From Treponema pallidum subsp. pallidum str. Nichols (GTDB lineage Bacteria; Spirochaetota; Spirochaetia; Treponematales; Treponemataceae): 64,000 bases of DNA. Where the stretch lies: the NCBI RefSeq assembly GCF_000410535.2, contig NC_021490.2:1039218-1103217 (forward strand), read 5' to 3'. Below are positions 1 through 64,000 of this stretch, piece by piece. Below the pieces are notes generated by a model. It did not search any database and was not told the DNA's origin. It worked only from the letters and a program-made list of their open reading frames with translations. How positions within the stretch are numbered: the first letter of the stretch is position 1; each line of letters opens with the position of its first letter. The position numbers were made by a program, and so were the translations under genes.

Positions 1-1
1 G

Positions 2-385
2 CTCCCAGACACCGTGCATGCGGCGGTGATGATGCTTGAGAGAGCCTGCGATCTGTGGCCTTCGTATCAGGAAGGAGCAGTCTGGAACGTACTGACCAAG
101 TTTTACGCCGCAGCACCAGAGTCTTTCGGTGGGGGGATGGAGAAGGCACATACCGCGTTCGAACACCTTACGCGGTACTGCAGCGCGCACGACCCTGATC
201 ACCACATCACATACGCTGATGCGCTGTGCATACCCCTTAACAATCGTGCAGGTTTTGACGAGGCACTCGATCGCGCTCTTGCCATTGACCCTGAGTCGGT
301 GCCGCATAATAAACTACTGGTGATCCTTTCTCAAAAGCGTGCACGTTGGTTAAAGGCGCACGTGCAGGATTTTTTCTTGGATTGA
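2..385 (+). CDS. tatT: TatT-like TPR lipoprotein of the TRAP system (3' part)
   Basis: This is the C-terminal end (about 127 residues) of a helical repeat protein whose 5' end lies off the left edge: the frame is open from base 2, so the first GTG at 14 is unlikely to be the real start. The residues alternate helices in TPR style, for example the stretch around FDEALDRALAIDPES, and the gene ends with TGA. The next genes on the same strand are a TRAP binding protein and a fused TRAP permease. In T. pallidum that context identifies TatT, a periplasmic TPR lipoprotein that binds the DctP-type subunit. The assignment relies on context plus visible repeats; the lipobox cannot be seen here. Confidence 0.85.
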   Translation, partial: LPDTVHAAVMMLERACDLWPSYQEGAVWNVLTKFYAAAPESFGGGMEKAHTAFEHLTRYCSAHDPDHHITYADALCIPLNNRAGFDEALDRALAIDPESVPHNKLLVILSQKRARWLKAHVQDFFLD

Positions 386-475
386 GAATAAGCAGAATTC
401 GTGGTGCAGGTAGTCTCCCTGCACAGGACGCGCGTTCTTGTGTAAAAAATTACTTTTTGCAAAAGGAATATCTGT

Positions 476-1504
476 ATGCGAACGTACTTTTTCATGAGTG
501 TCTGCTCGGTACTCACCTGTTTTGGCCTCTATGCAAAAGAAAAAGTGGTGTTGAAGATCGCTTCCATTGCCCCTGCACGCTCCATCTGGGAAACAGAGCT
601 GAAAAAGCTTTCAGCAGAATGGAGTGAAATTACTGGCGGTCTGGTGTCCATGAAGTTTTATGACATGAGTTCGCTCGGAGGAGAACGAGAGGGAATTAGA
701 AAATTAAAATCCAGTCGTCCTGGTCAGGCAGCTCCTCTTGATGGAGCTGTTTTCAGTTGTTTAGGTCTGAGCGAACTCGCGCCAGATTCCGGTATCTATA
801 CGCTCTCGGTCCCCTTTCTCATTCAAAATGAGAAAGATTTAGAACGAGTTCTGCATGAGCTGCGCGAAGATTTAGACAGACCCTTCCGCGCAGCAGGTTT
901 TCGCGTCATCACGTGGACGAACGCCGGTTGGCTTTCTTTTTACACACGCGCGCCGTACGCATCGTTAGGACAATTAAAAAAACAGACTATCGCCCTTTCC
1001 AGCCTAGACAGCTCGGTCCTCGGTACCTGTTTTAGAATATGCGGTTTTGACATCAAAGATGCACCGAACGCGCGCCTTGCACCGTTACTGAAAGCAGGTA
1101 GCATCGACGGTTTTCTTTCAGTGCATTTGTTCACCTGGGCAACCGGTTTTTACCGGTACATTTCGTACGCGCTCGACACTAAGATTTGTCCTGCGGTAAT
1201 CGGTATGCTCATCTCAGACGGGTCATGGGCGCGAATCCCATCGCGCTACCACGACGCTATGCTCCAGGCAGCTACACGCGTAAGACAGCGCCTAGCTAAT
1301 AACCTTGAGACACTTGATCGCGAATGCAGCAACAATATACAGAAAGCCGGGGTCTCCATCGTCCATCTTACCCCGCAGGAAATACAGGAATGGCGTACCG
1401 AGTTCGCTGCAGACGTCAAGCGCATCCAGGCGCGCTTACCTGGCATGTTGAACATGACTTTGTACGAGAAGATCAAACACCTCTTGTACAGCGCACAGCG
1501 CTGA
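476..1504 (+). CDS. tatP: TRAP transporter periplasmic substrate-binding protein (DctP family, TatP)
   Basis: This is the 342-residue solute-binding subunit of a TRAP uptake system. Residues 1-20 are a signal peptide ending in GLYA before KEKVVL. The mature part has the DctP pattern: an early VLKIASIAP strand, a helix with WETELKKLSAEW, and a central SLGGEREGI region. The start ATG follows an AAAGGA ribosome site. It lies between the TPR partner and the fused permease, so the three probably act together. The T. pallidum homologue is known from structural work to have a hydrophobic ligand pocket, unlike the carboxylate-binding pockets of classical DctP proteins; the substrate cannot be read from sequence. 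Confidence 0.93.
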   Translation: MRTYFFMSVCSVLTCFGLYAKEKVVLKIASIAPARSIWETELKKLSAEWSEITGGLVSMKFYDMSSLGGEREGIRKLKSSRPGQAAPLDGAVFSCLGLSELAPDSGIYTLSVPFLIQNEKDLERVLHELREDLDRPFRAAGFRVITWTNAGWLSFYTRAPYASLGQLKKQTIALSSLDSSVLGTCFRICGFDIKDAPNARLAPLLKAGSIDGFLSVHLFTWATGFYRYISYALDTKICPAVIGMLISDGSWARIPSRYHDAMLQAATRVRQRLANNLETLDRECSNNIQKAGVSIVHLTPQEIQEWRTEFAADVKRIQARLPGMLNMTLYEKIKHLLYSAQR

Positions 1505-1535
1505 GCTTAGCCGGTATAAGAGGGAAGGCGATGTC

Positions 1536-3434
1536 ATGAAGGGTACACGGGGACAACTGGTTTTGCGCAGCATAGCGCTTCTGCTCATTGGGACGCTCAT
1601 GCTGCTGCCGTTAGTGCTTTTTTTAATTGAACGGATATTCGGTTTTCTTACGCGGGGCGTAGGTTCCGAGGTGTTCTCCGCGCACGAGGACTTCATTTTC
1701 CTTTTTTTCTCCTCCTCTGACGCCGCGGTTGCACAGTTAGCCTTCGTGTTTTCCTGTGTTGCAGGCATTTACGCTGCGCGTGAACGTAAACACTTGAGTG
1801 TCACCCTGTTCTCGTGCGACGTGGACAGACCGATGCACCGCGTTCTTTCCTTCCTCTCTGCGATCTGTACGGTGGCAGTGCTCAGCGCTTGCTTTTTTGC
1901 GTCTGGACCGAATATCGTCGCAGTTTTTCGCAAAGAAGAAGCTGTGTGGGGAGTGCCGTTACGCTGGATTTTTACCGCGCTGCCATGCATGTACGGCGCG
2001 CTTCTTTTTCACTACGCACGAGAAGTCAAGTGTCGTACGTGCGTCATCGTTGGACTTTTAGTTGGCGTGCTGATAAGCACAGGATCCATCGCCTCTGTGC
2101 TTTTCCATCTCTTTGACCTGACCGTACCCCTGCTGGATAGTGTCTTTCACGGCTGGGTAGCAGTGGGTACACGACTCTTTTGGCCGTTCGTGCTTCTCCT
2201 TCTTCTGCTCGCTGCACAGGGTCTCCCGCTTTTTATTACGCTGCTTGCCATCGCGTATCTGGCGCTGAGCGTCGATGGAGGATACGTGGATACCCTTCCT
2301 CTCGAGGGGTACAAGATCCTCACGGATACGGGAGGAATCGTAGCGGTTCCGCTTTTTGCCACTGCAAGTCTGCTGCTTGCACGCGGCAGTACTGGAACGC
2401 GTCTGCTTCGCTTGGTAAAAGAAGCGGTGGGCTGGCTTCGTGGAGGAGCAGCAGTTGCCTGCGTGGCAGTAGCGGCGCTGTTTACGTCATTAACCGGTGT
2501 ATCGGGGGTGACAATCTTGGCCCTAGGAAGCTTATTCAAGCTGATTCTCACGGGTAACAAATACCCCGAGCACGATGCAGAAGCGCTCATTACCTCCTCT
2601 GGCGCCATCGGACTCCTATTTCCACCCAGTGCAGCGATTATCATTTTTGGCGCAACTAACATTCTTACCGTACATATTGTGGATTTGTTCAAAGGTGCAT
2701 TGCTTCCCGGGACATTACTTGTGCTTTCTGCCATGTGCTTAGGGGTGGCAAAAGATCGCACACAGGTCCGTCCATCCTTCTCCTGGCAGTTGCTTGTCCA
2801 TGCCGTAAGAGGAAGCGTATTTGACCTTGCCCTGCCAGTGTGTATTAGCCTGGGCTATTTTTCCGGTACGCTCAACCTGCTGCAGTGCGCGTCGCTGACA
2901 ACTCTCCTGGCTTTTGTATTAGGTACGTGGGTGCGCAGGGATTTCACCGTGAAGGAAGCTTGCGCAACCGCCCTTGAGAGTCTGCCTATCGTCGGTGGCA
3001 TTTTAATCATTGTCGCAGCAGCGAAGGGGCTGTCCTTCTACCTGGTGGATGCAAACGTACCGGACACCCTCATCGCGTTTCTGCAGCATGCAATTTCATC
3101 AAAGTATGCGTTTTTGCTCCTTTTGAATGTACTGTTGCTGGGTGTCGGGTGTATCATGGATCTGTATTCGGCGATCCTGGTAATTTCTCCCCTAGTGTTA
3201 CCCCTTGCAGTGCATTTTGGGGTACATCCGGTGCACGCGAGCGTCGTTTTCCTGATGAACCTTGAGCTAGGTGCGCTGACCCCGCCGATTGGAATGAACT
3301 TGTTCATCGCGAGTTTTGCATTCGAAAAACCGATTGTGTATCTCACGCGCGCTATTGCACCCTTCTTGCTAGCACAACTGGGAGTGCTTCTTCTTACAAC
3401 TTACATACCATGGCTCAGCACTGCATTCCTGTAG
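1536..3434 (+). CDS. TRAP transporter fused permease (DctQ-DctM)
   Basis: This is a 632-residue integral membrane protein that fuses the small (DctQ) and large (DctM) TRAP subunits. Residues 1 to about 175 hold the four-helix Q part. The rest is the M part, with the DctM signatures TSLTGVSGVTILALG near residue 316, SSGAIGLLFPPSAA near 353 and GALTPPIGMNLF near 579. It would use an ion gradient to import the substrate delivered by the binding protein encoded 31 bases upstream. Its start ATG follows GGGAAGG at a somewhat short distance. Transcription ends before the opposing flagellar gene; the 68-base gap has only a weak 5-bp stem (CGCAG/CTGCG). Confidence 0.93.
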   Translation: MKGTRGQLVLRSIALLLIGTLMLLPLVLFLIERIFGFLTRGVGSEVFSAHEDFIFLFFSSSDAAVAQLAFVFSCVAGIYAARERKHLSVTLFSCDVDRPMHRVLSFLSAICTVAVLSACFFASGPNIVAVFRKEEAVWGVPLRWIFTALPCMYGALLFHYAREVKCRTCVIVGLLVGVLISTGSIASVLFHLFDLTVPLLDSVFHGWVAVGTRLFWPFVLLLLLLAAQGLPLFITLLAIAYLALSVDGGYVDTLPLEGYKILTDTGGIVAVPLFATASLLLARGSTGTRLLRLVKEAVGWLRGGAAVACVAVAALFTSLTGVSGVTILALGSLFKLILTGNKYPEHDAEALITSSGAIGLLFPPSAAIIIFGATNILTVHIVDLFKGALLPGTLLVLSAMCLGVAKDRTQVRPSFSWQLLVHAVRGSVFDLALPVCISLGYFSGTLNLLQCASLTTLLAFVLGTWVRRDFTVKEACATALESLPIVGGILIIVAAAKGLSFYLVDANVPDTLIAFLQHAISSKYAFLLLLNVLLLGVGCIMDLYSAILVISPLVLPLAVHFGVHPVHASVVFLMNLELGALTPPIGMNLFIASFAFEKPIVYLTRAIAPFLLAQLGVLLLTTYIPWLSTAFL

Positions 3435-3502
3435 CACCGCGTTCCGGCCACAAGTCTGAAAAAGTTGAAAAGAAACGCCGCAGGCATGCTGCGATCCCCG
3501 TT

Positions 3503-3892
3503 TTATGCGCCGGGTGCAGCCTCCCTGCGGGGATTCAATTGTCTGTATACCTTTTCCGCCAGGCCGAATCCACCCTGCGCGGCTAGCTGCGCACTAAAAT
3601 GCTCATAGAGGGCGTCTTCGTATAACCTTCCTGAAAAACTCCGTTCACCTGCAAGCGTCTGCCCGCTCAACGTCTCGCGCATAGACTGCACCATCACTCT
3701 CACAAACAGCGTTTCAAGCTCCCGAGCTTGAGTGTACAGCGCATCATTCTTTTCTGCAGAACAGGCAGCACCTTGCTGCGCAGCGGACAAGCGTGCCGCG
3801 AAAGAACCACTACCTTCCATTTTCCCTGTCTTAGACAGGGTAACGGAAGGAACAGACTGCATCCCCAATGACAATACACGGTGCACGTTCAC
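3503..3892 (-). CDS. flgJ: Flagellar rod-binding protein (FlgJ N-domain type)
   Basis: This 129-residue protein matches the rod-binding domain of FlgJ. The conserved core runs from about residue 48 ([20 protein letters not shown]) to [19 protein letters not shown] and [12 protein letters not shown]. It has no C-terminal muramidase domain, so peptidoglycan hydrolysis for rod passage must come from another protein; single-domain FlgJ is common outside the gamma- and beta-proteobacteria. It is the last gene of the flgF-flgG-flgJ rod cluster, 11 bases after flgG. The start is GTG next to GAAAG; the GTG two codons later has better spacing from AAAGG and could be the true start. Confidence 0.85.
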
Positions 3893-3903
3893 CTTTCAGT
3901 CTC

Positions 3904-4698
3904 CTAACGCTTGAGCGCCACTGCTGTGCCGAGCATGTTGTCACTCGTTTGAATTGCTTTTGAATTAAACTCATACGCACGCTGGGCGACAATCATGTTC
4001 ACCATTTCACTTACTGTAGACACGTTTGACATTTCCAAAAACTTATGCTCAACCTTTCCGAATCCTTCAAAACCCGGCCTTCCGGGAATTGGCTGGCCGG
4101 ACGCAGGTGTTTGGGTAAACACATTCCCCCCCTCTGCTGCAAGCCCCGCATTGTTCGCGAAGCGATACAGCTCAAGCTGTCCTACCTCAACCGGATCTCC
4201 CTGTTCCCCGACTCGCACCGTAACGCGCCCATCCTTGCTAATAGCGATACTGTGTTCTACGTAGTTTTCGGGAAAAATAATCTCTGGAACGAGACGCAAC
4301 CCGTTTGAGGTCACCAATTGCCGCTCCGCATCCACCTTGAACGAACCGTCGCGGGTATAAGCATAGGTTCCGTCATATTGCAGTACGCGAAAAAACCCCT
4401 CACCCGCAATAGCCACATCTCCGCTCACACCCGTGTGCTGGAGCGAACCTTGTTCGAAGAGGCGCTGCGTTGCAGCGAGTTTCACCCCGTGCCCCATCCG
4501 TACCCCAACAGGGGTAAGTGTGTCCTCAGTTGCAGGCGTACCCGCGGTGCGTATGGTCTGATACAACAGGTCCTCGAACTCCGCACGCTGTCTTTTAAAA
4601 CCAGACGTATTCACATTCGCTAGATTATTCGCTACCGTATCGATGTTTGCCTGCTGGCCGTTCATCCCCGTAGCAGCGGTCCACAAACTTCGTACCAT
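3904..4698 (-). CDS. flgG: Flagellar distal rod protein FlgG
   Basis: This 264-residue protein has both hallmarks of the rod/hook family. The N-terminal motif SLWTAATGMNGQQANIDTV is followed by NNLANVNTSGFKRQ. The C-terminal coil is FLEMSNVSTVSEMVNMI with QRAYEFNSKAIQTSD. Length and spacing fit FlgG, the distal rod subunit. The ATG follows a strong GAGGGAGG site. It sits between the FlgF-like gene and flgJ on the same strand, and in spirochaetes these proteins build the rod of the periplasmic flagellum. A run of seven C lies in the coding sequence near base 4126; the frame is intact. Confidence 0.95.
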   Translation of the reverse strand: MVRSLWTAATGMNGQQANIDTVANNLANVNTSGFKRQRAEFEDLLYQTIRTAGTPATEDTLTPVGVRMGHGVKLAATQRLFEQGSLQHTGVSGDVAIAGEGFFRVLQYDGTYAYTRDGSFKVDAERQLVTSNGLRLVPEIIFPENYVEHSIAISKDGRVTVRVGEQGDPVEVGQLELYRFANNAGLAAEGGNVFTQTPASGQPIPGRPGFEGFGKVEHKFLEMSNVSTVSEMVNMIVAQRAYEFNSKAIQTSDNMLGTAVALKR

Positions 4699-4773
4699 TC
4701 ACACCTCCCTCTCACTCCGCTACACGCTATGCTCGTCTATATCTTCTTTACATTCTATAAAACATGCGGACAA

Positions 4774-5589
4774 CTACTTTGCACGCACCACTTCGTTCCA
4801 CAATCTGCCCATCATTCCATCTTCTGCTTGAATAGTTTTTTGGTTCGCCTCATACGCGCGATTCACCTCAATCATACGAACCATTTCATTGACCACGTTT
4901 ACATTCGACGCCTCAACAAAACCCTGCACTGCAGCCGGACGTTCAGGACCTTCCGCAGCAATAGGGGCCCCTGAAACAGGAGTTTGCATATACGTATCAG
5001 CACCCTTCTTTTGCAGGTAACGAACATTTTCAAACGTGACAATTTTCAGCCGATCTAAAAAAAAACCGTCAACGTCTGGCCTATCTATGGGACGTACATA
5101 AATCTCCCCGTTTTGATTGATCGTATAGTATCGCTCCTGCAGAAAAAGTGGACCATTTTCTCCCAGTACTGGATACCCATTTTTAGTCATAAGGTAACCT
5201 TCTACACCGACTAGGAAATTCCCATTCCGGGTGTACTCTTCTCCCTGTGGAGTCCTAATCACAAAAAAACCCATCCCCTCAAGCGCAATATCCGAAGGAC
5301 TTTGCGTTTGTTTAAGCGAACCCTGCTCAAATTCAGTGAACAGTTCATTCACCTCAACACCGAGGCCTAACTTTCCAACTATAGGAGAAACGTCCGAAGA
5401 ACCGAAAGGGTTCTTCACCACACCATCGTCGTTTACACGACGCAATAGGAGCTCTGGAAAACTCTTGTGAACTGCTACATCTCGCTTGTAGCTTGTTGTG
5501 TCTACATTCGCTAGGTTTTGCGCAATAGCATCCAGCCTGCGCTGCTGCGCGCTCATGCCACTGGCTGCGGTATACCACCCTCGGATCAT
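4774..5589 (-). CDS. flgF: Flagellar proximal rod protein (FlgF/FlgG family)
   Basis: This 271-residue rod protein is the paralogue encoded just upstream of flgG. I place the start at the ATG of MIRGWYTAASGMSAQQ, because GGAGGGG lies just upstream and the family motif begins there; an in-frame ATG 34 codons earlier would add an unrelated stretch overlapping the preceding permease gene. NNLANVD-type sequence (QNLANVDTTSYKRD) and the C-terminal VEASNVNVVNEMVRMIEV with RAYEANQKTIQ are present. It is most like FlgF, but FlgF and FlgG are hard to separate without alignment. A run of nine T in the coding strand (A9 at 5057-5065) encodes Phe-Phe-Leu. Confidence 0.9.
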   Translation of the reverse strand: MIRGWYTAASGMSAQQRRLDAIAQNLANVDTTSYKRDVAVHKSFPELLLRRVNDDGVVKNPFGSSDVSPIVGKLGLGVEVNELFTEFEQGSLKQTQSPSDIALEGMGFFVIRTPQGEEYTRNGNFLVGVEGYLMTKNGYPVLGENGPLFLQERYYTINQNGEIYVRPIDRPDVDGFFLDRLKIVTFENVRYLQKKGADTYMQTPVSGAPIAAEGPERPAAVQGFVEASNVNVVNEMVRMIEVNRAYEANQKTIQAEDGMMGRLWNEVVRAK

Positions 5590-5674
5590 ACGCCCCTCCG
5601 CTCCCCCTGGTATCGGGAGATAGAAAAGGGGAATCAAGAAAATTCTTTTGTCAGTGTGACTACTTTTTTGATAT

Positions 5675-6907
5675 TCACTGAGCAAGTGCAATAATAGGAT
5701 CGAGTCTTGAGGCCTGCAGCGCTGGTTTTAATCCAAAGAAAATCCCCGCTCCCAATGACATAAAGAAGGCTGTACGCATACCCGCAGTGCTCAGACTGAA
5801 AACAACTGTTATCCCCTCTGGAGAAAACACGGAAAAGAGCCCATAACTGAGCACCATCCCAAGAATAAGGCCACACACGCACCCCGCCAGGGTTAAAAGC
5901 ACCGCCTCGAGCAAAAACTGCTGAACTATTGTTGCGCACGTCGCACCGACGGCCTTGCGGAGACCGATTTCTCTGCGACGCTCGGTTACGGTTACTACCA
6001 TAATGTTCATGATATTTATGCCACCGACAATCAGCGAGACTGCAGCCACAACCGACAGCACTACACTCACCATACTCAGAACGCTGCGAAAACTTTTTAT
6101 TTCCCCCGCACCGGACCAAAGGCTCACAGAACCCGATTTGTTAGAGAAAAAGTCCGAAAACTCCCGGATACGTTTTTCCGCTGCGGCAATAACCTGCACA
6201 TCGCGTACGCACACCTCCACCGCGTCTGCCACACGACCTGCACCCATTTCTAGAGAAATAAACTCACGGGGGACAAAAACCCGATACGAAGGAATGCCAC
6301 TAATCAAACTCCCCTTTTCCTGCAAGACGCCTACGATTTCAAATGGGAAAGACAGTGCACGTTCTGCACCCGACGCCCGGGAAAGTATGGTCACAGTCAT
6401 ACGTTTACCCAATGCATTCCCTTCAGGAAATAATTCTTGCGCAAGCAAACCGCCAATCACCGCACAGTGACGATGGGTCTTAAAGTCCGCTGGAGAAAAG
6501 AACGTCCCATACTCAAGCTTAAAATCTTTTAACTCCAGCCACCGCGGCTCTACTCCCGTAATGTTCCGTTCCTTTCCCCCTGTGTGAGGAGAAGAAATAA
6601 GTGCCTTGAGGGAAGAATTGTAAAACACTCCCTCTATATCCTCGCTACTTTGTACAAGTCGCGTCCGATACGACTCAGTCGGCTGAAACATGATTTCGTT
6701 CTTCACATAATCCCACTCTGGCCTGACTCGAATGAGTCGGCGCTCGCCCTCGCCAACACTCTGGGCAAGACTCGCGTAGAGAGACTCGCCGATCGAGGTA
6801 ATTACCACTACCGACGCAACCCCTACCGCAATACCGAGGAACGAAAGGGTCGTCCGCAGCACACGCTGCCTGAAATACAACAGGGTGTTCACGATATCTT
6901 CAAGCAT
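5675..6907 (-). CDS. MacB/FtsX-type ABC transporter permease (second of two)
   Basis: This 410-residue protein has the MacB layout: a first membrane helix in LRTTLSFLGIAVGVASVVV (about 17-37), a periplasmic domain to about residue 270, then three helices with the FtsX motif TVTERRREIGLRKAVGA. It is a paralogue of the permease encoded upstream, so the transporter is probably a heterodimer. The ABC ATPase, fusion protein and outer-membrane factors lie further upstream in the same direction. GAGGG precedes the ATG. Such transporters extract lipoproteins (Lol type) or export substrates through a TolC-like channel (MacB type); the nearby TolC-like genes favour the second. Confidence 0.92.
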   Translation of the reverse strand: MLEDIVNTLLYFRQRVLRTTLSFLGIAVGVASVVVITSIGESLYASLAQSVGEGERRLIRVRPEWDYVKNEIMFQPTESYRTRLVQSSEDIEGVFYNSSLKALISSPHTGGKERNITGVEPRWLELKDFKLEYGTFFSPADFKTHRHCAVIGGLLAQELFPEGNALGKRMTVTILSRASGAERALSFPFEIVGVLQEKGSLISGIPSYRVFVPREFISLEMGAGRVADAVEVCVRDVQVIAAAEKRIREFSDFFSNKSGSVSLWSGAGEIKSFRSVLSMVSVVLSVVAAVSLIVGGINIMNIMVVTVTERRREIGLRKAVGATCATIVQQFLLEAVLLTLAGCVCGLILGMVLSYGLFSVFSPEGITVVFSLSTAGMRTAFFMSLGAGIFFGLKPALQASRLDPIIALAQ

Positions 6908-7017
6908 ATCCCTCTTTGCAGAGCCGTGCGCTCTACGCGCGCGCCTCTCCCCTCCTACAGAAACCTGACTTCACGCACATGGCAACGCCACAGGACAGGC
7001 ACGCGCACACACATCGC

Positions 7018-8247
7018 CTAGCGGTCTTCCAAAGACTGGATTGGGTCAAGACCCGCGGCTTGGAATGCTGGATACGACCCAAAACACACCCCAATAACTA
7101 CTGACCCTGCAAAGGCAATAAACATGCCGACTACGCTAGGAGAAAACGTCATTTGAAAATCAAACGCATTCAATCCGGCGATAACAATCACGCTCAGTAA
7201 AAGGCCAAGCACAACGCCGCACAAACCACCTACGAACGTTAACGTGGCCGATTCTACCAAAAACTGATGAAGCACGTGCATGCGCGAAGCACCCAGTGCC
7301 TTCCGCAACCCAATCTCCTGGCGTCGTTCGGCGACCGTCACCAGCATGATGTTCATAATACCGATGCCACCGACAATCAGTGAAATAGCTGCGATGCCCG
7401 TCAAGACCATATTCATTGCCCGGAGAAAACTCCGCATCTGTTCAACGATAAGATGGAGGGAAGAAACTTCAAAGGCCTTCTCGTTACCGGTCAGATTGGT
7501 TAGCACTGACTTAACTTTGTCCTCAACATGCGCGATCGATCCAGAATCGTATACTTTCAAATCCATTGCATCGGCAATACGCCGAGAGAACTCTCTTGTC
7601 AGCACACTCCGTGGAATAAGCACCTGCGCTGCGGAGGAGAAACTAAAATCATCCTTTTCTTTGAGCACTGCAGCAACGCGCACGACCATCGGCAAGACCT
7701 TGTTTCGGCCAATAGGCACGTAGAGCGTTATGGTCTTTCCCACCGCATTCCCCTCAGGGAAAAGCCCCTCCGCCGTTTGTTTACCAAGAATAACGCTGTG
7801 CGTGCCCACAGCGTAACCAATAACGCTTACGTCAGAGCCATAGGAAACCGTAAGACCGGAGGCGGCAAGCCAACCGTGTTCCACCCCCAACACACTGACG
7901 GCTCCCGCGTGCAAGCTCCGCCGACTCGCAGAAGCCTGCAAATAATTCAGATAAAAAAACCCCTGCACTCCTGCCACGCGCTCTTTAAGATGGTGGCGGA
8001 CGTGCTCGGTGAGCACAAGCTGCCCGCGCGGCACCCCATCGTCGTGCGCGGCTACGGGCGCAACAGATATTATGTTGTTATTGTCTTCCTCGAACAACTT
8101 TTCCACGCTCGCTCCCAGCGAGCTCCCCAACGTTGCCACAACCACCACAGAAGTGATACCGACTACAATACCGAGAAGCGAAAGAACAGTACGTCCCCTG
8201 CGCGCATTAAAGGTGTGGAGTGCATACAAAAAATCCTCACCCACCAT
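7018..8247 (-). CDS. MacB/FtsX-type ABC transporter permease (first of two)
   Basis: This 409-residue permease has a first helix in GRTVLSLLGIVVGITSVVV, a large periplasmic domain, and a C-terminal FtsX block with the motif TVAERRQEIGLRKALGA followed by two more helices. Its ATG lies inside the last codons of the ATPase gene (11-base overlap, with GATGG shared), so the two are translationally coupled. It ends about 110 bases before its paralogue. Together with that paralogue and the ATPase it should form the inner-membrane part of the tripartite exporter. Confidence 0.93.
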   Translation of the reverse strand: MVGEDFLYALHTFNARRGRTVLSLLGIVVGITSVVVVATLGSSLGASVEKLFEEDNNNIISVAPVAAHDDGVPRGQLVLTEHVRHHLKERVAGVQGFFYLNYLQASASRRSLHAGAVSVLGVEHGWLAASGLTVSYGSDVSVIGYAVGTHSVILGKQTAEGLFPEGNAVGKTITLYVPIGRNKVLPMVVRVAAVLKEKDDFSFSSAAQVLIPRSVLTREFSRRIADAMDLKVYDSGSIAHVEDKVKSVLTNLTGNEKAFEVSSLHLIVEQMRSFLRAMNMVLTGIAAISLIVGGIGIMNIMLVTVAERRQEIGLRKALGASRMHVLHQFLVESATLTFVGGLCGVVLGLLLSVIVIAGLNAFDFQMTFSPSVVGMFIAFAGSVVIGVCFGSYPAFQAAGLDPIQSLEDR

Positions 8248-8944
8248 CGGCTCCCCCGTGACCCCGCACGTGATCTCCTACTATCTTGCCATCTTTAAGC
8301 GTGAGAGAGCGAGAAGCCAGAGCTCCTACTCCCTGATCATGCGTGACAATGATAACCGCGGTACCTTTTTTATTAATTTCGATAAACAAGTCGAGCACAG
8401 AGCGACCTGTTTCTGAATCAAGGGCACCGGTAGGTTCGTCTGCAACGATAATTTTCGGCCGCGTGACCAGCGCGCGCGCGATCGCAACGCGCTGCTTTTG
8501 CCCTCCTGATAGCTCGCTGGGCCGATGAGCGAGCCGATCGCTCAGGCCAACCTTGGCGAGCTCGTCTTCAGCGCGACGCCTACGCGCAAAATACTCAACT
8601 CCCTGGTAGCGAAGCGGGAGCATCACATTCTCTAAGACGGTAAGCGTTGGGAGCAAAAAATATTGCTGAAAGACAAAACCCACCGTCCTATTGCGCAGGT
8701 GTGCAAGTGCACGTTCGCTCATGCAGGCGGTGTTTTCCCCTGCAATGAACACGCTGCCTGATGAGGGACGATCGAGGCACCCTATCATGTGCATGCAGGT
8801 ACTTTTGCCAGAACCCGAAGGACCAAGGATAGAAACAAACTCCGCCGGGGCAATTTCAAAGGAAACGCCGCGTAACGCATGGACAACCGCATCCCCCATG
8901 GGGAACACCTTACTTACGTTACAGACGCGAACAACGGGAGTCAC
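8237..8944 (-). CDS. ABC transporter ATP-binding protein, MacB/LolD type
   Basis: This is a complete 235-residue ATPase. Walker A is GPSGSGKS at 41-48, the Q-loop region is VFQQYFLLPTLT near 91, the signature is LSGGQ at 145-149, Walker B is IIVADE at 165-170, and the switch histidine is in THDQG near 202. The compact size and the signature region are typical of the LolD/MacB/FtsE group. The start is GTG, sharing one base with the TAG stop of the fusion-protein gene and preceded by GAGGAAA. It powers the two adjacent permeases. Confidence 0.95.
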   Translation of the reverse strand: MTPVVRVCNVSKVFPMGDAVVHALRGVSFEIAPAEFVSILGPSGSGKSTCMHMIGCLDRPSSGSVFIAGENTACMSERALAHLRNRTVGFVFQQYFLLPTLTVLENVMLPLRYQGVEYFARRRRAEDELAKVGLSDRLAHRPSELSGGQKQRVAIARALVTRPKIIVADEPTGALDSETGRSVLDLFIEINKKGTAVIIVTHDQGVGALASRSLTLKDGKIVGDHVRGHGGADGG

Positions 8945-9906
8945 TATTTCCTCGCTGCACTTTGGTCTTTGACGCGGTCCCCCGCCCCCAGCCCAGAAAT
9001 TATTTTGACAAAGCCAGGAACATACGGCTCCACCGTAACCGGCACAGACTTTATCTTACCGCTGGGGAGCACTCGGTCCACGAACGGAGCACCCTTCTCG
9101 TACCGGAGGCCGTCTTGCTTCAGGACTAAAATTTCCTCCTGCTCCCCGGCAACAATTGCCCCGCTGAAGGAATAACCCGGCAGTATTTCTGGCAATTCAT
9201 CGATCCTGATGGAGGCGTCAACCACGGTGCGCCCGACACTGGTAACGCGCGCGATGGACGGATAGGAAGTGACACTCCCCACCGCTTTCACGCTTGGTTC
9301 TGCGGGAAAAGAAATTTCAACGCGCTGCCCTACCTTGAGGCGCGAAGCGTCCACCTCAGGAATCTCGACATTTGCCTTGAAGTAAGAGCGATCGATGAGA
9401 GTGCCAAAGTAATCTTGAGGTTTCGCGTACTGTCCGGGAGAGAGCTTAAAAGCGGCAACAACGCCATCAAACTGGGCAGTGACGTAGCGTTCCCTCAGTC
9501 TTTTTTGGAGCATATTTCTCTTTAGCTTCATGATCTCCATTTTTTTAGAAACACCGTTAATTTCTTCTTGTTCGATTGCAAACTCATGCTCGGCAAGGTC
9601 AAGCTGCTGGTGAGAGTTTTCAAGCGAAAAGAGGAGTTGCCCCTTCTTCACCGTATCTCCCTCTTGCACCCGTACGGTGCGCACGATTCCCTCACCAGGG
9701 GACTCAAGCTTTTGGTGCTGAGCCGCTTCGATGTACCCCGAAATCTCAATCCTATTGAGCACCACCTCCTTACTCACACTGAGGGTAGGCGGCGGAACCC
9801 GACGCAGCGCCCGCACCAAGCGGGGAAGAACAAATAAGAAGGCGAGAATTCCGACCACCATGGCGATGGTCGATTTTCTGTGTAGGAGTTTCTGTGCTGT
9901 GGTCAT
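8944..9906 (-). CDS. Periplasmic membrane-fusion (adaptor) protein
   Basis: This 320-residue protein has an N-terminal membrane anchor (about 14-33, IAMVVGILAFLFVLPRLV), then a lipoyl-like half-motif around ESPGEGIVRTVRVQEGDTVKKGQLLFSL, an alpha-hairpin of about 50 residues, the second lipoyl half with AQFDGVVAAFKLSPGQYA, and a beta-barrel domain. That is the order seen in MacA/RND adaptors. The hairpin is short. It joins the inner-membrane MacB-like complex to the TolC-like proteins encoded directly upstream. GAAGGAAG precedes the ATG. Confidence 0.93.
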   Translation of the reverse strand: MTTAQKLLHRKSTIAMVVGILAFLFVLPRLVRALRRVPPPTLSVSKEVVLNRIEISGYIEAAQHQKLESPGEGIVRTVRVQEGDTVKKGQLLFSLENSHQQLDLAEHEFAIEQEEINGVSKKMEIMKLKRNMLQKRLRERYVTAQFDGVVAAFKLSPGQYAKPQDYFGTLIDRSYFKANVEIPEVDASRLKVGQRVEISFPAEPSVKAVGSVTSYPSIARVTSVGRTVVDASIRIDELPEILPGYSFSGAIVAGEQEEILVLKQDGLRYEKGAPFVDRVLPSGKIKSVPVTVEPYVPGFVKIISGLGAGDRVKDQSAARK

Positions 9907-9930
9907 ACAACTTCCTTCTTGGGGTATTCT

Positions 9931-11565
9931 TTAGAGTACTGGTCTGAACGAAGACGCAGTTTCAAGGTTAAACTTTAGTATTTTAATGTTGATCTTGGCC
10001 AACGTGATGAGCGCCTGTAGGTACGCGTGCTGGGCCCGGGCGTGCTGATGCGCGCCGATAGCTCCTCTTTCCAGCCACTTCTGGTGCGTTTGCGCACTCC
10101 GCCTGAGAATATTCAGTTCGGTGAGTGCCGCCTCTTGTTCCCAGCCGAGCGACTCGGCGGTGTGGCGCAGGCCAAGCACCTTACGCTCAGAAGCTTCGTA
10201 CGCGTCTTGAAGCTTAAGCGCACTGAGCCGCTCATGAAGCTGCAGTGTCTGCCGTGAAAGCTCCTGATACTTAATGGAAAGCGGGTCCCACGTGAGCCGA
10301 AATTTTACCTCCACACGGGACCACTGCGGGTACGGTAAGTTCAATCCAAGCCAAAAGCCACCGCCGGGAAAGTCCATTCTGACATTTGCCAATATTCTCT
10401 TCAATGACTTACCCTCAGACCCCACCCCAGACTCCACATTAAACCCGTACGAGATAGCATCCACTGCACGCGCTTCAGCCTGAGTTTCCAAATCTTCCCT
10501 GTTCTTAAGAAACTCCCAGTCATTTTCCACTGAAAGCAGTGCGGTAGAAGATACGGGCTCCTGCGGAACTACCTGCGCAAGATGGAGCATGAATGTTTCC
10601 GGATCATTTCCTTCAAAGGCCCCGCACTTGCGCACAAAATCCTGATACAGGGCGGTGAACGTCTTGCGCGCACGACGGGCAACTCTCTCTGCGCGTGCGT
10701 GCTTGAGCGTTGCGGAGCGCAACTTTACCGAATGCGCTTGGTAGCGCTGTATGCGCATCGTGCGCACTAGGCGCGTGCACTCCTGCTCGGTTACCTGTGC
10801 TTCAAGCAGCGTGCTGTATGCGCTTAGCAGCTCATCGAGCTCAGCCAGGAACGCTTCCCGCGCAGCGTGCTGCCCCCGCAGGTGCGCCGCAAACGCGTCA
10901 AGCATGCTATTGCGCGCACGCCGCACCTGCAGCTGATGCTGCCGCCGCACCTTGGAGTACAGATCCATACCAAAGAGCGCGGTCACGTCTGCCGAAGGGG
11001 TGTTGGTCTTGATCGCAATATCCGCTTTTAAACTCAAATTCTGATAGGTCGGAAAAAAAAGATGCACGTAGGGAGAAAGCGTCGGCGTACCGTTTGCCAT
11101 ACCCCCGGCCCCGTTCCCATTCAGGTTGTGGTGTATGTGTCCAGTCCCCATCCTCAGATCCACGATGGACTTTACCAACGCAATGTCGTAATTGTTCGCG
11201 GCAATTTCGTAGGCCATTTGCGGCGCCTGGTGTTCGTCACCGTGCTGCACGCGCCACTGCAGCAGCTGCTCCCACAGCCGCGGACCGACTGTGCCGGGCG
11301 CTGCGCGTGCAGCCACTGCCCCTCCAGGGACCGGCAGAGCCGTGGGGACAAGAGGAGACGGCTGCTCCCCTTCCGCACGGGGCTCTGGCGCAGGAGGCAC
11401 CGCTTCTGAAGCCGTGTGTGCGGGAGGAGCCGGCGTCCCCGGCGCAGGCACTGCCTGTTCCTGCGCACCGACTGCTGGCACCAAGGCGGCAAGCGCCCCA
11501 CACAGAGCGCACACCACGCACGACGGCCCCCACGGGCGCGCGCAAAGCATCCTGCGTGCGATCAC
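9931..11565 (-). CDS. TolC-like outer-membrane factor, paralogue 4 of the cluster
   Basis: This 544-residue exported protein is one of four tandem paralogues. It has an N-terminal hydrophobic export signal ending near AVGAQEQ and then a Pro/Ala-rich spacer of about 60 residues, which its paralogues lack or have shorter. The family marks are the N-terminal WEQLLQWRVQ, long coiled-coil helices rich in Arg, Ala and Gln, a strand-like region ANVRMDFPGGGFWLGL, and the C-terminal ERGAIG motif followed by a helix ending in KILKFNLE. These fit an outer-membrane efflux channel. The start is GTG after a G6 run; an ATG five codons later is an alternative. Confidence 0.8.
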   Translation of the reverse strand: MIARRMLCARPWGPSCVVCALCGALAALVPAVGAQEQAVPAPGTPAPPAHTASEAVPPAPEPRAEGEQPSPLVPTALPVPGGAVAARAAPGTVGPRLWEQLLQWRVQHGDEHQAPQMAYEIAANNYDIALVKSIVDLRMGTGHIHHNLNGNGAGGMANGTPTLSPYVHLFFPTYQNLSLKADIAIKTNTPSADVTALFGMDLYSKVRRQHQLQVRRARNSMLDAFAAHLRGQHAAREAFLAELDELLSAYSTLLEAQVTEQECTRLVRTMRIQRYQAHSVKLRSATLKHARAERVARRARKTFTALYQDFVRKCGAFEGNDPETFMLHLAQVVPQEPVSSTALLSVENDWEFLKNREDLETQAEARAVDAISYGFNVESGVGSEGKSLKRILANVRMDFPGGGFWLGLNLPYPQWSRVEVKFRLTWDPLSIKYQELSRQTLQLHERLSALKLQDAYEASERKVLGLRHTAESLGWEQEAALTELNILRRSAQTHQKWLERGAIGAHQHARAQHAYLQALITLAKINIKILKFNLETASSFRPVL

Positions 11566-11611
11566 CTTACCCCCCGTTGGATTGCAGCATAAGATACCAG
11601 ACTCCCCATGT

Positions 11612-13165
11612 TCATGTTTGGGTTCCAGAAGAAAGAAAATCTACGCGCGCGTCGATGTTAAAAATGAGCGCGTCTACATTCGCCTTCGCCAAATTGATAA
11701 CCGCCCGTACGTAGTCCAAATGTACTGCCGCGTAGCCACGCGCGCCGATAACTCCCCGATCAAGTCCTTTCCTGTGCGCGCGGGCGCTTTCTGCGTACGT
11801 GTCCCGCTCTGCGCGTGCAGTTTCACGCTCCCAGAGGATATCCTCTGCACGCTGTGGGAGGTCTGCGATTACTTTCTCCTGCTGCTCCTTTTTCTGTGCA
11901 TACTCCCGTGCCCCTAACGCATCGTGCAGGCGCTGATTTTTTCCTCGCAAATGCGCGTACCGGATTTCAAACGGATGCCAGTCCAGAGACCCGCCAATGC
12001 TTTTGAGCGTACCGGTGTAACCTATGGCCAGGGCGCTGGTTATTTTGACGCTTGGAAACGCAACGGAAAGCTCCCCGGTTCCTTCATCTAGGGTAAAGCG
12101 GGTGTCAAGACGAAGCGCCACGGGAAAGTTCTGTACCGCCCGTTCCTCGCGCTCGTTATCTGCTGCCTCACGCGCGTTGCGCAGAGGGCGGGACGTATCT
12201 GCCTCGCAGTGCTCGGTGGACACCAGCGGCATTTCAGGAACGCTTTCAGCCAGCGCGAGCAGAAAGCGCTCCTGATCCGCACGTTTTTCTAAAAATTCCT
12301 GACCAGCAGAGATGATAAAATCCCGGTACTCTCCGTCAAACGCGTCTTGCGCCACCTTGAGCGCGTCCTGTGCCCGCTCCCGCTCGAGCGCTGCTGCGCG
12401 GTACACAATGGAGCGGTCCGTGTATCCAGCCACCTGCACTGATCGCTCTGCGTTCTGCTTTTGCGCAAACGACTCCTGCGCGTGCAACAGCTGCACGTAG
12501 GAATCCAACATCCGGCGCATGTCCTCGAGCACCTGCTTCTCACTTACGTGCGGCTCACAGGCGAGCGCTTCTTGCGCATCACGCAGTGCCTCGTACTTGG
12601 TGTTCACCGCAAACACATGGCTGCGACGCACCGACGAGTACAAATCAATGCCTGCCCCCGCGTCGAGCGTCTTTTGCCAGTCGCCTCCTCCCCCTCCTCC
12701 CCCTCCTCCCCCGGCGGCACCGTTCGGCTGCGTTACCGTCATACCAAAATGGGTGGTCAGGTTATAAAAAGAAGGGAATGCCACCGACGCCTTGGGCGTA
12801 ATGCGAAACTTTACCCCATCGGCGTTCCACGCAATGTCCCCGGCTGCGATAGAAAGGCGCACCAAGGAATCAAGCCGCTGCTTATCGTACTGGCTCTGTG
12901 TTATCGTCTGCCGTCGGACAGCCTGCGCCGCCGCCGTACTGCGCTGCAGCCGATAGCGCACCACGCGCTGGTAGAGGTCGGTTCCCGTTTCTTGCGCGGC
13001 CGCCCGGGCGCTTGCCGCCGGCGGTGCGCCGGGCGTTAACTCGCTGGCGGTGAGCGCAGCGCCGCCCATCCCACCCAACACTGCATGATGCCACAGCACG
13101 CTTCCGGCGAACACACGCACGGCCGCCCGGCGCTTGCCATACGAACCACCCCGCGGACCGCTCAC
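11612..13165 (-). CDS. TolC-like outer-membrane factor, paralogue 3 of the cluster
   Basis: This 517-residue protein shares the cluster layout: an export signal near the start, [10 protein letters not shown] after it, a beta-type segment with [15 protein letters not shown], long helices, a second beta-type segment [18 protein letters not shown], and the C-terminal [10 protein letters not shown] helix ending in ALIFNID. The GTG start overlaps the TGA stop of the preceding paralogue (GTGA), so translation is coupled. Ten consecutive Gly residues follow NGAA; they are encoded by three perfect copies of a 9-base unit, so the Gly number may vary between strains. Confidence 0.8.
12684..12710 (-). 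repeat. In-frame 9-bp tandem repeat, three copies, encoding polyglycine
   Basis: On the + strand the unit CCTCCTCCC occurs three times without interruption. On the coding strand this gives Gly codons GGG-GGA-GGA repeated, within a run of ten Gly. Copy-number change would add or remove three Gly without shifting the frame. Confidence 0.9.
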
Positions 13166-14640
13166 GGCGCCACCTGTGGCACCAGGCCAAATGCGCGTAC
13201 CACTCCCAGATTAAAACGCAACATATGCAACTTCGCGCACGCCGCACGCAGCTGCGCCACGGCATACTCACACCGCGCACGCGCGAGGCGATTTCCTCCC
13301 ACTACCCCGCGCGCCGCGGCGCGCTCCACCTTGGCAAGATCTAAACGCAGCGCCTCGCGCGTGCGCAAGGCGGTTTCTTGTGCTGCAAAAAGCTGTTTGC
13401 CCTGCACCTCTAACCCCTCCATCTTCCGCGTTTCACGCGCCAGGGAATCTTCACAATACTGCTCCTGTTCTTGCTCTTGCGCCCGCTCCTCCCGTCTTTC
13501 GAACACCTTATAGGCAATTTCAAGCGGATTCCACTGCGACTTCCCGTACACTCCCACCTTGTCACGGGAATGCTTACCCCTCTCCGCGTAGGGCACCTTT
13601 ACCTCTACCTGCGCGTTCACGCTGGGCATATGCAGCGCCACCGTCCCGGAACCTTCAAGCGACTCGGTTCCGTCTCCCTTAAACAGAATGAAAGTCTTCC
13701 GTGTACCCATGCTCACAACAGCGCCCACCCGCACAGCGTACAAATCACGCTCCGATCGCTGCGCGGCGCGTTCAAGCAGTGCCATCTCCTGCGCCGCCGC
13801 AAGGCTGTGCGCATCTGTAGCATGCAAGGAAACGAGCGAGAGCGGTACCTCGCGCGGCACCGCCTCTGCAAGCTGCAGCAAAAAGTCTCTCCGCGCTTCA
13901 TCCCCTCCGCCCACTGCGCAGACGGCAGCGAAGGGATCACACACCTGCGCAAACAGGCGCTCTTCTTGTTCAAACTCACGCTGTGTGCGGTCGTACGCCA
14001 AACGGACGCGCCGGGCCTTTTCAGAGTGCTCAGAAAAACCTGCCGCACGCGTGCGCAGGTGCACCAAACGCGCATCCCCCATATGAAACTCTCGCCGCAC
14101 GAGCGACTGCGCGCGGGTAAAAAGCACTTCCAGCTCATCGATGAGCGCTAGCTCCACCGACGGCGATTTAATTCGTTCACCGTTCTGCGCCGCCTTTTCT
14201 TCGTGCTCTGCACGACGCATACGAATGAGCTCGCGCCCCCGCACGTTAGAATACAAATCCACCCCTATATCCGCGTTTATCCGGGATATATTCCCTATGC
14301 TAGTTACCCTTGCGGTGTCGATGGACACGACCAGGTTATTGTAGCGCGGACTTCTCACGCCGATAATGGGCTTTATTCCAAAGCGAGGGAGCCCAAAATC
14401 CCCCGCCGAGTGTCCTCTGATTTCAAGCTCACTGCCCAACACGTACGTACCTGCTGAGCGCAAGCGCGCCTTCTCATACCCACAGTGCGCCACATCAAAC
14501 TCTATTTGCGCGCGGGCACCCGGCCGCAACGCTTCCAGGCGGTGGCGCAATAGCTGCTGGTACGGATTGGCCGCCGCACCGCGCGCGAACACACAGCACG
14601 CGGCAATTGCCGCCCTGCGCATACGCCGCGCCGCGCACAT
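13162..14640 (-). CDS. TolC-like outer-membrane factor, paralogue 2 of the cluster
   Basis: This protein is 492 residues from the start I choose. The frame is open from a GTG at 14784 that overlaps the upstream stop. However, the ATG at 14640 has a strong GAGGAAAGGGGA site directly upstream and begins a good signal peptide ([20 protein letters not shown] before NPYQQLL), while the longer form would bury that signal. [10 protein letters not shown], the coiled-coil middle and the [17 protein letters not shown] helix ending in MLRFNLG match the other three paralogues. The next gene downstream overlaps its stop by four bases. It probably assembles with the adaptor and ABC proteins of the same block. 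Confidence 0.78.
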
Positions 14641-14780
14641 TCCCCTTTCCTCAAAAACAGGGAACGCCCCAAACTCAGAGCACCCCTGAGCACCCTCAGC
14701 GCACGTAGGAGCTACGAACCTACACGAATGCTGCGACACGTGGACGAACGAAGACCACCTCGGGCCACGATAACTTACGC

Positions 14781-16319
14781 TCACGAAGACCTCTCTTTCT
14801 TTTCTTCAGCATCCTTTTTCTCAGAGACCACCATTTCCTCTTGGGTCAACTGAGCGGCGGCGGCGTCCGCACCCACCCCGTAGGCACACGCAAGGTCGGT
14901 GTTAAAAATAATCGCCCGCGCCTTTGCCTCTGCCACAGAAGCAAGCGCCAGAAGATACTCCGAACGCGCTGCCTCGTACTCCAGCCTTCCGATGATACCA
15001 CGTTCCAAGCGTTCTTTCTGCAACCGTGCCTTCTTGCGCGCGTTATCCAGTGTCTGCAAATCCACCCCGCGCAGCACCAGCACTGAGTCCCCCTGCGCGT
15101 CTATAGCACCGAACAACTTATTCGACCGATCACCCTTTGCCTGAAGCTCAACTTCGTCAAAGACACGCTCTGCGCGCTCTGCCGTGTAGTCCAGCGAGCG
15201 ATAGCGCGTGCGTATCGGGCTCCACTCAAAATTCGCTAGGATCCCCGCCAGCCCTTTACTATTCTGCACGGTAAAACTGGAATCCCCGCCGGGAAACGCC
15301 ATGTTGAACGTGCCCCCATACGTGCTCGTAGTGCTAGGAGCAGCTGGCGCCATGCCGTTAGTTAATTGCTTGTTTTCTTCCCCATCGGTAAAGTACACGC
15401 GCGCGCTTGTGCGAAAGGGGGAGTAATCTGTACCTCGCTGGGCAATGACGCGCTCGCAGCGGTCCTGCGCATCACAATACTCGCGCCCCCGCTCCCCTGC
15501 GCACTGAGTCACCGCCATCGCCGGCTCAAGCGGCACTGCAACCGCCAAATCGTGTAAAAAACCGTCGCGCTCATCGTCCTCGTAGGCCACCCCGTTGCGC
15601 GCTGCAAACCGCGTGTACTCAAGGTCAAAGCGCTGCCTGGCCTGTGCCCGGGCGCGTTCCGCCCGCACCTGTGCAAGCTGTGCGCTCTGAAAATACGCCG
15701 AATCCTCTTGATATCCCTGTCTCTTTACTGACTCAAAACGCAACCGCGCGCGCACCAACTCCAAACTTGCGCGCACCTGGTCCGCGTAACTACCGTACAG
15801 ACGCTGTACTTCCTGCAAAAACTCCCGTTCCACTAGCCTGCGCCCATCACGCAGCGCCGAACCGCTCTTCTCCTTCTGATATGTCTTTTCCTTGAGGGAG
15901 TTCAGGTATGTTGGACGAACGGAGGAGTAAAAATCGGTAGTGTAATCCACCGACACGGTGGAGGTACTTGTGACACCGTCAAGCTTGCGGGGGGCAACAA
16001 GATTCAGCCGAGAATTTCCTATAAAGGGGGACGCAATACTCAAATGCGGCGCCATCTCCACCTTGTAGCCGTTAGCACCATTGCCATTCTTCTTGTTGAA
16101 GAGCACGTCTCCCGTGCCAATTTGCACACTTCCCGCCGTCTTTGTCCGAACTTCATTGTGCTCAGCTTCGTCAACCTGTGCCTGCGCAAACACCCGCGAA
16201 AACTCCCGACCATTTGCAATGCGGTGCTCGAGGAGTTGTTGGTAGGTGTCCCCCTCCCGCATGTGCACCACACCCCCGCACCCGAACCCCAGCGCCACCG
16301 CGTACACCAAGACTTTCAT
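14781..16319 (-). CDS. TolC-like outer-membrane factor, paralogue 1 of the cluster
   Basis: This is the first gene of the efflux block, 512 residues from the ATG at 16319. That ATG opens a signal-like stretch [18 protein letters not shown], followed by the family motif [12 protein letters not shown]. An in-frame TTG 27 codons upstream lacks a ribosome site and would put the G9 tract inside the gene, so I reject it. Beta-type segments ([33 protein letters not shown]) and long helices are present. The [17 protein letters not shown] helix ends in IIFNTDLA. The tail is charged ([11 protein letters not shown]). In Hawley/Radolf-type analyses the T. pallidum members were proposed as efflux outer-membrane factors, and the layout seen here agrees. 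Confidence 0.8.
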
Positions 16320-16335
16320 ACCCGCACTCACGACA

Positions 16336-16344
16336 CCCCCCCCC
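16336..16344 (-). repeat. Homopolymeric G9 tract upstream of the outer-membrane-factor block
   Basis: Nine C on the + strand read as nine G on the gene strand, ending 16 bases before the chosen ATG at 16319. TACAGA and TTGTGC lie just upstream as possible weak promoter elements. Poly-G tracts near T. pallidum promoters (tpr genes, Tp0126) are known to change length and alter expression; that this one does so is inference. Confidence 0.9.
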
Positions 16345-16534
16345 GTTCTGTACACCGCACAACCCCACGGAGACAGAAGAACGCGCAGGAGAACTTTCAA
16401 AAAAATAACTGCGTGTCAAAACCCACACCCTCAAAACGGACCCGGCGAGCAGCGCCACGCACTGCACTACCCGCCTGTCTTACTGAACAAAGAACGCCCT
16501 TATGCGCGCGCACCCTCGGACCTTCTGAACGTCC

Positions 16535-17149
16535 CTACCACTGAGGCCCCTTCCATTCAAAATCATCCCACTCTGCAACTAATGGCTCGCTCCAGAACCT
16601 TCCGGAAACCCCAGTTTGCTCATCAATATGTAGCGAGTACTCATCATGCGAGGGTGCAGCGATCTCGAAACGTACCTTGTACGTACCAAGCCCCTCTTCA
16701 AACTTCACGTTCGCCCCATAATGCGGACCGTCCCCTGCGTTCATGGGCGCAAACATCACCTTTTGCACCTTCTCAGAGCCATGCTTCTGGAGGAAAGCAA
16801 CAACTCGGAGATACGGCACAAAATCCCCGACTCCATACCCTAAATCTTTACCCGCCTCATTTGCGTGGATATCCGCTTCTATGTGACAGTCCGCCTCTTC
16901 CTTCGACGGCTGTGCTCCTGGAGCCGGATGCATCTCAACCGGCTGAAAATACACCCCTCCCACATGCAAGGGCCCCACATCCCGATCCTCGCCTATAGGA
17001 AACTCATCAAAACCGGCCGCCCCCTCTGCATCTGGAGCAGGAACGGCGGCCATCATCTCCTCACCGTGCTGATGCTCTCCACCGCCCCCGCACGCGGAAA
17101 AAACCAACGCAAAAATGGCTGCGCTCCCGAGCAAACTCACCCTCTTCAT
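16535..17149 (-). CDS. tpd: Tpd/Tp34 lipoprotein, P19-type periplasmic metal-binding protein
   Basis: This is a 204-residue lipoprotein. The signal peptide ends in the lipobox FSAC, followed by a Gly/His-rich linker (GGGGEHQHGEE). The P19 core has VEMHPAPG, CHIEADIHANE and HYGANVKF, whose Met, His and Glu side chains form the metal site in the family. In T. pallidum this is the 34-kDa membrane antigen, for which zinc binding and lactoferrin binding have been reported. P19 proteins normally pass iron or copper to an FTR1 permease, and such a permease is encoded 155 bases upstream on the same strand. GGGGAG precedes the ATG at a slightly long spacing. Confidence 0.97.
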   Translation of the reverse strand: MKRVSLLGSAAIFALVFSACGGGGEHQHGEEMMAAVPAPDAEGAAGFDEFPIGEDRDVGPLHVGGVYFQPVEMHPAPGAQPSKEEADCHIEADIHANEAGKDLGYGVGDFVPYLRVVAFLQKHGSEKVQKVMFAPMNAGDGPHYGANVKFEEGLGTYKVRFEIAAPSHDEYSLHIDEQTGVSGRFWSEPLVAEWDDFEWKGPQW

Positions 17150-17304
17150 TCTTCACTCCCCTGGGGCGTCACGCGCCCCTCCTTTTCAAAACGCCTTCTC
17201 CCGTCCAGCGCTTCTTTTCCTCACCATTATAGAAAAACAAATGGAAATCTCCACGGCGCAGCACACACCCGGCCCCAGTAGGACGCGACACAGCCGTCCC
17301 AAGC

Positions 17305-18651
17305 CTACGTGCTGGATGCGCCACGGCAGAGACCACCACACCACCATACCGCCGAAAGCACCACCAACGCCACCACAAACGCTTGAGGGGCCAGACCCTC
17401 ATAGGTCGGGTAGATGCCCAGAAAATCAAAACTCCACCCATGCATCCACGGTGCCGTACTTCGACTGACCACACCTGCCTCCTGCAGCTCGCTGACACCC
17501 TTACCCACGAAAGAGAAACATAGCAAGTACATCACCGCGCCCGTGGCAACAAAAAAAGGCCTCAACGGAAGTCGCACTGACAGAAAACGGATCGCCACGA
17601 ACACACCCACCAGAACCAAGGCAGAAACAGTAACCGCTGCCCACACAGCCAGCCGCCCATATGGCCCCGCAACTGGGATGCCTCGAAAGAAAAGAATAAG
17701 CTCCGCCCCTTCCCGCGCCACTGCGAGGAAGGCAGTGGCCACGAGCGCCCACTGATTACCCCGAGACACCGACCGCTCAACTTTCTGACGGATATAGCGA
17801 TCCCAAGCACATGCCCTCGCCTTGGACAACATCCAGTTACTCACGTAAAAGAGCATCGCCGCTGCGAAGAACATACCAACACCCTCGATAATCTCCTGCG
17901 CCGCACCACCTTCCGAACCCAACACCCGGACTATCATCACCGCAAGCACGACACTGAACAGAACACCCGCGCCCGCTCCCGCATACACCGCAGCGCAGCA
18001 CCGCTCCTTACCAGTCTTCACCAGATACGCAACAATCGCTGCGATAACCAAAATTGCCTCAATTCCCTCGCGCAGCACCAACACGCACGAGGCAACAAAC
18101 GTGGCGATATGCGCCGCAAAGCCCGCCCGACCACGCGCAACCCCATCCAGCGCACGCGCGTCCTCATACAACATGGTAACCAGCTTGTCCCTGCAGAAGG
18201 CAACGCCCGCCAAATCACGCGCACCCCGCACCGAACGCCGATACGCGAAAAACGCGTTCTCCACCGCCGCCTTACGCGCACCGGACAGATACCCCATGGT
18301 GATCTTCTCCATGCCCTTCGCCTCATAGTAGCGAAAGTACGCCTTATCTATCTGCTCATAGGCGCGATCACTATCCCCACTCTCAAAAAAGGTGTACGCC
18401 GCACGTAGATGTACCTCCATGCGCTGCACAACCTGGCGCCAGGAACTTAAGCGTTCCTGAGCCTGCCCACCCGACCGCGTGCCCTCCGCGGCGGAGACCG
18501 ACCACGCAACGCACATAAGCGCCACACCCACCCACGCAGACGCGCGAACCACCGAGCGAGCAAAAGCTGCGGGCATCCCAGGAGCAACCATGGTGCAACC
18601 CATACCATAGACGGGCACACCTCTGTCAATACCCTCCCAGGATCGTTCCAT
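17305..18651 (-). CDS. FTR1-family iron permease with periplasmic N-domain (FetM-like)
   Basis: This 448-residue protein has an N-terminal signal or anchor around SAWVGVALMCVAWSVSA, then a helical extracytoplasmic domain to about residue 180 (WRQVVQRMEVHLRAAYTFFE, TMLYEDARALDG), then seven or so membrane helices. Two RExxE motifs, REGIEAIL and REGAELIL, are the iron-transport signature of Ftr1. The layout is that of FetM, which works with a P19 partner (FetP), here the Tpd lipoprotein downstream. GGAG stands eight bases before the ATG used; internal ATGs at codons 17, 21 and 26 would also keep the signal segment. Confidence 0.93.
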   Translation of the reverse strand: MERSWEGIDRGVPVYGMGCTMVAPGMPAAFARSVVRASAWVGVALMCVAWSVSAAEGTRSGGQAQERLSSWRQVVQRMEVHLRAAYTFFESGDSDRAYEQIDKAYFRYYEAKGMEKITMGYLSGARKAAVENAFFAYRRSVRGARDLAGVAFCRDKLVTMLYEDARALDGVARGRAGFAAHIATFVASCVLVLREGIEAILVIAAIVAYLVKTGKERCCAAVYAGAGAGVLFSVVLAVMIVRVLGSEGGAAQEIIEGVGMFFAAAMLFYVSNWMLSKARACAWDRYIRQKVERSVSRGNQWALVATAFLAVAREGAELILFFRGIPVAGPYGRLAVWAAVTVSALVLVGVFVAIRFLSVRLPLRPFFVATGAVMYLLCFSFVGKGVSELQEAGVVSRSTAPWMHGWSFDFLGIYPTYEGLAPQAFVVALVVLSAVWWCGGLCRGASST

Positions 18652-18738
18652 CTATTTCTCCACACTACGGCAGATGTACCCTGATGCAGAACGAAAAATT
18701 GAGAAACAGCCTACATCTAAACGGCGCGAAAATACGTT

Positions 18739-20400
18739 ATGATGCCGCGCATGACAGGTAAAGCCGATCTGAACACGCTTGTGCACAAGCTGCATCCCCT
18801 TGAGATCAAAGTCCTCAAGAACTGCGCAATGGATGAGATCCTTTCGACTTCGTTGCTCATCTCCCGGCTAGGCTTTAAGGAAGGACACGCAAACCAAGCG
18901 TTTTCCTGGCTTCGGGCAAAGCGAATCATCGAAGAGCACCAGCGGGAACAGATGCGGTCCTTTGAACTCACCCCCTGCGGCTATGCTGCCGCTAGCGACG
19001 GTACTGCAGAGGAGCGTATGCTCACCTTCTTGTCTTCCCCCCCTTCCCTTACCGCTATTGCAGATGCAGCCGAGCACCTACACCCTCGCCCCCCACTTTG
19101 CAACGGGCTCAGTCTCCCTGAGCTTGCCCATGCGCTCACGCTCGCACCAAAGGATGTAGGTTCAGCGTTCGGTATCCTAGCGCAGGAGGGTATCCTCCGT
19201 ATGGACGGTGAAAAACGCATACACATCGTTTCACCGCACGTAAGTGATCGCATGTCCCTCACGCGCACCTTGCTTCAGCGCGCCGCTGCACGCGTCGCTT
19301 CCCCGTCAGAGGCCTCGGACACTCCTCCAGGCACCCTCTTTGAATCTGAGCTCTCTGATGATGAGCGACGTGTAATGGAACGCATAGCAAAAAAGCGGGG
19401 CGCAAGCGACAGCCTCTTCAAAGTCAGTGTACGCGAGAGGGTAACGTTCACCTTTACCCCCACCGCCCGTGCCGTGCAGGAGGCGCTGCATACCGCAGGG
19501 CTTACCGGAAACGAGATAGGTGCACTCACCGTCGAGTGCCTAAAAAGTGGCGCGTGGAAGACACAACATCTACGCCGCTACAACGTTCACATTCCCCCTG
19601 CCCGCATCATCCCCGGCCGATCTAATGCCTACGCAGATTTCCTCGAACACATCAAAGATCGTCTGGTGGCACTTGGCTTTCAGGAATTTGACGGGCCACT
19701 GGTGGAAACAGACTTCTGGAACGCGGACGCGCTGTTCATGCCACAGTTCCATCCTGCACGGGACATTCATGATGTGTATTACCTCAAACACCCAACGCAC
19801 GCACCTACAATCCCAGAGCCGTTCCTCTCCCGCGTTGCGGCGACGCATGAACGCGGAGCAGATAGCGGGAGCCTCGGCTGGCGCTACTCGTTCGATCGGG
19901 ATTTTACCCGCCGACTGCTATTACGCAGCCAAGGAACAGCACTTTCAGCGCGCCACCTGCCAACCGCCCACATACCGGGTAAGTATTTTGGGATCGCACG
20001 CTGCTTCCGTCACGACCAAGTGGATGCGACGCACCTTGCAGATTTCTACCAAACAGAAGGAATCGTACTGGGTACGGATGTGAACGTCTGTACCCTTCTA
20101 GGCATGCTCAAAATCCTCGCAACAGAAATCGCCGGTGCACAGGAGGTACGCTACGTGGGCGGGTACTTTCCGTTCACGGAGCCCTCTATCGAGCTACACG
20201 CACTCCACCCCGCACTCGGCTGGTTCGAACTGGGAGGAGCAGGTCTCCTGCGCCCAGAAGTGACCGACCCGCTCGGCGTGCACGTCCCCGTCATGGCCTG
20301 GGGACTAGGAGTAGACCGCATGGCGCTCCTGGCGCTCGGTATCTCAGACGTGCGAGAACTGTTCAGCCCAGACATCGAGAGCGTCCGCCTGAGGGTATAA
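18739..20400 (+). CDS. pheS: Phenylalanyl-tRNA synthetase alpha subunit, archaeal/eukaryotic type
   Basis: This 553-residue subunit charges tRNA-Phe together with PheT (not in this window). It is far longer than the roughly 330 residues usual in bacteria. The first 250 residues look like repeated winged-helix modules, as in archaeal and eukaryotic PheS. Catalytic motifs follow: a motif 1 region with SNAYADFLEHIKDRLVALGF, motif 2 around FRHDQVDATHLADFYQTEG, and motif 3 GLGVDRMALLALGISDVREL. Spirochaetes are known to carry this type. The first codons are ATG ATG; a third ATG at 18751 lies 7 bases after a TATGAT box that overlaps those first codons, so initiation at 18751 is possible. Confidence 0.95.
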   Translation: MMPRMTGKADLNTLVHKLHPLEIKVLKNCAMDEILSTSLLISRLGFKEGHANQAFSWLRAKRIIEEHQREQMRSFELTPCGYAAASDGTAEERMLTFLSSPPSLTAIADAAEHLHPRPPLCNGLSLPELAHALTLAPKDVGSAFGILAQEGILRMDGEKRIHIVSPHVSDRMSLTRTLLQRAAARVASPSEASDTPPGTLFESELSDDERRVMERIAKKRGASDSLFKVSVRERVTFTFTPTARAVQEALHTAGLTGNEIGALTVECLKSGAWKTQHLRRYNVHIPPARIIPGRSNAYADFLEHIKDRLVALGFQEFDGPLVETDFWNADALFMPQFHPARDIHDVYYLKHPTHAPTIPEPFLSRVAATHERGADSGSLGWRYSFDRDFTRRLLLRSQGTALSARHLPTAHIPGKYFGIARCFRHDQVDATHLADFYQTEGIVLGTDVNVCTLLGMLKILATEIAGAQEVRYVGGYFPFTEPSIELHALHPALGWFELGGAGLLRPEVTDPLGVHVPVMAWGLGVDRMALLALGISDVRELFSPDIESVRLRV

Positions 20401-20435
20401 ACACAACAGCCCGTACGCCCTCACCCGGACCTAAA

Positions 20436-20453
20436 AAGCCTGCCTACAGGCTT
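20436..20453 (-). terminator. Intrinsic terminator between convergent pheS and flgM
   Basis: AAGCCTG and CAGGCTT form a 7-bp stem with a 4-base loop. Read on the minus strand it is followed by TTTTTAG, giving a standard terminator for flgM whose stop codon is part of the stem. It may also slow transcripts arriving from pheS. Confidence 0.75.
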
Positions 20454-20733
20454 ATAAATTCTGCTCCTCCAGGAAGCGCTCCACCACGTGGGACAGCGCC
20501 CGCTCCAGATACGCAGGGTCTGCAAGCTTCTGCTCCGCAGCTGCTATTTTGTATTCACGCACATCAGGCGCAGAACGTACCGCCTCCAGGGCCAAGTACA
20601 ACTCAGCCTTTTTCTGGGCTTCCGCAGAGACAGTAATCTCATCGCCGGCTGGAGCACGCGCCACATGCTCAGACGCACAAGAGGCGCGAAGGTTCTGAAC
20701 CGGATCAAGTCCACTTAGCTTATCGATCATCAC
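20452..20733 (-). CDS. flgM: Anti-sigma-28 factor FlgM
   Basis: This 93-residue protein fits spirochaete FlgM. It starts MMIDKLSGLDPVQNL, has a short linker, a TVSAEAQKKAELYLALEAV helix, then APDVREYKIAAAEQKLADP and a final helix ending in VVERFLEEQ. FlgM holds sigma-28 (FliA) inactive until the hook-basal body is complete. It stands alone here, about 15 kb from the rod genes, with rsmI upstream on the same strand and a terminator at its end. Confidence 0.88.
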   Translation of the reverse strand: MMIDKLSGLDPVQNLRASCASEHVARAPAGDEITVSAEAQKKAELYLALEAVRSAPDVREYKIAAAEQKLADPAYLERALSHVVERFLEEQNL

Positions 20734-20784
20734 AAGAGCCCCACCCCCGCCCCATTATCGGAAATTTGTAAGAAAAATAAAGAT

Positions 20785-21609
20785 CTAAAATTTTTCTGCA
20801 GAAACCAGCAACACGCATTCCCCCCGCACGCGCGTCCGCGCACAGAAGCTCTCCATGACGCGCAAGGCAGTCCCCACACAGAGCTCCTCATGCACCTTGG
20901 TCAATTCCCGACCCAGCACCACCTGCGACTCCGGCGCCACCGCCACCAGATCCTCTAGAAGCTTTTGAACCCGGTAGGGACTCTCGTACAGAACAAAAGC
21001 TACACGCTGCGCGCACAATTGCACCAGGCGCGCACGCCTACGACCCGGGTGAGGTGAAAGGAACCCCTCGAATAGCACGGTCTTGTCTCGCACGCCTGCA
21101 ACACTCAGCAAAGTAGTCAGTGCAGAAGCACCGGGAATCGGTACCACCGTGTGCCCAGCATCCCGCACCGCGCGCACTAAAACCGCTCCCGGATCACTGA
21201 CCCCCGGCGTACCTGCATCGCTAACATAGGCTACCTGTGCGTGCGGCGATCCACACACTTCCTGTTCCCCCGTTGCTTCTGCAGCGAGCTGCAGCGCAGC
21301 TGTCCCTACCGTCTCACCCGGACGTGCACGCGTGCGCCGCGCGCTCTGCCTGCCCCTCCCCTTCTCTGGAGAGAGAAAAGCAGAAATAGGGGTGCTCAAA
21401 AAATGGATGAGTCGACGCGCCGCCTGCGCCTCATTGTGTGCACGACAGGAAACAAGACGCTTATGGATCCCAAAATGAGACAGGAGCGCACGCGTCCTAC
21501 GCGTGTCTTCACAGGCAACTACATCCACCGTTCGCAATACATCTAAGGCACGGAGGGTGATGTCTGCCAAGTTTCCAATCGGCGTTGCTACCACGTACAA
21601 GGTACCCAC
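20785..21609 (-). CDS. rsmI: 16S rRNA 2'-O-ribose C1402 methyltransferase RsmI
   Basis: This 274-residue SAM-dependent methyltransferase has the family start [19 protein letters not shown], the [15 protein letters not shown] motif, and [14 protein letters not shown] in the SAM region. [14 protein letters not shown] and the ELTKVHEE motif follow. Between the [14 protein letters not shown] helix and YVSDAGTPG there are about 45 residues not found in E. coli RsmI (roughly 73-122, rich in Arg, Gly and Ala). The start is GTG in GTGGGTACC, with GGTAGG upstream. The gene is divergent from the next one across a 49-base gap that holds a large inverted repeat. Confidence 0.93.
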
Positions 21610-21623
21610 CGCGCAAACCTACC

Positions 21624-21660
21624 ACCACCTGTTCCCTTGCGCAACAAGGAAACAGGTGGT
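21624..21660. repeat. Large interrupted palindrome in the rsmI divergent region
   Basis: ACCACCTGTT (21624-21633) is the exact inverse of AACAGGTGGT (21651-21660). One mismatch further in, CCTTG pairs with CAAGG around the 5-base loop CGCAA. The folded + strand RNA would bury both AAGGA, the likely ribosome site, and the GTG start of the right-hand gene. It may be an operator or a translational control stem. Confidence 0.85.
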
Positions 21661-23035
21661 GCTCACTCAGAAAAACTTGGTAAAGCGTACAACCGAGTCA
21701 ACCGAGACGGAGGCCGTGTCAGATTTGCTTGTCAGCGAGCTACTCATCCTCGGTTTGAGTCTGCCGGCGCTTCTTCGCCCCTTCAGCCGACAAAGCAGAA
21801 AGATAAGCGCTATCCCCCTGCTGCCAGTGCTTGCACTGAGTGTCGGTGCACTGACAGTCCTCGGACAGGGTCTGACGTTGGACCTTACCTTGAGTCTAGT
21901 CTCAAGTTCAGTGGTGTGTCTCACGGAGTTGCCGCGCCTTGTCGCCTTCAGCCAGGGAATTCCCAATGACCTGTACAGTGCAGGAGCACGTATTGCGCGG
22001 GTCCTGCTCCTCGTTGCAGGTGTTTTCACGCTTGTGATTGTCTGCCTCTGTGCCCCGGAGCCCGGTTATCGGCCCAGCCGTAGCGTAGTGCGCAGTTCCT
22101 TTTCCCTTCGGCTAGGTAACACGAAGGTGAACGCAGGGCTCCTGCTCTCCCTGGCCAATCCCTACGAAACATCTCATCTGGATAACCCGTCTGCGCCACA
22201 CCCTTCCGAAAACCCGCAGTCGCGCGCGCACCCGAAACAAAACCCAGTCGGCGTGAACGTGGTTGTTCTAAAAAATACCCCGCAGTCTGCGCACCGGGCA
22301 CACCCTGAAACGCTGGAACTGATGCTTGCCGAACGTGGCTATACCGTATTTGTTCCTTACCAGGATGCGTACTCCCCTTCGTACAGCGCCGCTTCTCTTG
22401 CTGCTCCTATGCGCACTTCCCCGGGCGTTGTGTTGCTCTCTAGTGCACTGCGCGGGGTACCATTCGATGTACCGACCCCATACGTTTCCCGTCGGGCGAA
22501 CACTATCGACGCTGCCACCTTTGAAGACGCTCATGTACCTGCATTATTTCCCGCGCTCTTTGCGCTTTGCAGGCACGCGCCCACATTCGTGTACGCAGAA
22601 AGTGCCCATGAGGTGATGCTCAGCCGTTTTCTGCAACAACAGCCACATGCATGCGCCGGTGTCTTTTTTGTCCTTCCTGACTCTGCAGCGCGCGGACCAC
22701 ACCATGCTCCTGCCGTGCAGGGCGCACCTCCCCCCGTCGACACAGCGGGCGTTGCGTCTGCTGTCCGTGGCGCCAGCCGGACACTACCAGCTGTGTATCG
22801 ACAGTATGTTCACGCAGCAGAGGCAGCGTGGGCAGAGCTCGCATCCACCGATATACTGGCCGCTTACCTTGCAGGGCTCCCTCGGGACCGCCACAGAACG
22901 CGCCTTCAGGCACGTGCTACGCAGGTAGACCAGTGGATACGCGCCCAGCTGCATCTATCAGAACCTGTCCTTCCGCACGCGCAAGCGCTATCTCATCACA
23001 CTGTCCATGCGGGAGGGACCTATGACCGCACGTGA
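21659..23035 (+). CDS. Membrane-anchored protein of unknown function
   Basis: I do not recognise this roughly 458-residue protein. It starts at GTG (21656 or 21659) eight or so bases after AAGGA; codons further upstream overlap rsmI and look unrelated. Two or three membrane helices lie near the N-terminus (SELLILGLSLPALL; IPLLPVLALSVGALTVLG; ARVLLLVAGVFTLVIVCL). After these comes a large, probably extracytoplasmic, Ala/Pro/His-rich part with segments such as VNVVVLKNTP, ERGYTVFVPYQDAY and VVLLSSALRGVPF that resemble alpha/beta strands of a periplasmic-binding-like fold. It overlaps the NIF3 gene by 14 bases, so the two are coupled. Confidence 0.75.
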   Translation: MLTQKNLVKRTTESTETEAVSDLLVSELLILGLSLPALLRPFSRQSRKISAIPLLPVLALSVGALTVLGQGLTLDLTLSLVSSSVVCLTELPRLVAFSQGIPNDLYSAGARIARVLLLVAGVFTLVIVCLCAPEPGYRPSRSVVRSSFSLRLGNTKVNAGLLLSLANPYETSHLDNPSAPHPSENPQSRAHPKQNPVGVNVVVLKNTPQSAHRAHPETLELMLAERGYTVFVPYQDAYSPSYSAASLAAPMRTSPGVVLLSSALRGVPFDVPTPYVSRRANTIDAATFEDAHVPALFPALFALCRHAPTFVYAESAHEVMLSRFLQQQPHACAGVFFVLPDSAARGPHHAPAVQGAPPPVDTAGVASAVRGASRTLPAVYRQYVHAAEAAWAELASTDILAAYLAGLPRDRHRTRLQARATQVDQWIRAQLHLSEPVLPHAQALSHHTVHAGGTYDRT

Positions 23036-23882
23036 GTTAGATGCGTACTTTCGTAGTTTTTTGAACTTTGGACCGTTCGTCTCCTGTGATGTCGCTCTCA
23101 ACGGCCTGCAGGTAGCAAATAGCGGTGCCCCCGTGCACAAGGTTGCCTTTGCAGTGGATGCGTGTGCACAGTCTATCGACGCAGCCGCCCGCGCCGGTGC
23201 ACGCATGCTCTTTGTCCATCACGGTCTTTTTTGGGGACGCATAGAGCCGCTTACCGGTATGCAATACCGACGCGTACAGGCGCTCCTGACGCACGACATA
23301 GCGCTGTACGCAGTGCACCTACCACTCGATGCACACCCGCAGTACGGTAACAATGCGGGCCTTGCTGCGCGAGTCGGTCTTAGGCAAGGTGGTCCTTTCG
23401 GTTTTATCCGTGGAACTGCCGTAGGACTCTGGGGGACGGTGGCAGAAAACACCACCCCCTCTCAGGAGGCAATGCAGCAGCATGCAGCGTGCACAGCACC
23501 CGATACCCACCGCGTGACGCATGCGAATGCAATATCGCCGAGTGCCGGGCTATCTCTCCAACAAGTAGTACATCGCCTCTTCCCCGCAGAAGAGCAACCC
23601 GTGCGCCTGTTACCGTTTGGGAAACAGCGTATCGAGCGCGTGGGTATACTGTCGGGCAAAGCAGGCACGTACCTTGCGGAGGCTATCGCGTTAGATCTGG
23701 ACCTGTTTATTACCGGGGAGATTGAACATTCTTGCTATCACACCGCGCGCGAGCACTCTATCTCGGTAATCGCAGGGGGACACTACCAAACAGAAACCGT
23801 AGGGTTGCAGCTGGTGGCGCGCAAGCTGCAACGGGATACAGGCATAGAAACGCTTTTTCTAGACATTCCCACGGGGATGTGA
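23022..23882 (+). CDS. NIF3/DUF34 family metal-binding protein
   Basis: This 286-residue protein has the NIF3 metal-site motifs: FVHHGLFW near the N-terminus, AVHLPLDAHPQYGNNAGLA, and near the C-terminus ITGEIEHSCYHTARE with GGHYQTETVG. The family forms hexamers with a dinuclear metal centre. It is often labelled GTP cyclohydrolase I type 2, but the true role is unsettled. The start ATG follows GGGAGGG closely; an in-frame ATG five codons earlier is less likely. It overlaps the preceding membrane-protein gene and is followed by lspA after 29 bases. Confidence 0.9.
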   Translation: MTARELDAYFRSFLNFGPFVSCDVALNGLQVANSGAPVHKVAFAVDACAQSIDAAARAGARMLFVHHGLFWGRIEPLTGMQYRRVQALLTHDIALYAVHLPLDAHPQYGNNAGLAARVGLRQGGPFGFIRGTAVGLWGTVAENTTPSQEAMQQHAACTAPDTHRVTHANAISPSAGLSLQQVVHRLFPAEEQPVRLLPFGKQRIERVGILSGKAGTYLAEAIALDLDLFITGEIEHSCYHTAREHSISVIAGGHYQTETVGLQLVARKLQRDTGIETLFLDIPTGM

Positions 23883-23911
23883 TACGCTCGCGCCCGTTAA
23901 GGGTGGATACA

Positions 23912-24472
23912 ATGAAACTCACACGGATACAGAAAGAAAAGTGGATCCCGCTTTTTGCCGCTGGATTAGTTGTTGTTCTGGATCAGTGCGCTAAATTGTT
24001 GGTGGGTGCTTATGTGCCTACAAACACCTCGGGCGTTCGCGTGCTCGGTGATTTCGTGAGAATTGTTCACGTGTACAATGTTGGCGCCGCTTTCAGCATT
24101 GGCCATCAGCTAAATCAGGTTCTGCGTACGCTCGTGCTCGGTATCGTGCCGCTAATCATTATGTTCCTTATTGTTTTCTCCTATTTTCGCACTGACGCCT
24201 TCTGTCCTGTTCAGCGCTGGGCCGTGTCAGGGATTATCGGGGGAGGGATAGGGAACTTAATCGATCGCTTCCTGAGGCCAAACGGGGTGCTCGACTTTAT
24301 CGACGTAAAGTTCTTTGGCATCTTTGGCTTTGAGCGCTGGCCCGCTTTTAACATTGCAGATGCGGTCATCATGACCTGTGGTTTGCTCTTGATCATTTCG
24401 TTCATAAAACAAGAAAAAGAGATCAGCTCCCAACCCTCCTGCAATGAGACGGGGGGCGTTTTTCGCACGTAG
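23912..24472 (+). CDS. lspA: Lipoprotein signal peptidase (signal peptidase II)
   Basis: This 186-residue inner-membrane aspartyl protease removes signal peptides from prolipoproteins. Four membrane helices are visible. Conserved motifs are VVLDQCAKLL near 21, VYNVGAAFSIG near 54, GGIGNLIDR with catalytic Asp 118, and FNIAD with catalytic Asp 150. The start ATG follows GGGTGGA; the frame is open well upstream inside the NIF3 gene but that part is only a shadow. Spirochaete lipoproteins in this window, such as Tpd, would be its substrates. Confidence 0.96.
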   Translation: MKLTRIQKEKWIPLFAAGLVVVLDQCAKLLVGAYVPTNTSGVRVLGDFVRIVHVYNVGAAFSIGHQLNQVLRTLVLGIVPLIIMFLIVFSYFRTDAFCPVQRWAVSGIIGGGIGNLIDRFLRPNGVLDFIDVKFFGIFGFERWPAFNIADAVIMTCGLLLIISFIKQEKEISSQPSCNETGGVFRT

Positions 24473-24589
24473 AGCTGGGCCGTGCGCGCATGTCCGCGTC
24501 GGCCGTTCTAGTTCGCGTGCCCCTGTGCCCGCAATGGTTGCTTTGTTCTCCGCAAATACCGCGCGTGTGTGCCGCGCGTTGCGCTTCCG

Positions 24590-24608
24590 GCGTACCAGGG
24601 CGGTACGC
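24590..24608. repeat. Stem-loop in the lspA-tatD gap
   Basis: GCGTACC and GGTACGC form a 7-bp stem around AGGGC. It is the only clear structure in the 169-base gap between lspA and the TatD-like gene. No T run follows, so a terminator role is unclear. Confidence 0.6.
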
Positions 24609-24641
24609 GCGAGCGCCTCACAGCACTCAGGATATTAGCCC

Positions 24642-25415
24642 ATGCAGATCTTCGATACTCACGCCCACATCGGTCTTATTCACCCAGATCCCGTAGAGCG
24701 GCTGCGGGTAGTACAAGAGGCACGACGAGCTTCTGTCACCCGCATCATGAGTATTTGCAACAGCCTTCATGACTTTGCCGCCGTATACGAGACGCTCCAG
24801 TTCTCACCCTCTGTCTATCACGCCGTAGGTGTCTCCCCTTCTGAGGTCATGGCCCCGGGGAAGGATTGGATAGATACTATTCAAAAAAGCCTACAACTCC
24901 CTCAGGTAGTTGCCTTAGGCGAGACCGGATTGGACTACTGTAAAAAGTACGGTGATAAACGCTCCCAGATTGGGCTTTTTATCACTCAATTGGATATTGC
25001 TTCAAAGGCAAAAAAACCAGTTATCATCCACAACCGTGGTGCGGGCCAGGATATCCTGGACATCCTCAGCGAGCGCATTCCCGACCAAGGCGGTGTGTTC
25101 CACTGTTATTCTGAGGACGCAGAGTACGCACGTATGGCGCTGGATTTACCTGTGTACTTTTCTTTCGCGGGGAATTTAACTTACCGGAATGCACGAAATC
25201 TCCATGAGACTGTATTGGCCCTCCCGCTTGACCGAATTCTAGTGGAATCCGAAAGCCCGTTTATGTCCCCCGCCACGTACCGCAACAAGCGCAACCGACC
25301 GGCGCACACAGTTGAAACCGTGGAGTTCATGGCTGAGCTCCTTGATATGGACATGCTTGAGCTTGCCGACCAGCTGTGGAAAAACAGCTGTGCGTGTTTT
25401 CACCTTCCTGAGTGA
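24642..25415 (+). CDS. TatD-family metallohydrolase, variant active site
   Basis: This 257-residue TIM-barrel protein carries the TatD layout: DTHAHI at 5-10, GETGLDY with Glu 94, IIHNR with His 130, and FHCYS with His 154. Two usual features differ. The metal-ligand Asp of the ETD(S/A)P motif is Glu here (VESESPF, Glu 204), and the HP after AVGV is SP. TatD proteins are 3'-5' exonucleases or AP-site nucleases acting in DNA quality control. A canonical second copy lies near base 41000. The gene is followed after 7 bases by the Dus gene, likely one transcript. Confidence 0.9.
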   Translation: MQIFDTHAHIGLIHPDPVERLRVVQEARRASVTRIMSICNSLHDFAAVYETLQFSPSVYHAVGVSPSEVMAPGKDWIDTIQKSLQLPQVVALGETGLDYCKKYGDKRSQIGLFITQLDIASKAKKPVIIHNRGAGQDILDILSERIPDQGGVFHCYSEDAEYARMALDLPVYFSFAGNLTYRNARNLHETVLALPLDRILVESESPFMSPATYRNKRNRPAHTVETVEFMAELLDMDMLELADQLWKNSCACFHLPE

Positions 25416-25422
25416 GCAGCAG

Positions 25423-26445
25423 ATGCAACAACACGCCTTATATCATCCGGTTTCTATTGGCCCGTTGTCTCTCAAGGGGAATGTGTTTTTTGCTCCCGTT
25501 GCAGGCTATTCTGACAGTGCGTTTCGTTCAATTGCCATTGAATGGGAAGCAAGCTTCACCTACACCGAAATGGTTTCGTCTGAGGCGATGGTGCGCGATT
25601 CACTCAATACCAAACGTTTGATTCGGCGCGCGTCAAATGAGACGCATTACGCTATCCAGATTTTTGGTTCTAATCCTGCAGTAATGGCAGAGACGGCAAA
25701 ACTAATCGTCGATAGCGCGCAGCCGTCCTGTATCGACATCAACGCGGGATGTCCTATGCCTAAAATCACTAAAACAGGAGCCGGAGCCGCACTCACCCGA
25801 GAACCGACGCGCCTCTATGAAGTGGTAAAGGCGGTCGCCGATGCTGTGTACGCGCAAGACGCGCGTATCCCAGTGACAGTAAAAATTCGTGCTGGGTGGG
25901 AAGAGGCACACCTGACATGGAAGGAAGCTGCGCGTGCGGCAGTAGACGCAGGAGCACAAGCGCTTGCGTTGCACCCGCGCACCTGCGCGCAGTGTTACGC
26001 GGGAGAGGCAAACTGGGACATAATCGCAGACCTCGTGCAGTGCGCGCGTGGGTGGGGAGAGGTTCCCGTGTTCGGCTCAGGGGATCTGCATGCGCCTGAA
26101 GACGCACGGGCAATGTTAGAACACACCGCATGCGCGGGGGTTATGTTTGCCCGCGGTGCTATGGGCAACCCGTTTATTTTCAGACAAACCCGTCAGCTTT
26201 TAACTGAAGGATACTACACGCCCGTGACGTTTGAGCAAAAGCTACGCGCAGCCTGGCGCGAGCTTCACCTTCTGGCACAAGACGTGGGAGAAAGCTCAGC
26301 CTGCAAGCAGATGCGCAAGCGTTTTGTTTCGTATGCAAAGGGTGAGCGGGGTAAAACGCAATGGTGTCAGCGCGCGGTGCATGCGTCTTCCTTCGCAGAC
26401 TTTGCAGCAGTCATTCGTGACGCGTGTCCATGTATTGGTTTATAA
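25423..26445 (+). CDS. dus: tRNA-dihydrouridine synthase
   Basis: This 340-residue FMN enzyme reduces uridines in tRNA D-loops. FAPVAGYSDSAFR (FMN binding) is at the N-terminus. The catalytic Cys lies in INAGCPMPKITKTGAGAAL, VTVKIRAGW holds the conserved Lys/Arg, and LALHPRTCAQCYAG and GVMFARGAMGNPF complete the barrel. The start is the ATG of MQQHALYHPV; the frame is open upstream in the TatD gene but that part is a shadow. The ribosome site is weak (GAG 10 bases upstream). The usual HxRTxxQ motif reads HPRTCAQ, with Cys before the Ala. Confidence 0.93.
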   Translation: MQQHALYHPVSIGPLSLKGNVFFAPVAGYSDSAFRSIAIEWEASFTYTEMVSSEAMVRDSLNTKRLIRRASNETHYAIQIFGSNPAVMAETAKLIVDSAQPSCIDINAGCPMPKITKTGAGAALTREPTRLYEVVKAVADAVYAQDARIPVTVKIRAGWEEAHLTWKEAARAAVDAGAQALALHPRTCAQCYAGEANWDIIADLVQCARGWGEVPVFGSGDLHAPEDARAMLEHTACAGVMFARGAMGNPFIFRQTRQLLTEGYYTPVTFEQKLRAAWRELHLLAQDVGESSACKQMRKRFVSYAKGERGKTQWCQRAVHASSFADFAAVIRDACPCIGL

Positions 26446-26477
26446 GTTGCACGGCTTTTCAAACCGCGTGAAAAACG

Positions 26478-26494
26478 TACGCTTCCGGCGTACC
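26478..26494. repeat. Perfect inverted repeat upstream of the GGDEF gene
   Basis: GTACGC and GCGTAC flank TTCCG. The 15-base core CGCTTCCGGCGTACC also occurs at 24582-24596 ahead of the TatD-like gene. Either a terminator remnant or an operator is possible. Confidence 0.55.
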
Positions 26495-26624
26495 CCAACT
26501 TACTTTGTCCTACAGGACGCGCAGCTCCCTCGATAGAAAGCGTGACTATATCTGTCCTGCGTGCAACTTGTACAAAGCCGGTTCCTGTGCCAGAATCGTG
26601 CATCCGCGGTGGCAGGGAATCCTG

Positions 26625-27668
26625 GTGAAAGAATGTGTTTCTAAAGAAAAGCGAATCTATGACCTCAAGCAGCTCCTAGAGATTTCTAAGAGTTTGAATT
26701 CTCTCCTTGAGTTTACTCACCTGGTAGAAGCCATCCTCTACGTCGCGATGGCCCAGACCAAGACGCTGGGGGCAGCGCTTTTCACCAAGAAAAACGCCGG
26801 TATGAAAAAATTGTCTTTGAGCCGCAATGTGTGCGGCTTTGACGTTTCCCACCATGCACAGCTGATAATCTCGGAAGAGGACCCTATTCTCAGACTTCTG
26901 GACGAAAAGGCCTGTTGTCTTTCTCCCGAAGAGGTACAGAGCGCGCTCGCCCCCTCAAAGAGCGTACGTTCGCTCCTTGACTTGCAACCTTCGCTCTTTG
27001 TTCCACTAAGAGCAAAGGACCACCTTGTTGGTCTTATCCTTTTAGGCAAGAAAATCAACGTACACGAAGCCTACACTCCCTACGATCAGAGCATCATCAT
27101 GGATATTGCACAGCTTGCTGCTATTGCCATCAACAATGCGTTACTGCTTGAGCAAGCTACCACTGACATGATGACCCAGATGAAGCTCAAACACTACTTC
27201 TTTGCCATGCTCACCGCGAAGCTCGATACACTCAGTACACAAGAGACCGTATCTGTTCTCATGCTTGATATCGACTTTTTCAAACAGATCAACGACACGC
27301 ACGGTCATCTGTGTGGCGATCTAGTTCTCCAACATGTGGCAGAAATTATTCGATCCTGCACCCGTCCATGCGACATCGCCTCTCGCTATGGGGGAGAAGA
27401 ATTTATGCTCATGCTATCCAACAACTCGTCTCGGGAAGCTGCGCACGTTGCAGAACGCATTCGCGTGGCAACCGAGCAATTGACCATCCCCTACCATGAG
27501 GTATCAATTCGAGTCACTGTTTCTGCAGGCGTCGCAGAATACCTTCCTAACCAAGAATCCGCCGAAACACTGATAAAGCGTGCAGACAGTGCGCTGTATC
27601 AAGCCAAACAAAATGGCAGAAACAAAGTCGTCATCTCAGAGAAAAACATGTGCTCATCTCAGGAATAA
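26625..27668 (+). CDS. GAF-GGDEF diguanylate cyclase
   Basis: About 347 residues. An N-terminal coiled linker (YDLKQLLEISKSLNSLLEF) leads into a GAF-like sensor of about 160 residues ending IAQLAAIAINNALLL. The GGDEF domain follows, with LDIDFFKQINDTHGHLCGD and the active-site motif YGGEEF near residue 255, so cyclic-di-GMP synthesis is expected. No RxxD inhibitory site is obvious. The start is uncertain: I use a GTG after CAGGGAA. The frame stays open upstream to a TTG at 26505 and includes a Cys pair CPAC, but without a ribosome site. No membrane helix is seen, so it is cytoplasmic. Confidence 0.88.
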   Translation: MKECVSKEKRIYDLKQLLEISKSLNSLLEFTHLVEAILYVAMAQTKTLGAALFTKKNAGMKKLSLSRNVCGFDVSHHAQLIISEEDPILRLLDEKACCLSPEEVQSALAPSKSVRSLLDLQPSLFVPLRAKDHLVGLILLGKKINVHEAYTPYDQSIIMDIAQLAAIAINNALLLEQATTDMMTQMKLKHYFFAMLTAKLDTLSTQETVSVLMLDIDFFKQINDTHGHLCGDLVLQHVAEIIRSCTRPCDIASRYGGEEFMLMLSNNSSREAAHVAERIRVATEQLTIPYHEVSIRVTVSAGVAEYLPNQESAETLIKRADSALYQAKQNGRNKVVISEKNMCSSQE

Positions 27669-27683
27669 ACCGATACTGGCGGC

Positions 27684-28310
27684 ATGAGTGTGATCAGGAA
27701 GCCCTTCAGGTACTCGTACACCAATGTGACCCTTTCCCTTGTGCTCGCGAATGGGGCGGTGTTTGTGATCACGTCGTTGGTTGAATCACTGGGTATATAT
27801 CTGGCGCTCGTGCCAGGACTCGTACGTTACCACCGTATGTATTGGCAAATATTCACCTATCAGTTCGTACACAGCGGCGTGTGGCACTTGCTTTTTAACA
27901 TGCTAGGACTAGTGTTTTTCGGGCAGACGATAGAAAAGAAGATGGGATCTTCTGAAATGCTGTTGTTTTATTTGCTTGTCGGTACACTCTGTGGTGCGGG
28001 TGCGTGCGCGGCATATCTGTGTGTCGGTCGGTTGAACGTACTGCTGTTGGGGGCGTCGGGCTCCATCTTCGCAATACTTTTTTTATTTTCGGTTATGTTC
28101 CCCACTGCGCTCATTTATCTATGGGGTGTTATTCCTATCCCCGCTCCTCTGCTCATTGTAGGATACATTTTGTTTGAAATTTTTGATCTATTTTTCTCTC
28201 GTGATAATGTTTCTCATCTTACCCACTTGCTCGGTGTCCTTTTTGCGTGGGGATATATCCGTATCCGGTTTGGCATCAAACCATTGAAAGTGTGGAGCAT
28301 TGTCCCGTAA
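27684..28310 (+). CDS. Rhomboid-family intramembrane serine protease
   Basis: This 208-residue protein has six membrane helices. The rhomboid motifs are FVHSGVWHLLFNMLGLVFFG (His 68 and Asn 72), the catalytic Ser 125 in LLGASGSIFA, and His 181 in HLTHLLG. It would cleave membrane-spanning substrates within the bilayer. It starts 15 bases after the GGDEF gene and overlaps the next gene by 11 bases, so a secreted protein with an export signal is co-translated with it. No ribosome site is strong; AGGAAT lies further upstream. Confidence 0.93.
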   Translation: MSVIRKPFRYSYTNVTLSLVLANGAVFVITSLVESLGIYLALVPGLVRYHRMYWQIFTYQFVHSGVWHLLFNMLGLVFFGQTIEKKMGSSEMLLFYLLVGTLCGAGACAAYLCVGRLNVLLLGASGSIFAILFLFSVMFPTALIYLWGVIPIPAPLLIVGYILFEIFDLFFSRDNVSHLTHLLGVLFAWGYIRIRFGIKPLKVWSIVP

Positions 28311-29016
28311 CAGTCGAGGCAGTGGGAGATATGTCTTCGTCGTGCTAGCCTGCGTATTTGGTTATACGCGCGCCGTGCACGCTGAGGTTTATACGGACCC
28401 CAGCACATCGGGACATGTCACGATTTCTATTCCCATATGGGCTTTTGTCGAGCCCCAGCCGGGTGTCATGACCCAGCAGGCGGAGTCCCCGAGGACTCCG
28501 CCTCGCCAGACCTTGCGAGAATTAGGGGCGTTCGTATTAGGCGGTGCTGTGTATGGGTGGCGGTTCTCTTATACGCCAAAAGAAAAGAAGCGCGCCGTCA
28601 TGGAGCACTTTACCCTCACTCCCATTTTCCCCCTACCGCCCGATAGTCCTCAGATAAGTCTGCGTCACGTACGGACGCCGTACCCCTACATCCACTGCCG
28701 TGCAGAGTACTCATTAGACGCCAGGCACGCGACACACATGAGACAGAGCAGAAACCTAACGTACCAACGTGCGCAGGGCAGAGGAAGAGGAGAACGGAAA
28801 GAGGAACTAAAGGGAGTATATCATGCATATCACCGCGCGATTGTAGACGCACTACGGAAAACGGTTAGAAAGACACAGAAAAACAAGCCAAAAGAAGTAG
28901 AAGGAATGCTATACGTTAAAGACAATCCCCGCCTCTTTGTAGAGGCGGGGGAATTTGTCGCAGAGCTCTCACTCAGTGTCCACTTCACAAAGATAACGCC
29001 CTATAGCGTATACTAG
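28300..29016 (+). CDS. Secreted protein of unknown function
   Basis: This is a 238-residue exported protein that I do not recognise. The likely start is TTG, four bases after GTGGAG, within the end of the rhomboid gene. A signal peptide with the core YVFVVLACVFGYTRA ends in VHA before EVYTDPS. The mature part is basic, with a Pro-rich segment and the strand-like pieces HVTISIPIWAFVE and FVAELSLSVHF at its two ends, which suggests a small beta domain interrupted by a long basic middle (RGRGERKEELKG). Two very stable hairpins lie in the coding sequence. Possible substrate or partner of the rhomboid is a guess. Confidence 0.75.
   Translation: MSRNSRGSGRYVFVVLACVFGYTRAVHAEVYTDPSTSGHVTISIPIWAFVEPQPGVMTQQAESPRTPPRQTLRELGAFVLGGAVYGWRFSYTPKEKKRAVMEHFTLTPIFPLPPDSPQISLRHVRTPYPYIHCRAEYSLDARHATHMRQSRNLTYQRAQGRGRGERKEELKGVYHAYHRAIVDALRKTVRKTQKNKPKEVEGMLYVKDNPRLFVEAGEFVAELSLSVHFTKITPYSVY
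28478..28503. repeat. Perfect 11-bp hairpin inside the secreted-protein gene
   Basis: AGGCGGAGTCC and GGACTCCGCCT are exact inverse copies around the loop CCGA. No T run follows. Its place in the coding region, about 180 bases from the start, is unusual. Confidence 0.9.
28927..28950. repeat. Perfect 10-bp hairpin near the end of the secreted-protein gene
   Basis: CCCCGCCTCT and AGAGGCGGGG are exact inverse copies around the loop TTGT. It lies about 90 bases beyond the stop of the opposing htpG gene and could act as a transcription or exonuclease barrier for htpG mRNA. Confidence 0.9.
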
Positions 29017-29039
29017 TAGCACGCACCGAGTCCTGACCG

Positions 29040-30959
29040 CTACCCGCGTGCGAGCAGACGGTTCACCCGCTTCACAAAATCAACCGACGAACCTACGTCC
29101 ATGCCTTCAATGAGCAAGGCTTGATCCAGAAGAACAAACGCAAGATCTTCCACAAACGCCTCATCCGTACTTTCTTTTAGTTTTTGTACCAGCGTATGAC
29201 TTGCGTTAATTTCTAAAATTGGCTTTATCTTTGATTTATGCGTTTGTCCCGTGGCGCGCATCAAGCGCTCCATCTGCACCGTGGGATCATTCTCATCGAT
29301 AACAATGCAAGACACCGAGTCAGAAAGCCGTTTTGAAAGACGAACTTCCTTCACCGAATCAGACAGTATGTGCGTCAACCTTTCTAGTAGCGGCTTAAAA
29401 CCCTGTTCCCTCTGCGCGGCGGCGTCTGTTTCTTCGTTGGGACGCAACTCCTCCTCTGAACCTAAACGATTAATTGCCCTTAACTCCCACTCCTTGTATT
29501 TCGAAACAGAGGGCATCACGATACCATCTATGTCGTCTGACATAACGAGCACTTCAAAACCCTGCAAACGATAAGACTCTGCATGGGGAGACTGACGCAG
29601 CACACGATCGTCGTTTCCCGCAATGTAGTATATCGCCTTTTGATCCGGTTTCATGCGAGAAACGTATTCGGCGAAGCTCGTCCATCCGTCTTCTGGAACA
29701 GACTCACTTAGAGTCCTGAAACGAACAAGTTCCAGCAGCTGCTCACGGTGCTCGTAGTCGCTGTATAAACCCTCCTTCAAGGGACGATTATACTGCGTGA
29801 TAAACTCATCGTACTTTTTCCCGTCACACTCCGCGAGTCTCTTAAATTCCCCGAGCAACTTTTTCACCGAAGCCGACTTGATTGCTGCAAGGACTCTATT
29901 TTGTTGCAGAATCTCACGGCTTACATTCAGGGGCAGATCTTCGCTGTCTATTACACCGCGGACAAAACGCAGATACACTGGCAACAGTTCCTTCTCGTCA
30001 TCAGTGATGAAAACGCGCTTAACGAAGAGCTTTACCCCCGGCTTATAATCTGCGTGAAAAAGGTCAAAGGGCGCTTTTGCCGGCACATAAAAGAGCGTGA
30101 CGTACTCCTGTGTACCCTCTGCCTTCGTGTGTACGTACAAGAGAGGCGGAGTACTGTCGCGAGTCAGCGTTTGATAGAAACGATGATAATCCTCCTCCTT
30201 CAATTCTGACTTCGGCCTTTTCCACAACGCACCCGCGTCATTGACTTGATCTACTTTCTTCTGAGTATCCGTTACCGCTCCATCCTTGTCGTACTCCTTC
30301 TGCAGGTAATGCAGATAGATGGGAAACGCGATATGATCAGAATACTTCTTAATTACCTCTTCAAGACGCCAGCGCGTTGCAAACTCGGAATTTTCCTGGC
30401 TCAGGTGCAACACAACGCAGGTACCGGCACTACCCTCAGCAACCCCTTCAAGTACTGGGAAGGCAGCCGCATCAACCTCATCCAAGGTATAGGCATTTTG
30501 CCCTTCAGACGTCCACTTCCACACGGTGTTCTCTGCAGCTTTCTTGGTGATTACTTCTACTTTGGAAGCGACCATGAAGGCAGAGTAAAACCCTACGCCA
30601 AACTGGCCTATCAGATTGGAATCCTGTTTTTGATCACGCGTCAGCGTACTGAGAAACGCCTTTGTACCGGATCGCGCAATGGTACCTAGATTGGCCCTCA
30701 GATCTTCTGCGTTCATGCCAATACCCGTATCACGCACAACAAGCCGTTGAGCATCTTCTTCAAACGCGATGTCTATACGCGCTTCGCAATGCAACTGCTT
30801 GTACGTACCATCAACAAGTGCCTCATACTTCAACTTATCTAACGCATCCGACGCATTAGAGATAAGTTCCCGGAGAAAAATCTCTTTATGGGAATAGAGA
30901 GAATGGATAATCAACGTTAGCAGCTGACTCACTTCAGTTTGAAACTCGTACTGAGCCAT
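29040..30959 (-). CDS. htpG: Molecular chaperone HtpG (Hsp90)
   Basis: This is a 639-residue cytosolic Hsp90. The GHKL ATPase motifs are in order: LRELISNASDALDKL near 28-42, RDTGIGM, and GQFGVGFYSAFMVA. The middle domain has RVFITDDEKELLPVYLRFV and the Arg motif NVSREILQQNR. The C-terminal dimer domain lacks a eukaryotic-type MEEVD end, as expected. The ATG follows GGGAGGA. The gene is divergent from aspS; I see a possible promoter, but no CIRCE heat-shock repeat (TTAGCACTC type) in the 182-base gap. Confidence 0.97.
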   Translation of the reverse strand: MAQYEFQTEVSQLLTLIIHSLYSHKEIFLRELISNASDALDKLKYEALVDGTYKQLHCEARIDIAFEEDAQRLVVRDTGIGMNAEDLRANLGTIARSGTKAFLSTLTRDQKQDSNLIGQFGVGFYSAFMVASKVEVITKKAAENTVWKWTSEGQNAYTLDEVDAAAFPVLEGVAEGSAGTCVVLHLSQENSEFATRWRLEEVIKKYSDHIAFPIYLHYLQKEYDKDGAVTDTQKKVDQVNDAGALWKRPKSELKEEDYHRFYQTLTRDSTPPLLYVHTKAEGTQEYVTLFYVPAKAPFDLFHADYKPGVKLFVKRVFITDDEKELLPVYLRFVRGVIDSEDLPLNVSREILQQNRVLAAIKSASVKKLLGEFKRLAECDGKKYDEFITQYNRPLKEGLYSDYEHREQLLELVRFRTLSESVPEDGWTSFAEYVSRMKPDQKAIYYIAGNDDRVLRQSPHAESYRLQGFEVLVMSDDIDGIVMPSVSKYKEWELRAINRLGSEEELRPNEETDAAAQREQGFKPLLERLTHILSDSVKEVRLSKRLSDSVSCIVIDENDPTVQMERLMRATGQTHKSKIKPILEINASHTLVQKLKESTDEAFVEDLAFVLLDQALLIEGMDVGSSVDFVKRVNRLLARG

Positions 30960-31015
30960 GTATCCTCCCAGAGGTTAAAAAAGATTCCATTACGCCGCGC
31001 ACAGACCGCGCGCGA

Positions 31016-31045
31016 AGTGTAGCACAGACTATGCAGCACAGTAAA
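31016..31045 (-). promoter_or_regulatory. Possible htpG promoter
   Basis: On the minus strand TTTACT is followed after 18 bases by TACACT, each matching four of six consensus positions. The start codon is about 55 bases downstream, leaving a normal leader with the GGGAGGA site. Confidence 0.35.
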
Positions 31046-31102
31046 CCAACCGGAACAGGTGGTACACGCTGCCCGATGAACACCAGACAAAAGAACCCGT
31101 GA

Positions 31103-31132
31103 TTGTATAGCGCTCACACCCCATGGTATGAT
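31103..31132 (+). promoter_or_regulatory. Possible aspS promoter with near-leaderless start
   Basis: TTGTAT, 18 bases, then TATGAT preceded by TGG (extended -10). The aspS ATG begins only 9 bases after the -10 box, so a transcript starting 7 bases downstream would carry a leader of about 2 to 3 bases. Confidence 0.45.
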
Positions 31133-31141
31133 GGGCAGGTC

Positions 31142-32911
31142 ATGGATTATCCGAGAAGGACTATAGCTTGTGGCGAGCTGCGCAGGTGCCACGTCGGAAC
31201 GGTAGTTGTGCTCAATGGATGGGTCCACCGAAAGCGGTCGCACGGAACCGTTAGTTTCTTTAACATGCGCGATAGGTCCGGAATAGTGCAGGTTATAGTG
31301 AGCCAGGAGGAAAACGCTAGCCTGTGGTCCACGGTAAACCGCATACGGTTGGAATGCTGTCTTGCAGTCGAAGGCGTGGTGCGAGAGCGACCTCCTTCAA
31401 TGATAAATCGCGCCCTGCATACCGGGGAGGTGGAGGTGCACGCTCGCACGCTGTACGTTCTCTCGGAGAATGCTGTGCTTCCGTTCCGCGTTGATGATGT
31501 TGTGCATGCGCACGAAGATATACGCTTAAAATATCGCTACCTCGACCTGCGCTCTCAGCGCATGCAGGAGCGCATTGCACTGCGCTCACGCGTTGCCCTG
31601 GCCATACGGCAGTTTTTAAGTATGAAAGGTTTCATCGAGATCGAAACTCCCACCTTCATCTGCTCTACCCCCGAGGGGGCACGTGACTTTGTTGTCCCTT
31701 CCCGAGTGTGCCCCGGGCGTTTCTATGCCCTGCCACAGTCCCCCCAGCTGTACAAGCAGCTTCTGATGGTGGCAGGGTTTGACCGCTATTTCCAACTTGC
31801 CCGTTGCTACCGAGACGAGGATGCACGAGGCGATCGTCAGCCAGAATTTACCCAGATAGACCTTGAGATGAGCTTCGTTTCTCGAGACGATGTTATGCGG
31901 GTGAACGAGGATATGCTTCGGTACGTGTTTAGAACCAGCATCGGTGTCGAACTGCCTACCTTTTTTCCTCGGCTTACCTACGCGCAGGCGCTAGACCAAT
32001 ATGGAACAGATAAGCCAGACATGCGCTTCAAACCGGTCCTGCAGAATGCAGACTTTATGGGAATGCTTGGCACGTTCACCCCGTTTGAAGAAGTCGTCGC
32101 ACAGGGTGGCAGCATCAGAGCACTCGTTCTTCCGGGCAAGGCACGTTGCTACAGCCGTAGGCAAATCGAAGCGTTGGAGTCTATCGCTCGAGCACATGAG
32201 GCGCACCACCTTTTTTGGCTTAAGGCAACCGGTGGAGGCCTCGAGGGGGGTATCGCAAGGTTTTTTGCAGGGGTAGAGTCCGAAGTACGCCGGCGACTTT
32301 CTGCTCAGGATGAAGACTTGTTGCTCTTTGTCGCCGATTGCCGGCACCGCGTGTGCTGCGTCGCACTCGGCGCAGTGCGCAGCGCTCTTATCAGGGACGA
32401 GTCGTTCCCAGAGAAGGAGTTGTTTTCTTTCGTGTGGATCGTTGATTTTCCCCTCTTTGAATGGAACCCAGCGGAAAACAAGTGGGACCCTGCTCATCAC
32501 ATGTTCTCTGCTCCTCAGGAACAGTATCTTGAGACGCTCGAGCAAGATCCCGGTTCGGTAAAAGGTGACCTCTATGATTTGGTGCTCAACGGGTATGAGC
32601 TGGCTTCAGGCTCAATTCGTATCCACGACACACAGCTGCAAAAACGCATCTTTAAGATAGTGGGATTAGATCCTGAAGAAGCGGGGGAAAAGTTCGGGTT
32701 TCTCACAGAAGCGTTTAAATACGGCGCGCCGCCGCACGGCGGCATCGCACACGGGTTGGACCGCCTCGTGATGCTCATGACAGGAAGCGAGTCAATTAGA
32801 GACGTCATTGCTTTTCCTAAAAATACACTCGCCGCCAGCCCCCTGGACAATTGTCCTAGCGTGCTCGATAAGCGTCAGCTTGACGAGTTACACCTCACTG
32901 TACACGTCTAG
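31142..32911 (+). CDS. aspS: Aspartyl-tRNA synthetase, bacterial type
   Basis: This is a 589-residue class II synthetase. The N-terminal OB-fold anticodon domain has GWVHRKRSHGTVSFFNMRDR. Motif 1 region FIEIETPTF and motif 2 around YFQLARCYRDEDARGDRQPEF are followed by the bacterial GAD insertion (about 280-415) and motif 3 GIAHGLDRLVMLM near the end. Length and insertion mark the bacterial form; whether it also charges tRNA-Asn cannot be told from this window. The chosen ATG begins MDYPRRT; an upstream in-frame TTG lies in the promoter. Confidence 0.96.
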   Translation: MDYPRRTIACGELRRCHVGTVVVLNGWVHRKRSHGTVSFFNMRDRSGIVQVIVSQEENASLWSTVNRIRLECCLAVEGVVRERPPSMINRALHTGEVEVHARTLYVLSENAVLPFRVDDVVHAHEDIRLKYRYLDLRSQRMQERIALRSRVALAIRQFLSMKGFIEIETPTFICSTPEGARDFVVPSRVCPGRFYALPQSPQLYKQLLMVAGFDRYFQLARCYRDEDARGDRQPEFTQIDLEMSFVSRDDVMRVNEDMLRYVFRTSIGVELPTFFPRLTYAQALDQYGTDKPDMRFKPVLQNADFMGMLGTFTPFEEVVAQGGSIRALVLPGKARCYSRRQIEALESIARAHEAHHLFWLKATGGGLEGGIARFFAGVESEVRRRLSAQDEDLLLFVADCRHRVCCVALGAVRSALIRDESFPEKELFSFVWIVDFPLFEWNPAENKWDPAHHMFSAPQEQYLETLEQDPGSVKGDLYDLVLNGYELASGSIRIHDTQLQKRIFKIVGLDPEEAGEKFGFLTEAFKYGAPPHGGIAHGLDRLVMLMTGSESIRDVIAFPKNTLAASPLDNCPSVLDKRQLDELHLTVHV

Positions 32912-32936
32912 GGGCATCGCTACTCGCTCGTCGGCG

Positions 32937-32958
32937 TAAAATACCTACCAGGGGGGGG
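32937..32958 (+). promoter_or_regulatory. TATA-like box followed by a G8 tract, upstream of the EamA gene
   Basis: TAAAAT (five of six to the -10 consensus) is followed 8 bases later by eight G, then AGGGG and the ATG at 32967. The G tract falls where transcription should start and also merges with the ribosome site. No clear -35 box is seen. Length change of the tract could alter both transcription and ribosome-site spacing. Confidence 0.55.
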
Positions 32959-32966
32959 AGGGGTAC

Positions 32967-33851
32967 ATGGCTTTTACTGAGAAGCAAAAGGGTACTTTGT
33001 GCCTAATGTGCTCGAGTTTTTGCTTTAGCGTGATGAGCGTCTTTGTGCGTCTTGCAGGGGATCTCCCCTCTATTCAGAAGGCATTTACGCGTAACCTGGT
33101 CTCAACGCTCATCTCGGGATCTATGCTCTTTCGTGCGCGTACCCGCGTCCACGTGCAGGATCTCCCCATGCTCTCCTTGCGTACCGTGTGCGGGACGCTA
33201 GCAATCGTCGCAAACTTCTACGCAGTAGAACGCTTAACATTGGCAGACGCGTCGTTGCTTTCGAAGCTCTCTCCGTTCTTTACCATACTGTTTTCTTGCC
33301 TTTTCTTGGGAGAACGCATTGCGCCGTATCAAGTCGTCGCCCTCTGTGGTGCCTTTGCTGCAGGCACGCTCGTGGTCAAGCCGAGTCACACCCTTTCTCA
33401 CCGTGTATTTCCCGCGTGTATTGGCGCAGTAGGAGGCATGATGACGGGAGCTGCGCACACGTGCGTACGCTACCTCTCCACCCGTGGCGTAGAGAAGTTC
33501 TTGGTTATCTTTTTCTTTTCCTTCGGATCGCTGCTATTGCTGCTCCCTGCATTTATATGGCAGTACCAACCGATGAGCTCACCGCAAGTGCTTACGCTGT
33601 GGGCCGCAGGAGTGGCAGTAGCAGGTGCACAGTTTTTTCTCACTGTTGCGTATCGATACGCGCCAAAAAAGTCGATTCCAATTGACTATACCCACATCTT
33701 ATTTTCGACGGGCATCGGTTTCTTGTACTTTAAAGAGGTGCCCGACCACTGGACCGTAGCGGGCATCGGTATCATTCTCGCCATTGCCCTGTACGTGTTT
33801 GCGCGCGAGCGTGAACGGAAAGAACCCACCGTGCCGTCGCACACACGCTAG
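32967..33851 (+). CDS. EamA/DMT-superfamily membrane transporter
   Basis: This 294-residue protein has ten predicted membrane helices in two repeated halves, each an EamA domain. RNLVSTLISGSMLF and LRTVCGTLAIVANFYAVERL, with SLLSKLSPFFTILFS, are typical of the first half. VAYRYAPKKSIPIDYTHILFS is in the second. DMT proteins export or import small metabolites such as amino acids or nucleotide sugars; the substrate is not readable. The C-terminus ends in a charged tail (RERERKEPT). Expression may depend on the G8 tract just upstream. Confidence 0.9.
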   Translation: MAFTEKQKGTLCLMCSSFCFSVMSVFVRLAGDLPSIQKAFTRNLVSTLISGSMLFRARTRVHVQDLPMLSLRTVCGTLAIVANFYAVERLTLADASLLSKLSPFFTILFSCLFLGERIAPYQVVALCGAFAAGTLVVKPSHTLSHRVFPACIGAVGGMMTGAAHTCVRYLSTRGVEKFLVIFFFSFGSLLLLLPAFIWQYQPMSSPQVLTLWAAGVAVAGAQFFLTVAYRYAPKKSIPIDYTHILFSTGIGFLYFKEVPDHWTVAGIGIILAIALYVFARERERKEPTVPSHTR

Positions 33852-33896
33852 AGCCGATGGCACGCACGTACGCGAAGCACATGGTCTACCCCATGC

Positions 33897-34319
33897 TTAG
33901 ATTTTTCTCGGTAAAAGAATGAGGCAGGTGCGCGTGACGTGCACAGGAACTTCCACCGCGTATTTGCCGTCGTGCGGCGCGTCACGTACAGCGACAACGT
34001 GGAGAAAATCCTTTCTCGCAAGCAGCCGCCCTGAGGGGCGCTGGTACTGAGTAAAATCGTAGCTCACACCTATAACACGACGACCACCAAGCGGTACCGT
34101 AATGCGTCCGTTAATGTCGGTACGGTACGTTTCATGCTCTGCATGCTCGAAATGGACAGTGCAAGGCAGCGCTTCGTACGAGATGTGGAACATATCCGCC
34201 ACGAAGATATGCACGAAATGGGTATCTGCGCGCGGCGCGGTTTTACATGCAGCGACACACACCCCCACCGTAAGCGCCACAGCCAGAAAAAATGCTGCAC
34301 GCGCGCTGTACCCACACAA
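33897..34319 (-). CDS. Small lipoprotein of unknown function
   Basis: About 140 residues. A hydrophobic signal (ARAAFFLAVALTVGVCV) ends in the lipobox VAAC before KTAPRADT. The mature part, about 110 residues, is mostly strand-like (CTVHFEHAEHETYRTD, GRITVPLGGRRVIGVSYDF), which suggests a small beta-sandwich with a carboxypeptidase-regulatory or PEGA-like look. The start is uncertain: a TTG keeps the signal peptide and leaves room for the divergent marC promoter, but has no clear ribosome site. The open frame extends upstream across the marC start, which I treat as a shadow. Confidence 0.7.
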   Translation of the reverse strand: MCGYSARAAFFLAVALTVGVCVAACKTAPRADTHFVHIFVADMFHISYEALPCTVHFEHAEHETYRTDINGRITVPLGGRRVIGVSYDFTQYQRPSGRLLARKDFLHVVAVRDAPHDGKYAVEVPVHVTRTCLILLPRKI

Positions 34320-34330
34320 GGTAACGGAGA

Positions 34331-34360
34331 TTGCCGCACGCGAGGTTCTTCTCGTATACT
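34331..34360 (+). promoter_or_regulatory. Possible marC promoter with near-leaderless start
   Basis: TTGCCG, 18 bases, TATACT. The marC ATG begins 10 bases after the -10 box, and no ribosome site fits between them, so the transcript leader would be only about 3 to 4 bases. Confidence 0.5.
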
Positions 34361-34370
34361 CACCCCTCGT

Positions 34371-34970
34371 ATGAGTACTTGGACACACATCTGGTCTACT
34401 GCGTTTACCTTGCTGTTTATTATCGATCCGATTGGGAACATACCGGTGGTACTGTCTGTGCTGCGCACCGTGCCAGCTGAGCGTCATACCCGGATCATTT
34501 TTAGAGAACTGCTTCTAGGACTGGTGCTCATGCTCTCCTTCCTTTTTTGCGGAAAAGTTTTCCTATCTTTGTTCCAGCTAGAAACGGGAGTAATGAAAAT
34601 GGCCGGAAGCGTCATTCTCTTTCTCGTTGGCATCAAGATGGTATTTCCTGATCAACACGCGCTCCCCTCCACCACAGAAGAGGAACCGTTTATTGTTCCC
34701 ATCGCCACTCCCATGATCGCAGGTCCTTCGGCGTTCACCACGCTGGTAATTATGGGAGAGACGAAGGGGACATCCCGTCTCGCCACCTGTGCTGCGCTGC
34801 TTGTTGCGTGGACGCTCGCGTGTCTTATTATGATAAGCGCACCGTGTCTATACCGTCTTCTTAAAGAAAAGGGAATTACCGCGCTTGAGCGAATCACAGG
34901 TATCTTGCTGCTCATTCTTTCCATCCAGATGTGTGTTGAGGGAGCCCGGGGCATTATTGCCACTTCCTAG
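34371..34970 (+). CDS. MarC-family integral membrane protein
   Basis: This 199-residue protein has six membrane helices. FTLLFIIDPIGNIPVVLSVL at the N-terminus and PIATPMIAGPSAFTTLVIM in the middle are the MarC repeat motifs. The last helix is GILLLILSIQMCVEGARGI. MarC was once linked to antibiotic resistance but its function remains unproven. I start at MSTWTHIW because the family motif follows at once and the -10 box lies just upstream; the much longer open frame to the left runs antisense through the lipoprotein gene. Confidence 0.93.
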   Translation: MSTWTHIWSTAFTLLFIIDPIGNIPVVLSVLRTVPAERHTRIIFRELLLGLVLMLSFLFCGKVFLSLFQLETGVMKMAGSVILFLVGIKMVFPDQHALPSTTEEEPFIVPIATPMIAGPSAFTTLVIMGETKGTSRLATCAALLVAWTLACLIMISAPCLYRLLKEKGITALERITGILLLILSIQMCVEGARGIIATS

Positions 34971-34985
34971 CAAGAAGGAAAACTA

Positions 34986-35004
34986 CCCGCTGCGTACGTG
35001 CGGG
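34986..35004 (-). terminator. Weak terminator after the glycogen-binding-like gene
   Basis: CCCGC and GCGGG form a 5-bp stem directly after the stop of the minus-strand gene, followed on that strand by TAGTTTTCC. It separates the convergent marC and its neighbour. Confidence 0.4.
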
Positions 35005-35005
35005 C

Positions 35006-35710
35006 TTAGGGGACGACGACAACGTTCGCGACTCTGCCATCTGCCAGGTATGCGCGGGCGTTGCTCTGGGTGTCAAAGGAAGAAGTGCCATCTTTGACGA
35101 AGGCATAGAGCCACCTTCCAGGCGGGAGGGGAAGCTCTAGCTCGTAGTGGCCGGGACGCACCTCTTCCAGAGAGTACATGAATGGATCCCAGTTGTTAAA
35201 CGTACCTGCAAGGTGGATAGTCTGTCCCGCTGCACCCTGGTACACAAACCGAGTGCCCGCGGCCGTATGCTGGGTTTGATACGATTCGTGAGACGGCACA
35301 TCGAGGTAAGAAATGGACATGCCATCGCGGTGATCGTAGCTTTCGAAGCTATTTTCAGGATCGGTAGTCCACAACCCATCAATCACAAGCCGGTAACTTA
35401 AACGCGAACACCCTTCAGGAATAGGCGCGATATGGAAAAGAACGGAGCGTTCAGTGAGATTCTGGGCGCTCTCTTGACTGAGGCGCACGAACGAGTATAT
35501 CGGGCGGTACCCTTCGTGCTCAAACGCGATACCCACGTGGCGCGCTGCCCCTGACGCAGTAAACACGACGCAGCGCCCCTGAATCCGAGGCGCTTCCACG
35601 CGGGAAATAGACTCGATAAGCGCGCGGCGCTGCGTCGGATCAAGTCCAGCCGCGCAGAGTCCGACAGCACCAGACAAAACGAGCATGACACCAAGCGCAC
35701 ATCCTCTCAT
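35006..35710 (-). CDS. Secreted protein with a glycogen-binding (CBM48/AMPK-type) fold
   Basis: About 234 residues. The start is the ATG after GGGGAGGA; it opens a signal peptide (RGCALGVMLVLSGAVGLCA) ending before AGLDPTQ. An open frame 148 codons longer upstream is a shadow of the neighbouring intergenic and coding DNA. The last 90 residues look like the E-set carbohydrate-binding module of AMPK and glycogen-branching enzymes: IHLAGTFNNWDPFMYSLEE then PGHYELELPLPPGRWLYAFV. The central part has a similar SYRLVIDGLWTTDPEN, perhaps a second degenerate copy. It lacks any catalytic domain. Periplasmic location for such a module is notable because T. pallidum makes no known glycogen. Confidence 0.85.
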   Translation of the reverse strand: MRGCALGVMLVLSGAVGLCAAGLDPTQRRALIESISRVEAPRIQGRCVVFTASGAARHVGIAFEHEGYRPIYSFVRLSQESAQNLTERSVLFHIAPIPEGCSRLSYRLVIDGLWTTDPENSFESYDHRDGMSISYLDVPSHESYQTQHTAAGTRFVYQGAAGQTIHLAGTFNNWDPFMYSLEEVRPGHYELELPLPPGRWLYAFVKDGTSSFDTQSNARAYLADGRVANVVVVP

Positions 35711-35924
35711 CGAGTTTCTCGATCCTCCCCGGCAAAGCGCACCACCACGAACACACCCCCATACCACCGGTCCTGGCGAACTCGCAAAAGCGCGGCACAC
35801 CCGAAACCCATACCGCGCACAGCTTCGGGATATGCATGCGCATGCTAAAGGGAAACCTGTCCTCCTGGCAGACTTCACTCCTCCACAAAAAAAACCGATA
35901 CGAGGGCGGGGAGTATAACGCGCA

Positions 35925-38900
35925 ATGCCGAGTGCACAACACCTGTCAGAGTTTGCTCGCGAGCTCAAGACTCTTGGGAATGAGCCAGACACCCTCAAAT
36001 CTTGGGGTACTCTGTACGATGACCTACCACCTCCTGAATCTACCCCCGACGGGGCACAGCCTGCGCCCACGCCTGAGCGGCAGTCCGCGCCTGCATCCGC
36101 GTCAGCTTCTGGCCCTGTGTCCGCACATGGGCAGCGCCCCTTTGAGCCTGACACAGAAGCATCGAGCGTTGCCTCGGGAGAGGAGGTCGTGCAGGAAGAT
36201 GCGCACGCACCACAGACTCGAATGCATGACTCCGCACAGGAGCCAGCGGCGGAGATTTCTCTCTTTTCTGAAGAGCGGACACCGGAAACTATGCCGACTG
36301 CTGCCTGGAGTGCACCACCGGATCCTCTTTTTGAAACCGAGCATGCTGTCCCCCCCCTACCTCTTGACCCGGAAGAAACACCAGTGCCCGGAGAAAAAGG
36401 TCTCCAGGAGTCCGCCGTGCAGGAGGAAGACGCCGGATTTAACCAGATGCCTGCGACAGGAGGGCAAACCAGCGAGAATCAACAACACTTTGACGCATTG
36501 CTCGCCTCTCTTGATCTTGATTCGGCAAATGGCGAACGCGTGGTCCCCGAGAATGCAGATGAGTTCGCCGCTCAGGTACCTGAATCCCTTCTAGAAGGGT
36601 TGCATCCAGAAGACCAAGAGACGAAACGCTCGCAAGAGGAACCTGTATCCTATGACTTCCCTGCGTTTGATCTGGACCAGGTAGCGCCTCCTACACCAGA
36701 CGCCCCTGATTCTTCTAACTCTGCTCTCACTGAGATTGAAATCACCCCAGCGCTCTCTGAGCACCCCACGCAGACGCAGGAAACGGGTACCACCTCGCCA
36801 CAATCGCAGACTGTGCACGCTGATGCGTCTGCCCTAGGGCCTAGTGCCTCTGATCCTAATTTTTCCCCTGGGTCTGCGGATAACTTGGTCGCCCAATTCC
36901 CCATTGAAGAAAGCGTGCAGATACCTCCTTTCCCCGCTGATGGCTTTGAACTTCCCGGTAAATTCCAAGAATTTGCGAGAGAATCTGAGAGCCCCTATTT
37001 CAGTCCTGATACAACCGCCGACGCAGACCAAGCACAGACCATAAGCGAAACGGAATATCAACGCTTTCTCCAGCGGCTCGACGCCCTCCCCCTTCCTGTA
37101 CGTATTGCGGTTCAAGAATACCTGTCCTCAGAGGAGACCTCGGACAAAGAGGGTTATGCGCTCATTAGCAGCATTGCAAACAACGCCTCGCCAAAAGCGG
37201 TTGCTACTCAACTCGAGCACATTCTAAAAAAGCCGCTGCATATTCCCAGAAAGTTTGAACGCAAGTCAGCTGCCGCACACGAACGCGAGAAGTCTTCCCT
37301 TCCCTACATCGCGAAACACACGGTGCTTCCCCTGACGGCCAGCTCAGCGGCCATACTCATTTTCATCCTTTCGCTTGCAGTCCTCTCCTGGCACTTTCTG
37401 TACAAACCCCTTCATGCGCACCTGAGCTACCGCGCAGGGTACCATGCATTAGAACTGGACCGCTACGAAGATGCACACACTAACTTTGAACACGCCAAAC
37501 AGTACTGGAAGATAAAACACTGGTACTTTCGTTATGCGCGTGCCTTACGTGACAAAAAACAATATACACGTGCTGAACAAATTTACACCGAGTTACTCTT
37601 TGATTTCCGGCATCCCAAACAGGGGAGCATTGAATATGCGCACATGCTCTGCAATGAGCTGCGCAAATACGAACAGGCAGAAACGACACTGCGTCGGCAG
37701 GGACTCGACCATCATCCAAATGATCCTGATATCCTCAGCGCACTCGGAGACGTATATCTAGAGTGGGCAGAAGAGGACCCTGCTCAATACGAGCAGGCTC
37801 GAAAAACATACCAATCACTCATCGCTTCCCACGGCACGCGCGATGCGTATCTTGCACGCATGATGCGCTATTTTATCAGAACAGATCAGCTCGCGCAGGT
37901 ACTTCCTCTTAAGGCACACTTTACCAATACGCGCGCTAGGATCGCTCCTGAAGATTTGACAGAACTCAGTGGATACCTTTTAGAGAAACGCTATGAATCT
38001 CAACCCAGTGACTCCCTTACATTGCAGTCAAAGATTGAGGATCTGCGCGCATTACTTGAGCGGGCCTTTAAGGCGGATCCTATGTCTGCGGATGCGGCTT
38101 ATTACCTTGGAAAATTCTTTGTCTACAATCACCGCAAGGACAGCGCGCGGGAACTCCTTCAGCAAGCTGTCAACCGTTACCCGCACATGCCACATTCCAC
38201 AGTCAGGCGTACACTGCGTGAAATTGACGCGATGCGCCTGCTCGGTACGTTACTCCTGGAGGAAAAGGGACACGCTGCTGCCCGCGAAATATTCACCCAG
38301 GCACTTACGCGCTATCGCAGCTATATCGTAATGCGTGACCTACCGCCGCATCGGACTATTGGAAAACTGTACCGTGACTATGCAGATATGGACTACTTTA
38401 TCTACAAAAACTATGACTCTGCGTTGGAGCACTACCAGCATGCGCGGGCGCAGTTACTTGATACTCCTGAGGTTCAATACAAAATAGGGTATATTCAGCA
38501 CAAAAAAAACAACTACCCCGAAGCGATTCGGGCAATGAATGCAGCGTACGAGCACAATCCTCAGGATAAGCACCTTTTATATGGATTCGGCACCCTGTTG
38601 TGTAAACGTGGTGACTACTTTGCTTCCCAGGGGTACTACGAGCAGTTACTTGAACTGTTAGATGCGCAGCGTACAAGACGCGGTGTCATGCTCCCCCACA
38701 TAGAAAAGGCGGACGCCGCGTTTGTTGATTTGTACATGCGCACGTGTAATAACCTGGGCGTAGTATTGCACCGTTTGGCAACGACTCATGGAGATTCGCG
38801 GAAAAATGCACGGGCGTTAACTCTGTTTGCAGAATCCTCTCGTGCATGGGACGCACTCACCCGTCACCCTGAAACCAGGGTGCGCTCACAAGCTACCGGT

Positions 38901-39026
38901 CTTTCATACCTAAACGTCCATCACATGACACGCCCCTACACAGAGTTTCAGCCAGAACTGTACGACGACATTCCTCTCCTACTTGAGCACGAAGAACCGC
39001 CCATCCAAAAGGAACAAGAGAACTAG
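35925..39026 (+). CDS. Large single-pass membrane protein with periplasmic-side TPR repeats
   Basis: This is a 1033-residue protein in three parts. Residues 1 to about 420 are acidic, Pro/Ser/Glu-rich and probably disordered. One membrane helix follows at about 466-487 (SSAAILIFILSLAVLSW). The rest is helical, with TPR units such as YHALELDRYEDAHTNFEHAK, RALRDKKQYTRAEQIYTELL, and GYIQHKKNNYPEAIRAMNAA, then a Tyr-rich acidic tail. The layout (disordered cytoplasmic arm, helix, TPR domain) suggests a scaffold for envelope complexes. The role is not known to me. A run of eight C in the N-terminal part makes frameshifts possible. GGGGAG lies 12 bases before the ATG, a long spacing. Confidence 0.88.
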   Translation: MPSAQHLSEFARELKTLGNEPDTLKSWGTLYDDLPPPESTPDGAQPAPTPERQSAPASASASGPVSAHGQRPFEPDTEASSVASGEEVVQEDAHAPQTRMHDSAQEPAAEISLFSEERTPETMPTAAWSAPPDPLFETEHAVPPLPLDPEETPVPGEKGLQESAVQEEDAGFNQMPATGGQTSENQQHFDALLASLDLDSANGERVVPENADEFAAQVPESLLEGLHPEDQETKRSQEEPVSYDFPAFDLDQVAPPTPDAPDSSNSALTEIEITPALSEHPTQTQETGTTSPQSQTVHADASALGPSASDPNFSPGSADNLVAQFPIEESVQIPPFPADGFELPGKFQEFARESESPYFSPDTTADADQAQTISETEYQRFLQRLDALPLPVRIAVQEYLSSEETSDKEGYALISSIANNASPKAVATQLEHILKKPLHIPRKFERKSAAAHEREKSSLPYIAKHTVLPLTASSAAILIFILSLAVLSWHFLYKPLHAHLSYRAGYHALELDRYEDAHTNFEHAKQYWKIKHWYFRYARALRDKKQYTRAEQIYTELLFDFRHPKQGSIEYAHMLCNELRKYEQAETTLRRQGLDHHPNDPDILSALGDVYLEWAEEDPAQYEQARKTYQSLIASHGTRDAYLARMMRYFIRTDQLAQVLPLKAHFTNTRARIAPEDLTELSGYLLEKRYESQPSDSLTLQSKIEDLRALLERAFKADPMSADAAYYLGKFFVYNHRKDSARELLQQAVNRYPHMPHSTVRRTLREIDAMRLLGTLLLEEKGHAAAREIFTQALTRYRSYIVMRDLPPHRTIGKLYRDYADMDYFIYKNYDSALEHYQHARAQLLDTPEVQYKIGYIQHKKNNYPEAIRAMNAAYEHNPQDKHLLYGFGTLLCKRGDYFASQGYYEQLLELLDAQRTRRGVMLPHIEKADAAFVDLYMRTCNNLGVVLHRLATTHGDSRKNARALTLFAESSRAWDALTRHPETRVRSQATGLSYLNVHHMTRPYTEFQPELYDDIPLLLEHEEPPIQKEQEN
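36350..36357 (+). repeat. Coding C8 homopolymer in the large TPR gene
   Basis: Eight C encode the end of Val and Pro-Pro and the first base of Leu, at about residue 142. The frame is intact in this sequence. Slippage by one base would end translation before the membrane helix. Confidence 0.85.
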
Positions 39027-39089
39027 CCAACGGTGCCCGCTTGCCTGCATGACCGAAACAGGGTAGTCTCCCCTGAGAGGAGGCGACTG

Positions 39090-39248
39090 ATGGGAACGTA
39101 CATGTGTGATTTGTGTGGCTGGGGATACAATCCAGAGGTAGGGGATGCAGACGGGGGCATTCCCGCGGGTACTGCGTTTGAGAACCTACCGGACCACTGG
39201 GAGTGTCCACTCTGTGGGGTGGACAAGACAAGTTTTGTGAAAGTGTAG
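39090..39248 (+). CDS. Rubredoxin
   Basis: This is a 52-residue rubredoxin. The two iron-binding CxxCG motifs are [15 protein letters not shown] at the start and [12 protein letters not shown] near the end, separated by the usual [17 protein letters not shown]. The ATG follows GGAGG with 8 bases. It carries electrons in the cytoplasm. In T. pallidum it is reported as the electron donor of the superoxide reductase neelaredoxin, encoded elsewhere. Confidence 0.97.
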
Positions 39249-39280
39249 CTCTTCTGCCTAGAGGAAAGGGGAACGATCCA

Positions 39281-39568
39281 GTGAAAAAAAAGGACGCTTT
39301 CGTCGGTACGATCGGCTACGACGGTCAACGGGCAGTAGTGGACAGGGCCCGCGTGCTGAAGCACAGCAGGAGTTCCCTGCAGGAACTTCTCAGTGCGGGG
39401 GCCTTCCGAGAGGCGGCTGCCTGCGCCGTTTGGGAACGCTCGACAGAAGCACTGGAGGCCGTCGCCTCCGCCTACAACGCCCGCTCAGGGAGCAGGTACA
39501 GCGCGCAGGACATCGCAAAAGTTTTCGGCATTGCCTCCGAACCAGGGGAAAAGGCGGTTGTCCTCTAG
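39281..39568 (+). CDS. Small conserved protein of unknown function
   Basis: This is a 95-residue basic-to-neutral protein, start GTG after AGGGGAA, whose N-terminus is VKKKDAFVGTIGYDGQRAVVD. No signal peptide or membrane helix is seen. The middle is helical (SSLQELLSAGAFREAAACAV). It lies 32 bases after rubredoxin and may be cotranscribed with it. I do not recognise the family. Confidence 0.7.
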   Translation: MKKKDAFVGTIGYDGQRAVVDRARVLKHSRSSLQELLSAGAFREAAACAVWERSTEALEAVASAYNARSGSRYSAQDIAKVFGIASEPGEKAVVL

Positions 39569-39589
39569 CCGCCTCCTCCTTTGCTGAAG

Positions 39590-39630
39590 ATCCTGCACCC
39601 CCTCAGGCTTAGCCTGAGGGGGTGCAGGAT
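39590..39630. terminator. Perfect 19-bp hairpin between convergent genes
   Basis: ATCCTGCACCCCCTCAGGC and its exact inverse flank the 3-base loop TTA, the strongest stem in the window. It lies between the stop codons of the + strand small gene and the - strand rlpA. Neither side has a long T run, so it may act as a two-way, partly Rho-independent terminator or as an RNA-end stabiliser. Confidence 0.8.
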
Positions 39631-39636
39631 TTCCCA

Positions 39637-40662
39637 CTACCAACTTTCCTGGCGGATAACGTAATCGTGAAACCTTCCCCTTTTCAGCGCGTGCTTTACC
39701 CTCTCTAGGTCCGCGGGGCGTATCCCCGGCAGCACCACGCGCACCGCGTGCTCTGTTCGCTCATATGAAGGATCAAAGCCCGCCTCGCGCAGCTTAACTA
39801 CCAAGCGGAGCGCATTCTCCTCACGAACAAAGGCTCCCAACTGTATACGCCAAAGCACCCCCCGCGTTTCCCCCGAATGGGTTGGCGTATACACCGACTT
39901 CATCCCTGACACCTTCCCGCCACCAGCTGCGTAGGGAAGAGGCGCAGCAGCCGCATAGGAAGAAGACGAAGGAACAGGCTGCGCGTGCGAGTTAGGTGCA
40001 GCGGAGCCAGGCACGGCCGTCCCATAGGGAACCCGACTGGGAGTCGAACCCGGTGCTGCGTACGCGACAGGCGGCGCACCATACTCCGAAGCGGGGACAT
40101 CCGTTGTATTCGCCACTCCCGGCACACCCGGAGTTCCAGCCCTCCTTCCGACAGGAGCTGGCGGTGGATTATGAGGATCCGCATACATGACAGGCGCACT
40201 GGACGTGGGAGCAGTAGGCGGAACACCAAAGGAATCTTGAGGTAAGACACCAGGAGAAGTCTGCCTATCGTTGCGTTGCTGTGAAGCGTGCGCATTCGGA
40301 TCTGCCTTGTGTATGGAGACGCGCGCCACCCCCGCGTTCAGCATGTCTAACGCAACAGCTGCAGCCTTTGACACGTCAATCTCTCTATTTGCAGCGTAAG
40401 GTCCCCGATCATTGATGCGCACGATTACCTTTTTGCCGTTGTCCAAGTTCGTCAACTCCACAACCGTACCAAAGGGAAGCGTGCGGTGCGCGGCAGTATA
40501 CGCGTTCATGTCAAAAATCTCCCCACTTGCGGTAGGTCTTCCGTTAAAAGACTCCGCATAGTAGGAAGCATACCCTTCCGGAACGATTACCTCGCCGGCT
40601 GCAAAAAGCATCTGCACGTTCCACAATACTGCAGCCACTGCAACGACACGCTTGTCCATCAT
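39637..40662 (-). CDS. rlpA: RlpA-type septal ring lytic transglycosylase with SPOR domain
   Basis: This is a 341-residue exported protein. The signal peptide ends near LFAAGEV. The double-psi beta-barrel follows at once, with YASYYAESFNGRPTASGEIF, AAHRTLPFGTVVEL, and VRINDRGPYAANREID, which carries the catalytic Asp. A 150-residue Pro/Ala/Ser-rich linker leads to a C-terminal SPOR domain (about 266-341, WRIQLGAFVREENALRLVV). RlpA cleaves peptidoglycan strands that lack stem peptides, and the SPOR part takes it to the septum. It lacks a lipobox Cys. GGAAGGAG stands before ATG ATG. It ends at the 19-bp hairpin. Confidence 0.92.
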   Translation of the reverse strand: MMDKRVVAVAAVLWNVQMLFAAGEVIVPEGYASYYAESFNGRPTASGEIFDMNAYTAAHRTLPFGTVVELTNLDNGKKVIVRINDRGPYAANREIDVSKAAAVALDMLNAGVARVSIHKADPNAHASQQRNDRQTSPGVLPQDSFGVPPTAPTSSAPVMYADPHNPPPAPVGRRAGTPGVPGVANTTDVPASEYGAPPVAYAAPGSTPSRVPYGTAVPGSAAPNSHAQPVPSSSSYAAAAPLPYAAGGGKVSGMKSVYTPTHSGETRGVLWRIQLGAFVREENALRLVVKLREAGFDPSYERTEHAVRVVLPGIRPADLERVKHALKRGRFHDYVIRQESW

Positions 40663-40779
40663 TCAACACTCCTTCCAAAGGCTTCACCCGAGCAAAACGA
40701 TGCTTCACAAGACACCCCCGACGCTTATCGGAATATGGACAAAAAGGTTGAAATCTTTTAAGGTAGGGGCGCAGTGGGT

Positions 40780-40865
40780 TGCTGGAGACGAGACTTGAAC
40801 TCGTACGACCGCTGCCGGTCAAGGGATTTTAAGTCCCTGATGTCTACCAATTCCATCACTCCAGC
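40780..40865 (-). tRNA. tRNA-Leu (anticodon UAA)
   Basis: The 86-base sequence folds with acceptor arms GCTGGAG and CTCCAGC, a D arm, an anticodon loop reading CTTAAAA, a long variable arm typical of Leu, and the TTCAAGT T-loop. The CCA end is not encoded. A promoter lies just upstream. Confidence 0.95.
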
Positions 40866-40884
40866 GTTGTGCGGCCGTGCTGCC

Positions 40885-40914
40885 ACTGTAGCGGGTAAGT
40901 AGCCGGGAGGTCAA
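40885..40914 (-). promoter_or_regulatory. Promoter of tRNA-Leu
   Basis: On the minus strand TTGACC (five of six), 18 bases, TACAGT (four of six). The tRNA 5' end lies about 20 bases downstream. The -35 box overlaps the ribosome site of the divergent TatD gene. Confidence 0.6.
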
Positions 40915-40915
40915 C

Positions 40916-41827
40916 ATATACAGTGATTCGCACTGCCACCTTGCGCTGCTTGTAAAGCAAAGTGAGGATCCTCAATCCCTCTTCAGACAGCTGGACCTTG
41001 CACGCTTCCCGTTTCTCATGGAGGTCGGTACGCGCGCAGGGGATTATCAGGAAAGAAAGGCTCTGCTCCTGCAGGCCTGCGCGGGGCGCTCGCTTCCTTC
41101 TTGTCTGCACTTCTCTGTAGGGGTCCGGCCTGCGCCGGAGCCCATTGCGCATCCTGAGACAGCCCTTTCACTGCTTCGGTCAGACGTGCGTGCCCTGTGC
41201 GCAGAACAGGCGCCCTACCGAGCCTTGGGTGAATGCGGTCTTGACCGACACTGGAATGGCCCTCAGGTAGCGTGCAAAGCACGGAAAGGATCTGGTGTGC
41301 GCGGTACACCAGATCTTGATGCAGAGGAGTATCTTTTTAAGGCACAGCTCTCTATAGCGAAAGCTCAGAACCTGCCGCTCATCATTCATTCACGGGACGC
41401 TTTTGAACCGACACTCCGTTGCCTGGACTCAGTGGGGTGGAGAAAGGGTGTGATGCATTGTTTCTCGTACGGAGTCGTTGAGGCACACGCTTTTTTAGAA
41501 CGTGGTTTGTACATCTCTTGTGCAGGCACACTTACGTACGCAAAGACGACATCCGAACTTCTCGCGCGCGATGCGCTTATTCGGAGTATCCCTCTGGATC
41601 GTCTATTGTTAGAAACGGACACTCCCTACCTCGCTCCAGTACCGCATCGAGGAACACACAACAGACCCGAGTATGTCCGACATACCTACGCGTTGGTAGC
41701 AAACATCCTTGGTATAAGTGAGAAGGCTTTAGCACAGCACGTGTTTGCAAACTGCTGTGCCCTTTTTGAAGCGCAAGAACCGACAGAAGCATGTTCCCAA
41801 GCGCATGCCCCCACACGATATACCTAA
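40916..41827 (+). CDS. TatD-family metallohydrolase, canonical motifs, apparent AUA start
   Basis: This is a 303-residue protein if read from base 40916. The first ATG (41018) would cut off the DSHCHL metal motif, which is encoded in frame at 40925. The frame is closed by TAG at 40889, and between that stop and the motif there is no ATG, GTG or TTG. The only sensible start is ATA at 40916, five bases after GGGAGG. GECGLDR, PLIIHSRD, HCFSYG and ETDTPYLAP are all present, so the active site is complete. It may nick or trim DNA as in other TatD enzymes. An insert of about 13 residues follows GLDRHW. It is divergent from tRNA-Leu. Confidence 0.85.
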   Translation: MYSDSHCHLALLVKQSEDPQSLFRQLDLARFPFLMEVGTRAGDYQERKALLLQACAGRSLPSCLHFSVGVRPAPEPIAHPETALSLLRSDVRALCAEQAPYRALGECGLDRHWNGPQVACKARKGSGVRGTPDLDAEEYLFKAQLSIAKAQNLPLIIHSRDAFEPTLRCLDSVGWRKGVMHCFSYGVVEAHAFLERGLYISCAGTLTYAKTTSELLARDALIRSIPLDRLLLETDTPYLAPVPHRGTHNRPEYVRHTYALVANILGISEKALAQHVFANCCALFEAQEPTEACSQAHAPTRYT

Positions 41828-41908
41828 TGCGTAGCCAGATCTCATTCTCGAATGATAAGTCAACCGATGATTACCGTGGCTCGATTTCTATAACAAAGGA
41901 TTATGAGT

Positions 41909-43243
41909 ATGAGCAAAATACCTCTTATCAGTACGGTTACGTCTACCATATCTGCCATTAACGGTGCGTGTACTGGAGAACGCGTGGATATACACATTCA
42001 GACGCTCTCTCGTCTGAATGAGATAGCATCCGTTTTTCGCTTCGAGATGCCTGAGATTAAGATTATTGATTTTGGTGACCCAAACGTCGACAGCGAAGCG
42101 TGTTTAAAAATTATAAAGGATGATCCTTGGCTTCTATTTGGTGGGGTGATTGCTATCACTAACTCGATGGAAGAAAAAATAAAAATCGTAAATCGCAAAG
42201 ACCCGAATTTCCTTTCAGTTTCCACGCGGCAGGAATTTGAAGCGCATGCCTCCCAGGTTGTGCGAATCGTGGACAGAAACCGACACTTTCTTTCTAGTCG
42301 CAGCCTCGTGCACCAAGCACATGGACACGAGCAGGGAAATTTTATCTGCGACACCGATTCCTTTGAGATTACCTTTTACGCCAGCTTGATTAGTTCGTAC
42401 CTGTACAATACCAACCGTATCAATGAGCTTGAACGCACTTCGTTTGAAGGCGCAATGATGGAACTGTTACTCAATGCACTGGAGCACGGAAACTGCGGCA
42501 TTAGCTACGACGAAAAAACAGAGTGGCTCGAACAGCGCAAGGATATCTTTGATTTGATTGCTCTGCGCAAGCAGGACCCGCGCATTAGCGCGAAAAAAAT
42601 CTATATTTCCTATGACATTACACTGCAGCGTACACGCATTACCATTCGTGACGAAGGCACAGGCTTTGATTGGAAAAGCCGCATGGCAAGCGCGTGCAAA
42701 CCTGGTCTACACGGTATGGGCATAAAAATGACAGAAATTTTTGTCAAAAGGCTCAGCTATAACGACGTGGGCAACGAGGTGACGTTTGAAATTGACAACC
42801 AGGAAAACGTCGCGAACCTTGTGCCTTCAATTTTGAAAAACCAACAGGTACTAACGTTCCGGGATGCCCAGGTGGTATGTTACCAGAACGAAGAATCCAG
42901 TTCCCTTTTCTACATTTCGTCGGGGAAATTCGCAGTGTACGTGGATAACAAGTTCATGTCCATGCTGACCCCATCAGACATATTCATCGGGGAAATGTCG
43001 TTCTTGCTCAACAACCGGCGCTCTGCAACGATTGTATCAGTAGGCGAAGGCACACTGGTAAAGATATCAAAGATGAAGTTCATCTCACTGATTGAGGATC
43101 ATCCTCACTATGGGATCTACCTCGCACGCCTGCTTGCAGGTAGACTTGCCCATCAATCGCGCGAGAGCGCGAAGCTTAAAAACACCCTGACCCTTCTCGG
43201 TCAACGAACACCCGACACCGGCGCACAAGCTATCCCCTCATGA
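41909..43243 (+). CDS. RsbW-like histidine-kinase-type ATPase fused to a cyclic-nucleotide-binding domain
   Basis: About 444 residues. The first 110 are receiver-like (PEIKIIDFGDPNVDSEACL, then LFGGVIAIT). Next is an HATPase domain with the N-box MMELLLNALEHGNCG, ITIRDEGTGFDWKS, and GLHGMGIKMTEIFVKRL, the pattern of RsbW/SpoIIAB anti-sigma kinases. The C-terminal 110 residues are a cNMP-binding fold (FYISSGKFAVYVDNKFMSML, then IGEMSFLLNNRRSATIV). ATG at 41903 is too close to AAGGA; the ATG two codons later has 8-base spacing, so I use it. No phosphoacceptor His is visible. Partner and ligand are unknown. Confidence 0.85.
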   Translation: MSKIPLISTVTSTISAINGACTGERVDIHIQTLSRLNEIASVFRFEMPEIKIIDFGDPNVDSEACLKIIKDDPWLLFGGVIAITNSMEEKIKIVNRKDPNFLSVSTRQEFEAHASQVVRIVDRNRHFLSSRSLVHQAHGHEQGNFICDTDSFEITFYASLISSYLYNTNRINELERTSFEGAMMELLLNALEHGNCGISYDEKTEWLEQRKDIFDLIALRKQDPRISAKKIYISYDITLQRTRITIRDEGTGFDWKSRMASACKPGLHGMGIKMTEIFVKRLSYNDVGNEVTFEIDNQENVANLVPSILKNQQVLTFRDAQVVCYQNEESSSLFYISSGKFAVYVDNKFMSMLTPSDIFIGEMSFLLNNRRSATIVSVGEGTLVKISKMKFISLIEDHPHYGIYLARLLAGRLAHQSRESAKLKNTLTLLGQRTPDTGAQAIPS

Positions 43244-43272
43244 CAGGACACCAACCGATTCAGGAGAAACTA

Positions 43273-44889
43273 TCAATAGCCGTCAGATACCTGGCGATTG
43301 GCGTCCTTCTGACAAAGCTCTTGGTACACAAAGGACTTTGTCTTGAGTTCGTCTTTGATTTTTTGGGGAAAGGGGATGTAGCGCCAAAAGACATTGCGGA
43401 CCTCTTTGTCCAGTTTCTGGATGCCCTCGCTTTCCTTCAGGAGCCAGGTCGTGTAATCGGCAATAAAATACTCCTTTACATCACCCCTTAATTTTTGGGG
43501 TTGAAACCACTGATAATAATTCCCCGTCAAGCCCTCTTCCATCCAGTAATACGAAGCCTTTTCCTTTGCAACCTGCCAACGTAAATCCGCCGTCGCGGTA
43601 ATAACTGCAAGCTTCAAGCTCCTTCCATACATAGGCACCGCAACGCGTCCACGGCTTGTCACGCGATTGTAACGATCAAACGGCTCCCAACAAAATCCTA
43701 TGTCCCCATAAGAAGGCAACAGCACCACGAATGGCGGAATCCTGTTTACCTGCTGCTTATACTGACGGCAATACGCTTCCGGATCCAGACCTTCAATCCA
43801 AGCCATAATTTTCAATACATTTTCCCGCGTGCCAATCTCATGCTCCGCAGAACGGAAATACTCTCTGGACAAGAGGGGGAAATGGTTGCCCTGGCGCCCG
43901 CAGCTCATCTTTATCATTTGGCGCACGGTATCGTACTCCGTACTCACTGCTGAACTGTTCTCCGCATTGGGCGCATCTAGTTTCTCTCGCAGGGAATGCA
44001 CTGCGTCTTGTGAAGCGCGGTAGCCCGCATATAACCCATTAAACTCCCGATCTATACCCAACAACTTTTTTAACAATTCATGGATCTCCGAGATTCCTTG
44101 CTTCTGCGCCTCGTTGAAACCTGCTGTCACCCCAGGGAGACCTTCAATGGATTCGTGCACGAAAAGACGCGAAATTCTGTTCTTCACCTCCTCTTCCACA
44201 CGGGCACGCTCCGCCGACCTCACCTGCAACAGACGCTCAGAACTCTGCAACTGCCCGCACGCTTTATCATACGCCTGCCGTACGCGTGCGACATCGTCTT
44301 TCCTTTTTACTTGCACTTCGTCGGTGCTTGAAGGGCGAACCTTTCCAGAACCAATCGCAATCAGCCATTCATCCAGATAATAAAGAGGCTGCTGCAAACT
44401 ATTCGTCTCAATAATCCGCGCGAAGATATCTTTCTGGGATGCGGTCAACAAGGTAGGAAGCAACAGTCCATAGCGCAATGCGTAACGCTTTTCCATGCAC
44501 GCCGACCCACCGCCGATTTTCCCCGATATCTGTGCCATTAATTGCCAGTAACTGCTAATAAGCTGCTGCCGGCACACAGAGCGATCCTTTAAGTCAGTGG
44601 TGGACAAATAGCGCGCCAAAGCCGCATGCGCACGCTGCCCAACTTCCAACTCATCCGAAACGACACGTTTATAAAACTCTGCTGACTCAAAAAACTGGTG
44701 CGGGGTCTTGCTTTGAAACTCAGTAACCAAGGGAAAACTACGCTCAGAAAGATCAACGTCACTCGGATCTCGCGTCCCGGTAGGCGACATCGCTGTACCC
44801 TTCCCTGCAGAAGAATGCTCAGACGGCACACCCTGCGGCGTATCTTGCAGCAGAGCTAACAGATCCGGATCTAAACCTAAATCAGACAC
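43273..44889 (-). CDS. Conserved protein of unknown function
   Basis: This protein is 538 residues from a GTG start with GAGGGAGGGGG upstream. Upstream codons of the same frame run into tRNA-Ala and are not coding. The first 70 residues are polar. A long helical middle follows (VRQAYDKACGQLQSSERLL, RARVEEEVKNRISRLF). The C-terminal part is aromatic and basic (FDRYNRVTSRGRVAVPM, ADLRWQVAKEKASYYWMEE). No signal, helix bundle in the membrane, or known motif is evident. It is convergent with the kinase-like gene (30-base gap). I do not recognise a family. Confidence 0.78.
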   Translation of the reverse strand: MSDLGLDPDLLALLQDTPQGVPSEHSSAGKGTAMSPTGTRDPSDVDLSERSFPLVTEFQSKTPHQFFESAEFYKRVVSDELEVGQRAHAALARYLSTTDLKDRSVCRQQLISSYWQLMAQISGKIGGGSACMEKRYALRYGLLLPTLLTASQKDIFARIIETNSLQQPLYYLDEWLIAIGSGKVRPSSTDEVQVKRKDDVARVRQAYDKACGQLQSSERLLQVRSAERARVEEEVKNRISRLFVHESIEGLPGVTAGFNEAQKQGISEIHELLKKLLGIDREFNGLYAGYRASQDAVHSLREKLDAPNAENSSAVSTEYDTVRQMIKMSCGRQGNHFPLLSREYFRSAEHEIGTRENVLKIMAWIEGLDPEAYCRQYKQQVNRIPPFVVLLPSYGDIGFCWEPFDRYNRVTSRGRVAVPMYGRSLKLAVITATADLRWQVAKEKASYYWMEEGLTGNYYQWFQPQKLRGDVKEYFIADYTTWLLKESEGIQKLDKEVRNVFWRYIPFPQKIKDELKTKSFVYQELCQKDANRQVSDGY

Positions 44890-44912
44890 ACCCCCTCCCT
44901 CACACACGGCGA

Positions 44913-44986
<74 letters not shown>

Positions 44987-45045
44987 AAAAACCGGCGCCA
45001 ACCGTAGCAAACAACGCTGCGCTCGATCAAGCGTAGCAGTGCCCG

Positions 45046-46842
45046 TCAACGCCAATGCAAGCGCAGCGGCTCATATACGTAGGTGCCCTTGCTTAGGTCA
45101 AGCTGGAGTAACTCTCCAATGATCACACGCTCTCCAAAAGCAAGACTTCGTTTCTGCAGGACATCCCACAGGGACTGCAGAAATTCTTCACCGTACGTGG
45201 CGCTCCGCTTCAAAACTCTCACCGAATACTGCCTGCAATGTGATTCTTTCGCTGCATGTGCTACCGCTTCATCTAGTCCGCCTAGCGCATCAACCAAGCC
45301 TAGGGAAACTGCGTCCTCCCCCGCGTAAATCCTACCCTCTGCAACCGCCGCCACCCGATCAAGGGTAAGGTTACGCCCGGCAGAAACAACCGAAAGAAAA
45401 GTACGATACGTCGCCATCACATCAAGCTGCATGCGCGCGGTGTCTTCAGCCGTTCCACTCCTGAGCAAAGAAGGTTGGCGAACGCCGTGCACCTGTACGC
45501 TATCGACAGTGATCCCCGCATATCGCTCTAAAAACGTTTCGAATGTCGGTAGTACCGAAAGCACCCCTATGGAACCAGTGATGGTATAGGGGGATGCGAA
45601 GATGTAATCGGCTGCAGAAGCAACCCAGTACGCACCAGACGCAGCAATCGCACCCATCGATACTATCACTGGCTTCTTGCCTCGACGCTTTGCCCGCGCA
45701 AGCGCGCGGCGGATACGTTCAGAAGCAAACACCTCTCCCCCACCGGAATCAATACGCAACACTACTGCCTTAATATCCGGATCACTCATCGCGACATCCA
45801 ACAAAGCACTAACCTCGTCGCTGATCGTTCCGCCGAGTTCCGTATCCCTGTGTGCAGCAATCGGTCCTGCAAGATGAATAATCCCCACCTGATCCTGCAC
45901 CTGCCGCTGTGCACGGTCACGATTATAATCGTCTAGACCAACGAAATTTTTTGCAGATTCGTAGTCGTCTTCTTTTAAAAATTTGAGCGCAACGCCAGCT
46001 TCATCGTAGGAACATACGCGCGTTACTAACTTTTCCGCCAATGCGGTGCGCGCACCGTCTCCGTTATACTTCTGCAGGAGCTCAAGGCGACGATCCGCGT
46101 AACGGGCAAGATGCTGCACCTCTAGTGCTCGATTACGCGAAACATCACTGAGATACTGCTGCCACAGACGCGCAAATACAGACTGATAATTTCTGCGAAC
46201 CTCAGGAGAAAAATCCTTCCTAGAAAAGATCTCAGCCATGCCCTTGTACACCCCAGCATGCACGACGTTCCAACGCACCCCAATCTTTTCCTCCATACCT
46301 CCGTAAAAGAGAGTTTCCGTGTAAAAGCCCGACAGATCCACAGACCCCATCGGATCAAGGATAATTTCATCAGCAAAAGAGGCGATGTAATAGTCAGCCA
46401 AACTGTAAGAGGTAGAAAAAACGTAGAGCGGCTTTTTTGACTTTTTATACTCAGACAGAGCGGATTCCATTTCCACAAAATGTCCGCTCGTCCAACCACT
46501 CATATTGGACAGATCGAAAAAAACGGACTCAATGCGTCGATCGGTGGCTGCGTTGCGCAGCGCCTGGGTAATATCAGAAAGAAGGATCGCCGATCCCTTT
46601 GGGTTCAAGAACACGGTGCCCAAATTAACACGCGGCCGTTGCTCAGTAACAACGCCAACCGGTCTCATCAGCAACACGGTCCCAGATTGTACCACCTTCT
46701 GAGACGGCCTTCGGCTACGGTCACCAACTAGCACTTTGAAAAACAAGAACAACAAAAGAAAGAAAATGACGTTCAAACTGACCAACCGAACGGCATTTAA
46801 CCCACGAAGCAGCCTCCTAAAGAGAACTCTCAATGAGTACAT
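45046..46842 (-). CDS. sppA: Signal peptide peptidase SppA (protease IV, 67K type)
   Basis: This is a 598-residue inner-membrane serine protease with two tandem S49 halves. A single membrane helix lies near residues 19-37 (LVSLNVIFFLLLFLFFKVLV). The catalytic Lys 200 is in HAGVYKGMAEIF, and the catalytic Ser 403 is in VSMGAIAASGAYWVASAADY. LRIDSGGGEVFASERI precedes it. SppA digests released signal peptides and membrane peptides. The ATG after GGAGG is the better start; a GTG four codons earlier also opens the frame. It is separated from the upstream symporter gene by 33 bases. Confidence 0.94.
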   Translation of the reverse strand: MYSLRVLFRRLLRGLNAVRLVSLNVIFFLLLFLFFKVLVGDRSRRPSQKVVQSGTVLLMRPVGVVTEQRPRVNLGTVFLNPKGSAILLSDITQALRNAATDRRIESVFFDLSNMSGWTSGHFVEMESALSEYKKSKKPLYVFSTSYSLADYYIASFADEIILDPMGSVDLSGFYTETLFYGGMEEKIGVRWNVVHAGVYKGMAEIFSRKDFSPEVRRNYQSVFARLWQQYLSDVSRNRALEVQHLARYADRRLELLQKYNGDGARTALAEKLVTRVCSYDEAGVALKFLKEDDYESAKNFVGLDDYNRDRAQRQVQDQVGIIHLAGPIAAHRDTELGGTISDEVSALLDVAMSDPDIKAVVLRIDSGGGEVFASERIRRALARAKRRGKKPVIVSMGAIAASGAYWVASAADYIFASPYTITGSIGVLSVLPTFETFLERYAGITVDSVQVHGVRQPSLLRSGTAEDTARMQLDVMATYRTFLSVVSAGRNLTLDRVAAVAEGRIYAGEDAVSLGLVDALGGLDEAVAHAAKESHCRQYSVRVLKRSATYGEEFLQSLWDVLQKRSLAFGERVIIGELLQLDLSKGTYVYEPLRLHWR

Positions 46843-46875
46843 TGTAACCTCCACCTCATGTGTGTTATGCCTCGT

Positions 46876-48264
46876 CTACTCCCGGCAGGCCATCTTTTCA
46901 GGAAATACCAAATGTTCCTGAAAGAAGACTGGCACATTCCCAGCACGATATTGCTTGCGATAGTCACGCAGTAGATACAACGCCACCGGATGCAGTGTCA
47001 CGATAGCAATCAGGTTGATGACCGTCATAAATACCATAAAAAGATCCGCAACACCCCAAACAAAATGAAAACTCGCATGCGCACCGACAAATACCGCACT
47101 GACACAGGTAACTCTGAAAACACTCAAAACCATTTTATGGTCCTTAATGAAACGTACGTTTGACTCCGCGTAGTAATAGTTACCCATCAGTGAACTGAAT
47201 GCAAACAGAAAGATCGCAAGCGTCACCAAGTGCACCCCCACGGGGCCAACTTGCTTGGACAGCGCTTGCTGCACGAACTGCATTCCGCTCACATCCACTG
47301 ATCCTGCAACATCAGAGAGCAGCAACACAAAAGCAGTCACACTACAAATTAGCATCGTGTCTATAAACACCGAGAGTGCCTGCACCAGGCCCTGCACAAC
47401 CGGGTGACTCACTTCTGCAGAAGCTGCAGCGTTAGGCGCCGAACCCATTCCTGCCTCGTGAGACAGCAAGCCACGCTTTATTCCAATGACCACCACCGAA
47501 CCGAACGTACCACCAGCAAACGCCGTGAGGCTCAGTCCTTCCCGGCAAATTTCAAAAAAGAGCGCAGGGAGCCTGTACACATTGAGTGCCAACACCCACA
47601 GCCCGAGGAAAACATAACCCACAGCCATCACTGGTACTATCACCGAACTGACAACACTAATGCGCGCGACCCCCCCAAAGATAACAAACGCAAGGAGAAA
47701 AGACAGCAACACCGCTAGGATCTGGACCCACAGAGAAGAATCCTTTCCGTAGTAAGAGAGAGTAGAGACAATATTATAAGCCTGTAGTGCATTGAACCCG
47801 TACGCGTATGCAAAGACAAGACACAGCGCAAAAAGCACCCCCATGGAGCGACTTTTCAGACCCATTTCGATGTAATAGGCGGGACCACCTCGAAAACCAC
47901 ACGCAGTACGCGTTTTGTATGCTTGGGCGAGCGTACTTTCGACAAAGGCACTTGCAGCGCCAAAAAAGGCACTCACCCACATCCAAAACACTGCCCCTTT
48001 TCCTCCAAAGGCGATAGCCGTAGCAACGCCGACAATGTTCCCAGCCCCCACACGGCTCGCAGTGGAAATCATAAGCGCTTGAAATGATGAAACTCCTTTC
48101 CCCCTCTTTTCAGCCAGCGCTGCAAACGCAGGCTTCAGAAGACTAAGTTGAACACAGCCAGTCTTTATGGTAAAAAAGACACCGCAGACGACAAGCCACC
48201 CGACGAGGATATAGGAGTGCAAAGCATCGACAAGGCGGATAAGCAGCGCCTGAAACGCGGTCAT
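46876..48264 (-). CDS. Alanine or glycine:sodium symporter (AlsT/DagA family)
   Basis: About 462 residues with ten or more membrane helices. The AlsT marks are ISTASRVGAGNIVGVATAIA, GGPAYYIEMGL, RGLLSHEAGMGSAPNAAA, and the C-terminal GNYYYAESNVRFI. It imports small neutral amino acids with sodium. I start at the ATG after GGAAGGAA (MTAFQALLIRLVDAL); the 52 codons upstream are only an open frame. It is the first gene of a likely transcript with sppA. The 185 bases to the divergent ftsK contain no other gene. Confidence 0.93.
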   Translation of the reverse strand: MTAFQALLIRLVDALHSYILVGWLVVCGVFFTIKTGCVQLSLLKPAFAALAEKRGKGVSSFQALMISTASRVGAGNIVGVATAIAFGGKGAVFWMWVSAFFGAASAFVESTLAQAYKTRTACGFRGGPAYYIEMGLKSRSMGVLFALCLVFAYAYGFNALQAYNIVSTLSYYGKDSSLWVQILAVLLSFLLAFVIFGGVARISVVSSVIVPVMAVGYVFLGLWVLALNVYRLPALFFEICREGLSLTAFAGGTFGSVVVIGIKRGLLSHEAGMGSAPNAAASAEVSHPVVQGLVQALSVFIDTMLICSVTAFVLLLSDVAGSVDVSGMQFVQQALSKQVGPVGVHLVTLAIFLFAFSSLMGNYYYAESNVRFIKDHKMVLSVFRVTCVSAVFVGAHASFHFVWGVADLFMVFMTVINLIAIVTLHPVALYLLRDYRKQYRAGNVPVFFQEHLVFPEKMACRE

Positions 48265-48449
48265 GGAAATTCCTTCCAACTTCAATGGGTAAAATAGGCG
48301 CAAAGCACGCCCGTCCAGTGTAACGCAAAGCATCTTACCGTTACAAGATATTGGGTCGCGCCTGTTTCCTCCCCTCACTCGGCTCCTTCTGTCGGGGTCG
48401 GTAGCCTGCAGGGCGTGCAAGCTAACAGATTAACTGTTCAGGACAATGC

Positions 48450-50849
48450 ATGGAACGATCCCCTTTACCTAGAATTATCGCTCTTACCTTCGGCACACTG
48501 CTATTCGTCAGTGCAGTGCTCCTGACCCTGTCCACGTTTCTTCCCCTTTTTACCTTGCACCGAGCATCACACTGGTTCTTCGTACCTGGCACTCTCCTTT
48601 ACGAAACGTACGCTTTCTCCTCCTTGCTCGTGCCGCTGTTACTCTTGCACACAGCGCTCCTCTTGTTTGTCGGCGGACGTTCGTTACGGGCAGAAAGCGC
48701 ACTTGTTGCCTTCCCACTCTTGTTCATTACTGCAGTGTGTGGAGAACACGGTCTCTACGCGCTACGACGCGCACTCGCTGCACGGTCAATTTCACCGTCA
48801 ACGCGGGGAGGGATAGACATCGTATGCGTCCTTTGCCTCCTCGCATTGCTGGGAGCAGAGCTCTATGCTGCACTCATTTACGGGGAAAGGTGTTACGTAT
48901 GGTTTCATGCACGTATCCCTCGCGATTTCATCGCTGATGGATTCCAAGACCCCTCCTTCCCTCCCTCCACCGCCGATCATCCTGACACCGTTTCCCCTCC
49001 CCCCGCTCCCTCCTGCGCCACCGCAGATGTGCAGACGCCCGAAGCAAGCGCGCCCCCAGAGGGGCAATTCTCCACGGAAGTTCCCCTCCAGGGGGGAGAA
49101 TTTTTGATTTCTGAGGCAGAGGTGCAGCCTGCCACGCAGGTGGCAGCGTGTGGCGGTGTGTCCACGCCAACTGCTTTGGCGCCATCGGTGCCTTCTCAGG
49201 CTCCATTCCCCCTGCTCCCAGCGCCCGGGCTCATTCAGAGTAACCTTCCCTCAGACGTTCACGCCCCCGCGTCACCCGGGTCTTTGCCGTCTGTCATCCC
49301 TGCACAGGCACCGTGTGTCATGGCCCTCTCTCCTATCTCTGCTCCCTCAGTCGCCCCCGCTGAAACCCTTATTCCTGCGCAAGACGATGAACAGGGACCA
49401 CCGCGTCCTATTCCTGCCTCAGCAGCTCCGCTTCGGCACCCTTGCCGCGGCTACCAAGTACCGTACGACTTGCTTGACCAGTACTCAGAGGACACATATG
49501 AAGGAATTGACGAGCTCACCAAGAATCTTGCACTCCTGCTTGAGGAAACATTCTCTGAATTCAACATTCGAGTAGAAATCACCGGTATCAAGAAGGGTCC
49601 TGTAGTCACAATGTTCGAGCTTCTCCCTCCACCCGGCATCAAACTGTCAAAAATTACAAATCTGCAGGACAACGTTGCGCTCAAGCTTGCTGCTTCAAGC
49701 GTGCGCATCGTCGCTCCCATTCCTGGAAAACACGCCATAGGCGTGGAAGTCCCTAACAAAAAACGATCCCTCGTTACATTCAAAGAACTGCTCCATACGC
49801 GCACAGCTGGCAGCAACCGTATGGCCATCCCTGTCATCCTTGGCAAAGACGTTACCGGCGAACCACAGGTTATCGACCTTGCCCAAACACCTCACCTGCT
49901 CATTGCAGGCGCAACTGGGTCGGGTAAATCAGTATGCGTAAACGCGCTCATTCTCTCTATCCTGTACCACAAGTGTCCTGACGAAACCAAACTTCTGCTC
50001 ATTGATCCAAAAATCGTAGAGTTAAAGCTCTACAACGATATCGCCCACCTTCTCACTCCTGTCATCACTGAGCCCAAAAGAGCACTCCAAGCACTACAGT
50101 ACATCCTGTGCGAAATGGAGCGACGCTATGCGCTTCTTGAGCAATTAGAATGCCGCGACATTAAGACCTACAACAAAAAAATACAGGAAAAAAGCATCGC
50201 CACGCAGCCTCTCCCATTCATCGTTATTATCATTGATGAATTTGCAGACTTAATGGTTGCCTCTGGCAAAGAATTAGAAACGAGTGTTGCGCGTTTGTGC
50301 GCGATGAGCCGTGCAGTAGGCATCCATTTGGTACTTGCCACCCAGCGACCGTCAATCGATGTCATCACCGGCCTTATTAAGGCAAATATTCCAAGCAGAA
50401 TTGCCTTTATGGTTTCATCTAAAATGGATAGCCGTATTATTTTGGATGAGATGGGCGCAGAAAAATTGCTGGGACGAGGGGATATGCTGTACATGAACCC
50501 GAGTCAGTCTTTTCCTACGCGGATTCAAGGTGCGTATGTTTCCGAGCGAGAATTAGCGCGCGTGATCGCCCATGTACGCGCGTGGGGAACGCCTGAGTAT
50601 CTTGATGAAGAAATTTTCTTTGACGATGACGACGCGAGTATATCTGGAAATTTTGTGGATGAAAGCGATCCTTTATACGAGCAGGCAGTGCAGGTAGTGC
50701 AATACGCGGGTAAAGCGTCCACATCGTATGTGCAACGTAAATTGAAGATAGGCTACAATCGCGCCGCGCGCCTAATCGAAGAAATGGAAGCAAGGGGGGT
50801 GGTCGGTCCGCCGAATGGATCCAAGCCACGTGATGTTTTGCGTTCGTAG
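48450..50849 (+). CDS. ftsK: DNA translocase FtsK
   Basis: This is a 799-residue septal DNA pump. Four N-terminal membrane helices end near residue 155. A Pro/Ala-rich linker follows to about 345, then the motor. VEITGIKKGPVVTMFELLPP starts the alpha/beta part, Walker A is AGATGSGKSVCVNAL near 487, Walker B is PFIVIIIDEFADLMV, and LATQRPSIDVITGLIKANIP is the sensor region. The C-terminal gamma winged helix (about 735-795, AVQVVQYAGKASTSYVQRKL) binds oriented KOPS-like sites. AGGA stands 6 bases before the ATG. The linker is shorter than in E. coli, which is common. Confidence 0.96.
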   Translation: MERSPLPRIIALTFGTLLFVSAVLLTLSTFLPLFTLHRASHWFFVPGTLLYETYAFSSLLVPLLLLHTALLLFVGGRSLRAESALVAFPLLFITAVCGEHGLYALRRALAARSISPSTRGGIDIVCVLCLLALLGAELYAALIYGERCYVWFHARIPRDFIADGFQDPSFPPSTADHPDTVSPPPAPSCATADVQTPEASAPPEGQFSTEVPLQGGEFLISEAEVQPATQVAACGGVSTPTALAPSVPSQAPFPLLPAPGLIQSNLPSDVHAPASPGSLPSVIPAQAPCVMALSPISAPSVAPAETLIPAQDDEQGPPRPIPASAAPLRHPCRGYQVPYDLLDQYSEDTYEGIDELTKNLALLLEETFSEFNIRVEITGIKKGPVVTMFELLPPPGIKLSKITNLQDNVALKLAASSVRIVAPIPGKHAIGVEVPNKKRSLVTFKELLHTRTAGSNRMAIPVILGKDVTGEPQVIDLAQTPHLLIAGATGSGKSVCVNALILSILYHKCPDETKLLLIDPKIVELKLYNDIAHLLTPVITEPKRALQALQYILCEMERRYALLEQLECRDIKTYNKKIQEKSIATQPLPFIVIIIDEFADLMVASGKELETSVARLCAMSRAVGIHLVLATQRPSIDVITGLIKANIPSRIAFMVSSKMDSRIILDEMGAEKLLGRGDMLYMNPSQSFPTRIQGAYVSERELARVIAHVRAWGTPEYLDEEIFFDDDDASISGNFVDESDPLYEQAVQVVQYAGKASTSYVQRKLKIGYNRAARLIEEMEARGVVGPPNGSKPRDVLRS

Positions 50850-51137
50850 TTGTTGCACATCTGCGTGTAAGAAAACGACGAACGATTGTTCAACGGACTT
50901 TTTGAAACTGCGCAATTGGGGTATGTGTCCACGGGTAAAAAAGGTGAGGCACGATGCACCGGAGGCTGCCGGAAGGGTAGTCAGTGACTGCGCGATGCGC
51001 GCCTTCTTCTCAGGAAGGGCGGCAGAATGCAAGCAGGCGATACCCTGCCCTTTTATTCCAACGCCGATTACCAGCCTCACAGGAGGAAGGGTGTCTGCAG
51101 TGCGGCGCACCGCGCGGATGTACAGCGGGGAGAGACA

Positions 51138-51698
51138 ATGATGAGAGAGGACGTACGGATGCACGTATTGAGAAGAAGGATAAGTTTCCATTACCGCGTA
51201 GATCCACTCAAAGGCGATAGTTTCGAGAACAACTGGGCAAACAACAGTTGTGATACAATGCAACTACAGGATAAAGCGGGACGGGTGCTGTATGGCGCGA
51301 TGGTACAAACCGTGGCGAATTATTGTTTCGGGCGGATGGCACCGGGGTCTGGGGTGGCACATGGGGAATCGGTTGCGCCGGGGGCATTTGTAGTGCGTTG
51401 CTTTGTGCCTGCCCGCGCGTTTCATGGACGGATACACGCAATCACACGCACATGGGATATGGATGGAGAGTGGATTGATCGGGAAGCGATGCAAATATCT
51501 ACAGAAGGATATCAGACCGGTCGGTGGTTAATACACGACCGGTGGTCAGAAAAGTTAGGGCGCGACACGAATTATGCGTGGAGTGCAGGGTGCTTCGTGC
51601 TTTCAAGTGAGGATCTGCGACGGATGAACGAGGTGTTGGACAGATGGGGAGTATCCTGTGGGCAAGAAATGGCAGGAATTCTTGAGGAACTCGAATGA
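51138..51698 (+). CDS. Protein of unknown function with a YkuD-like SxGC motif
   Basis: About 186 residues, beginning at ATG ATG after GGGGAGAG. No signal is clear. A strand-rich first half (ISFHYRVDPLKGDSFENNW, RVLYGAMVQTVANYCFG) leads to RWLIHDRW and then NYAWSAGCFVLSSEDLRRM. IHD followed 17 residues later by SAGC recalls the HG..SxGC motif of L,D-transpeptidases, with the second His of the usual SHGC missing (SAGC). Enzyme activity is therefore doubtful. The 288 bases between ftsK and this gene hold only overlapping open frames I do not trust. Confidence 0.7.
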   Translation: MMREDVRMHVLRRRISFHYRVDPLKGDSFENNWANNSCDTMQLQDKAGRVLYGAMVQTVANYCFGRMAPGSGVAHGESVAPGAFVVRCFVPARAFHGRIHAITRTWDMDGEWIDREAMQISTEGYQTGRWLIHDRWSEKLGRDTNYAWSAGCFVLSSEDLRRMNEVLDRWGVSCGQEMAGILEELE

Positions 51699-51837
51699 TC
51701 AGCGTAGGAGAAGGGATGTGGACACGCAAAAGCGGCCGCTGTAGAACCCGACAAGCTTTTGGTTTCAGAGCAAGCGCCAAGACCTAAGCAGGGTGCCGAC
51801 ACGATCAATTTGCTGAAGTTAGCAGCACCCTGAAGAG

Positions 51838-52938
51838 CTATTGATTTGGCAACCCCATCGTTGCTTTTTTTAGCACAAAACAATCTGCCGCAGATCGGCC
51901 TGCGCCCCGTTTGCGCTTTAACGCGATACTCTTCGCTGGCGTCAAATCGCACTGAAAAAAGTGACTCTCTCTTAGAGGGAAGTGCTCGTGCGTGCTCAGC
52001 CACGCCCCTTGCTCCAATGCAAGCCGCGAGGCAGCTTCAATTTCTGGAAAAGCCCAGCGAAACGTCGGCGCCTTTCCCTTTTTTACGTGGGTATTAAAGA
52101 ATAGCAGCGCATCCTGTATCTTTCCGTTGGCAGATTCTTTCACTACGATTGCGTTTGGGTTACGCCCTGGGATTGAGCGTTCCTGCCCCCAAAAATCGCG
52201 TGCACGCGCACAGGCCTGCGAACCTGCCGATACCGTTTCAGCAGACAGTTCATCACACGAAGCAGGATCCTGCTTACGCCAATGTAATACCACACGCTCT
52301 CCTACCCGCACCTGGGCTGCAGGAAAATGATAGTCGCAGCGATTCCCCTTGCCACCTACATTTGTGATAGTAATTCCCAGCAAATTACCGGATTCCACGA
52401 CAAGCAATTCCACAAATTCCGAGCGTTTATTCCCATAAAGGGGACGGACTTCGCTGATTTCTAAACGCGCAGGCTGTGTATTTATCCCCTCAAAAGGAAG
52501 CACAAAATCATGCTTCTGGTGCGCCACGTCCTGCGCACTACCACGCAATACCACCTGCTGCCCCACGTGCGGCTTTTGTAAAAAGCGCACTGCGAAAAAC
52601 GAAAGGCGCTCACGGGCTGCATCCACAGACTCCTGATACGCTGCAGGCACCGCAATGCGTGAAAGTGCAGAGGGGATTTCGTCTGTAAAGGACTGCAACA
52701 GCTCATCGCTCATTTCCTCTGAAACAACACCCTCTGCGCGATATACGCGCGCAACTACATCAGATACCTCACCGCGAAAACCAAACACAATGCAATCACC
52801 TTGCAACGCGTAATGCACAAGCGCCACTTCATTGCCCGCAGTTTTCATAACGTGTACAAAGTCCCGCGCAGAAGAACAGCCGCCGTAGAGCAGCACACTC
52901 AACAACCCTGCGCATAAAGCACGATGCAGATCCCACAT
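51838..52938 (-). CDS. Lipoprotein with a lamin-tail-like domain
   Basis: About 366 residues. The signal DLHRALCAGLLSVLLYGGC carries the lipobox LYGGC. Residues 20-150 are helical and polar. The domain after about 170 looks like an LTD (lamin tail) beta sandwich: LEISEVRPLYGNKRSEFVEL, LGITITNVGG, VRVGERVVLHW, and PNAIVVKESANGKIQDALLF. Such domains occur in secreted bacterial nucleases and surface proteins. The ATG follows GAGGGAG. It is convergent with the SxGC gene. The family call is my own reading of the pattern. Confidence 0.78.
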   Translation of the reverse strand: MWDLHRALCAGLLSVLLYGGCSSARDFVHVMKTAGNEVALVHYALQGDCIVFGFRGEVSDVVARVYRAEGVVSEEMSDELLQSFTDEIPSALSRIAVPAAYQESVDAARERLSFFAVRFLQKPHVGQQVVLRGSAQDVAHQKHDFVLPFEGINTQPARLEISEVRPLYGNKRSEFVELLVVESGNLLGITITNVGGKGNRCDYHFPAAQVRVGERVVLHWRKQDPASCDELSAETVSAGSQACARARDFWGQERSIPGRNPNAIVVKESANGKIQDALLFFNTHVKKGKAPTFRWAFPEIEAASRLALEQGAWLSTHEHFPLRESHFFQCDLTPAKSIALKRKRGAGRSAADCFVLKKATMGLPNQ

Positions 52939-53032
52939 GACGACATGCTCCCTCACCAAAAATAGGCTAACGCCCATTATATCACACGTAAGCCATACCC
53001 CACCCTCGTACGATTGCAAGAACCCATAACCG

Positions 53033-53740
53033 TTACAGACGACACGCCTCTACCATGTACCGAACTGATGCTCCATCAGGGGCATATCCGTGCTTTTCAA
53101 CAACAAAAATCAAAGCGTCCTGCTGCTCATTAATAAGTACTTTTTTTAAGGCGTAATTTTTCACCCCCGGTCGCACATAGCCGCGCTGCCCCACCACACG
53201 CGAAACTTTGCTTCCATTCGGTCTTGTCATTTCAACCGTCAAATAGAACGACACACCCAGCTCTGTTGTCCGTTCTACATGCATAACCACCACATATTCT
53301 ACATTCGTTTTAAAATCTCGAAACAGTAGCGTCTCTTCCCCCATCCGATCCTCAGCCTGCACGTACAGAGTACGCCCCAAACGCAGCGCAGAAATATCTG
53401 CACGTTGCAAGAGAGATTGCGCGCGGTTCTGCAACGCAAGAAAGACATCCATGCTTCGTTTGCCTTTTGTTTCTCGCGTCGGCGTTGTGCGCACTACCCC
53501 TCCCTGCACAAAACGGTTTGATTCTACGTCCACCACATAGATATCCGCATACGCCTGATACAACCCATCAGTTACCCCGTGCTGTCCAAAGGCAAATGTC
53601 TTTCCGTGCGCAGAAAATCCCAAATTCACAAAGGTCGCGATATCTCCCGCCATGGCAGACTTCGTACATAACGTCAAAAACACCGCTGCCAGATAGCACA
53701 CCCATGCTATTCTCCTTTGCTTCTCGCCACGCGCACGCAC
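53033..53740 (-). CDS. Secreted DUF2259-type protein
   Basis: About 235 residues, signal-bearing. After the signal (IAWVCYLAAVFLTLCTKSAMA) comes DIATFVNLGFSAHGKTFAFGQHGV, the mark of DUF2259, a predicted secreted protein family found in spirochaetes. Two more beta repeats carry YAQAYADIYVVDV-like and NVEYVVVMHVERTTELG sequence. Function is unknown. I start at GTG near GGATAGG; an ATG 16 codons earlier is also possible. It stands divergent from the promoter of the membrane protein to its right. Confidence 0.8.
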   Translation of the reverse strand: MRARGEKQRRIAWVCYLAAVFLTLCTKSAMAGDIATFVNLGFSAHGKTFAFGQHGVTDGLYQAYADIYVVDVESNRFVQGGVVRTTPTRETKGKRSMDVFLALQNRAQSLLQRADISALRLGRTLYVQAEDRMGEETLLFRDFKTNVEYVVVMHVERTTELGVSFYLTVEMTRPNGSKVSRVVGQRGYVRPGVKNYALKKVLINEQQDALIFVVEKHGYAPDGASVRYMVEACRL

Positions 53741-53859
53741 AGTACCTATCCGTTTGCATCGATTACCCACACATCCTGTTCTACCCATACGTCCTCCGCG
53801 CCCGCAGCTTCGGCACCTTTCGCCAATCTCCTTAAGAAGACTCCTGATCGCAGCACAAC

Positions 53860-53889
53860 TTTACATAACACGCATGCACCGCCTACAAT
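53860..53889 (+). promoter_or_regulatory. Strong promoter with leaderless GTG start
   Basis: TTTACA (five of six), 18 bases, TACAAT (five of six). Six bases separate the -10 box from the GTG, so transcription should begin at or next to the start codon. No ribosome site can fit. Confidence 0.6.
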
Positions 53890-53895
53890 GGCCCG

Positions 53896-54933
53896 GTGAC
53901 CATCGCTGGACGAAACAAAGTCGTCGCGTTCTCCATCGTACTTTCCGCCCTGCTGTGCAGCATTTCCCTTTTACAGGCCGCGTTCGTGCTATCTGGTGGT
54001 TCACTCCCACAACTTGCCGTTGCGCGCGTTCCTCCCCTGTTACACACCACTGGCCGTGCGTTCATGCATGTGCTCACTTTCTTGCTACCGGAAGCAGCTG
54101 CTCGCTCGCTTGCTGCGGTGTCCACCGCACCCTCAAATAGCAGTACCTTGGTGGCAATCCTCGGTACGGGTCTTTCTGCACCACTCTTGCTTACTTACCT
54201 CCTTCGTCGCTTCGAAAAAACACATGCGGTCGAGATATCCTATTTTTCTCTTTTTCTGTGCGCACTCAACTTCGAAGGAGTCCGTCTTTTCCTCCCCATA
54301 CTCTACACAGGCACGCTTACCACATACGCAGGGAATGTTCCCATGCAAATCGTCATGTTCTTCCGGAGTCTGGCACTGCTTGCTCTCTTTGCAAGTGGCA
54401 TTTTTGCGAAAAAGACACTCACACGACAGGAAGGGGCCGTTGTCTTTGTGCTGTGCACGGTGGCGTTTCTTATTAGCCGATACACTACGATACACACTAT
54501 ACACGCATATCGTCCCTCACAGAGCACACAGGGAGCTATACTGCTGGCACAGCCGATCTCAGAATCCGGATCTATCATAGATAGTACTGGTGAAGAAAAA
54601 ACGCTCAAAGTGCGCAGCTCCGCCCACAGAAAAACACGGATCCTGGTGACCCCACAGAGGAACTTCACGTTCTACTACGGGAGTCACGCGTGGCACCGGT
54701 GGTTTTTCTGGACAACGGCAGTCCTCAGCGCACTTTCTTACGGGGTGCTCGGCCACACGTTGCAAATCTCCCATTACTACATCGCGGCGGCAGCATTACC
54801 TTTTGTGATTGCAGGTTACCGATTGCTCACACACGGACTCACGTGGAGCGCCTGTATCGTTGGACTCTTCTTGCTGAACACCGCAAGCGTGTTCTTTATC
54901 CGCAGCGTCCACCGGGTACACATATGGCAGTAG
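53896..54933 (+). CDS. Integral membrane protein of unknown function
   Basis: This 345-residue protein starts at GTG directly after a promoter -10 box. About eight hydrophobic segments are seen (VVAFSIVLSALLCSISLLQA, ISYFSLFLCALNF, MFFRSLALLALFASGIF, FVLCTVAFLIS, WFFWTTAVLSALSYGVLG, YIAAAALPFVIAGY, ACIVGLFLLNTASVFFI). A soluble loop of about 70 residues (RPSQSTQGAILLAQP to TFYYGSHAW) lies between helices 5 and 6. I do not recognise the family. It is convergent with recR, 22 bases away. Confidence 0.8.
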   Translation: MTIAGRNKVVAFSIVLSALLCSISLLQAAFVLSGGSLPQLAVARVPPLLHTTGRAFMHVLTFLLPEAAARSLAAVSTAPSNSSTLVAILGTGLSAPLLLTYLLRRFEKTHAVEISYFSLFLCALNFEGVRLFLPILYTGTLTTYAGNVPMQIVMFFRSLALLALFASGIFAKKTLTRQEGAVVFVLCTVAFLISRYTTIHTIHAYRPSQSTQGAILLAQPISESGSIIDSTGEEKTLKVRSSAHRKTRILVTPQRNFTFYYGSHAWHRWFFWTTAVLSALSYGVLGHTLQISHYYIAAAALPFVIAGYRLLTHGLTWSACIVGLFLLNTASVFFIRSVHRVHIWQ

Positions 54934-54955
54934 TCACTGCGGTAGAGATCATGCT

Positions 54956-55561
54956 CTAAGCCTCCGAGCAATCAAGTGGCCGGCGCCCACGCAGGCTGTG
55001 CGCCAATGTCGTTCGGTCGATATATTCTAAGTCCCCCCCTACGGGGATACCAGACGCTAGACGCGTTACTATTACCGGAAAGTTTGCAAGGATTTTTTGC
55101 ACATACAAGGCGGTGGTATCCCCTTCCACGGTGGGATTCAACGCCAGAATAACTTCCCGTACTGAACTCTCTTGCAACCGTTTCAGCAACGCCGCAATAC
55201 GGAGCTGGTCAGGACCGACCCCCTCAAGCGGTGCAATGACTCCTCCTAACACGTGGAATAAACCCCGATACTCCCCCACACCCGCCATCATTTCCACGTC
55301 CTGCGCACGCTCCACTACACAAATGATGCCTCGGTCCCGAGACGCATCCGTGCACAACGCGCAGGTCCTCCCCTCACAGAAAGCACCGCAGCACACACAC
55401 CGATATACGCGCTCATGCAAACACGCAATCCCGCGCGCAAGAACCTGCGCTTCAGCGGGGTCACGTTTCAAAAGGTGATAGGCAAGGCGCGTCGCCAGCT
55501 TTACTCCAATACCCGGGAGACGAGATAAATGCTCCACTACTTCTTCAATCGCCGGTATCAT
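54956..55561 (-). CDS. recR: Recombination mediator RecR
   Basis: This 201-residue protein has the helix-hairpin-helix LSRLPGIGVKLATRLAY, the four-Cys zinc finger CVCCGAFCEGRTCALC, and the TOPRIM domain with ICVVERAQDVEMMAG, YRGLFHVLGGVIAPLEGVGP and VILALNPTVEGDTTA. RecR helps load RecA at gaps with RecO. The ATG has GGGG at 7 bases; a GTG one codon earlier is an alternative. It follows dnaX, a common bacterial pairing, but the usual ybaB between them is absent. Confidence 0.96.
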   Translation of the reverse strand: MIPAIEEVVEHLSRLPGIGVKLATRLAYHLLKRDPAEAQVLARGIACLHERVYRCVCCGAFCEGRTCALCTDASRDRGIICVVERAQDVEMMAGVGEYRGLFHVLGGVIAPLEGVGPDQLRIAALLKRLQESSVREVILALNPTVEGDTTALYVQKILANFPVIVTRLASGIPVGGDLEYIDRTTLAHSLRGRRPLDCSEA

Positions 55562-55634
55562 CACACATCCCCTGGTACAAAATCCCCATATTGAACTGAC
55601 AGCTTTCGCACTCTTCCTACCCGTCTGTCGCTAC

Positions 55635-57353
55635 TCAATACGGAGTACGCACAGCCCCTGCTATTTTCCCCTCCCCAGGTACACACCGTGCAGTACCTTC
55701 ATACACACGCACCACGTGCCCTTGCACACAATCACAGAGAAGCTTCACCTGTGCAGGCAGATCTCCACTCACCCTATCACACTCCTGCCCAGAGATAAGC
55801 AAAGAAGTTGTAAAGAGAGCAGATGGGGCAGGACTCTGAGGAAGATGGGAGGGCGCGACTTTTGACGAAGGCACCGAATCCAGAAGTACGCGAACGCATA
55901 CCTCCCGTCCCAGTAATTCTGACGCATACTCCTTGAGCAGCGACGCGTGCTGAGAGATAACGCTGCGCTCATAATGCGTGCGTACGCACATGCACACAGA
56001 AGTATCTTCCTCGCGCCAAGAATATGAAGAACCAAGCGCTGTTGCCAACATCTGGTGTGACGCGCGCAACTTTTCTACCAAGGCATCTTGTAACGCACGC
56101 ACGGTACATACTGATGTTGACATAGGGGGACGTATACCGTGTGGGGAGACGACACCTGTTTCCCCATCGTCCGAACCTACAGACGCAGAACACACCCCGG
56201 GAACTGCATGCGTGTCCAGTATCTGCTGCACACTATCCAATGCAACGCGTACTTCTTGAATTGAGACATACTCACTCAACCACGCTAAACGCGAAATTGC
56301 GAGCTCCAATTCATACCGCGGATCTACTGAAAAACGAATGTCGCGAAACAGTTGCAGTAACAGTCCAAGCGCCCGCTCAATCTGCGACGCATTCCATGTG
56401 GTACGCACGTACTCAGGCACTTGGTTTGCCGCTATTCCTACCAGTGACTCATTTGTAATTCCCTGCGTGAAAAGCAACAGTGCACGCGCATAGCGGACAC
56501 AGTCGATTACGCACTGTTCAACGGAGACACCAGAACTTACCAAAGCATCTACCAATTCCAAGGCGGCGCGAGCATCTTTGCGGCAGCAATGTGAAAACAG
56601 TGCTGCAAGTGAGTCGTCAGTCATTAGCCCGAGTTTTTTTTGAATGTTCTCAAGTGTTACCGGCCCTGCGCAAGACACCACGGTTTGATCGAACAAAGTA
56701 TATGCGTCTCGCATGCTACCGGCTGACTCACGCGCAATCCAAGACAGTACTCCGTCTTCAACTGCAATCTGCATCTGCTGGGCAGCTTGCGCCAACGCAC
56801 AAACAAGCGTCTGAGTATCTACCAAACGAAAATGAAATTGTTGACAGCGACTTTTTACCGTTGCAGGAATCCTGTGCACCTCCGTTGTTGCAAAGATAAA
56901 TACCACATACGGCGGAGGCTCTTCGATTGTCTTCAACAGTGCATTAAAGGCACTGTTTGAAAGCATATGCACCTCATCAATAATAAAAACCTTGTAACGC
57001 GTCCCATGAGGTGGAAAGAGAATCTCTTCCTTAATCTGACGTACGTCGCCCACCCCTGTGTGTGACGCACCGTCAATTTCGATAACATTTAAATTAGTAC
57101 CGGTGGCAATCTCTCTACAAGACGGACACTCTCCACACGGTTCAGACGCTTCTCTTTGCACACAATTCAATGCCTTTGCAAGGATACGCGCACAGCTGGT
57201 CTTACCACACCCATGTGGGCCGGAAAACAAATACGCAGGAGAAACTTTGTTCTCCTCAAGAGATTTTTGCAGTGTTGCCACTACAAACTTCTGACCCAAC
57301 ACGTGCTGAAAACGTTGCGGCCGATACCGTGTTGCCGTCACTTGATACGCCAC
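55635..57353 (-). CDS. dnaX: DNA polymerase III subunit gamma/tau
   Basis: This is a 572-residue clamp-loader subunit. Walker A is GPHGCGKT at 45-52, a four-Cys zinc module spans C64, C73, C76 and C79, Walker B is FIIDEVHMLS, and the SRC motif is VKSRCQQFHF. Domain III ends near residue 370, and the rest is a short tail. I saw no A-rich slippery site followed by a stop, so a separate gamma form is not obvious. The start is GTG with GGAAGGATCA close before it. It precedes recR. Confidence 0.95.
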   Translation of the reverse strand: MAYQVTATRYRPQRFQHVLGQKFVVATLQKSLEENKVSPAYLFSGPHGCGKTSCARILAKALNCVQREASEPCGECPSCREIATGTNLNVIEIDGASHTGVGDVRQIKEEILFPPHGTRYKVFIIDEVHMLSNSAFNALLKTIEEPPPYVVFIFATTEVHRIPATVKSRCQQFHFRLVDTQTLVCALAQAAQQMQIAVEDGVLSWIARESAGSMRDAYTLFDQTVVSCAGPVTLENIQKKLGLMTDDSLAALFSHCCRKDARAALELVDALVSSGVSVEQCVIDCVRYARALLLFTQGITNESLVGIAANQVPEYVRTTWNASQIERALGLLLQLFRDIRFSVDPRYELELAISRLAWLSEYVSIQEVRVALDSVQQILDTHAVPGVCSASVGSDDGETGVVSPHGIRPPMSTSVCTVRALQDALVEKLRASHQMLATALGSSYSWREEDTSVCMCVRTHYERSVISQHASLLKEYASELLGREVCVRVLLDSVPSSKVAPSHLPQSPAPSALFTTSLLISGQECDRVSGDLPAQVKLLCDCVQGHVVRVYEGTARCVPGEGKIAGAVRTPY

Positions 57354-57411
57354 TGATCCTTCCCCCTGTCAGACGGCACCACTCACATGGAAATACAAAT
57401 GCACAAAACAT

Positions 57412-59343
<1,932 letters not shown>

Positions 59344-59433
59344 TCATCAGCATACCTATGACCACATTCACCTTTTTAAGACACAGAAAGGCAATACTCT
59401 TGCTGCTCACACAGACGAGCGCACTATAGACTT

Positions 59434-60270
59434 CTACTGCTGCAGGCCAGAGCGTAATTTTTCTTCAAAGCGCGCACGTTCCTTCCCCTCAAGGGAGAGA
59501 CCCTCTCCAGCCAGTAAGGCCTTAAGCGCAGCAAACTCCCGCCCTGAAAACTGCACCCCATCTTTTTCATGATTTTCAAAAGAGGCGGTAGCGCACGGCG
59601 CAACTGCACGGGTAATTTCAATGATTACCTCTGCATACGCACGAATCTCTGCTTGCGCATGAGCGCTCGCACGTAAACGCAAAAAATGAAAAAGATTGTG
59701 TAAATCAATCTGCCAATACCACTCGGTGTAAAGCGAAAGCGGCACGTTAATACGCGCTAGCTCCCGCGCGATGTTCTTTTGAATCAATGCGTCGTAAGCG
59801 GCACACGCCGCTTTCTGCTGAGCTTCAAACGCTGCCCGCACTTCCTGCTGCTGTTCAGGAGAGATACCTTCGGACGCGCGGCCCTGCTTGTTACGCGTGG
59901 ACTGAACTGCAACTGAAGTTTCCTGCGGAACATAACAGTCATGACTAAGAAGCGAATAACGACTAGACACCTCACTGATGCGAGCAGTGCGATGCCGCAT
60001 CCACTGACGCGCGACAAAAATCGGTGCACGTACATGGAAGGTAAGGACCACCTGCTCAAAAGGAGACGTATGCTTATTGCGTAAAAGAAAATCGATAAGC
60101 GCCGCATCGTCACGCGCAGTCCTAGTCCCCGCACCGTAAGAAACACGCGCTGCCTGCACAATGCGTGCATCCCCTCCCAGGTAATCTATCAAACGCACGA
60201 AACCCTTATCCAATACAGAAAAACGCCGGTCCAAAATATCTTCGGCAGCTTCTACTACACAGTGTGCCAC
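59434..60270 (-). CDS. thyX: Flavin-dependent thymidylate synthase ThyX
   Basis: About 278 residues. The ThyX motif RHR-x7-S is present as RHRTARISEVS, after FHVRAPIFVARQW. ARVSYG, EQVVLTFHV and LSLYTEWYWQIDLHNLFHFL are also typical. It methylates dUMP using FAD and methylene-THF, replacing ThyA. I use the GTG at 60270, six bases after an extended -10 box (TGT TATAAC); this start gives the usual N-terminus. A GTG 27 codons earlier has no ribosome site. The gene lies downstream of nrdA, so both supply DNA precursors. Confidence 0.9.
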   Translation of the reverse strand: MAHCVVEAAEDILDRRFSVLDKGFVRLIDYLGGDARIVQAARVSYGAGTRTARDDAALIDFLLRNKHTSPFEQVVLTFHVRAPIFVARQWMRHRTARISEVSSRYSLLSHDCYVPQETSVAVQSTRNKQGRASEGISPEQQQEVRAAFEAQQKAACAAYDALIQKNIARELARINVPLSLYTEWYWQIDLHNLFHFLRLRASAHAQAEIRAYAEVIIEITRAVAPCATASFENHEKDGVQFSGREFAALKALLAGEGLSLEGKERARFEEKLRSGLQQ

Positions 60271-60276
60271 CGCCCC

Positions 60277-60285
60277 GTTATAACA
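60277..60285 (-). promoter_or_regulatory. Extended -10 box placed 6 bases before the thyX GTG
   Basis: On the minus strand TGTTATAAC has the TGn extension, and the -35 position is poor (TGGATC). The GGGGCG after it leads straight into GTG. A transcript from here would be leaderless. Confidence 0.45.
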
Positions 60286-60393
60286 GAAAAAGCACACACG
60301 ATCCAGAGCGATACTGACCGCCACACCGGCTTGAAGCGTACGCAACGTCACAAAGAAAGCCTACACAGTGGACAGTGTTATGCAAGCACGCTC

Positions 60394-62931
60394 CTACGAG
60401 GCACAATACCCACACAAATCTATTTCGAGCGACTGGCTTCGTACGTAGTATAGTGACTTCATTCCTACTTCCCACGCATACACGTACAAATCTAGAACCT
60501 GCTTCAGTGTAAAGTCCGTTGTAATGTACAGATTCACTGACTGTGCCTGGTCAATATGTCGTTGCCGCAGACCCGCAGCACGGATACTCCAACGCTGCTC
60601 CACTGCGTGTGCACTTTTATACAGTGGACAGGTCTTCTGCGAAAGAGAAGGAGCTACGCGTGGCATTAGCATGCCTTTCTTTTCCTCGAGGAAATACTGC
60701 TTCATAATAGGATCTACACCCGCAGTGGTCCCTGCAATGATAGACGTAGAACTAGTTGGCGCGACTGCAAGTAAGTAACCGTTGCGCATCCCATGTGTTG
60801 CTACCTCACGCTGCAAACGTTGCCAGTCTTCAGAGACATAGCCGCGTTTGCGAAAATACGCACCGGTACACCAATCGCTCCCAGTGAAACACCCATACGC
60901 ACCCTTCTCGCGCGCGATTGTCATACTCGCTTCAATTGCGGCACGGTTAATGCGCTCAAATATTCTGTCCGCAAATGCAAGATGTTCATCACTTTCCCAA
61001 TCGATTCCTTGCTGGGCAAGCACGTGATGGTAGCCTGAAACACCTAAACCAATAGCACGATAATACGCATTGGTTACCTGTGCATAGGGAACCGGATAAT
61101 ATGTCAAATCGATCACGTTGTCTAATGCACGTACCGCCACACGCACTACCTCGCGCAACTCCTTATCATCTGAAAGGTCAATATTGCTCAGCACCAACGA
61201 CGCGAGGTTACATACAACAAAATCCCCCGGCCGCGTTGTCTGCACCACTACCTTTTGTCCATCAACCTCGGTGATTTTTACGCTTACTAAATTAATAGCG
61301 CTCATGTTCTGCGCAATTTCAGTACACAAATTAGAACAGTAAATAATTCCCCGATGCCCATTGGGATTTGCACGGTTTGCATGATCTCGGTAAAACGCAA
61401 AGGGAGTACCGGTTTCCACCACAGATTTTAGCACCAAGCGCACCAACTCCTTAATCGGAATGGTCCTCTTAGAGATACGCGCATCCTTTACACAATCCCA
61501 GTAGCGCTTCTCCCATTCCTCCGCATAAAAATCCTCCAAAGCATAGCCTTTCACCGTAAGAATCTCATGCGGACACATTAAATACCACGACGCCCCCAAA
61601 TTATCGCGTACTGTCTTCCAGAACAAATCTGGATAACAGACCGCAGGAAATACGTCATGTGCTTTCATGCGGTCATCCCCATTATTAGTCCGTAATTGCA
61701 AAAATTCCGGAATATCCTTGTGCCATACATCCAAATACACTGCCACCGAGCCTTGGCGTACTCCTAGTTGATCTACTGCAACTGCAGTATCATTGGCGAG
61801 CTTAATCCAACGGAGAATACCACCTGCAGCACCCTGGAACCCCCGAATGGGAGCGCCTACCGCACGCACTTTTCCAAAGTACAGCCCCATCCCTCCCCCA
61901 AACTTAGATACCTGGGAAAAATTGTCGATGCTGCGGTAGATACCGTCGAGCGAATCTGGCACCGTATCAACGAAACACGAGGAAAGTTGATGAAAAGGTT
62001 TGCGCGCGTTTGAAAGCGTAGGTGTTGCGACCGTAACCTGCAACTTGCTGAGGACTGTATAAAAGCGTTTTACCCATTGCATACGATCTTGGGTTTCATT
62101 CATCGCTAGATGCAGTGCAATACCGAGAAACATCTCCTGAGGAGTTTCAAGAGGTACATGCGCACGCGTTCTGATCACATAGCGACGCAGAATCATATCC
62201 AGACTGCTGTACGTAAACAATTTATCGCGACTACACTCAAGATACGTGGCAGCTTCCTCAATTTCTGCCCGACTATAGTGCGTGCGGATGTACACCCCAT
62301 ATAGACCGGCCTCTTCAAGATAAGTTATTTTCTCGTAGAAGGAGTGAATATTTAACTTTTCCAAAGATGTTCCTAGCGCGAGTGAAAAGTCGAGCATAAG
62401 CAAGCGCGCAGCAATAAGCTCCCACTGGGGAGCCTCTTGGGCAGTCAGTTCCACCGCTGCCTTAATAAGCAGTTGCATACTCCGACGCTCGTCCGTAACT
62501 TCTTTTTTAAAGAGCAGGAACTTACTGGCGAGTGCATCGAGACTGTACTCAGGAAACGGAAAGTCTTGTTGGATTTCTTTCAGTACACCGAGCACTGAAG
62601 AGTCAGTAAAACAGCACGCAATCTGTTCTCTTGCAATACGCTTTTTTGTGCGATCGTCACGGTACAGGATAAAACTCTTCACTTCATCGCTGTGATTGTA
62701 TTTGGTAAGAGTCTTTTCGACAAAGTCCTGAATCTTTTCCACGTGAACAGGAACGCCCGCACGGTTCATCTCAAAAAGCTGTCGCTCAACCTCCGCGGCA
62801 AGATCTGTGATGATAGCAGGAACTTCAGGAGCAAGAGGATTCTGGACACTTCTAAAAGCAGCACTGATAGCAACAATTATTTTCTCGCGCATGTAAGGTT
62901 GCGGTTCGCCATTTCGCTTGATGATATGCAT
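60394..62931 (-). CDS. nrdA: Ribonucleotide reductase class I, alpha (large) subunit
   Basis: This is an 845-residue subunit. An ATP-cone is at the N-terminus (HIIKRNGEPQPYMREKIIVA), followed by the barrel with PTLSNARKPFHQLSSCFVDT and FGGGMGLYFGKVRAVGAPI. The catalytic finger loop is NLCTEI inside RGIIYCSNLCTEIAQ. The terminal redox pair is CGYC near the end. VAPTSSTSIIAGTTAGVDP is the conserved distal motif. It reduces NDPs to dNDPs with a beta subunit not found in this window. GGAGAG stands a few bases before the ATG. The first cone keeps dATP-type residues, so overall activity control is likely. Confidence 0.95.
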   Translation of the reverse strand: MHIIKRNGEPQPYMREKIIVAISAAFRSVQNPLAPEVPAIITDLAAEVERQLFEMNRAGVPVHVEKIQDFVEKTLTKYNHSDEVKSFILYRDDRTKKRIAREQIACCFTDSSVLGVLKEIQQDFPFPEYSLDALASKFLLFKKEVTDERRSMQLLIKAAVELTAQEAPQWELIAARLLMLDFSLALGTSLEKLNIHSFYEKITYLEEAGLYGVYIRTHYSRAEIEEAATYLECSRDKLFTYSSLDMILRRYVIRTRAHVPLETPQEMFLGIALHLAMNETQDRMQWVKRFYTVLSKLQVTVATPTLSNARKPFHQLSSCFVDTVPDSLDGIYRSIDNFSQVSKFGGGMGLYFGKVRAVGAPIRGFQGAAGGILRWIKLANDTAVAVDQLGVRQGSVAVYLDVWHKDIPEFLQLRTNNGDDRMKAHDVFPAVCYPDLFWKTVRDNLGASWYLMCPHEILTVKGYALEDFYAEEWEKRYWDCVKDARISKRTIPIKELVRLVLKSVVETGTPFAFYRDHANRANPNGHRGIIYCSNLCTEIAQNMSAINLVSVKITEVDGQKVVVQTTRPGDFVVCNLASLVLSNIDLSDDKELREVVRVAVRALDNVIDLTYYPVPYAQVTNAYYRAIGLGVSGYHHVLAQQGIDWESDEHLAFADRIFERINRAAIEASMTIAREKGAYGCFTGSDWCTGAYFRKRGYVSEDWQRLQREVATHGMRNGYLLAVAPTSSTSIIAGTTAGVDPIMKQYFLEEKKGMLMPRVAPSLSQKTCPLYKSAHAVEQRWSIRAAGLRQRHIDQAQSVNLYITTDFTLKQVLDLYVYAWEVGMKSLYYVRSQSLEIDLCGYCAS

Positions 62932-63057
62932 ATATCTCTCCGTCCGAACGCGGATTATGGGCCAAAAATAACATTTGGGTAAGAGTTCTCACTTCCACTC
63001 CTAGACTCGTTCTTTACGCTTCCCCCACAGAGACGCGCGGAAGAAAACACCCCCGTG

Positions 63058-63999
63058 CTACCAACCAAGAATCTCTTGCATAAAGGTGTCAGCACCCTTT
63101 TCCCGATTTAAAATAGCGTACAGTCCCGCGCAAATTGGAACCTTCAACCGATCCCGCTCAGCCAGGCGCTGCACATGCATACAGGCAACTACCCCTTCCG
63201 CCAGATACCCTACTTCGGGCAAACGACTCACGAGATCCTGTATTCCAGAAAAGGAATCAAGGATCCCCTTATGCACTATGTCGCGTCCGAAACGTCGGTT
63301 GCGTCCATACGCGCTGCGACACGTCACATCCAAATCTCCTATTCCTGCAAGCGATGTGAATGTTTCAGGATGTGTAGAACCCAACTGTTTTCCAATGGTT
63401 TGAATTTCATTCAAGCCCGCTGCGAGCAGCATCGACTCTGTATTGTCCCCAAAAGCTTCAGAATGCTCAGCCATCGCATCCAAAAGACCAAATGCAATGG
63501 CAATCACGTTTTTTACCGCTGCACACACTTGCACCCCAACAACATCAAGACTGGAATACACCTGCACCCTCTTCGAGCGCAGCAATTCCCGCACCCGAAT
63601 GGCCGCCATAGGATTTTGGCTCGCTGCAATAAGTCCGGTCACCTTTCCCTGCGCTACCTCCTGTGCATGGCTTGGACCCGAAATATACACGAGCTGCCCG
63701 TGCGCCCCAGACGGCAACAACGCACCCAGCGCATCGGTAATTAGATGAGGCATCCCTTCCTGATCCGGAATAAATCCTTTTGTCAAAATACCAATAAGGG
63801 GATATTCCTGTCCTACGGCAGCAGTACGCAACCTCTGAAAACGAGGAGTGGTATTCATAAGCGCAGCTACTTCAGCCAAATAGCACGAAGGAACCGCTAA
63901 TACAATAAGATCCGCGCCGGCACAGACATATGCCATATCGGGAGAGGCACACAAGGCTGCGGGCAACGTAATGCCCGGCAGATACTGAACATTTTCGTT
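63058..63999 (-). CDS. gpsA: Glycerol-3-phosphate dehydrogenase [NAD(P)+], 5' end missing
   Basis: The frame is open to the right edge (NENVQYLPGITLPAAL visible), so the start and the first Rossmann residues lie outside. About 314 residues are present, including VLAVPSCYLAEV, ILTKGFIPD, ISGPSHAQEVAQGKVTG, AVKNVIAIAFGLLDAM, and AGIGDLDVTCRSAYGRNRRFG. It reduces dihydroxyacetone phosphate to sn-glycerol-3-phosphate for phospholipids. The 3' end is close to the nrdA start region (126-base gap, no other gene seen). Confidence 0.96.
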   Translation of the reverse strand, partial: NENVQYLPGITLPAALCASPDMAYVCAGADLIVLAVPSCYLAEVAALMNTTPRFQRLRTAAVGQEYPLIGILTKGFIPDQEGMPHLITDALGALLPSGAHGQLVYISGPSHAQEVAQGKVTGLIAASQNPMAAIRVRELLRSKRVQVYSSLDVVGVQVCAAVKNVIAIAFGLLDAMAEHSEAFGDNTESMLLAAGLNEIQTIGKQLGSTHPETFTSLAGIGDLDVTCRSAYGRNRRFGRDIVHKGILDSFSGIQDLVSRLPEVGYLAEGVVACMHVQRLAERDRLKVPICAGLYAILNREKGADTFMQEILGW

Positions 64000-64000
64000 T

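Follow-up and report, generated by a model that had tools for sequence, protein, structure and literature searches.

The tatD gene of Treponema pallidum subsp. pallidum str. Nichols carries ATA where its relatives carry a canonical start codon. Judged by the sequence and by homologous loci, the AUA at 40916 is nearly certainly the inherited start position of the gene, and a full-length TatD is probably translated from it, weakly. Natural AUA starts are already documented in bacteria, namely in Staphylococcus aureus (PMC13009471), and tatD would be a further case. All coordinates refer to the window, the 64,000-nucleotide stretch of DNA that was analysed, and the source genome is a single contig of 1,139,633 bases.

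Reading frame and missing canonical start

The features of the tatD frame are as follows.

40916..41827, + strand: tatD coding sequence read from AUA, 303 aa, TP0994 by gene order (entry in PMC5951579)
40916..40918, + strand: ATA, where 67 of 69 related loci have their start codon
40889..40891, + strand: in-frame stop TAG that closes the tatD frame on its 5' side
40925..40939, + strand: DSHCH metal motif of TatD, in the first barrel strand
41018..41020, + strand: first in-frame ATG (Met35), implausible as a start

An earlier note, made from this DNA alone, had the frame closed at 40889 and free of ATG, GTG, TTG and CTG from there to the metal motif, with GGGAGG at 40905-40910 set 5 nt before the ATA. 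Reading the codons after the TAG (cgg gta agt agc cgg gag gtc aac ATA tac agt GAT TCG CAC TGC CAC) confirmed all of these coordinates, the 5 nt being TCAAC. The first CTG (40946) and the first ATG (41018) of the frame both lie 3' of the DSHCH motif, and the frame runs free of stops through 41827. Its first ATG, GTG or TTG falls at codon 42, the latest among 49 long stop-to-stop ORFs in the 64-kb window, and a scan of 20 late-start ORFs in the window revealed no other case of a Pfam domain starting 5' of the first canonical start. The window holds one copy of the Shine-Dalgarno-plus-ATA motif, GGAGGTNNNNATA, where chance alone would give 0.25, so that by itself it is weak evidence; the position of the ATA goes beyond chance because homologous loci start at the same codon.

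The gene was identified through gene order, in which TPASS_0977 (NIF3), TPASS_0988 (MarC) and TPASS_0990 (TPR protein) give TP0994, and TPASS_0994 is entered as 'TatD related DNase' (PMC5951579). Read from AUA, the N-terminus of the 303-aa protein is (M)YSDSHCHLALLVK, and the tryptic peptide QSEDPQSLFR also precedes Met35. No peptide or ribosome data for TP0994 were found in the main texts of papers on the proteome of T. pallidum, and the gene goes unnamed in the main texts of the papers on T. paraluiscuniculi/T. paraluisleporidarum and the hare treponeme, where lists of hypothetical genes are placed in the supplements.

Two other genes of the window were noted. A second TatD paralogue at 24645-25415 (+ strand), YcfH-like and beginning MQIFDTHAHI..., has an ordinary ATG start; it is TP0979 by gene order and is also entered as a TatD related DNase (PMC5951579). 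Beside the tRNA-Leu gene described below, 39637-40662 (- strand) is TP0993 by gene order, an RlpA family member with an open frame and an ATG, which is annotated 'pseudo' yet has been detected as protein (PMC10600179).

Start codon in related loci

The comparison covered 69 related tatD loci (29 with flanks and 40 more), taken from members of the genus and the family and from one MAG; L016 and L027 look like one genome. The codon three before the Asp of the motif is ATG in 57 loci, TTG in 9 and GTG in 1, and the remaining 2 have ATG one codon further 5'; ATA is found at this place in T. pallidum alone. The start position proposed in the earlier note is thereby strongly supported by homology, with 67 of the 69 starting at the same codon and 2 one codon upstream. 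A non-canonical start is not kept between species, all 69 relatives using TTG, ATG or GTG. In two family members, L089 and L099, tatD opens ATG-GCT and is one codon longer than in all others.

Whether relatives carry ATG here was a check suggested with the original observation, and the answer is divided: ATG stands in 57 of the 69 loci, but TTG is the start in all six other members of the genus (L003-L008), where it follows GGTCAAGA. The weak start TTG is present throughout these six, and GGTCAAGATTG is invariant among them. The leader of genus g16 (L023, L025) reads GGAGGTCAAG-ATG and that of T. pallidum GGAGGTCAAC-ATA, with one base differing before the start codon and one within it; set side by side, T. 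pallidum has GGAGGTCAA(C)-ATA and the other genus GGAGGTCAA(G)-ATG. By these comparisons it is the start codon that was altered on the way to T. pallidum, and a parsimonious route would lead from GA-TTG, by loss of one T, to ATG and then, by a G-to-A transition, to ATA.

Were the A at 40918 a sequence error or a mutation private to the strain, other T. pallidum strains would have ATG. We regard this as very improbable, given that the rest of the tatD locus is clean and that the eroded -10 box described below is an independent change. The assembly (1,139,633 bp), which we take to fit the re-sequenced Nichols genome, was also counted against a sequence error.

Leader and divergent tRNA-Leu promoter

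The features upstream of the start are as follows.

40906..40911, + strand: Shine-Dalgarno sequence GGAGGT of tatD
40909..40914, - strand: -35 box TTGACC of the tRNA-Leu promoter, between the tatD Shine-Dalgarno sequence and start codon
40885..40890, - strand: -10 box TACAGT of the tRNA-Leu promoter
40884..40889, + strand: eroded tatD -10, TGC-CACTGT, matching 2/6, against TGn-TATA(A/C/G)T in relatives
40780..40865, - strand: tRNA-Leu(UAA), divergent neighbour of tatD, kept in nearly all close orthologs

The tRNA-Leu(UAA) gene diverges from tatD at a distance of 50 nt, and GGTCAA before the tatD start is TTGACC on the opposite strand, the -35 of this tRNA gene. In 23 of the 24 relatives tabulated, TTGACC or TTGACA is separated from a -10 by 17-18 nt, and this box was assigned to the tRNA promoter because, with a longer spacer (L024, L028), it stays by the tRNA and not by the tatD start. 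The tRNA-Leu promoter is the sole promoter-like site in 40600-41100. By sequence, the conserved leader at 40881-40915 doubles as promoter for the divergent tRNA-Leu(UAA) gene, which qualifies the earlier note: GGGAGG is present, but part of what is conserved is the opposite-strand -35 and not a ribosome site. The overlap with this -35 and the loss of the tatD -10 were both absent from the earlier note.

In relatives, judged by consensus, one -10 appears common to both divergent genes. It is pseudo-symmetrical; read toward tatD it is TATA(A/C/G)T, matches at least 5/6 in 20/20 relatives, lies 31-43 nt before the start, and is preceded by TGn in 19/20. T. pallidum has kept the tRNA reading alone (TACAGT), and its tatD reading, CACTGT, matches 2/6. 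In the T. pallidum leader stretch no candidate tatD -10 exceeds 3/6, a value equal to the window background, and consensus matches do not measure expression. By this comparison T. pallidum has lost the reading of the shared -10 toward tatD, and because of this loss transcription of tatD is probably weak as well. Genome-wide, RNA-seq gives a figure of 973 transcribed mRNAs out of 987 in T. pallidum (PMC12223175).

The Shine-Dalgarno duplex of T. pallidum tatD is predicted at -11.5 kcal/mol, compared with -8.8 to -11.5 kcal/mol in the TTG-starting congeners. GGAGGT would dock the ribosome 4-5 nt 5' of the AUA, on which the initiator tRNA would form two pairs and a C-A mismatch, as at other AUU and AUA starts. 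A leader hairpin was considered as a regulator and rejected; at -17.6 kcal/mol the stretch around the start is more stable than in any other of the 30 loci, but it does not stand out from shuffles (z 0.28).

The lost -10 counts against use of the AUA, and it lends weight to a different account, in which the start has mutated and the tatD -10 reading has gone as part of a decay of expression, TatD being unneeded in a host-restricted, reduced genome and the frame being intact as the loss is recent. This account is serious because two expression signals, the start and the -10, have degraded in the same single lineage. The tRNA reading of the shared -10 has meanwhile been preserved, and the paralogue with an ATG start may cover the function. 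We consider decay the main alternative, less likely than use of the AUA.

TatD protein

The product matches the TatD family profile PF01026 at 2.8e-50, with the match opening at residues just before DSHCH, and TIGR00010 at 4.9e-48 with a score of 163.8, below the curated cut-off of 206. Foldseek gave YcfH and its relatives as the nearest solved structures (1yix, E 6.8e-18). By its ligands, profile and predicted TIM-barrel fold, the T. pallidum product is placed in the TatD family of metal-dependent nucleases. The seven active-site positions checked (D4, H6, H8, E106, H158, H181 and D235) are intact and invariant in 30/30, and of the marks of a pseudogene T. pallidum tatD shows neither a disrupted frame nor a loss of catalytic residues. 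T. pallidum alone deviates at two positions that are invariant elsewhere (D36E and W71R), which counts against use of the AUA.

A start at ATG 41018, the first in-frame ATG, would give a shortened protein of 269 aa. The identity of residues 2-34 relative to the rest of the protein is 0.66 in T. pallidum versus 0.63-0.81 in relatives, and in the AlphaFold model (pLDDT 91.7) residues 3-7 form strand 1 and residues 33-36 strand 2. Since codons 2-34 are conserved as coding, as they are in relatives, and the predicted first strand lies within them, 41018 would be no start; its product would begin beyond strand 1 and the HxH motif and beyond most of strand 2, and would be without the metal site. No relative among the 69 loci uses this position. 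A start there is contradicted by sequence comparison and by the structural model, and we give it hardly any credence.

For tatD the T. pallidum branch is 3.4 times as long as its sister branch, compared with 1.7, 4.6 and 5.7 in three control families (Dus was left out, at 5 alignment columns). By this measure tatD shows no excess rate on the T. pallidum branch relative to the controls, although a recent loss would stay hidden. The open frame, the intact active-site residues, the unexceptional substitution rate and the fact that AUA starts work in bacteria (PMC13009471) all speak against decay. A recent loss would leave an equally intact frame, and the intactness of the active-site motifs, which had been taken as a sign of use, stands as an observation (30/30) with less force as an argument, the tatD -10 having also been lost.

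An ORF caller restricted to ATG, GTG and TTG starts TatD at Met35, so that the metal site is missing; this truncation matters for expressing or modelling the enzyme and for peptide searches.

Probable use of the AUA and comparison with known systems

In the reading that we favour, full-length TatD of 303 aa would be made from the AUA, fMet-initiated and at a low level; we infer both the initiation at this codon and its weakness. The alternatives first put forward, a real AUA start or decay, have shifted in that the start position is now strongly supported by homology and use of the AUA appears probable, and decay carries more weight than before through the loss of the tatD -10. A more specific proposal is that TatD is held deliberately low and IF3-sensitive, the AUA having replaced a weak genus-wide UUG and forming, with the loss of the -10, two steps of one selected down-tuning, inside a bidirectional promoter region that also yields tRNA-Leu(UAA); this we regard as speculative and improbable. 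With the canonical start gone and the frame kept, tatD is a clean natural experiment on whether a gene can be sustained by AUA initiation, and its use in this pathogen can be decided with N-terminal peptides, ribosome profiling and the genomes of strains.

The T. pallidum protein shares its fold, the HxH motif and the later ligands with the TatD/YcfH nucleases (1yix, 1j6o, 6l25) and, unlike them, is encoded without a canonical start codon before HxH. Escherichia coli infC and pcnB start with AUU, and their likeness to tatD lies in the AUN start. In these two genes the AUN start holds synthesis down, and IF3 discriminates against it. A regulatory role has been shown for them, whereas the IF3 frame of T. 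pallidum has ordinary starts; the AUU start of pcnB is cited in PMC13009471. T. pallidum infC (L046) was tried as a second AUA case and rejected, its frame containing TTG and ATG starts. The pattern TTG GCG after a GGAGGA-like site, seen across the genus, points to UUG for this gene, not the AUU or AUA of E. coli and S. aureus.

At the level of the promoter, the tRNA-Leu/tatD locus of relatives has, by consensus, the layout of the bidirectional promoters of E. coli with a shared -10 (PMC12825309), and in T. pallidum the tatD-ward reading has decayed. The closest parallels in translation are S. aureus infC, ccpN and citZ, which have AUA starts (PMC13009471) and share with tatD a strong Shine-Dalgarno sequence, short spacing and an expected low yield. 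For infC and ccpN the strong Shine-Dalgarno sequence is a prediction; those non-canonical S. aureus sites that were assayed gave about 10% of the AUG yield in poor medium (PMC13009471). The infC and ccpN starts were mapped by Ribo-Ret, whereas the tatD AUA is read from sequence and homology. In S. aureus, cvfC1 and ccpN have conserved non-canonical starts, whereas the ATA of tatD occurs in one lineage and is conserved in no relative, which is a point against its use.
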